In this document: positions 1 through 33,181 of the stretch, piece by piece
How positions within the stretch are numbered: position 1 is the stretch's first letter
Layout of the letters: each line of letters starts with the position of its first letter
Assembly: GCA_001825335.1 (NCBI GenBank)
Contig: MHWA01000007.1
Coordinates: 2,369 to 35,549 of the forward strand
DNA from: Candidatus Zambryskibacteria bacterium RIFCSPLOWO2_01_FULL_35_19
Lineage (GTDB): Bacteria; Patescibacteriota; Minisyncoccia; Phycocordibacterales; WO2-35-19
DNA: 33,181 bases
Direction: 5' to 3'
Made by a program: the position numbers and the translations under genes
The notes under the pieces: model-generated
Told to the model about the DNA's origin: nothing
Database searches by the model: none
The model's input: the letters and a program-made list of their open reading frames with translations, nothing else

Positions 1-31
1 ATACTATATCAATAATTTATTATAGACAACT

Positions 32-514
32 TTAAAGCGAAACGATATATTCTTCTCTAATTTCCATCCAGAGCTTGCCAGTGTGATTTAGACCTTTCCC
101 ATCCTCTCCATCATCCCAAAAACCATCTCCGGGTGGATAGGTAACAATATGTTTAACAATCTTTAAATCTCCAGAATCAAGTAGAGCCTGTTTAATTTCC
201 TCGTGTTGTTCAGCTTTTAGTCTCATAAGCTTTTTCATTACCTGAAGTTTGTGATCTTCGCTTTTAAATTCAGGAATCTGAAGATGTTTGTATTTAGAAG
301 AAACCTCCCAAGATTTAACAGGGCTATGCGCATTTCTTATTTCCTCGATGATTTTTGAGTCCGTATACCTCTGGCACTGATAGGCGTGTTCAATAGTCGG
401 ATAAACCACCCCATCAATATCAATAGCATGAGCGGTGTATGGAGAGAAATATATGTAGAATTTTTCTAGTGGATACATTTTAATAACTTTTAAATAGAAC
501 TCATTAGACCACAT
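32..514 (-). CDS. NADAR/YbiA-like family protein (putative N-glycosidase)
   Basis: ORF with YPTIEHAYQCQRYTD and C-terminal WDDGEDGKGLNHTGKLWMEIRE, matching remembered NADAR motifs. The real start may be an internal Met (MYPLEKFY). Confidence 0.85.
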   Translation of the reverse strand: MWSNEFYLKVIKMYPLEKFYIYFSPYTAHAIDIDGVVYPTIEHAYQCQRYTDSKIIEEIRNAHSPVKSWEVSSKYKHLQIPEFKSEDHKLQVMKKLMRLKAEQHEEIKQALLDSGDLKIVKHIVTYPPGDGFWDDGEDGKGLNHTGKLWMEIREEYIVSL

Positions 515-584
515 TATCTCACACTTTCATTTGACTTTTATATTGGATTGTGTATACTTTAAAGTACAAATGCCTTCGGGCCGA

Positions 585-600
585 CTCCGCACAAGCGGAG
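585..600. repeat. Small GC-rich hairpin ctccgcacaagcggag between the MazF-like and NADAR genes
   Basis: Perfect 6-bp inverted repeat CTCCGC/GCGGAG in AT-rich surroundings. Confidence 0.5.
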
Positions 601-607
601 GTTAAAA

Positions 608-642
608 GAAAAAACTCAAGGAATCAAATCCTTGAGTTTTTT
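608..642 (-). terminator. Rho-independent-type terminator overlapping the 3' end of the MazF-like CDS
   Basis: gaaaaaactcaagga-atcaa-tccttgagttttttc inverted repeat. The minus-strand stop codon (616) lies inside the stem. Confidence 0.75.
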
Positions 643-1011
643 CTTTAATTCTTCAAATTCTTCTTTGCTAACCTCTCCTATAGTGTGACTCAATCTTTTG
701 GCGTCAATAAGCCGAATCTGGGACAAAACAGCAGAGCTTTTCTTGCCCTCTTCCTGGGTGATGGCGAAATAATATTTTGATTTTTTAAGAGCGGAAGTTA
801 ATGGAATCGCCCAAAAAATTTCGTTATTGAATTTCCTCAAAATAATAACCGGTCTGAGAAAATCGTCTCCTTTGCCGTCCTGTTCAAAGCCAACATTTTC
901 TCCTAAACGACAGTACCAGATTTCTCTTTCATGGAAACCGGGCCGATTGCTTTCACTGTTGTGAATTTTAGTCTTTACTGGAGTCCAAATTTTATAATCT
1001 TTGGGATTCAT
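616..1011 (-). CDS. PemK/MazF-like type II toxin family protein
   Basis: REIWYCRLGENVGFEQDGKGDDFLRPVIILRKFNNEIFWAIPLTS..SQIRLIDAKRLSHTIGEVS pattern typical of MazF/PemK. Confidence 0.85.
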   Translation of the reverse strand: MNPKDYKIWTPVKTKIHNSESNRPGFHEREIWYCRLGENVGFEQDGKGDDFLRPVIILRKFNNEIFWAIPLTSALKKSKYYFAITQEEGKKSSAVLSQIRLIDAKRLSHTIGEVSKEEFEELKKKLKDLIP

Positions 1012-1112
1012 TATTAAAATTTTAGCATATTAAAAAATGGTGCGTTATAACATCCTTCGTTTTATATTGCGCCAAACAGAATATGGAACAATATGCATTA
1101 TATACACTTATG

Positions 1113-1184
1113 TGCTCCCAGTAGGAATCGAACCTACATTTTAACTTCCGCAAAGTCATGTCCTATCCATTGAACGATGGGAGC
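1113..1184 (-). tRNA. tRNA-Arg (anticodon GCG)
   Basis: Cloverleaf on minus strand: GCTCCCA/TGGGAGC acceptor, GTTC..GGAC D-arm, TGACT-TTGCGGA-AGTTA anticodon arm, GTAGG-TTCGATT-CCTAC T-arm. CCA not encoded. Confidence 0.9.
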
Positions 1185-1207
1185 GTTTATCACAGTCAAA
1201 CATTAAC

Positions 1208-1233
1208 AAAAAAGTGGCTCTTTCGCCACTTTT
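1208..1233 (-). terminator. Hairpin terminator aaaagtggc-tctttc-gccactttt
   Basis: Inverted repeat followed by a T-run equivalent, at the 3' end of the minus-strand membrane protein gene. Confidence 0.7.
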
Positions 1234-1699
1234 ATCTTGCTAATATTTTATCAAACCATTTATGAACGAACGATTCTTCTAGAAATTCTTCTTCCAAAAA
1301 TTCTAAAAGAATATCTCTGACATCGTTTAAATCAACCTCCTCATTTATGGGTATAATAGTAAGGGGTAAATATGAATTTAATGGGTGCATTAAAATGCGA
1401 AATCCGTGAGTATGTTCGTCTTCAATCCAAAAAGAGCGATAAGAGAGCCAAGGATAGAGTTGTTTGCCAAAGATGATGCCTTTGTAGGTTATTTTTACGG
1501 GAGTTATTTTTGTTTCTTTGTATGAAAGTATGCCGATAGTTAAACTAGCAATCAAAATAAATACTCCAAACAAAAAGTTATCAAAATAAAAAGCTAAAAT
1601 TGATGCTCCTAAAGCAAATACGCCAAGTATCCAATACCAGTCTTTAGATTTTTTATCAAAGTGATGTTCGGGTGAGTGCCATTCTAAAATAGTTTCCAT
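1232..1699 (-). CDS. Conserved hypothetical membrane protein (two N-terminal TM segments)
   Basis: Hydrophobic segments WYWILGVFALGASILAFYF and FLFGVFILIASLTIGIL. TATAAT lies 8 nt upstream of the ATG. Confidence 0.7.
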   Translation of the reverse strand: METILEWHSPEHHFDKKSKDWYWILGVFALGASILAFYFDNFLFGVFILIASLTIGILSYKETKITPVKITYKGIIFGKQLYPWLSYRSFWIEDEHTHGFRILMHPLNSYLPLTIIPINEEVDLNDVRDILLEFLEEEFLEESFVHKWFDKILAR

Positions 1700-1740
1700 T
1701 TGATATAATTATATCATATTAAGTTAATTCAAATATAAAT

Positions 1741-2541
1741 ATGGGGAAACGAAAATTAGTTGGTAAAGTTTTTATCGTTTTTATCGTTTTTATTTTGCTT
1801 ATTTTACCTGTTCTAAATATTCAAGCTTTTGGTTTTAATTTTGATAATTTTCAAAATAAACACGAAACTCGCAAGGAATATTTTTCAAGGATGTTAGATA
1901 AAATGTGTGCCATTAGAATAAAAATAAATCAAAAACACCCACGTTTCCCTGTGCCACGTATTTGCAAAACTGAAAACCTAAATCCTCCTACTTTGGAATT
2001 TTACGCCGAACCAGCTTCAATTATAGAAGGGGAGAGTTCTGTACTGAATTGGGCATCTGATAACACTCTTTCTTGTGAAGGGAGTGATGGTTGGATGGGT
2101 GAAAAAACAATTTCTGGGATAGAAATAATCTGGCCTCAAACTACCACTACCTACACTTTGTCTTGTGATGGAGTAGAAAAAGGGATTGAGAAAAGTGTGA
2201 TAGTGGAAGTGGTGCCACTTTCTCCGCCAGCGCCAGTTGATGTTTGTCCTAATATTTCTGATATTCAAATTGTTATTCCCGAGGGTTATCATTTTGAAGG
2301 TGAGCAATGTATTGAAAATGAAGTAGATCCTCCAGTTTCTTGTATTGATATAAATACTGCTTCCAAAGAAGAACTTGATGAAATAATAAATATTGGGCCT
2401 GCAACTGCAGATAAAATAATAGCTTATCGCCAAATCACACCATTTACTTCAGTCGGAGATTTGATAAATATAAGTGGTATTGGAGAAGTAACTCTAAGTG
2501 AGATTATTGCTCAAGGCAAAGCTTGTGTTTTGAATCCTTGA
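1741..2541 (+). CDS. Secreted/membrane-anchored protein with Ig-like region and C-terminal ComEA-like helix-hairpin-helix domain
   Basis: N-terminal signal/TM; C-terminus INTASKEELDEIINIGPATADKIIAYRQ..FTSVGDLINISGIGEVTLSEI is a classic ComEA HhH pair. Confidence 0.85.
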   Translation: MGKRKLVGKVFIVFIVFILLILPVLNIQAFGFNFDNFQNKHETRKEYFSRMLDKMCAIRIKINQKHPRFPVPRICKTENLNPPTLEFYAEPASIIEGESSVLNWASDNTLSCEGSDGWMGEKTISGIEIIWPQTTTTYTLSCDGVEKGIEKSVIVEVVPLSPPAPVDVCPNISDIQIVIPEGYHFEGEQCIENEVDPPVSCIDINTASKEELDEIINIGPATADKIIAYRQITPFTSVGDLINISGIGEVTLSEIIAQGKACVLNP

Positions 2542-2910
2542 TTATTTAACTTTACTACCTGCTGGGCAGTCCATTTTTAGCAGGGTAAAAGAGTCGTTAT
2601 CTGATGCGGCCATTATCATAGCTTGGCTTTCAAGACCCATAATACTTCTAGGTTCTAAATTTGTGACAAAGGCGCAAGTAATTCCCACTAAAGATTGTGG
2701 GTCTTCAAAATATTTTTTAATTCCTGATATTACTTGTCGTCCCCGTACCGAAGTTGCGGGCTCTTTGGGCGATGTCCCCCCTCCTATTTCTTCCTCTTCA
2801 CCAAAATCAACAGAAAGTTTTAAAAGCTTCTCCGAACCATCAATTTCCTCTACTGACAAAATCTTACCAGCTCTTATTTCTACTTTTGCAAAATCTTCTA
2901 TATTTATCAT
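2542..2910 (-). CDS. Stand-alone tRNA-binding domain protein (MetRS C-terminal/CsaA/EMAPII-like OB fold)
   Basis: FAKVEIRAGKILSVEEIDGSEKLLKLSVDFG..RQVISGIKKYF..LVGITCAFVTNLEPRSIMGLESQAMIMAA matches the tRBD consensus. Confidence 0.9.
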   Translation of the reverse strand: MINIEDFAKVEIRAGKILSVEEIDGSEKLLKLSVDFGEEEEIGGGTSPKEPATSVRGRQVISGIKKYFEDPQSLVGITCAFVTNLEPRSIMGLESQAMIMAASDNDSFTLLKMDCPAGSKVK

Positions 2911-2949
2911 AAATTTAAATTCTTGGCGAGTTTGTTCATGTGTATTTAG

Positions 2950-3567
2950 TCAGGTAATAGCCCCATAACGCTTACTCATATATTCGGCAATTTCCCTGAT
3001 TTTATCTTCTACTGCTATGTATCCAGACCCTCTATTTTCATATCTAAACTTTCCTTCTTCCAAAATTAATTCCCCCTTTTCTAATGCATCGTTAACTATT
3101 TTGTAAAGATATAATGCATCAGCTAGATTTCCAAACATTCTGATATCTTCGTGATGATAATTAAGGCGATCATTATTTATTGCAGTCGCCACAGAGATGA
3201 GAAGTTTGGCAAAGTCTTCTTCTGATAGGTCTATAATTGTATTGTCAAGTACTGGAAACCCGTGATACTTGCCATTGATTGTTTGAATAATTTTTGCGAT
3301 ATACCCTCTTACTTCATCTTTAAGTAAATCAATCTTTTCATTTTTCTCATTTTCAGATTTAGGAATTTTACTAACAGCATCAAGGTACCTATTTGCACGA
3401 TTAACAGCGATAATATCTAAAAAATTTAATTTTTCATTAACAACTTCTTTTCCACCGCGAGCCTGATCCCTATATGGTTTCTCAAGTTTAGCTGCTTTTT
3501 GAGCCAAATCAACATCTTCCACTAGATCAGTGGGCACTTTTTCTTCGTGGGGGATATGTTTTTCCAT
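2950..3567 (-). CDS. Hypothetical protein
   Basis: 205-aa ORF, no recognised family. Confidence 0.55.
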   Translation of the reverse strand: MEKHIPHEEKVPTDLVEDVDLAQKAAKLEKPYRDQARGGKEVVNEKLNFLDIIAVNRANRYLDAVSKIPKSENEKNEKIDLLKDEVRGYIAKIIQTINGKYHGFPVLDNTIIDLSEEDFAKLLISVATAINNDRLNYHHEDIRMFGNLADALYLYKIVNDALEKGELILEEGKFRYENRGSGYIAVEDKIREIAEYMSKRYGAIT

Positions 3568-3596
3568 GATAATATTATAAATTATTTTGATAATAT

Positions 3597-3681
3597 TGGC
3601 GGAGGGTGGAGGGCTCGAACCTCCAAGGGCTTGCGCCCGCCGCTTTTCAAGAGCGGTGCATTACCATTCTGCCAACCCTCC
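3597..3681 (-). tRNA. tRNA-Ser (anticodon TGA)
   Basis: GGAGGGT/ACCCTCC acceptor, CCGCT-CTTGAAA-AGCGG anticodon arm, long class II variable arm, G73 and encoded CCA. Confidence 0.95.
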
Positions 3682-3733
3682 CAGATCTTGAATATTATCA
3701 GATTTAGGGCAATTTTGCTATGATTATGTTGTT

Positions 3734-4021
3734 ATGAATCCCGTTAGAGATCAAAACCTTATGTGGTACGTCTACGTAATAAAGAGCATAAAGAGTGATT
3801 ATTGGTATACTGGATCAACAAATGATCTACGGAAACGTTTTAATCAACACAATACTGGTAAATCTACGTATACTAAACCTCGGGGTCCATATAAATTGAT
3901 ATATTACGAAGCAAGTTTAGATGAGCAAGATGCTCGGTCGAGAGAATTATATCTTAAATCAGGTATGGGTAAGCGTTATCTTAAACAGAGATTAAAACGT
4001 TTCCTATCTCTAACGGGATGA
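3734..4021 (+). CDS. GIY-YIG superfamily endonuclease-like protein
   Basis: MWYVYVIKSIKSDYWYTGSTNDLRKRFNQHNTGKSTYTKPRGPYKLIYYE. Confidence 0.92.
   Translation: MNPVRDQNLMWYVYVIKSIKSDYWYTGSTNDLRKRFNQHNTGKSTYTKPRGPYKLIYYEASLDEQDARSRELYLKSGMGKRYLKQRLKRFLSLTG
3737..3750. repeat. Left arm of inverted repeat flanking the GIY-YIG gene
   Basis: ATCCCGTTAGAGAT is the exact reverse complement of 4006-4019. Confidence 0.85.
4006..4019. repeat. Right arm of inverted repeat flanking the GIY-YIG gene
   Basis: ATCTCTAACGGGAT is the exact reverse complement of 3737-3750. Confidence 0.85.
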
Positions 4022-4461
4022 AATACTTAGGAATTGATTTTGGAAGCAAAAGGGTAGGATTGGCTATCTCTGATGAGGGTGGCAGGTTGGCTTTTCCGTA
4101 TTCAGTTATTTTGAATGATAAAAATCTTTTAGCTGAAATTGAAAAAATAATTAAAAATGAAAAAGTAGATGAAGTTGTGATAGGGGAGTCAAAAGATTTT
4201 AAAGGAGAGCCAAATAAAATAATGACAGCCATAGAGAAATTTAAAAAAGAATTTGAAACAAAAACAAAATTAAAAGTTTGGTTAGAACCAGAATTTATGA
4301 CTTCGGTGCAGGCAGATAGGAGTATAATATCTAGAAGATCAGATACTAAAAATAATCAAAGGTCTATAGAACGTCAAGGATCAAAAAAAGAAATGCTTGA
4401 TGCTTCAGCCGCAACTATTATCCTCCAATCATTTTTGGACAAAAAAGGGTATATGTTATAA
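4018..4461 (+). CDS. ruvX: RuvX/YqgF-family putative Holliday junction resolvase
   Basis: MKYLGIDFGSKRVGLAISDEGGRLAFP and KKEMLDASAATIILQSFLD. Confidence 0.9.
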   Translation: MKYLGIDFGSKRVGLAISDEGGRLAFPYSVILNDKNLLAEIEKIIKNEKVDEVVIGESKDFKGEPNKIMTAIEKFKKEFETKTKLKVWLEPEFMTSVQADRSIISRRSDTKNNQRSIERQGSKKEMLDASAATIILQSFLDKKGYML

Positions 4462-4468
4462 TTTAAAT

Positions 4469-5431
4469 ATGAAATTTGGACTTCTCTCTAAATATTTCCC
4501 GTCACCACAATTTTTGAAACCACCACACATAGGAATTTCTTTTTCTGATTCAAATATCAAGGCTATTTTGTTTGATAAGACACAAAAAGAACCTTCTTTA
4601 AAAAGTGTTATCGTTCCGATTGAAAAAGGAGGAATTGTTGAAGGTAAAATTGTAGATATAGAAAGTGTAATAAAAGCTCTTTCAACTGTGCGGTCTAGTT
4701 TTGATTCATCTTTTGTTTTTTTTGCTATTCCAGATGAATTGACTTTCGTTTTTACTACTTCGGTCTCGGTAGGCCCTAAAAGTAATCCAGCAGAGAGTAT
4801 TGCTTTTGTTATGGAAGAAAATGTGCCTTTGTCTTTAGGTGAAGTGATTTTTGATTTTGTCCCGACTGAAATTATTAAATCAGATTTGGAGTACGAAGCT
4901 TCTTTTGTGGTATCAGTTTGTGTTAAAAAAGAAGTAGAAAAATTAATAGAAGCTCTCCAAAAAGTCGGATTTGAAACTCTTGGTTGTATTCATGAATCAC
5001 AAGCAATAGCCAATGCTATCGTAAAAAAAGATTTTTCAGATACTTTATCTATTATTCATGCTAGAGAAAATAGAGTTGGAATTTATTTGGTTAAAAATAA
5101 TATTGTCCACTTTTCTACTTTAAGAGAAGCTTCGGGAGCAACTTATAAAAAGCAATTCTTAGATGAGTATGAAAAGTTTTTGGATTACTCCTTAAAATAT
5201 GGAATAGGACAAAACAAATCTGTAAAATCTGTTTTAATTTGCGGTGAGTTTCAATATACAAAAGAAATACTAGAAGCAATAAATGATTCTTCAAAAATTG
5301 ATAACAATGTGACTTTGTCAAATGTTTGGTCAAATGTTTTTGAAATAGATAAACATATGCCGGGTATTCCATATGAAAAATCTTTAAGTTTTGCTGGACC
5401 TATAGGAGGAGTTTTATCTGATGTGAGTTAA
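4469..5431 (+). CDS. Type IV pilus assembly PilM-like (actin-fold) protein; start moved from the track's 4397
   Basis: PHIGISFSDSNIKAILFD and AMEEN-like FVMEENVPLSLGEVIFDF. TATAAT at 4457-4462 supports ATG at 4469. Confidence 0.8.
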   Translation: MKFGLLSKYFPSPQFLKPPHIGISFSDSNIKAILFDKTQKEPSLKSVIVPIEKGGIVEGKIVDIESVIKALSTVRSSFDSSFVFFAIPDELTFVFTTSVSVGPKSNPAESIAFVMEENVPLSLGEVIFDFVPTEIIKSDLEYEASFVVSVCVKKEVEKLIEALQKVGFETLGCIHESQAIANAIVKKDFSDTLSIIHARENRVGIYLVKNNIVHFSTLREASGATYKKQFLDEYEKFLDYSLKYGIGQNKSVKSVLICGEFQYTKEILEAINDSSKIDNNVTLSNVWSNVFEIDKHMPGIPYEKSLSFAGPIGGVLSDVS

Positions 5432-5440
5432 TAAAAAATA

Positions 5441-5998
5441 ATGAATCTTTTACCACAAACAGAAAAAGAAAATTTAAAAAAAGGTTTAAAATATCGTTTT
5501 TTAGTGGTGTTGATGTTTCTTGTGGGATCAGTTTTCTTTATTGGTTTTGTTATGCTTTTGCCTTCTTATTTTTTGACTTCAGGATATTTTTATAAAGAAA
5601 CGCCTAGAACTCCTTATTTGGGAACAGAAAATGAAGAAATAGTAAAAGAGATTTTAAATTTTCCAGAAGAAATAGATTTTAAATTGAAATTTTTAGAGTC
5701 AAATACTCGCAATATATCGGCGGTGAATTCTATTTATAAAATTATTGATTTTCTTCCAGAAAAAGTAACATTAAATTCAATTTCTTTTATTAGAAAAAAA
5801 GTTGATTCTAGAGAGGGGGGTGATATGTCTTTTTTGATCGCTGGCACCGCTTTTGATAGAGCTTCTTTGGTATCGTTTTCTACCTTATTAGAAGAATCTA
5901 ATCTTTTTTCTTCGGTTGATGTGCCGGTCTCTAGTTTAACCAAAGATAGAAATCTTCCTTTTTCCATAAATCTTATTATTAAAAATCAAAATGAATAA
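5441..5998 (+). CDS. PilN-like type IV pilus assembly protein
   Basis: Follows pilM-like gene; MNLLPQTEKENLKKGLKYRFLVVLMFLVGSVFFIGFVMLLPSYF single TM plus ferredoxin-like region. Confidence 0.7.
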   Translation: MNLLPQTEKENLKKGLKYRFLVVLMFLVGSVFFIGFVMLLPSYFLTSGYFYKETPRTPYLGTENEEIVKEILNFPEEIDFKLKFLESNTRNISAVNSIYKIIDFLPEKVTLNSISFIRKKVDSREGGDMSFLIAGTAFDRASLVSFSTLLEESNLFSSVDVPVSSLTKDRNLPFSINLIIKNQNE

Positions 5999-6515
5999 CT
6001 GGGTTCCAAAAAATAAAACTATAATGTTTGCAGTGGCTCTGGCTTCATTGAGTATTGTTTTGTATTTTAGTGGACTGTTTATTGTTTTGAGAGAAATAAA
6101 AAAAATAGAAACTGCTTTTTATAGTACAGAATCAGATTTTTATAAAGAAGAAAAAATTAGAGTTATTAAATCTATAACTGAAATAAATAAAGAACCAATA
6201 AAAGAACTACAAGACTTCTTTATTAAAAAAGGTGATGAAGTAAAGTTTATAGAACAGATAGAAAATACCGCTCGTAGTTTTGATGTTGATTTTGAAATAA
6301 TTTCAATTAATGTAAAGGAAAACAAAACTGTTTCTTTTAAAGAAGATGTGATTTTAAAAATAAAACTAGAGGGTTCTTGGAAAGAAGTGACGTCTTTTTT
6401 GAATAAATTAGAAAGGATGCCTTTTGGGGTTTCAATTGAAAGTATCAATTTAGAGGCCGATATTCCAGGAAACTGGTCTGGTTTAATTGAATTTATTGTT
6501 TTTAGAGAAAAATGA
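5991..6515 (+). CDS. PilO-like type IV pilus assembly protein
   Basis: Single N-terminal TM, order pilM-N-O, C-terminal ...LEGSWKEVTSFLNKLERMPFGVSIESINLE. Confidence 0.7.
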   Translation: MNNWVPKNKTIMFAVALASLSIVLYFSGLFIVLREIKKIETAFYSTESDFYKEEKIRVIKSITEINKEPIKELQDFFIKKGDEVKFIEQIENTARSFDVDFEIISINVKENKTVSFKEDVILKIKLEGSWKEVTSFLNKLERMPFGVSIESINLEADIPGNWSGLIEFIVFREK

Positions 6516-6820
6516 AATTAACAATCTTAAAATTTTTTAAAAAAGACAAACTGCCACCCTTAGATTCTTTAAGGCCTCGTTCTTTTCGTTTTGAACATTT
6601 TTGGTTTATTAGTCTATGGTTATGGTTCGTGGTTTTTATAATTATGGCGGTTGTCAGTGTCAAACTTTTTTGCTCTCAATATTTTGAAGATTATAAACAA
6701 TCAAGAACTGAAGAAAGTCTTGAAAATATAATAAATGTTGCTAAATTAAAAAATACTACAGAAAAAAGAAATGATTTTATAAATGAAGATATTTCTTTAC
6801 CAAACGACCCTTCTTTTTAA
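6512..6820 (+). CDS. Small single-pass membrane protein at end of pil cluster
   Basis: FWFISLWLWFVVFIIMAVVSV TM segment; overlaps pilO-like stop. Confidence 0.6.
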   Translation: MKLTILKFFKKDKLPPLDSLRPRSFRFEHFWFISLWLWFVVFIIMAVVSVKLFCSQYFEDYKQSRTEESLENIINVAKLKNTTEKRNDFINEDISLPNDPSF

Positions 6821-6852
6821 ATCTAAAGTAACTCACTTTAGTTTTGTCTCGG

Positions 6853-6924
6853 TGCCCTCGCTAGGAATCGAACCTAGATTAAGAGATTAGAAGTCTCTCG
6901 TTCTATCCATTGAACTACAAGGGC
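6853..6924 (-). tRNA. tRNA-Arg (anticodon TCT)
   Basis: Acceptor GCCCTTG/CGAGGGC, anticodon arm AGAGA-CTTCTAA-TCTCT, T-arm CTAGG-TTCGATT-CCTAG. CCA not encoded. Confidence 0.95.
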
Positions 6925-6926
6925 AT

Positions 6927-7002
6927 TGGTGCGCGCTGAGGGATTTGAACCCCCGACCTTTTCGGTGTAAACGAATTGCTCTACCAACTGAGCTAAGCGC
7001 GC
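6927..7002 (-). tRNA. tRNA-Val (anticodon TAC), CCA encoded
   Basis: Acceptor GCGCGCT/AGCGCGC, D-arm GCTC..GAGC, loop TTTACAC, T-arm CGGGGGTTCAAATCCCT, encoded ACCA. Confidence 0.95.
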
Positions 7003-7052
7003 ATTTTATCAACACAATATACCATAACATATTTTTATGGCATAGTATAAGG

Positions 7053-7811
7053 ATGAAGATAAAAATCATATACGAAGATGAGTATATTTTAGCTTTGGAC
7101 AAACCAAGTGGGCTTTTAGTACATACTGACGGAAGAAGCAAGGAGAAGACTTTAGTAGATTGGATAAATGAAAACTATCCTAAATTAAAAGAAGTAGGGG
7201 AAGAGCAAACTCTTCAAAATGGAGAGAAAATACAAAGACCGGGAATAGTGCATAGATTAGACAGAGATACTAGCGGGATAATAATTGTAGCCAAAACAAA
7301 AGAAACATATCAATTTTTAAAGGAGCAATTTCAAGACAGAAAAGTTCAAAAAATTTATAACGCGGTTGTTTGGGGGAATTTTTCGCCAGATAAAATAGAG
7401 GGAGTAATAGAAAAACCAATCGGTCGAAGTGCTTCTGATTTTAGAAAATGGTCAGCAGAATATGGGGCTAAAGGAGAATTGAGGGAAGCAGTGACAGAAT
7501 ATAAAGTTTTAGTTCAAAATAAAGATTTTTCTTTCCTTGAAGTTAGACCAAAGACAGGAAGAACACATCAAATAAGAGTTCATCTCAAATCAATAAGTCA
7601 TCCGGTGGTTTGCGATAAGCTGTATGGGAGTAAAAAGAGTAACGAATTACAAGAGATGAGTTACGATAAAAAGGAAAATTTAGGATTTGATAGATTGGCT
7701 TTGCATGCGCTGTCTATAAAATTGGAACTTCCCAATGGTACTCATATAACTATAGAATCACCTTTACCTAAAGAATTTGAAAATGCTCTAAATCTTTTTA
7801 AAAATGTTTAA
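7053..7811 (+). CDS. RluA-family pseudouridine synthase (true start near 7053, not 6945)
   Basis: IVHRLDRDTSGIIIVAKT, PKTGRTHQIRVHLKSISHPVVCDKLYG. The upstream ORF extension overlaps tRNA-Val. Confidence 0.95.
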   Translation: MKIKIIYEDEYILALDKPSGLLVHTDGRSKEKTLVDWINENYPKLKEVGEEQTLQNGEKIQRPGIVHRLDRDTSGIIIVAKTKETYQFLKEQFQDRKVQKIYNAVVWGNFSPDKIEGVIEKPIGRSASDFRKWSAEYGAKGELREAVTEYKVLVQNKDFSFLEVRPKTGRTHQIRVHLKSISHPVVCDKLYGSKKSNELQEMSYDKKENLGFDRLALHALSIKLELPNGTHITIESPLPKEFENALNLFKNV

Positions 7812-7829
7812 AAATGCTATATTTTTGAT

Positions 7830-10800
7830 ATGGCCGAAAAATCTAAAATAGCCCAGAGAGAAGAAGAAATACTCAAGTTTTGGCAAGAAAACAAAATTTT
7901 TGAGAAATCTCTAGAAAAAACAAAAAAGGGTAAACCTTTTGTTTTTCATGATGGACCTCCTTTTGCTACCGGTGCGCCACATTATGGTCATTTGGTTGGG
8001 AGTGTGATGAAAGATGTTATTCCTCGTTATCAAACAATGAAAGGGCGTTTTGTGGAAAGACAGTGGGGTTGGGATACTCACGGTCTGCCTATTGAAAATA
8101 TTGTTGAAAAAGAATTAGGCACTAAAAGTAAAAAAGAAATTGAGGAGATAGGTATTGGAAAATTTAACAATCTTTGTAGAGAAAAGATTTTTACTTATAT
8201 AGATGTATGGAATAAATTTATTCCGCGTTTTGGACGCTGGGTAAATATGGATAATCCTTATATCACTATGGAATCTACTTATATGGAGTCGGAATGGTGG
8301 GCTTTCAAACAACTTTTTGATAAAGATTTGATTTATAAAGATTACAGGTCAATGCATATTTGCCCGCGTTGTGAGACTACTTTAGCTCAAGCGGAAGTGG
8401 CTGAAGGATACAAAGATATTAAAGATATTGCCGTAATCGCCAAATTTGAATTAGTGAACGAACCAAATACTTTTGTTTTGGCTTGGACCACTACACCGTG
8501 GACATTGCCGGGCAATGTCGCTTTGGCTGTGGGGGAAGATATTGACTATATTCAAAATAAAGATAATTTAATTTTTGCAAAAAATCTTTTAGAAAAAATA
8601 GAAGGGGTATCTAAAGAAATAAAAAAAGAATTTAAAGGAAAAGAGCTTGTGGGTAAGTCATACAAACCTCTTTTTGATGATTATTATAATGATGAAAAAC
8701 TTCCAAACAGAAAAAACGGTTGGAAAATATATGTAGCGGATTTTGTTACTGTTGAGAGTGGCACTGGAGTAGTCCATATTGCTCCTGCTTTTGGAGAAGA
8801 TGATATGGAATTGGGGAAAAAAGAGAAATTGCCTTTCATTCAACATGTAGGAATGGACGGTATTATAAAATCAGAAGTTAAAGAGTTGGCAGGACTCTCT
8901 GTTAAACCAAAAGATGACTCTTCGGATGCCTCAGGGCAGGCCCACCAAAAAACTGATGTTGAAGTTTTGAAAATTTTAGCTCAAAAAGGATTTCTCTTTT
9001 CTAAAGAAAAATATGAACATTCATATCCACATTGTTGGAGGTGTGAGACACCGCTTTTAAATTATGCTACTTCTTCTTGGTTTGTCTCTGTTACAAAAAT
9101 AAAAAAAGATCTTTTAAAATATGCAGAAAATATAAATTGGCAACCTAAACACCTCAAAGAAGGACGTTCTCGTGATTGGTTGGAAAATGCTCGGGATTGG
9201 TCTATTAGCAGGCAACGTTTTTGGGCCAACACTATTCCTGTTTGGGAAAATATAGAGGGGGACAAGAGATTGGTTATTGGTTCGGTTGAAGAGTTAAAGA
9301 AACATATAAAAAAATCTGGTAACAAATATTTTATTATGCGTCACGGGGAAGCAGAGCAAAATATAAAAGATTTAATAAATTCGGACCCTAAAAATGCATT
9401 TCACTTAACAGAAGAAGGCAAAAGACAAGCGACTATGGCGGCTCAAGATATAAAAAATAAGAAAATAGATCTGATAATCGCTTCACCTTTTACTCGATGT
9501 CAAGAAACAGCCAAGATTGTCAGAGAAGCTATTGGTTTAAATGAAGATGCACTGATAACAGATGATTTGTTGGGTGAATTCAAAAAAGGCCCTAGCTTTG
9601 AAGGTAAAAAATGGGAAGATTATTGGAAATTATTTACTAATACCAAAGAAAGATTTGAAAAAGCACCAGATGGGGGAGAAACTTTGCTTGATTTAAACAA
9701 AAGAGTAGCTAGTTTTCTCTATAATATTGAGCAAAAATATAAAAACAAAAATATCTTGTTAGTAAGTCATGATGGTCTAATTGAGGCAATGCATATTGTG
9801 GCCATTGGAGCAGATTTGAAAAAATCAATAGAGATTAAAGAAAGTAAAAAATATCGAGTTGGCTTTGCTGAATTAAGAGAGCTTGATTTTGTGCCATTAC
9901 CACATAACAATAATTATGAGCTTGATTTACATCGACCTTATATTGACGAAGTAGAGCTGGTTGATGATAAGGGTAGAGTATTTAAAAGAGTAACCGATGT
10001 CTTGGACACTTGGTTTGATTCTGGTTCGGTGCCTTTTTCTTCTTATCACTATCCGTTTGAAAATAAAGAAAAAGTGGAAAGCCGTATACCAGCAGATTTT
10101 ATTGCCGAAGGTCTTGATCAGATTAGCAAATGGTTTTATTATCAGCATGTTTTTTCTACTGGTTTGTTTGGTAAACAAATATTTAACAATGTCATTGTGA
10201 ATGGCATTGTTTTGGCCGAAGATGGCAAAAAAATGGCCAAAAGATTACAAAACTATACAGACCCAACTATCATAGTTGATAAATATGGAGCTGATAGTTT
10301 GAGATATTATTTGATATCCACTCCCGTAGTAAAGGCGGAAGATTTGAACTTTTCTGAAAAAGGAGTAGCTGAAATATCTAAAAAAGTAATTTCAAAACTT
10401 GAAAATGTGCTTTCATTTTATGAAATGTATCGTCCCTCTGCCGAAATTGCCGAGTTTGAAAGCAAGAAACCTATCCAATTGAAGGCGCATCATATTTTGG
10501 ATAAATGGATTTTAGTCAGATTAAATGAATTTCACAGAGAAGTAACAAGTTCGCTTGATGATTTCAATATTTACAACGCCACTCGCCCCATACTAGATTT
10601 TATTGATGACCTTTCTACTTGGTATATTCGTCGTTCTAGAGATAGGTTTAAATCTGAAGGTGTTGAAGATACTGTAAGTATAGAAGACAGAAATGATGCC
10701 TTAGCTACCACTCATTATGTGCTTTTAAATCTTTCTAAACATATGGCGCCGTTTGTTCCGTTTTTTGCAGAAAATATATATTTAAAATTGAAATCAGCAG

Positions 10801-11351
10801 AAGCTCCAGAGAGTGTTCATCTTTGTGATTGGTTTATTCCGAGTGAAGTTGAGGAACTAGAAGCTGGAGAAGTTTTGGAATATATGAAAGAGGTGCGTAA
10901 AGTGGTTTCTATCGCTTTGGAGAAGAGGATGTCATCTGGTATAAAAGTGCGCCAACCTTTAAGTGAATTAAAAATTAAAGATAAAAAGCTAGAAGGTAAA
11001 GAAGAATATTTGAAACTTATCAAAGATGAAGTAAATATAAAAAATATTACTTTTGATAACAAATTAGAAGAAGAGGTGGAGTTAAACACAGAGATTACTT
11101 TAGAACTTCAAAAAGAAGGAAATACTAGAGATTTGATAAGAACTATTCAAATATTGAGAAAAGATAGGGCTTTGGCACCTTCTGATAAAGTAAAACTTTT
11201 GATAGAGACAGACGAAGTAGGAAAAGAATTTTTCAATTCTGTTTTGGAGGAAATAAAAAAACCTACTAATATTGAAGATGTAGTTTTTATTGAAAATGAC
11301 GGTGAAGAAATTGAGATTGATAGATTAAAATTTAGATTAAAAATTAAATAG
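7830..11351 (+). CDS. ileS: Isoleucyl-tRNA synthetase with an inserted histidine-phosphatase domain
   Basis: FHDGPPFATGAPHYGHLVGSVMKDVIPRYQTMKG, HSYPHCWRC, SRQRFWANTIPVW, DVLDTWFDSG, AEDGKKMAKRLQNYTDP. Confidence 0.97.
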   Translation: MAEKSKIAQREEEILKFWQENKIFEKSLEKTKKGKPFVFHDGPPFATGAPHYGHLVGSVMKDVIPRYQTMKGRFVERQWGWDTHGLPIENIVEKELGTKSKKEIEEIGIGKFNNLCREKIFTYIDVWNKFIPRFGRWVNMDNPYITMESTYMESEWWAFKQLFDKDLIYKDYRSMHICPRCETTLAQAEVAEGYKDIKDIAVIAKFELVNEPNTFVLAWTTTPWTLPGNVALAVGEDIDYIQNKDNLIFAKNLLEKIEGVSKEIKKEFKGKELVGKSYKPLFDDYYNDEKLPNRKNGWKIYVADFVTVESGTGVVHIAPAFGEDDMELGKKEKLPFIQHVGMDGIIKSEVKELAGLSVKPKDDSSDASGQAHQKTDVEVLKILAQKGFLFSKEKYEHSYPHCWRCETPLLNYATSSWFVSVTKIKKDLLKYAENINWQPKHLKEGRSRDWLENARDWSISRQRFWANTIPVWENIEGDKRLVIGSVEELKKHIKKSGNKYFIMRHGEAEQNIKDLINSDPKNAFHLTEEGKRQATMAAQDIKNKKIDLIIASPFTRCQETAKIVREAIGLNEDALITDDLLGEFKKGPSFEGKKWEDYWKLFTNTKERFEKAPDGGETLLDLNKRVASFLYNIEQKYKNKNILLVSHDGLIEAMHIVAIGADLKKSIEIKESKKYRVGFAELRELDFVPLPHNNNYELDLHRPYIDEVELVDDKGRVFKRVTDVLDTWFDSGSVPFSSYHYPFENKEKVESRIPADFIAEGLDQISKWFYYQHVFSTGLFGKQIFNNVIVNGIVLAEDGKKMAKRLQNYTDPTIIVDKYGADSLRYYLISTPVVKAEDLNFSEKGVAEISKKVISKLENVLSFYEMYRPSAEIAEFESKKPIQLKAHHILDKWILVRLNEFHREVTSSLDDFNIYNATRPILDFIDDLSTWYIRRSRDRFKSEGVEDTVSIEDRNDALATTHYVLLNLSKHMAPFVPFFAENIYLKLKSAEAPESVHLCDWFIPSEVEELEAGEVLEYMKEVRKVVSIALEKRMSSGIKVRQPLSELKIKDKKLEGKEEYLKLIKDEVNIKNITFDNKLEEEVELNTEITLELQKEGNTRDLIRTIQILRKDRALAPSDKVKLLIETDEVGKEFFNSVLEEIKKPTNIEDVVFIENDGEEIEIDRLKFRLKIK
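9321..9918 (+). other. Histidine phosphatase (phosphoglycerate-mutase-like) domain inside ileS
   Basis: IMRHGEAEQN ... LIIASPFTRCQETAKIV ... FEKAPDGGETLLDLNKRVASFL ... ILLVSHDGLIEAM: RHG, SPxxRxxET, GGET and SHDG motifs. Confidence 0.93.
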
Positions 11352-11364
11352 TCATTTAATTTTT

Positions 11365-11943
11365 ATGTATAGAAAATATCACACTAAAGGTATTGTTATT
11401 TCCAGCAAGATAGAAGGGGATAGCAATAAGAGAGTAAATATATTTACCGAAAATTTTGGTCTTTTGAATGCTCGGGTGCAGGGGAGTAGAAATATTCATT
11501 CCAAACTTCGTAGTGGCTCTCAAGATTTTTCGTTCGGAGATTTTTCTTTGATTCATGGCAAGACTGGTTGGAAAGTGGTCAGTAGCAGGGCCGAACAAAA
11601 CTTTTATGAAGTTTTTAGAAATTCTCAAACAAAATTAAAAATTGTTAATAATGTTTTAAATTTAATTAAGAAATTGGTATCTGAAGAAGAAGCCTATACT
11701 CCGCTTTTTTCCGTTGTTTCAAATTTTCTGAACTTTTTGATAACAGCCAAAGAACAAGACGTTGCTCTTTCCGAATGTCTCACTCTTTTGCGCATTTTGC
11801 ATATACTTGGATTTATGAGACACGACCCGGAGTTTTCAATTCCCATTTCTTCCTCTGAAATTAAATCCAAAGATTTGGAAGCTATTGCTCCTAAGCGTTC
11901 TTCTGTAATTAAACTAATAAACGAATCTCTCAAAGCAACTTAA
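11365..11943 (+). CDS. recO: DNA repair protein RecO
   Basis: YHTKGIVISSKIEGDSNKRVNIFTENFGLLNARVQGSRNIHSKLR..FGDFSLIHGKTGWKV N-terminal OB pattern. Confidence 0.85.
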   Translation: MYRKYHTKGIVISSKIEGDSNKRVNIFTENFGLLNARVQGSRNIHSKLRSGSQDFSFGDFSLIHGKTGWKVVSSRAEQNFYEVFRNSQTKLKIVNNVLNLIKKLVSEEEAYTPLFSVVSNFLNFLITAKEQDVALSECLTLLRILHILGFMRHDPEFSIPISSSEIKSKDLEAIAPKRSSVIKLINESLKAT

Positions 11944-11969
11944 ATTTACTCGTGTTATAATAAAGGACT

Positions 11970-13931
11970 ATGGATTATAATGATGAAAAAAAGGAAAAGT
12001 TAGATAATCTTGAAAGAAAACTTTATTCAAGGAATGCTCCAAATATAATAGAAAACAAAACTTTATCAACACCACTTGCTCATTCTGGTATGGAAGAGAT
12101 AGAGGAAGAAGAAGTAAAAGAGAGTTGGCAAAATCCTGAAGCCAGTAGTTTTGATGAAATGGCCGCTAAAATATCAAAAATGGCAGGCAAAAAACACAAC
12201 TTTGTAAAAAAAATATTTGTTTTTTCAGTAGCTTTTTTTGTGCTTGCTTCGGCCATAGCTGCTTTTGTCTTTTTGGGTGGTGTTAATTTGGTTTCTTCAA
12301 AAAATGTGGATATCAAAATAGTAGGCCCTCTTTCTGTCGGTGGCGGTCAAGAAGTTTCTTTTGATATTAATATTATAAACAATAACAACATTGACCTTGA
12401 TTCAGCTTCGCTTTTAATAGAATATCCAACTGGCACTAGGTCTTCTTATGATTTGACCAAAGAGCTTAGTCAGGAAAGATTTGCTCTAGATAAAATAAAA
12501 TCTGGAGAAAATTACAATCAAAAAATTGAAGTAGTTTTCTTTGGAGAAAAAGAAGAATTAAAAGAGCTTAAGTTTTCTTTGGAGTATAGAGTAGAAAATT
12601 CAAGCGCTCTTTTTTATAAAGAAAAAGTACACGAAATCTCTATTAGTTCGGCTCCGGTTATTATTACTCCGACTTATCCAAAAGAAGTAACTTCAAACCA
12701 AGATATATCTTTTGATATAGAAATAGCTTCCAACTCTAAAGATAGGATAGATAACTTTTTAGTAAGAGTTGAATATCCATTTGGTTTTGTTTTTAAAGAA
12801 TCAATTCCAAACACCTCTTTTGATGACAATGTTTGGAGATTTTCTGGACTTAATTCTGGGGACAAAAAAACAATCAGAATCAAAGGAAATATTATTGGAC
12901 AAAACAACGAAGAGAGAGTTTTTAAGATTATCGTTGGCACTGCTAGTGAAAATGACGAGAGGATGATCGCTGTTCCATTTTCTCAATTAACTGAATCAGT
13001 TTTGGTAAAGAAATCTTTTATTGGGTTAGATATTTTTATTGGTGGCAAACGCGGTGATTTCGCGGGCAAAGGAGGTAGTCAGATTACCACTGATTTTATA
13101 GTTAGAAATAATTTACCGGGAGTATTGTTTAATACTTCTGTTGAAGTGGCTTTGAAAGGGGGCGCATTCAATCAGCTCTCTGTCGTGGCGGGCAATGGGT
13201 TTTTTCAATCATTTAATAATACGATTTTATGGGACAAAAGATCGGTTCCGACACTTTCAGAATTGAGACCCGGTATTGAAGAAAAATTATCTTTTAGATT
13301 ATCACCTTTGTTGTATCAGGACATAGTGGGTGGAGCCAAACCGGAGATAGAGATGACCATTACCGCTAAAGGAGAAAGAGTTTTAGAATCAGGATCAATA
13401 GAATATGTTTCTGCCATAGAAACAAGAAAAATAGTTTTAGCTACTGATTTGGCTTTATCATCAAAAGTTGTAAGAACTGTTGGTAATATTGAAAACTCTG
13501 GACCAATACCACCAAAAGCTGATGTTTTAACCACCTACACTATGATTTGGAATATTACTAATTCGTTCAATCAGGTCAGTAATGTAGAAGTGAGAGCTAC
13601 TCTACCTTCTTATATAAAATGGACCAATATAAAAACACCAGCAAGTGAAATCTTTTCATTTAATCCGGTGACCAATGAGGTTGTTTGGAATGTGGGCTCT
13701 GTTTTATCAAATACAGGTTTTGGTTCTACCAAAAAAGAAATTCAATTCCAATTAGAGTTTTTGCCAAGCACTAGTCAGATCGGGAAGTCACCAATGATTA
13801 TGGGAGAAGCCACTTTATCTGGAATTGATAAAGTGACAGGATTGAAAGTAAACTCTAGTGCTCCAGCTGTGACCACTAGTTTCTCCGGAGATCCGAGTTA
13901 TAAAATCGGAGATGATAAAGTCACCCAGTAA
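11970..13931 (+). CDS. Single-pass membrane protein with large extracellular repeated beta domains (S-layer/DUF11-like)
   Basis: TM at KKIFVFSVAFFVLASAIAAFVFLGGVN followed by NxNNNxxxLxxxxxxxEYP-type repeats. TATAAT 8 nt before ATG. Confidence 0.7.
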   Translation: MDYNDEKKEKLDNLERKLYSRNAPNIIENKTLSTPLAHSGMEEIEEEEVKESWQNPEASSFDEMAAKISKMAGKKHNFVKKIFVFSVAFFVLASAIAAFVFLGGVNLVSSKNVDIKIVGPLSVGGGQEVSFDINIINNNNIDLDSASLLIEYPTGTRSSYDLTKELSQERFALDKIKSGENYNQKIEVVFFGEKEELKELKFSLEYRVENSSALFYKEKVHEISISSAPVIITPTYPKEVTSNQDISFDIEIASNSKDRIDNFLVRVEYPFGFVFKESIPNTSFDDNVWRFSGLNSGDKKTIRIKGNIIGQNNEERVFKIIVGTASENDERMIAVPFSQLTESVLVKKSFIGLDIFIGGKRGDFAGKGGSQITTDFIVRNNLPGVLFNTSVEVALKGGAFNQLSVVAGNGFFQSFNNTILWDKRSVPTLSELRPGIEEKLSFRLSPLLYQDIVGGAKPEIEMTITAKGERVLESGSIEYVSAIETRKIVLATDLALSSKVVRTVGNIENSGPIPPKADVLTTYTMIWNITNSFNQVSNVEVRATLPSYIKWTNIKTPASEIFSFNPVTNEVVWNVGSVLSNTGFGSTKKEIQFQLEFLPSTSQIGKSPMIMGEATLSGIDKVTGLKVNSSAPAVTTSFSGDPSYKIGDDKVTQ

Positions 13932-13969
13932 AAAGTTCCCAATTTTAAAACTTGTGCTATATTTTTGTA

Positions 13970-15358
13970 ATGATAGAAAAAAACAACAAAATGGAAAAGA
14001 TAGTCTCCCTTTGTAAAAGAAGAGGTTTTGTATTTCAGGGTTCGGAGATTTATGGAGGTCTAGCTGGTGTATTTGATTTTGGTCCTAGAGGTGTCGAACT
14101 TTTAAATAATTTAAAAAAGATTTGGTGGGAGTCAAATGTTTATCAAAAAGAGAATTATTATGGTCTTGATGCTGGTATGTTTAAACATCCCAAAACTTGG
14201 GATGCCAGCGGACATACTACTGGTTTTTCTGACCCTTTAGCTGAATGTAAAAAATGTAATACCAGAATTCGGGTAGACAAAGTTTTAAATTCCATAGATG
14301 TTGATGCTGATGAAAAATTGGAAGAGAAAGAATTGAATGAAATTTTTGACAAATATCGTGACAAAATAAGATGTGAAAAATGTGGTGCCAAAGATTTTTC
14401 CAAAGTTAGGAAGTTTAATCTTTTAGTAAAAAGCAACTTAGGGGACTTTACTTCTGAGGGTGCTGAGCCAGTGTATTTACCCGGAGAAGCTTGCCAGGGA
14501 ATTTATCTTGATTACAAAAACATAGTGGATTCAATGCATCCCAAAATTCCTTTTGGTGTTGCGCAGATAGGTAAGGCTTTTCGTAACGAAATATCTCCTC
14601 GCAATTTTCTTTTTAGAGTGCGTGAGTTTGAACAAGCAGATACACAACTTTTTATAAAACCGAAAGAAAATAAAAAAGCTTATGAAAATATGAAGCAGGA
14701 TCGTTGGAATTGGTTGCTCTCACTCGGTATAAATGAAAGTAATTTAAAATGGCATCAGCACGAAAATTTGGTTTTTTATGCTAAAGATGCGTGGGATATT
14801 GAATATAAATTTCCGTGGGGTTTTGATGAAATTGAAGGAATTCACGATAGGACTGATTATGATCTAACTCAACATATGAAATTTTCTGGAACAGATCTTA
14901 ATTATGTTGATCAAGAAACTGGAGAAAAATATATCCCTTGGATCCTTGAAACTTCGATGGGTCTCGGACGACTTTTTGTAGCGGTTTTAGATAATGCTTA
15001 TAAAGAAGATGAATTGGGGGGAGAAAAAAGAGTATTTCTATCCCTTAAACCGCAGTTGGCTCCAGTTAAGGTGGCTGTATTTCCATTGTTAAAAAATAAA
15101 CCTCAATTAGTTGAGAAGACAAGAGAAATATATAAAAATCTTAAAAAAGAATTTAAGTCGGTAGAGTTTGACGACAATGGTAATATAGGTAAAAGATACA
15201 GAAGACAAGATGAAATAGGCACACCATTTTGCGTGACAATTGATTTTGATACTTTAGAAAAAAAAGAAGGGGTGACAGTTCGCGACCGTGATACTGGAAA
15301 ACAAGAAAGGGTCTCTGAAAATGATTTAATTTCTTTCCTGAAAGAAAAACTCTCTTAA
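13970..15358 (+). CDS. glyS: Glycyl-tRNA synthetase, homodimeric type
   Basis: GFVFQGSEIYGGLAGVFDFGPRGVELLNNLKKIWW, FRNEISPRNFLFRVREFEQAD, LETSMGLGRLFVAVLDNAY. TATATT at 13958-13963 supports start at 13970. Confidence 0.95.
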   Translation: MIEKNNKMEKIVSLCKRRGFVFQGSEIYGGLAGVFDFGPRGVELLNNLKKIWWESNVYQKENYYGLDAGMFKHPKTWDASGHTTGFSDPLAECKKCNTRIRVDKVLNSIDVDADEKLEEKELNEIFDKYRDKIRCEKCGAKDFSKVRKFNLLVKSNLGDFTSEGAEPVYLPGEACQGIYLDYKNIVDSMHPKIPFGVAQIGKAFRNEISPRNFLFRVREFEQADTQLFIKPKENKKAYENMKQDRWNWLLSLGINESNLKWHQHENLVFYAKDAWDIEYKFPWGFDEIEGIHDRTDYDLTQHMKFSGTDLNYVDQETGEKYIPWILETSMGLGRLFVAVLDNAYKEDELGGEKRVFLSLKPQLAPVKVAVFPLLKNKPQLVEKTREIYKNLKKEFKSVEFDDNGNIGKRYRRQDEIGTPFCVTIDFDTLEKKEGVTVRDRDTGKQERVSENDLISFLKEKLS

Positions 15359-15400
15359 ACATTGTGTCTTTAAAGAAATTTTTATGAATTTGATTTATTT

Positions 15401-15429
15401 TTGCATTCTGTAGCACATTGTGCTACACT
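15401..15429 (+). promoter_or_regulatory. Putative promoter/operator for RHH-toxin operon
   Basis: TTGCAT-17 nt-TACACT with the near-perfect palindrome TGTAGCACA-T-TGTGCTACA (15409-15427) across the spacer and -10. Confidence 0.65.
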
Positions 15430-15436
15430 TACAAAT

Positions 15437-15652
15437 ATGAGAACTACATTAAATATTTCAATGCCACCAAGTTTAAAGGAAAAGGTAAATAATCTTATCA
15501 AAAATAATGATTATGCTTCTGTAAGCGAATTATTTCGTGATGCAATTCGTGCTCTTGAAGATAAAAAATTAGTAGAAGACATAATAGAAAGTGAGAGAGA
15601 CTTTACTATTGGCAGATTTAAGAGGTTGCGTTCTTTGAAGGATTTAATGTAA
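15437..15652 (+). CDS. Ribbon-helix-helix (CopG/ParD-like) antitoxin
   Basis: MRTTLNISMPPSLKEKVNNLIKNNDYASVSELFRDAIRALE; directly precedes a RelE/ParE-like gene. Confidence 0.85.
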   Translation: MRTTLNISMPPSLKEKVNNLIKNNDYASVSELFRDAIRALEDKKLVEDIIESERDFTIGRFKRLRSLKDLM

Positions 15653-15656
15653 AATT

Positions 15657-15914
15657 ATGGTTATAGATTATTCTTTCAAGTTTTTAAAACAATTTAAAAA
15701 ACTTCCAAAAAATGTAAAAGTAAAGTCAGTGCAAGTTGAAAAAATATTTAGAAAAAATCCTTTTGATCCAAAACTAAAAACTCATAAGTTGCACGGTTCA
15801 ATGAAAGATTACTGGGCTTTTTCTATAAATTACTCGTATAGGATTGGTTTTACTTTTGTTGATGCTCAACATATAAGATTTCATGCAGTTGGTACACATG
15901 ATATTTATAAATAA
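15657..15914 (+). CDS. RelE/ParE-family toxin
   Basis: YSFKFLKQFKKLPKN..LKTHKLHGSMKDYWAFSINYSYRIGFTF..IRFHAVGTHDIYK. Confidence 0.88.
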   Translation: MVIDYSFKFLKQFKKLPKNVKVKSVQVEKIFRKNPFDPKLKTHKLHGSMKDYWAFSINYSYRIGFTFVDAQHIRFHAVGTHDIYK

Positions 15915-15932
15915 AATGATATACTTTTACAT

Positions 15933-17024
15933 ATGGATAATCGCTTAGGTGAAAAAATAATCCAAATAGGTTCAGGCACTATCATCAAAGCTTTGCTTAT
16001 TGTTGTTGCTTTTGTCACTTTTTATTATTTGCGAGATATTATTTTGGTGGTTTTACTTGCGGTTGTTATCGCCTCATCTGTAGAGCCGGGTACTCAATGG
16101 TTTTTGCGACGTCGGGTGCCGAGGGTTTTAGCCGTGCTACTTATATATTTTGTGGCAGTAATGATTTTGGTTATAGTTTTTTATTTTCTCTTTTTACCAC
16201 TCTTAAATCAGTCAGTAACATTGCTTTCTGGTTTGCCGGGGTATCTCGGTGAGCTTCAAGTTTGGAACCCTCTCCAAAATAGTGAGCTTTTATCATCAAG
16301 CTCTGTTATAGAAGGATTTTCTAAAAACTTCTCATTAGCTCAAATAATAGAGCAAATTGATGCTTCTATTTCTAGTCTATCAAATGGATTTTTCTCTACT
16401 GCTAGCACTGTCTTTGGTGGGGTCTTAAGTTTTATTTTAGTGATAGTTCTTTCGTTTTATTTATCTGTAGAATCTGCAGGTGTAGCCAATTTTTTGCGTA
16501 TTGTTACTCCGGCTAAAGATGAAAAATACATATTGGATTTGTGGCAAAGATCTCAACATAAAATAGGTCTTTGGATGCAGGGGCAGATAGTTTTGGCTGT
16601 TATTGTGGCTATGCTTGTCTTCTTGGGACTTACTTTGCTTAGAGTAGAAAATGCTCTATTGCTTGCAGTTTTGGCTGGTATTTTTGAGATTATCCCTATC
16701 TTTGGTCCGATTTTAGCAGCTATCCCAGCGGTAACATTGACTCTTGTTTCTGGCGGTATGACAGATGCTCTTTTGGTGGTTGGTCTTTATATAATTATTC
16801 AACAGTTTGAAAATCAACTTATTTATCCATTAGTTGTGCGTAAAATCGTTGGAGTACCACCTCTTTTATCTATTTTAGCTTTAATAGTGGGATATAAATT
16901 GGCGGGGTTTGTTGGGCTTTTGATTTCAGTACCCTTAGCTACAATGCTTGTAGAATTGTTAAATGATATTGGTGCCAATAAGGCAGCTGAAGTAAAGCGC
17001 TTGCAAAGTAGCTCTAAAAAATAG
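15933..17024 (+). CDS. AI-2E transporter/PerM family permease
   Basis: Polytopic; GIFEIIPIFGPILAAIPAVTLTLVSGG and QFENQLIYPLVVRKIVGVPPLLSILALIVGYKLAGFVGLLISVPLA. Confidence 0.92.
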   Translation: MDNRLGEKIIQIGSGTIIKALLIVVAFVTFYYLRDIILVVLLAVVIASSVEPGTQWFLRRRVPRVLAVLLIYFVAVMILVIVFYFLFLPLLNQSVTLLSGLPGYLGELQVWNPLQNSELLSSSSVIEGFSKNFSLAQIIEQIDASISSLSNGFFSTASTVFGGVLSFILVIVLSFYLSVESAGVANFLRIVTPAKDEKYILDLWQRSQHKIGLWMQGQIVLAVIVAMLVFLGLTLLRVENALLLAVLAGIFEIIPIFGPILAAIPAVTLTLVSGGMTDALLVVGLYIIIQQFENQLIYPLVVRKIVGVPPLLSILALIVGYKLAGFVGLLISVPLATMLVELLNDIGANKAAEVKRLQSSSKK

Positions 17025-17036
17025 TATTCTTTTTTT

Positions 17037-18479
17037 GTGTCTAAAACATTTTATATAACAACTACACTTCCTTATGTAAATGCTGATCTTCATATGGGTC
17101 ATGCGCTTGAATTTGTGCGGGCGGATTCAATTGCTCGTTATAAAAAACTTTCTGGGTTTGATGTATTTTTTAATACTGGTACCGATGAGCATGGTATGAA
17201 AATTTTTGAAACAGCTAAAGAAGCAGGTCTTTCCCCAAAAGAATTTGTAGACGATGCTTTCAAGAGATTTAAAGAACAAGTCCAGTCTTTTGGTATATCA
17301 GATGATGTTCACTATGTGCGTACGACAGATGAAAGGCATGAAAAATCTGCTCAAAAGTTTTGGCAAAAAGTTTTAAACAATGGATTTATTTACAAAAAGA
17401 ATTACAAAACTAAATACTGTGTTGGTTGTGAAGAAGAAAAAACAGAATCAGAGTTGGTGGATGGTAAATGTGCTGTTCACACAAATAGAGAACTTGAAAT
17501 TATAGATGAAGAAAATTATTTCTTTGCTTTTTCTAAATTTCAAGAAAAACTTTTGAAGTTTTATGAAAAAAATCCTGAGTTTGTTATCCCTCGGTTTAGA
17601 TACAATGAAGTTATCTCTTTTGTAAAAAATGGTTTAGAAGATTTTAGTATTTCACGATTGAAGTCCAAAATGCCGTGGGGTATTCCGGTACCAGACGATG
17701 ATGAACACGTAATGTATGTTTGGTTTGACGCTTTGACCAACTATATTTCTACTTTGGATTGGGGAACTGAAGATGAAAAAGATTTTGATAAATATTGGAA
17801 GGAAGGTACCCCCACTCAATATTGTGGTAAAGACAATACTCGTTTTCAGGCCATAATGTGGCAAGCAATGTTAATGGCAGCTGATGTGCCAAATACCTAC
17901 CAGATAGCAGTTAACGGTCATATTACAGGAGAGGGAGGGGTCAAGATGTCCAAGTCTCTTGGTAATATAATAGATCCAAAAAAAGTTTCGGCTGAATATG
18001 GAGCAGATGCTTTAAGATATTTCTTATTAAGAGAAGTCTCTAGTTTTGAAGACAGTCCTTTTTCTGAACAAAGATTTAAAGAAACTTATAATGCCAACCT
18101 AGCAAACGGTTTGGGGAATTTGGTATCTAGAGTAATGAAAATGGCGGAAGATAATTTAGGTGGGCCAGTAGAAATTTCTGAATGGGAAGATATGCAAGAA
18201 TTTTTTGATTATTTAAATAAATTTGAAATAAATAAAGCTTGTGATTTTATTTGGAGTAAAATAGGGGAGATGGATAAATTTATTCAGGAGAGTCAACCTT
18301 TTAAAGTAATAAAAACAGACAAAGAAAAAGGTATGGAAATGATAAGAGAACTTGTGGTAAAACTTTATTCTGTTGCTAGACTACTTAATCCAATTTTGCC
18401 AGAAACTTCAAATAAAATAAAAGAACTCATAAAACAAAACAAAACTCCCCAAAAACCCTTATTTGCTAGGAAAGATTAA
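17037..18479 (+). CDS. metG: Methionyl-tRNA synthetase lacking the C-terminal tRNA-binding domain (GTG start)
   Basis: TTTLPYVNADLHMGHALEFVRADSIARYKKLSGFDVFFNTGTDEHG, GGVKMSKSLGN; ends at ...NKTPQKPLFARKD without tRBD. Confidence 0.95.
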   Translation: MSKTFYITTTLPYVNADLHMGHALEFVRADSIARYKKLSGFDVFFNTGTDEHGMKIFETAKEAGLSPKEFVDDAFKRFKEQVQSFGISDDVHYVRTTDERHEKSAQKFWQKVLNNGFIYKKNYKTKYCVGCEEEKTESELVDGKCAVHTNRELEIIDEENYFFAFSKFQEKLLKFYEKNPEFVIPRFRYNEVISFVKNGLEDFSISRLKSKMPWGIPVPDDDEHVMYVWFDALTNYISTLDWGTEDEKDFDKYWKEGTPTQYCGKDNTRFQAIMWQAMLMAADVPNTYQIAVNGHITGEGGVKMSKSLGNIIDPKKVSAEYGADALRYFLLREVSSFEDSPFSEQRFKETYNANLANGLGNLVSRVMKMAEDNLGGPVEISEWEDMQEFFDYLNKFEINKACDFIWSKIGEMDKFIQESQPFKVIKTDKEKGMEMIRELVVKLYSVARLLNPILPETSNKIKELIKQNKTPQKPLFARKD

Positions 18480-19372
18480 TGAAATATATAGACATACATT
18501 GTCATTTGGACTCTCTTGATTATGACTCCGATAGGGAAGAAGTTTTGGTGCGAATGAGAGAGAAGGAAATAGGGACCATAACTATTGGAGCAGATTTGGA
18601 AAGTTCCAAAAAAGCGTTTGAGATAGCGGAGCAAAACGAAAATGTTTGGGCTTGTATTGGCGTGCATCCTAATTGTTTAACAGAAAAGTCCAATAATACT
18701 GTTTCTACGTTAGGTCATAAGGATAATACTCTTGAAACAGTATTATCAGACTTTTCTCCGGATGGATATTTTGAAAAATTAGTAAAAAACCCTAAAGTGG
18801 TCGCCATCGGTGAATGTGGGCTTGATTACTTTGCCCCGCGAAGCTCGAGCGGAGCGAAGAGCGAAGTGGGGTTTTCAGACAAAGATAAGCAGAAAAAACT
18901 TTTTAAAAAACAAATTGAATTTGCTATAAAATATAATAAACCTTTGATGCTCCATATAAGAGACTCTCATTCGGCAAATTCAGGACAAGCTTATGAAGAT
19001 GCTCTAGATATTTTAGAAAGTTATAAAAAAGTTGCAGGTCCTGAAGATGCAAAACTGAATGGCAATGTTCATTTTTTTGCTGGAGATGTGTCGGTGGCTA
19101 AAAGATTTTTGGATTTAGGTTTTAGTATGTCTTTTACGGGAGTGATCACTTTTACACACGACTATGATGAAGTAATTAAATTTATTCCACAGGATTTTAT
19201 AATGGCAGAAACGGATGCTCCATGGGTTGCTCCGGTACCATTTAGGGGGAAAAGAAATGAGCCAACTTATGTGATTGAAGTTATAAAAAAACTAGCAGAA
19301 ATAAGAGGAGAGAGTGTGGAAGTATTAAATAATCAAATATTAAAGAATTTTAAACGGGTATTCAAAATATAA
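18479..19372 (+). CDS. TatD-family metal-dependent hydrolase with two in-frame insertions
   Basis: YIDIHCHLDSLDYDSDREEVL, ACIGVHPN, VVAIGECGLDYF, MLHIRDSH, AETDAPWVAPVPFRGKRNEPTYV. Confidence 0.95.
   Translation: MKYIDIHCHLDSLDYDSDREEVLVRMREKEIGTITIGADLESSKKAFEIAEQNENVWACIGVHPNCLTEKSNNTVSTLGHKDNTLETVLSDFSPDGYFEKLVKNPKVVAIGECGLDYFAPRSSSGAKSEVGFSDKDKQKKLFKKQIEFAIKYNKPLMLHIRDSHSANSGQAYEDALDILESYKKVAGPEDAKLNGNVHFFAGDVSVAKRFLDLGFSMSFTGVITFTHDYDEVIKFIPQDFIMAETDAPWVAPVPFRGKRNEPTYVIEVIKKLAEIRGESVEVLNNQILKNFKRVFKI
18683..18756. repeat. Hairpin element copy A, in-frame inside tatD
   Basis: 23-nt arms gaaaagtccaataatactgtttc / gaaacagtattatcagacttttc (2 mismatches); 28-nt loop tacgttaggtcataaggataatactctt. 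Confidence 0.9.
18834..18871. repeat. GC-rich palindromic insertion inside tatD
   Basis: ccccgc-gaa-gctc-gagcggagcgaa-gagc-gaa-gtgggg: hairpin with symmetric GAA/GAA internal loop, encoding PRSSSGAKSEVG. Confidence 0.65.
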
Positions 19373-19448
19373 AAATCCCAAATAGTATTATTTCTGCGTT
19401 AGGTCATTGAGGATAAGGCTCTTGAAACAATACTATTTGGGATTTTTT
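19371..19448 (+). terminator. Hairpin element copy B, acting as the apparent tatD terminator
   Basis: 24-nt arms aaaaatcccaaatagtattatttc / gaaacaatactatttgggattttt; 29-nt loop tgcgttaggtcattgaggataaggctctt; T-run. Loop about 24/29 identical to copy A. Confidence 0.88.
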
Positions 19449-19484
19449 CTTATTTTGTTTTCTGGGCTTAGTATGTTAAAGTAG

Positions 19485-19572
19485 CTCTATTCGGGTCAGA
19501 GGCGCATTTATTCTAATTGCCTCCAGTATTTCACCTATTTTAGGCGGAAGGTCCCACCCGTAAAATAAATTT
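19485..19572 (+). promoter_or_regulatory. Possible structured leader upstream of rpsF (S6:S18-type ribosomal leader candidate)
   Basis: Complementary CGGGT..ACCCG, GAGGC..GCCTC and ACCT..AGGT segments immediately before rpsF-ssb-rpsR. Family assignment not verified. Confidence 0.45.
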
Positions 19573-20070
19573 ATGAAAGAAGATATTTTAGAAGAGTTCC
19601 AGGTGTATGAAGTAGGTTTTCATTTATTACCTACGGTCCCAGAAGAGAATTTAGAAGCAGTAGTCACTAATCTCCAAAGTTTAATAACTAAAGATGGAGG
19701 CACTATCATCTCGGAAGAATTTCCTAAGATGAGGCCTCTAGCTTATGATATAAAAAAGAGAATAGATATAAAACACGTAACTTTTAGCAAGGCGTATTTT
19801 GGTTGGATTAAGTTTGAAGCCACTTCAGATTTAGTGGGTAAAATAAATGATGGTTTTAAGACTGCTGAAAATGTTTTAAGATTTATCATAGTCAAAACAG
19901 TGAGAGAAAATACTATGCAGTTGGTTAAAACTCCAATTTCAAAGAGAGACGAAAACAGAGAAGAAAAAAGTATTCCTACTGTAGAAAAACCTTCAGTCAA
20001 AAAAGTTGAAATATCTGATGATGAATTAGATAAGAGTATTGATCAACTTGTAACTGATCAAATTTTATAA
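19573..20070 (+). CDS. rpsF: 30S ribosomal protein bS6
   Basis: YEVGFHLLPTVPEENLEAVVTNLQSLITKDGGTIISEEFPKMRPLAYDIKKR; followed by ssb and rpsR. Confidence 0.9.
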   Translation: MKEDILEEFQVYEVGFHLLPTVPEENLEAVVTNLQSLITKDGGTIISEEFPKMRPLAYDIKKRIDIKHVTFSKAYFGWIKFEATSDLVGKINDGFKTAENVLRFIIVKTVRENTMQLVKTPISKRDENREEKSIPTVEKPSVKKVEISDDELDKSIDQLVTDQIL

Positions 20071-20086
20071 GTCTAAATTAAAAATT

Positions 20087-20539
20087 ATGTATATAAACAA
20101 AGCTCTTATTTATGGAAATCTAACTAGGGATCCAGAATTAAAATCTTTGCCTTCCGGCTCTCAAGTGTGTGAATTTGGTGTTGCCACCAATCGTGTTTGG
20201 AAAGATAAAAATGGCGTCAAACAAGAATCAGCAGACTTTCACAATATCGTGGTTTTTGGTAGACAAGCGGAACTAGTCAAACAATATCTTAATAAAGGAG
20301 CGGGGGTATTTTTGGAAGGCAGGATTCAAACTAGAAGTTGGGAGGCGGGGGATGGCACCAAAAGATACAGGACAGAAATTGTAGCCGATAGAATCCAATT
20401 TGGTCCTAAAAGCGGAGCCACTTCAGCTAGTTCTTATGAACAAAAAGATTCTGGAGATAAATCAAAAAATAAAGAAGCTGAAGTTCCTGCCATAGAGTAT
20501 CCAGAAGAAGAGATTAATTCGGAGGATATTCCTTTCTAA
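20087..20539 (+). CDS. ssb: Single-stranded DNA-binding protein
   Basis: NKALIYGNLTRDPELKSLPSGSQVCEFGVATNRVWKD..FHNIVVFGRQAELVKQYLNKGAGVFLEGRIQTRSWE and acidic EDIPF tail. Confidence 0.97.
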   Translation: MYINKALIYGNLTRDPELKSLPSGSQVCEFGVATNRVWKDKNGVKQESADFHNIVVFGRQAELVKQYLNKGAGVFLEGRIQTRSWEAGDGTKRYRTEIVADRIQFGPKSGATSASSYEQKDSGDKSKNKEAEVPAIEYPEEEINSEDIPF

Positions 20540-20574
20540 TACCTCTTACACATTAAACGATTAAACAAAACATT

Positions 20575-20784
20575 ATGACAAATAAACAAAATTGCTACTT
20601 TAAACAAAACGGTATTAAATATGTGGATTATAAAGATACAGAACTCTTAAAAAAATTTATAAATCCTCACGCCAGAATTCTTACTAAAAAGAAAACAGGT
20701 GTCTCCAATGAGTATCAAAAAAAACTCTCTGTCGCCATCAAACGCGCTCGCTTTATGGCTTTGCTTCCTTATCTAAGTAGATAA
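20575..20784 (+). CDS. rpsR: 30S ribosomal protein bS18
   Basis: YVDYKDTELLKKFINPHARILTKKKTGVSNEYQKKLSVAIKRARFMALLPYL. Confidence 0.95.
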   Translation: MTNKQNCYFKQNGIKYVDYKDTELLKKFINPHARILTKKKTGVSNEYQKKLSVAIKRARFMALLPYLSR

Positions 20785-20798
20785 CTATTCTTCCCTAG

Positions 20799-20837
20799 AA
20801 GATGACCTTTGAAGATTTTGCCCCAAAAGGTCATCTT
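20799..20837 (+). terminator. rpsR operon terminator-like hairpin
   Basis: AAGATGACCTTT ... AAAGGTCATCTT perfect 12-bp stem. Confidence 0.7.
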
Positions 20838-20930
20838 TAAATTCCTTTTTGCTTTTTGAGCTTGGAAAATATGGGGGGAATGTTTTAGAACTTTAAACCA
20901 AAAATGTTTTAAATTTGCTATAATAATATT

Positions 20931-22199
20931 ATGAGTCAGATAGTTGCATTGCTTGCAAAAACAAAACTTGATAAATCGTGGTCTTTTTCTGATAAGACAC
21001 GAAAGGATACCGCGTATATCACACACGGCTATCATCGTTATCCTGCAAAGTTTATTCCACAAATAGTTTCTCGATTAGCAGAAAAATATACAAAAGAGGG
21101 TGATTTTATTGTTGATCCATTTGGTGGTTGCGGAACAACACTCGTTGAATCAAAAGTAATGGGGCGACCATCAATTGCTGTTGATATTAACCCCGTTGCT
21201 GTTTTAATCACGAAAGCAAAAATTACTCCTATTGATCCGACCAAAATTGAAACAGAATTTACAAAACTCCAAAATAAGTTAGAAACATACAATAAAAACA
21301 CTAAAGTAAAAGCACCTGAACATGAAAGGATTGATTACTGGTTCAAACCGGAAGATAAAAGAAAGCTTGCTTTTATTTTTGCAAAAATTTCAAAGATTAA
21401 AGATCGGGATGTTCAAGATTTTTTCTTTTGCGGATTTTCAAATATTCTAAAAAATTGTTCAATATGGTTACAAAAAAGTAATAAGCCAACAAGAGATTTT
21501 GAAAAACAGCCATCAGAGCCAATCAAAACATTTGCAAAACAAATAAAAATGATGTTAAGAGGCAACACCCGATTATTTCAGTTGCTATCAGAAAAAGGTT
21601 ATTTGAAAATTCCAAGCAAGGTAGTTTGTACAGATGCAAGGACAATTCCCGCAAAAGACAATAGTATTAGTTTGATTGTTACTTCTCCGCCCTATGTTAC
21701 TTCATACGAATATGCTGATTTACACCAACTAACCGCATTATGGCTAGAATACACTAAAGATTTGAGTGATTTCAGAAAGCGTTTTATTGGCACTTCATAT
21801 CACAGTAAAAAAGATTTAACACTCAATAGCTCAATCGCAGAAAGTATCCGGAAAGAATTGCTAGAGATAGATAAAAAAACTGCCGAGGAAGTTTCAACAT
21901 ACTTTAGCGAAATGAATCAAGTTTTTGTTGAAATGAAAAGAATGCTTAAAAAAGGAGGCAAAACTTGTATTGTTATCGGCAATACGAGCTTGAAAGGTGT
22001 TGAGATACTTAATGCCGAAGTATTTGTCGAGCAATTGCAAAACTTAGGATTAAAGATTGCCGATATTATCAAAAGAGAAATACCCTCAAAAAATTTACCC
22101 TCTGTTAGAGATCAGAAAACAGGAAAATTTGCTGCTATAACAGATAAAAATAAAGTTTCTGCTTATCCAACAGAATATATATTAGTAATGCAAAAATAA
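20931..22199 (+). CDS. DNA amino-methyltransferase (N4/N6, TSPPY motif) of R-M cassette
   Basis: FIVDPFGGCGTTLVESKVMGRPSIAVDINPVAV (motif I) and SLIVTSPPYVTSYEYADLHQL (motif IV). Confidence 0.93.
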   Translation: MSQIVALLAKTKLDKSWSFSDKTRKDTAYITHGYHRYPAKFIPQIVSRLAEKYTKEGDFIVDPFGGCGTTLVESKVMGRPSIAVDINPVAVLITKAKITPIDPTKIETEFTKLQNKLETYNKNTKVKAPEHERIDYWFKPEDKRKLAFIFAKISKIKDRDVQDFFFCGFSNILKNCSIWLQKSNKPTRDFEKQPSEPIKTFAKQIKMMLRGNTRLFQLLSEKGYLKIPSKVVCTDARTIPAKDNSISLIVTSPPYVTSYEYADLHQLTALWLEYTKDLSDFRKRFIGTSYHSKKDLTLNSSIAESIRKELLEIDKKTAEEVSTYFSEMNQVFVEMKRMLKKGGKTCIVIGNTSLKGVEILNAEVFVEQLQNLGLKIADIIKREIPSKNLPSVRDQKTGKFAAITDKNKVSAYPTEYILVMQK

Positions 22200-22203
22200 A
22201 AAT

Positions 22204-22890
22204 ATGACATTTGACAAAATCAAGAAAATTTATTTATCAAAAAAGAAAGAGACAGTTAGCCATAATTTTATAAAAGAGATTTTTGATGAAATAAAAACGG
22301 AATATAAAAAAGAGAAAAGAAAAGAAGGAAAAGATGCTAATCAATCGTGGAATTCATGGAGTGGGAAAGCATTACAAGGATTAATAAAATTTATTGTTGA
22401 GGATTATGTTTTTTCATTGAAATATCCAATTGGCATTACTGATGACACCGCTCTGCGAAATAAAAAATTATCTGCTGAATTAGACAAGGTGAGAAGAAAT
22501 ATAGAAATATTTTATGACTCTTATTCAATTATTCCAGATGCAGACATTATTATTTATGATAAAACTAATTTTAAAATTATTGCCGTTTTGTCGTGTAAGG
22601 CCAGTTTAAGAGAACGAGTTGCTCAAGCGGCTTATTGGAAATTAAAATTTCAATATAATGACACAACCAAAGGAATTTTATATTATCTTCTATCAACTGA
22701 TAACGACGGCGATTTTTTGAGCATAGGTGAAGATATAAGTAGAGATAGGATTATTGTTGAATATGGTGAAATTGATAAGGCATATATTTTTCGCGATATT
22801 CCAGAAAGCGATAAAGTAAAAAATTTTTCTAAAATTTTTGACGATTTTAAAAAATTATTTAATCAATGGTTTAAATATAAAAATGACTAA
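22204..22890 (+). CDS. Type II restriction endonuclease, PD-(D/E)XK fold (possibly BsaWI-like)
   Basis: IIPDADIIIYDKTNFKIIAVLSCKASLRERVAQAAYWKLKF: PD-x(n)-SCK core followed by LRER; adjacent to methyltransferases. Confidence 0.8.
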   Translation: MTFDKIKKIYLSKKKETVSHNFIKEIFDEIKTEYKKEKRKEGKDANQSWNSWSGKALQGLIKFIVEDYVFSLKYPIGITDDTALRNKKLSAELDKVRRNIEIFYDSYSIIPDADIIIYDKTNFKIIAVLSCKASLRERVAQAAYWKLKFQYNDTTKGILYYLLSTDNDGDFLSIGEDISRDRIIVEYGEIDKAYIFRDIPESDKVKNFSKIFDDFKKLFNQWFKYKND

Positions 22891-23116
22891 AAAACAATTA
22901 CAAAAAGAATGGAATAAGATGATTGACGAAACTCACAAAAGATCAAAGCTTGGTGAGCATCTGAAAGATAAAAACATATTACTGCTTGGCGATTTGTTAT
23001 TATATGCTCAAATTTTGTTAGATAAAATTGAAGTGAGAAAAAATGCTGCTTTCAATGAAATAATTTATAAAAAAACTATAAATTTTTATTGCTCACAAAT
23101 GAAAAAATATGTCTGA
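22883..23116 (+). CDS. Small hypothetical protein between REase and second methyltransferase
   Basis: ORF MTKKQLQKEWNKMIDETHKRSK..., overlaps the preceding and following genes (translational coupling). Confidence 0.6.
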   Translation: MTKKQLQKEWNKMIDETHKRSKLGEHLKDKNILLLGDLLLYAQILLDKIEVRKNAAFNEIIYKKTINFYCSQMKKYV

Positions 23117-23786
23117 TTTGATTATAGAATCAACAACGCTTTGGGATTTTCCAAAACAAAATTATGGAAATACCCCGCACGGAAACAATAAATACAACGG
23201 TGTTACACCCGCGGCGGTAATTTGGAATTTATTACAACGATACACAAAAGAGGGTGATTTGGTTGTTGATCCGATGTGCGGAAGCGGAACAACAATTGAT
23301 GTTGCCAAAGAATTAAAGCGAGAAGTTATTGGCTATGACATAAATATAACGAGACCAGAAATTATTAAAAATGATTCTCGTAAAATACCACTTAAAGATA
23401 ACTCTGTTGATTTTGTTTTTATTGATTCGCCATATTCGGACAATATCAACTATTCAGACAATAAAGAATGTATTGGAAAAATTTCCTGTGAAAAAACAGA
23501 ATTTTACGATGAATTAGAAAAAACGGCGAGTGAAATCGCAAGAGTTTTGAAATCAGACAAAACTATGGGTTGGGTAATAGCAGATCAATGGGTAAAAAAG
23601 AAATTTACGCCCGTTGGTTTTTTAATGTGGCAGAGATTAGAAAAATATTTTGAAACAGTGGACATGATTTGTCTTACTCGTCACAACCAAACATCAAATA
23701 CTGGTATTTGGCACGAACGGGCAAGACAATACAATTTTTATCTGCGAGGATTTAAGTATCTCTTTATAATGAGAAAAAAGATTTAA
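23109..23786 (+). CDS. Second DNA methyltransferase of R-M cassette (DSPY motif)
   Basis: LVVDPMCGSGTTIDVAKELKREVIGYDIN (motif I), DFVFIDSPYSDNINYSD (motif IV). Confidence 0.9.
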   Translation: MSDLIIESTTLWDFPKQNYGNTPHGNNKYNGVTPAAVIWNLLQRYTKEGDLVVDPMCGSGTTIDVAKELKREVIGYDINITRPEIIKNDSRKIPLKDNSVDFVFIDSPYSDNINYSDNKECIGKISCEKTEFYDELEKTASEIARVLKSDKTMGWVIADQWVKKKFTPVGFLMWQRLEKYFETVDMICLTRHNQTSNTGIWHERARQYNFYLRGFKYLFIMRKKI

Positions 23787-23804
23787 AAACAACATGAAAT
23801 CCGC

Positions 23805-23835
23805 AAAATCAAAAAAGATAGCGATTTTTGATTTT
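23805..23835 (+). terminator. Terminator-like inverted repeat after R-M cassette
   Basis: AAAATCAAAAA-agatagcga-TTTTTGATTTT perfect 11-bp arms. Confidence 0.55.
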
Positions 23836-23856
23836 ACCATGAAATACAAAGAGAAA

Positions 23857-23890
23857 AACCGGCTCGCGGCATCACGCTCGCTCCCCGGTT
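23857..23890. repeat. GC-rich palindrome downstream of R-M cassette
   Basis: aaccgg-ctcgcggcatcacgctcgctcc-ccggtt in an AT-rich intergenic region. Confidence 0.5.
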
Positions 23891-24054
23891 CCTCGTAAGA
23901 GAAATGTTAGCAAGGTGGTTACTAAAAGTCAAATATAAATGTTGATAATCAAAAAAGTACTAAAATATAACAATAAATTTGTATTTAATTTTAATTATAG
24001 GGGGTTATTATTGAAGGAGTTGTAGTTTATGGAACGGGGTTTATAAGAAGATTT

Positions 24055-24097
24055 GAGGGTGACCCTTTGAGGCAGGGGCATTTCAAGGGTCACCCTC
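24055..24097. repeat. Perfect 13-bp hairpin gagggtgaccctt / aagggtcaccctc
   Basis: Arms exact reverse complements; 17-nt loop tgaggcaggggcatttc. Confidence 0.85.
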
Positions 24098-24128
24098 GGA
24101 AAATTAAACCTGTATATTAGGTATGATT

Positions 24129-24168
24129 CTCCTCTACTAAGTTTTAGGAGAGGGGTAAGGGGTGAGGT
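24129..24168. repeat. REP-like element copy 1 (ggagaggggtaaggggtgaggt)
   Basis: CTCCT...AGGAG hairpin plus aggagaggg and aggggtgaggt words shared with 32370-32462. Confidence 0.65.
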
Positions 24169-24177
24169 CTCTCAAAA

Positions 24178-24738
24178 TTAAACTCGTGAGACATACTCGC
24201 CGTTTTCGGTGTTGATGATGATGGTGTCTCCTTCGTTTATAAAAAGGGGAGCGTTGACAGAGGCGCCTGTTTCTACTTTGACTACTTTGTTGCCTCCTTG
24301 AGCGGTGTTGCCTTTAATGGCAGGAGGAGCTTCTACCACTTTGAGTTCCATTTTGATCGGCATCTTGATACCAACTATTTTTCCATCAAAAATCATAGCT
24401 TCCACGATTGAGTCTTTTTTTAGAAACTTATATCCTATGCCTATCTGATCTTCTGTTAATGCAAATCTTTTTGAAGGGTCTTCATCTTCGTGGAACCAAT
24501 ATTCATTTTTTTGAGTATAAATAAACTTTATATTTTGTTTTTCTACTTCTGCCTCTTCAACTTTTTCTGATTGATGAAAAGAATTTTCTGTCATCCTGCC
24601 GGTTATAAGGTTTCTTAATTTGGTTGCATTGACCGGTTTTCTTTGTTGTTTGCGGAAGACATGAGAAGATAATACTTCCCACGGCTCCCCATTAAATATA
24701 ATAAGTTTCCCAGCTGTAATTTGATTGTAATCCAACAT
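24178..24738 (-). CDS. efp: Elongation factor P
   Basis: GKLIIFNGEPWEVLSSHVFRKQQRKPVNATKLRNLITGRMTENSF; VETGASVNAPLFINEGDTIIINTENGEYVSRV. Confidence 0.95.
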   Translation of the reverse strand: MLDYNQITAGKLIIFNGEPWEVLSSHVFRKQQRKPVNATKLRNLITGRMTENSFHQSEKVEEAEVEKQNIKFIYTQKNEYWFHEDEDPSKRFALTEDQIGIGYKFLKKDSIVEAMIFDGKIVGIKMPIKMELKVVEAPPAIKGNTAQGGNKVVKVETGASVNAPLFINEGDTIIINTENGEYVSRV

Positions 24739-24807
24739 GACTTAAAATATAGCTTATTTAAGCCATAAAATCCAGTTGACAGTATGGTGGATATATGATT
24801 ACAAAAT

Positions 24808-24856
24808 CAGAAAACCGGCGGAGCAGGGAATCGACCCAGCTCTGGCCGGTTTTCTG
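24808..24856 (-). terminator. Long hairpin (hicBA terminator candidate)
   Basis: cagaaaaccggc / gccggttttctg perfect 12-bp outer stem with inner GAGC-a-GGG-aatcga-CCC-a-GCTC; starts 4 nt after the hicA stop. Confidence 0.75.
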
Positions 24857-24859
24857 CTT

Positions 24860-25060
24860 TTAAAACATATCTTCTGTTAACCCTGACTGTCGAAGAATTG
24901 ATTTAAAAGTACCCACAAAGACACTTCTTTTATTTGCGGGCACGATTACTGTGAATGAATCCTTCCTCATTTTTACATGACTACCTTTCTGAGATACGAA
25001 ACAAAACCCGTTCTTTTCTAAAACGGAAATAATATACCTAGAGGAATGAAGTTTAGGCAT
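24860..25060 (-). CDS. hicA: HicA-family toxin
   Basis: SRYIISVLEKNGFCFVSQKGSHVKMRKDSFTVIVPANK. Confidence 0.88.
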   Translation of the reverse strand: MPKLHSSRYIISVLEKNGFCFVSQKGSHVKMRKDSFTVIVPANKRSVFVGTFKSILRQSGLTEDMF

Positions 25061-25271
25061 AAGAAAGGGTCTGTTTTTCTATTGTTGCGAATCTGATAGG
25101 AGTAAAAGAGTTTTTTGGAGCATCTTCAAAATATAATTCCAACGCCTCGGCCAGATTTTTCAGAGCTTCTTTTTTTGTTTTACCGAAACTAGAAACATCA
25201 GGAGAAATACACTGGGCGACATAGCCTTTGCCTTCTTTCCAAACAACATTTTGTAGAGTTATTTTTTTCAT
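25053..25271 (-). CDS. hicB: HicB-family antitoxin
   Basis: VVWKEGKGYVAQCISPDVSSFGKTKKEALKNLAEALELYFED; overlaps hicA. Confidence 0.88.
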   Translation of the reverse strand: MKKITLQNVVWKEGKGYVAQCISPDVSSFGKTKKEALKNLAEALELYFEDAPKNSFTPIRFATIEKQTLSYA

Positions 25272-25290
25272 AATTCTATTATAGCAAATT

Positions 25291-26340
25291 TTATATTTCT
25301 TTCAATTTGACCCGAATCTCTTTTAGAATTTCTGCAGAAAGTTTCTTGTCTTCTTTGAGGACTTGGCGAGCGGCATCATAACCGCGAGCGAGCGAAGTAT
25401 CTCCATATTTATATGAAGCACCTGATTTTGAAATGATGCCAAATTTTTCCCCGAGAGCCAATATTTCTCCCTCTTTAGATATGCCTTCATTATACATCAG
25501 GTCAAATTCGGTTTGTTTGAAGGGAGCGGCTACTTTGTTTTTGACTACTTTTACTCTAACTCTACCGCCCATCACTTCTTCACCCTTTTTTATTTGAGCA
25601 ATTCTTCTTATATCTAATCTAACGGAAGTGTAAAATTTCAAAGCTTTGCCTCCGGGAGTAGTTTCTGGATTGCCAAACATCACACCGATTTGCATCCTGA
25701 TTTGGTTTATAAATATAACAACAGTCTTTGATCTGGCAACAATGGCGGTTAGTTTGCGTAAAGCTTGAGACATAAGGCGAGCTTGTTTACCGACGTGGTA
25801 AGCTCCCATGTCTCCCTCTATTTCATCTTTGGGGGTGAGGGCGGCTACAGAATCAACGACAATTACATCTATTTTGCCAGAACGAACCAGAGAATCTACT
25901 ATTTCAAGAGCTTGCTCGCCATTGTCGGGCTGGGAAATTAAAAGATTTTCTATCTTTACTCCCAATCTTTGAGAATATTCTGGATCCATAGCATGTTCGG
26001 CATCTATGAAAGCGCAAATGCCACCCATCTTTTGAGCTTCAGCAACAATATGTAAAGACAAAGTAGTTTTACCACTTGATTCTGGACCAAATATTTCTAT
26101 GATTCTTCCTCTGGGTACTCCACCGACTCCGAGAGCATTGTCCAATCCGATTGAACCAGTGGGGATAGCATTTACATCTACGTGAGGTTTGTCGCCAAGC
26201 ATCATAATGGAGTCGTCTCCAAATTTGATTTTAATATCTCTTATTGTGTCCAGCACATCATTTTTGTCTTTTGGGGATGCTTCTCCACCCAAGGCGGATT
26301 TTTTGGGCTCATTCTTTTTTGCAGTATTTTTTTTTGCCAT
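25291..26340 (-). CDS. recA: Recombinase RecA
   Basis: [78 protein letters not shown]. Confidence 0.98.
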
Positions 26341-26374
26341 AATTTTGTTTTTTACCCCGAGTTTTGTCGAGGGG

Positions 26375-26755
26375 TTAAATTTCTTTGGTTGTAGTACTTT
26401 GTTTGTAATATACTTTTAAAGTCTTAAGTGTTTCCTTTTTAAAACGGTCTTTGGCTCTGATTTCTATTATATTAGACCCGGGGGAAAGCAGCAATTTTTC
26501 TTCAAATAATCCTTCCATATCAACAAATATTGGTTTTGAATTTAAACTCAAGAAGGCAATGTTTTTGGCCCTGCCTTTTATTGTCAGAAGGTTTTCTTTA
26601 GTTTCTGTGTTTTGACTTGGACTGTATATTTCTATCATTGGTCCGATGATTAAATTTCTGGCATTAAATACTCCATATGATAAAAGTAGAATGACAGAGA
26701 ATATAATTATAAAACGTCTTATATTAAAACCTTTTTCAAATTTATAGTTGTTCAT
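26375..26755 (-). CDS. Membrane-anchored protein with Ig-like (glucodextranase-type) domain
   Basis: N-terminal [70 protein letters not shown]. Confidence 0.65.
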
Positions 26756-28922
26756 CTTCTTGTTCTGTTTCTTCTATTTCTCCAAATCTATCGTCTGTTT
26801 TTATAAGGACTTCTCTTGGTTTTGCTCCGTCGCCCTCGCTGACTACTCCTTTTTCTTCCAAAATATCTATTAGTCTAGCTGCTCTAGCATAACCAATTCG
26901 CAATTTTCTTTGTAGATATGAAGTAGAAGCTTTGTTTGCTTTTACGACTATTTCTTTAGCTTCTTCATATAAATCATCTTCTGCTTCATCTCCCGCCATT
27001 GAATCAAAGATGACATTTTTAGTATGGTCGGCTTCCATATCTATCTCGGTTGAAGGTTCTTCTTCTGTATTTTTAATAAAGTAATCTACTACTTTTTTCA
27101 CTTCTCCTTCCGATATAAAAGCTGATTGAAGTCTGATTGGTTTAGACATTTCTCCAGAGGTGTAAAGCATATCTCCAGCTCCTAACAATTTTTCTGCTCC
27201 AGCAGTATCTAAAATGGTTCTTGAATCAAATTGAGAGGCTACTTGAAGGGCAATACGAGCAGGGATGTTTGCTTTGATTAGTCCGGTAATGATATTTACA
27301 CTCGGTCTTTGAGTAGAAAGTATGAGGTGGATACCTACCGCTCTACTCATTTGAGCCAAACGGATAACAGCTGCTTCAAGTTCTCTTGGATAAGCTTGCA
27401 TAATATCAGCCAACTCGTCTATCACTATCACTATATAGGGCATCAGGTCTGGCACTTCTCCTTCTTTGGTTTTTTTAAATGCTTCTACTGCGGGAGACAA
27501 AATATTTTTATGATAAGACTCAATATCTCTCACTTTGCTTGTTTCTAATATATCGTATCTTCTGTCCATTTCTTTGGCCGCCCATTTAAGTGACATAATG
27601 ACTTTCTTGGCATTGGTAATGACTGGAGTTAAGAGGTGGGGGATTTTGTTATATTGAGTTAATTCAACTCTCTTTGGGTCAATCATTATAAATTTCAGAT
27701 TTTCTGGTGAATTACGGAAGAGTAGAGAATTAATAATAGTGTGAATTGTCACTGATTTACCGCTACCGGTTGCTCCAGCAATAAGTAGATGAGGCATTTT
27801 GGCCAAATTAGCAAAAACAGAATTTCCAGAAATACTTTTACCCAAAGCTAAAGTTAAAGCTTTCCCAGCATTAGTGTATTCAGGTTGAGACAAGAGGGAC
27901 CCAAGTCCGACCATAGTTTTGACGGTGTTTGGTATTTCTATACCAACCAAAGATTTGCCGGGGATAGGAGCTTCTATACGCACTGGATGAGCGGCTAGAG
28001 CCAATTCCAGATTGTTTTGAAGACCCAATATTCTTGAAAGTTTGACTCCTTCAGCTGGCTTCAACGCATATCTGGTGACGGATGGGCCTATAGATATTTC
28101 ATCCATATCAACAATGATGCCAAAATTTTGCATTGTTCTTTTAATGATATTTGAGTTTGCTTTTATGTCTCCAACTTCTGGCTTACCTTTATCTCTTTCT
28201 AATAAAGATATCGGAGGGGGATTAAATTCTTTAAAGGAAATAATATTTTTACGAACATCAAACTCTCTACCATCTTCTGGTTGTGGCTCATTCTTTTTGG
28301 CCAACATTATAGGAGAAGCTTTTATTTTGGAATTATCTTTATCTGATTCGGTGTTGTCCGACACTTTTATCTTCTTCTCCTCCTCTTCCTCTCCTTCGAT
28401 TTTTTTCTTTTTAAATGTATCTAAAATAGTAGAAAAATTTATAGCTGTATCAAAAATAATCATCACTCCGATGATGGCAAGAGCTCCAAGGATTACAGAA
28501 GTTACATATACATCAAAAAATTTTACTAAGGGTCTATGAAGGACGTCTCCAACTACGCCCCCTTTGTTTATAAAAGTTAAATCAAGCAAAGCCAAAGAAG
28601 AAAGGAAAAATAAAGCAGAGCCGATAACCTTGGTAGTGCCAAATGAATGTTTAATAGATTTTGCAAAAGAGATGGATAGCAATATAGAAAGTGTTGGTAG
28701 CAAAAAGTATCCCAATCCAAACAAAATTTTCAAGATGTCATAAGTTTTGTTTCCGACACCGCCAGCCATCTCTAGTGGAGCCAATATAAAGATAATAAAT
28801 AAGACGAAAAATGATACTGCAAATATCCAAGACATAGTGTCTTCTTGCAATCTATTAGGTTCAGAATTGATGCTACCTTTCTTTTTAGTATATTTTCTTG
28901 TCATACCTAAATATAATAACAT
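26742..28922 (-). CDS. ftsK: FtsK/SpoIIIE-family DNA translocase
   Basis: 4 TM N-terminus; MPHLLIAGATGSGKSVTIHTIINSLLFR, IDELADIMQ, STQRPSVNIITGLIKANIPARIALQVAS, C-terminal gamma-type wHTH. Confidence 0.96.
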   Translation of the reverse strand: MLLYLGMTRKYTKKKGSINSEPNRLQEDTMSWIFAVSFFVLFIIFILAPLEMAGGVGNKTYDILKILFGLGYFLLPTLSILLSISFAKSIKHSFGTTKVIGSALFFLSSLALLDLTFINKGGVVGDVLHRPLVKFFDVYVTSVILGALAIIGVMIIFDTAINFSTILDTFKKKKIEGEEEEEKKIKVSDNTESDKDNSKIKASPIMLAKKNEPQPEDGREFDVRKNIISFKEFNPPPISLLERDKGKPEVGDIKANSNIIKRTMQNFGIIVDMDEISIGPSVTRYALKPAEGVKLSRILGLQNNLELALAAHPVRIEAPIPGKSLVGIEIPNTVKTMVGLGSLLSQPEYTNAGKALTLALGKSISGNSVFANLAKMPHLLIAGATGSGKSVTIHTIINSLLFRNSPENLKFIMIDPKRVELTQYNKIPHLLTPVITNAKKVIMSLKWAAKEMDRRYDILETSKVRDIESYHKNILSPAVEAFKKTKEGEVPDLMPYIVIVIDELADIMQAYPRELEAAVIRLAQMSRAVGIHLILSTQRPSVNIITGLIKANIPARIALQVASQFDSRTILDTAGAEKLLGAGDMLYTSGEMSKPIRLQSAFISEGEVKKVVDYFIKNTEEEPSTEIDMEADHTKNVIFDSMAGDEAEDDLYEEAKEIVVKANKASTSYLQRKLRIGYARAARLIDILEEKGVVSEGDGAKPREVLIKTDDRFGEIEETEQEDEQL

Positions 28923-29035
28923 AATTTTTTACTGACTTATTTTAGACAGGGGATTTTGATATTTTTTATTTGTTTAGCTTGACTTACCATAAAAGACAGA
29001 ATATCCTTAGTTTATTAAAGTCATAATTTAACATA

Positions 29036-29064
29036 TTGACAATTTTAGTCCGATAAGATACAAT
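29036..29064 (+). promoter_or_regulatory. Sigma70-type promoter upstream of HTH protein
   Basis: TTGACA (29036-29041)-17 nt-TACAAT (29059-29064). Confidence 0.75.
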
Positions 29065-29142
29065 ATAAAGAACATATAAAATATATAAGACAAAATAAGC
29101 TTTAAGAGACTGTCCTATATATTAAAAATATATGATAAAAAT

Positions 29143-29841
29143 ATGGATGAAATAATTCTAAAAAACACTGATTTTAACAATATATACAACAAATCTTACC
29201 GATTGGCAGCTGCTGTTTTTATGATTTCTAATGTTATGGAACAAAGTGGGGAATTAGAGACAAAAATAAAAAAGTTGTCTCTTGAGCTTGTCTCTATGTC
29301 TGTCAATTTAAAAGACATCAATTTCTATGATGCCAAAAAATTAATATCTGATATTGAAAAAAATTCTCTAGAACTTATATCTATGTTAGACATTGCCAGC
29401 ATCTCTGGTTTAGTCTCAAAAATGAACAGTAGTATTTTGAAAGAAGAATTTCAAGCTTTTATTTTGGAACTTAGTAAGTTTTCTGAAAAATTTGAAAATA
29501 ATAAAAACACCTCTGTGAAAAGTATTTTCGGTGAAGCTAGTATTTCAAATGTAAACAATAATTTACAAAAATCCACATCTTCATTTCAACCTAAACTAAA
29601 CGGAGGATATGTGAATGAAAATAAACTTCAAAATAATACTAACGGACACAAAAGGAAAGATATGAGAAAGAATATGATTCTAGATTTTATTAAAGGACAT
29701 AAAGATGTCAATATAAAAGACATTGTTCCAAACATCACTGGTTGTAGCGAAAAGACCATTCAGAGAGAACTTATAGCTCTTATAAAAGAAGGTAAAATAA
29801 AGAAGACAGGAGAGAGGAGATGGAGTAAATACTCTATATAA
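29143..29841 (+). CDS. Putative regulator with C-terminal winged HTH
   Basis: MILDFIKGHKDVNIKDIVPNITGCSEKTIQRELIALIKEGKIKKTGERRWSKYSI. Confidence 0.75.
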   Translation: MDEIILKNTDFNNIYNKSYRLAAAVFMISNVMEQSGELETKIKKLSLELVSMSVNLKDINFYDAKKLISDIEKNSLELISMLDIASISGLVSKMNSSILKEEFQAFILELSKFSEKFENNKNTSVKSIFGEASISNVNNNLQKSTSSFQPKLNGGYVNENKLQNNTNGHKRKDMRKNMILDFIKGHKDVNIKDIVPNITGCSEKTIQRELIALIKEGKIKKTGERRWSKYSI

Positions 29842-30286
29842 TATAAGCAAAATTAACAAGGGTAAATGTTTTTTATCTCAGAGGACAAACCTTGAATATT
29901 TTGCTCTAAAGGGTTGTTCTTAATTCTTTCTCAATTTCTTGCTTTCATCCTCAAAATATGCAATACTTAATATTAACTGCTTTATCCACACCTTGCTTTG
30001 CAAGTGTTGAATGAAAGCGGTAAAATTTTTGTGTTACTAAATTTATAGTTTCTTGTCGATTACAGAAATTATAAAATTAGTTAAAATTGTTATTTATTTC
30101 AACAAGCAAAGATTAAAATAAAAATTTATTTTTATTTTGTCAGAGTGTAGTTGAAACAAATATTATTAGTTTATTAATTATTAGTTTAAGAAAGTCCTTT
30201 ATCTCAAAAATAAAAGACTCACTTAATATAACTATCCACAAACTTCAAAAAATTAAAATAAACGAAGTTTTAGATAGATTCAAATT

Positions 30287-32242
30287 ATGTTTAATTCAAA
30301 AAAAATGTTCGCGACAGCTGTAGCTTTCACAATGGTTTTGAGTTTGGTAGCAGTTCCTGCTTCAGCTCAAACTACTGCTGAACTTACAGCTCAAATCAAT
30401 AGCTTACTTGCTATGATCGCTCAACTTCAAGCACAAATCGCTGGTAGTGGTTCTGCTTCTGCGGGAACAGCTGTTCAATACAACACTGATCTCACTGTAG
30501 GAAGCACTGGCGCTGATGTTACTTCTCTTCAACAGTTCTTAGTTGGAAAAGGTTTCCTTCAAATGCCAGCTGGTGTATCTTATGGTTACTTTGGCCCTTT
30601 GACTAAAGCAGCTGTAGCTAGTTATCAAGCTTCAGTTGGAATCACTCCAGCTGTTGGTTACTTTGGTCCTATAACTAGAGCCAATGTTAATGCCTTGAAT
30701 GTTTCAACTGGTGGCACAACTGGTGGAACCACAACAGGTGGTGGTATAACTACTCCTGGAGTAGAAGGTACACTCACAGTCACAACAAACAGCTCTGGAT
30801 TGGTATCTACAGTATATGAAGGTGACTCAATGGCACCTATATACGGAATTAATGTTGAAGCTAAAACTTCTGACATTGCTATCCAAAGAGTTAAAGTTAA
30901 CCTTGGAACTAATAGCAAGATATACACCAAAGGTTACTCTAGAATGTATGTGACTGTTGATGGCAACACTCTTGCTTCAGTTGATCTAAATTCTTCAACT
31001 GTTGTTAAAGAATCAAGCACCTACTACATAACTATCACTGGTTTTAATCTAGTTGTTCCTAAGGATTCTAAAAAGCAGATTGTGTTGAAAGCTGATGTTA
31101 TGTCATCAATTGACTCTACTGACAGAACCACTTTATCTAATATCAATCTAGCAGTTCCTGCTAACGGTATTAGAGGTATAGATGGTGCTGGTATTGACCA
31201 ATATGGTCCATCATCTGCTTTGTCAAACCGTTCAACATCCTTCAGTGCAGAATTAGCTGAAACTGCGACTTTGAAAGTTTCTCTAAACAGCTCTTCACCT
31301 AATAAGACTACTGTCGTGGCTGATGGCGGTTCAGCAGATGACGAGTTAGATAACTTAACTGTTTTGGTCTTCGATTTGAAGGCTGAAAAAGATGATGTTC
31401 TTCTTACAGACTTTATTCTTGATATAGCGGCAACAGGTGCTGGAGGTGCAACAGCTTCAACTTCTGTTACTCTTCTTGAAGGTTCAACAGAACTTGATAC
31501 TACAAGTGCAACAACACGTTACGCTACATTCAGTAATATCGACTTCTTAATTCCAAAAAACACCACAAAGACTTTGACTGTTAAAGTTGATATTAGAAGT
31601 GCAAACTCTACAATTCAAAACTTTATAGCCACCGCTTCTTCAACTGGTATGACAGCTGAGAATAGCTTAGGTGATACCGTTACAATTGGTACTTATCTAA
31701 CAGGTTCAGCTACTGGTTACCAAATTGGTGTTAGAAACGCTGGCGCTGAAGTTACTTTGGTCTCCAAGAGTATTACTACATCTGGTGTTGCTCAAACAAA
31801 CGGCACACCTGTATCAACATCTACTTTAGCCGCAACCTTCAATGTTAAGGTTAAAGCTGTTGGTAGTGATGTGATCTTGGGTACTGTCGCTTCTGCAACT
31901 CCTGTATTCGGTAAAACTGGCGCTACAAACAGCTTTGTATTGTATGATGGCGGTATTGCAAGTAGTGTAAATAACGCTACTTCAACCTCATTCACAATCC
32001 CAAGTAATTGTAGTACTTCAGGACTTACAAACGGTTGTACTTTGTCCGAAGGTGACTCAGTAACAATCCCAGTAACCTTCCAGATTCCTGGTAGAGATGC
32101 GACTGGATCTGCTGTAAGTAGTGGACTTTACTCGGTTGGTCTTGAAAAGATTAACTGGAGCAACTCAAGTGGTACTCTTCAGTCTTCAACCTTTATGGCT
32201 GGAGAAGTTGACTGGAGAACATCTGATGTAAGCTTCCCTTAA
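30287..32242 (+). CDS. Secreted peptidoglycan-binding-domain surface protein (S-layer-like)
   Basis: Signal peptide (..VLSLVAVPASAQ), PGB_1-like GSTGADVTSLQQFLVGKGFL..GYFGPLTKAAVASYQASVGI, G/T-rich linker, beta-rich repeats. Confidence 0.85.
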   Translation: MFNSKKMFATAVAFTMVLSLVAVPASAQTTAELTAQINSLLAMIAQLQAQIAGSGSASAGTAVQYNTDLTVGSTGADVTSLQQFLVGKGFLQMPAGVSYGYFGPLTKAAVASYQASVGITPAVGYFGPITRANVNALNVSTGGTTGGTTTGGGITTPGVEGTLTVTTNSSGLVSTVYEGDSMAPIYGINVEAKTSDIAIQRVKVNLGTNSKIYTKGYSRMYVTVDGNTLASVDLNSSTVVKESSTYYITITGFNLVVPKDSKKQIVLKADVMSSIDSTDRTTLSNINLAVPANGIRGIDGAGIDQYGPSSALSNRSTSFSAELAETATLKVSLNSSSPNKTTVVADGGSADDELDNLTVLVFDLKAEKDDVLLTDFILDIAATGAGGATASTSVTLLEGSTELDTTSATTRYATFSNIDFLIPKNTTKTLTVKVDIRSANSTIQNFIATASSTGMTAENSLGDTVTIGTYLTGSATGYQIGVRNAGAEVTLVSKSITTSGVAQTNGTPVSTSTLAATFNVKVKAVGSDVILGTVASATPVFGKTGATNSFVLYDGGIASSVNNATSTSFTIPSNCSTSGLTNGCTLSEGDSVTIPVTFQIPGRDATGSAVSSGLYSVGLEKINWSNSSGTLQSSTFMAGEVDWRTSDVSFP

Positions 32243-32304
32243 GTTAAATTTAGTCTCTTGTGAACCCTATGTTTTACCGAAAGGTTTAACATAAGGATGA
32301 CTAA

Positions 32305-32333
32305 CAAAAAACCACTCTCGGGTGGTTTTTTGT
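32305..32333 (+). terminator. Rho-independent terminator of the surface protein gene
   Basis: aaaaaaccac-tctcgg-gtggtttttt. Confidence 0.88.
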
Positions 32334-32369
32334 TTAGTGGTTTTGTTTTTTATTTATAACTATTTAAAA

Positions 32370-32462
32370 AACCTCACCCAATCTAGAGTTTGATATAATG
32401 TAAAGAATGTCTGCCCCTCTCCTTAATTAAGGAGAGGGCTACACGAAGTGAGGGGTGAGGTT
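32370..32462. repeat. REP-like element copy 2 with nested palindromes
   Basis: Outer AACCTCACCC (32370-32379)/GGGGTGAGGTT (32452-32462); inner perfect 24-nt palindrome CCCTCTCCTTAATTAAGGAGAGGG (32415-32438). Confidence 0.85.
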
Positions 32463-32479
32463 ATTAAAAGCAAAATAAA

Positions 32480-32660
32480 ATGGTTAAAATTTACAATTTA
32501 GTAAAATTTAAAGAAAGAAGAAGAGAATTGCGTAAAAAAGCAACTAGTGAGAGATAAATATTTTACCAAGCTTGATTTTAAAATTCTAAGATTTACGAAT
32601 AATGAAATTAAGAATGATATAGATAAAGTAATAGAGAAAATAAAAAGTATAGTATTTTAA
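32480..32660 (+). pseudogene. DUF559-type endonuclease remnant with internal deletion/frameshift
   Basis: Frame 1 MVKIYNLVKFKERRRELRKKATSER* (32480-32557) resembles the DUF559 N-terminus; overlapping frame DKYFTKLDFKILRFTNNEIKNDIDKVIEKIKSIVF* (32553-32660) resembles its C-terminus; catalytic middle missing. Confidence 0.7.
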
Positions 32661-32685
32661 TTATCCCCACCCATTTTACTCTCCA

Positions 32686-32708
32686 CTACCAAGGACTCTC
32701 CTTGGTAG
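32686..32708. repeat. REP-like palindrome 1 upstream of RAYT
   Basis: CTACCAAGGA-CTC-TCCTTGGTAG. Confidence 0.9.
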
Positions 32709-32747
32709 TATCTAGCTAATTTGATATATTTATCCCCATAAAAATAC

Positions 32748-32769
32748 CTACCAAGGAGAGTCCTTGGTA
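32748..32769. repeat. REP-like palindrome 2, in inverted orientation to palindrome 1
   Basis: CTACCAAGGA-GAG-TCCTTGGTA; reverse complement of 32686-32708 minus one terminal base. Confidence 0.9.
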
Positions 32770-32779
32770 TAATTTAAAG

Positions 32780-33181
32780 ATGGAAAGAAAAGTGAGTTTT
32801 GCACCAGGTGAATATTTTCATATATATAATCGAGGCACCGAGAAAATAAAAATTTTTAATAATACAAACGATTACCAAAGATTTTTAGAATCTTTGTATT
32901 TATTTAATTCTACAAAAAGGATAGTTTTGCGTTCCATAAGCAAGAAAAAAAGATTTAATTATGACCGTGAAGATACTCTGGTTGACATAGGAGCATATTG
33001 CTTGATGCCAAATCATTTTCATTTATTAATAAGAACTAAAGATGAATTTTCGGTCAGTAATTTTATGAAAAAATTATTAACAGCTTATTCTATGTATTTT
33101 AATAAAAAATATAATAGAAGTGGAGTATTGTTTCAAGGACCATTTAAAGCCCAACATGTTACCAGAGACGAATACTTAAAA
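32780..33181 (+). CDS. REP-associated tyrosine transposase (RAYT, Y1_Tnp/HUH), partial at window edge; missed by the ORF track
   Basis: My translation: MERKVSFAPGEYFHIYNRGTEKIKIFNNTNDYQRFLESLYLFN...VDIGAYCLMPNHFHLLIRTKDEFSVSNFMKKLLTAYSMYFNKKYNRSGVLFQGPFKAQHVTRDEYLK; HUH motif HFH and YSMYFNKKY. Confidence 0.95.
   Translation, partial: MERKVSFAPGEYFHIYNRGTEKIKIFNNTNDYQRFLESLYLFNSTKRIVLRSISKKKRFNYDREDTLVDIGAYCLMPNHFHLLIRTKDEFSVSNFMKKLLTAYSMYFNKKYNRSGVLFQGPFKAQHVTRDEYLK

Follow-up and report, generated by a model that had tools for sequence, protein, structure and literature searches.

The window analysed here, a stretch of 33,181 nucleotides, comes from the 510-kb genome of a Candidatus Zambryskibacteria bacterium (G000) and contains the gene tatD, within which one hairpin (copy A) is read in frame and at whose end a second hairpin (copy B) begins (Table 1). 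The predicted tatD product is confidently a TatD DNase. Direct reading of the sequence places both hairpins where the first-pass annotation had put them, copy A at 18682–18757 inside tatD and copy B at 19371–19447. As it had also reported, the two loops are identical at 24 of 29 columns, and the arms are unlike between the copies yet compensatory, each hairpin pairing with itself, with a single A.C mismatch in copy B. The further claim that copy B holds an in-frame stop and a T-run was right in part: the T-run does follow, but the TAA (19370–19372) sits at hairpin B's foot and does not lie within the hairpin.

Table 1. Position and make-up of tatD and of the two hairpins, in window coordinates.
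Feature	Position	Strand	Sequence and remarks	Basis
tatD, TatD DNase family, 297 aa	18479–19372	+	copy A in frame	Pfam PF01026 (E 3e-71), alignment, structure model
Copy A, 5′ arm	18682–18705	+	outer AGAAAAGTC (18682–18690), CA, inner ATAATACTGTTTC (18693–18705)	direct reading, pairing
Copy A, conserved loop	18706–18733	+	TACGTTAGGTCATAAGGATAATACTCTT; codes part of STLGHKDNTLE in TatD	
Copy A, 3′ arm	18734–18757	+	inner GAAACAGTATTAT (18734–18746), CA, outer GACTTTTCT (18749–18757)	direct reading, pairing
Copy B, 5′ arm	19371–19394	+	AAAAATCCCAAATAGTATTATTTC; starts inside the tatD stop codon	direct reading, pairing
Copy B, conserved loop	19395–19423	+	TGCGTTAGGTCATTGAGGATAAGGCTCTT	direct reading
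Copy B, 3′ arm	19424–19447	+	GAAACAATACTATTTGGGATTTTT; T-run at end	direct reading, pairing

The region has other features of its own. A second, GC-rich palindrome, CCCCGCGAAGCTCGAGCGGAGCGAAGAGCGAAGTGGGG, lies in frame in tatD at window positions 18834–18871 (APRSSSGAKSEVG); it is absent from relatives and has partial matches elsewhere in the congeners G005 and G003. Additionally, the leader before rpsF (window ~19490–19572) hardly differs between G000 and G005, and G007 has a similar one. This stretch is possibly a ribosomal-protein leader, and it has no Rfam match at the gathering threshold.

Copies in the window's genome and beyond

The first-pass annotation had allowed that the likeness of the two hairpins might be due to chance if no further copies existed, and had proposed a covariance-model search. 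The likeness is not due to chance, as both DNA search and covariance model find more copies. A DNA search of G000 with copy A gave 10 matches, and a covariance model made from 11 copies identified at least 16 distinct copies in this genome (E 1e-18 to 2e-11); copy numbers throughout are lower bounds. With the same model, congeners G003, G005 and G006 have at least 3–4 copies each, and no copy was among the matches listed for congeners G001, G002, G004 and G007 or for the family relative G008. The Nomurabacteria genome Ike-100m-2 (G420) contains at least about 15 copies, and four more genomes contain at least 1–2 each.

The distribution is narrow. An exact-pattern scan of 84,980 bacterial species genomes gave 16 matches, which fell in Zambryskibacteria, several Nomurabacteria, a further Patescibacteria MAG, one uncultured MAG and one contig labelled Magasanikbacteria, with no match in Rickettsia. 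LBTN01000029.1 (L069), the contig filed as Magasanikbacteria, matches the window's tatD letter for letter across the stretch seen; it probably derives from the window's own organism or was misbinned. Among 297 genomes of the order, sampled over 165 genera, one genus alone scored, the window's own, and among 380 genomes of the phylum the exact pattern had no match outside G000. We rejected a viral or plasmid source, as viral contigs, phages and plasmids gave no convincing match. Rfam 15 at the gathering threshold identified only tRNAs in the window and nothing at copies in other loci. No description of the element was found in open-access literature text, and the family is apparently undescribed before.

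The whole element spans ~75–90 bp. A loop of ~28 nt, TGCGTTAGGTCATAAGGATAAGGCTCTT with small changes, is near-constant across copies, and it is carried on a stem (median 25 bp) whose sequence varies by copy and is self-complementary in each. The arms group into related subfamilies. Position 10 of the 5′ arm usually has one extra base, A in Zambryskibacteria and C in Nomurabacteria, and some copies have CA or TC on both sides of the inner stem. The loop may also contain a weak helix (GC.TTA/TAA.GC); in one Nomurabacteria copy (L185, minus strand near 34) it is broken by a small hairpin, GAAAAATAAAGGGATTTATTTTTC.

In-frame copies and orthologous sites

Copies are dispersed, mostly intergenic and sometimes in frame within genes, and they decay differently in sister genomes. 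We found in-frame copies in TatD and RseP of G000 and in RNase R of G003, all of them lineage-specific and all in a single sense frame reading (S)ALGHKDKAL. The extra TatD residues suspected at copy A are borne out: residues ~69–94 lie between HP and KVVAIGE, in a loop rich in indels that is absent or different in 22 of 22 aligned relatives. In the AlphaFold model (mean pLDDT 89), residues 70–80, inside the insert, are the only stretch below 50. The intact frames suggest that the enzymes carrying copies are still functional. Among the 16 copies listed in G000, 2 lie in coding DNA, against a window that is 89% coding (p ~4e-12), suggesting that coding insertions are avoided or purged.

In G005 the same TatD loop is occupied by a palindrome of another kind and in G008 by one of the CCCTCTCC type, and the RseP loops of G003, G006 and G007 contain further, distinct hairpins. 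With this variety of palindromes, the two loops are hotspots for palindromic inserts. In rseP of G003 (L154) and G007 (L150) we also observed an in-frame hairpin family with a common GTCCTCGGGTC...CCAGAC centre and compensated arms.

Occupied and empty orthologous loci were compared, as had been proposed, and relatives without the element were found at several slots. Between recJ and rnhA the element is present in G000, and G001, G002, G004 and G006 are empty, with a spacer of ~20–30 nt and no terminator hairpin. The whole hairpin was therefore gained in G000 or repeatedly lost elsewhere. Relatives without the element were also observed at the rnhA-comEC, tpiA, xth-xer and GH-VirB4-like slots. 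Insertion into pre-existing terminators was rejected, given the hairpin-free recJ-rnhA empties and the unrelated stem of the G002 tatD terminator. In the recJ-rnhA slot of G007, and near an element copy of G005, there are inverted repeats CCCGTTAGA...TCTAACGGG (L099/L108), possibly of another repeat family.

Some orthologous copies appear to be decaying. The arms of the element are mismatched at the GH-VirB4-like orthologue in G005, and rseP of the same genome has kept the 5′ arm with loop and 3′ arm gone, 48 nt having been lost in frame between TGTTCC repeats. For the rseP locus, partial loss in frame between these repeats is a better reading than an empty site. Its arm equals the element consensus, and on this ground we rejected 'snap-back' insertion, in which arms are copied from the target flank. 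Neighbouring pairs less than 1 kb apart number 3 against 0.46 expected (p 0.009), as expected of local hopping.

Insertion boundaries were not base-exact at any of the compared slots, because the closest relatives differ there. Also counted against mobility, neither a transposase, a target duplication nor recent transposition was found. Mobility is nevertheless well supported by genome comparison. The dispersed copies, the empty orthologous sites, the in-frame insertions confined to single lineages in tatD, rseP and rnr, and the patchy distribution support one of two explanations offered by the first-pass annotation, a mobile palindrome that can insert into coding sequence. Copies A and B are thus probably two members of a family of mobile palindromic DNA elements, small and non-autonomous.

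Stem covariation, RNA and termination

Pairing in the stems is specific to each copy. In the inner 9 bp a copy's own arms make 8.30 pairs, compared with 6.09 with the arms of other copies and 6.74 in the best of 1000 shuffles; for the outer arms the values are 12.7 pairs (own) and 6.6 (swapped). In a 41-copy alignment, 93.6% of cells are paired versus 76.6% after shuffling, and the covariation score is 0.456 versus 0.143 shuffled and at most 0.12 in slid registers. At the second pair from the loop all four Watson-Crick types are present among 47 copies (TA 17, CG 17, GC 7, AT 4). The covariation is real, but it need not imply selection on RNA.

The other explanation offered at the outset was a structured RNA or protein-binding site. 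In this view the conserved loop, on a stem of conserved shape, would act in cis on many transcripts and perhaps be bound by an RNA-binding protein. Selection on the RNA of a given strand is expected to leave G.U, not A.C, pairs. Over whole stems, however, 1112 oppositions comprise 1061 Watson-Crick, 4 G.T, 22 A.C and 25 other, a significant bias of A.C over G.T (p 0.0005), and helix 1 has 98 both-sided changes against 4 one-sided standard ones. The A.C excess and the near-absence of G.U intermediates suggest either that the complementary strand folds or that copying at the DNA level maintains the pairing. We found no significant difference in folding energy between the strands. Orientation points both ways: by hand count 18 copies are sense and 7 antisense (p 0.04), an excess that fits a role in RNA, but one that still leaves about a quarter of the copies antisense (~7/25), and two orthologous slots are inverted. 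The position of some copies would also suit such a role, as several genes have one 25–60 nt before the start codon and three genomes outside the genus (L067, L074, L080) have one 35–43 nt upstream of dnaK; the adjoining genes, however, have no evident common function, half of the genus lacks the element, and no Rfam family corresponds to it. Despite the highly conserved loop, the covariation and the retention of the extra 5′-arm base across two lineages, we consider an RNA-level function unlikely to explain the family, although the conservation of the loop could reflect function. The dnaK-upstream copies have TTGCTC...CTCGCAA outer arms and were possibly co-opted for regulation.

Template switching between the arms of inverted repeats is a known process that homogenises both arms in a single step and inverts the spacer (PMC8604942, PMC8794818). 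We observed opposite orientations of the element at the tatD-rpsF slot (G000 versus G005) and at the slot downstream of alaS (G000 versus G003). These may reflect spacer inversion; independent insertion would also fit, given the differences between the arms. The element resembles homogenised repeats in its double changes, which keep the arms complementary, and in possible spacer inversion, but template switching has been described as a mutational process at unrelated hairpins, whereas the element forms a family of dispersed copies sharing one constant loop. In our best current reading, arm copying by template switching would account for most stem features. The 22:4 excess is a bias that symmetric template switching does not predict, and a strand-biased mutation spectrum may be its source. 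It would also be accounted for if binding were limited to the strand complementary to GCGTTAGGTCATAAGG.

Judged from sequence and position, terminator activity is plausible in Zambryskibacteria, and transcription of tatD probably ends at copy B. In Zambryskibacteria, most copies occupy the stretch from a stop codon to the -10-like box that follows it and have A-run and T-run ends. This raises the alternative that the family consists of bidirectional intrinsic terminators whose likeness stems from shared function or gene conversion and not from mobility. Of 47 copies, 25 have TTTT close to the end of the stem; these are mostly from Zambryskibacteria and include copy B, and the genomes are AT-rich. 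The T-run is, however, absent from most Nomurabacteria copies, and a constant 28-nt loop is unnecessary for termination. Some copies also precede divergent genes or lie within genes, the empty recJ-rnhA orthologues had no earlier terminator, and a single clear convergent-gene site (G3_C8) was found among 37 copies with tabulated neighbours. We therefore regard termination as quite unlikely to explain the family as a whole. A simple terminator scan does not span a loop this long.

Mobilisation and known palindromic repeats

No mobilising enzyme was found; RAYTs are common in the genus, but the palindromes observed beside them are their own. A MITE would have constant terminal inverted repeats, a target-site duplication and a parent IS; no parent IS was found, the arms vary by copy, CA or TC borders the inner stem on both sides in some copies, and no empty site is base-exact. 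The element could in principle be the REP of one of the RAYT (Y1) transposases of G000. Y1_Tnp matches three genes of this genome, one of which is truncated where the window ends, and several genes of G003, G005 and G006; at the alaS slot, moreover, the element is present in two species (G000, G003) and a RAYT with CCCGAAGTCCAACTTCGGG-type REPs is present in G005:C26 (L143). However, the RAYT flanks examined have other, short-loop palindromes or none, the draft genome of G420, with its ~15 copies, has no Y1_Tnp match, and the element-free G001, G002, G004 and G007 do have Y1_Tnp. The GTAG/CGTC stem foot is also absent in the tabulated copies. Such an origin is very unlikely, and a direct RAYT/REP link was rejected on the different REPs beside the RAYTs and the missing Y1_Tnp match in G420. 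The RAYT-like Y1 transposase of the window (32780–33181, truncated by the contig end) is preceded by palindromes TACCAAGGACTCTCCTTGGTA and TACCAAGGAGAGTCCTTGGTA near 32687–32770. The integron attC consensus is GTTRRRY; by inspection GTTAGGT fits it but sits in the loop and not in the stem foot, and an attC site was rejected.

In the two main superfamilies of REPs the feet are GTAG/CGTC, stems are mostly 6–9 bp long and loops are often very short (PMC3733652). The element is likewise a small palindrome, and its genomes also contain RAYTs accompanied by REPs of their own, but it lacks such feet, the short stem, the short loop and a cognate RAYT. The SPRITE of Streptococcus pneumoniae, with 30 per genome, is an AT-rich terminator-like hairpin with AAAA/TTTT ends and no known transposase (PMC3049150). 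The element is similarly a low-copy, AT-rich, terminator-like hairpin repeat with no known transposase, and many of its copies have A-run/T-run ends; it differs in its ~25-bp stem, constant loop and in-frame coding copies from the 18-bp duplex and long U-rich tract of SPRITE, and its neighbours are mostly co-directional, whereas SPRITE is enriched between convergent genes.

Rickettsia palindromic elements are short palindromes found between genes and in frame within protein genes, where they encode a conserved peptide (PMC10969869). The likeness to them proposed by the first-pass annotation holds for behaviour: a dispersed multi-copy palindrome (at least 16 copies in G000, median stem 25 bp) with in-frame copies in one open frame (LGHK) in TatD, RseP and RNase R. 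Rickettsia palindromic elements, however, are ~150 bp long and form about ten families, whereas this element has ~75–90 bp, a constant loop and variable arms, belongs to another phylum, and has 2 of its 16 listed G000 copies in coding DNA. We draw the analogy in behaviour and do not propose kinship by descent.

For a mobile palindrome of this kind, we suggest that an enzyme supplied in trans would move the element, perhaps via a folded single strand, recognising the loop and the 1-nt bulge of the 5′ arm. After insertion, one arm would be copied onto the other by replication template switching, without G.U intermediates and with a possible flip of the loop. A copy with a T-run at its stem end may then act as a transcription terminator, and genic copies would persist only in proteins that can accommodate an extra loop, and only when the insert is read in the open frame ALGHKDKAL. 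A bolder version, for which we see no more than a slim chance, is that the constant ~28-nt loop is itself the mobile or recognised unit, with the stem re-templated during or after insertion, so that part of each copy's arms would be newly formed, by a dedicated enzyme for single-strand hairpins that is not yet known from these ultra-small bacteria.

Genomes of the Candidate Phyla Radiation are small and thought to be streamlined. Protein-invading palindromic DNA, best known from Rickettsia, is now placed in this group. Compensatory changes in stems are commonly treated as proving selection on RNA; with its dozens of copies, its constant loop and its covarying stems, the family provides a natural test of whether DNA copying can yield such changes. 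The TatD and RseP loops, whose palindromes vary with the species, illustrate how such inserts can supply new protein segments.
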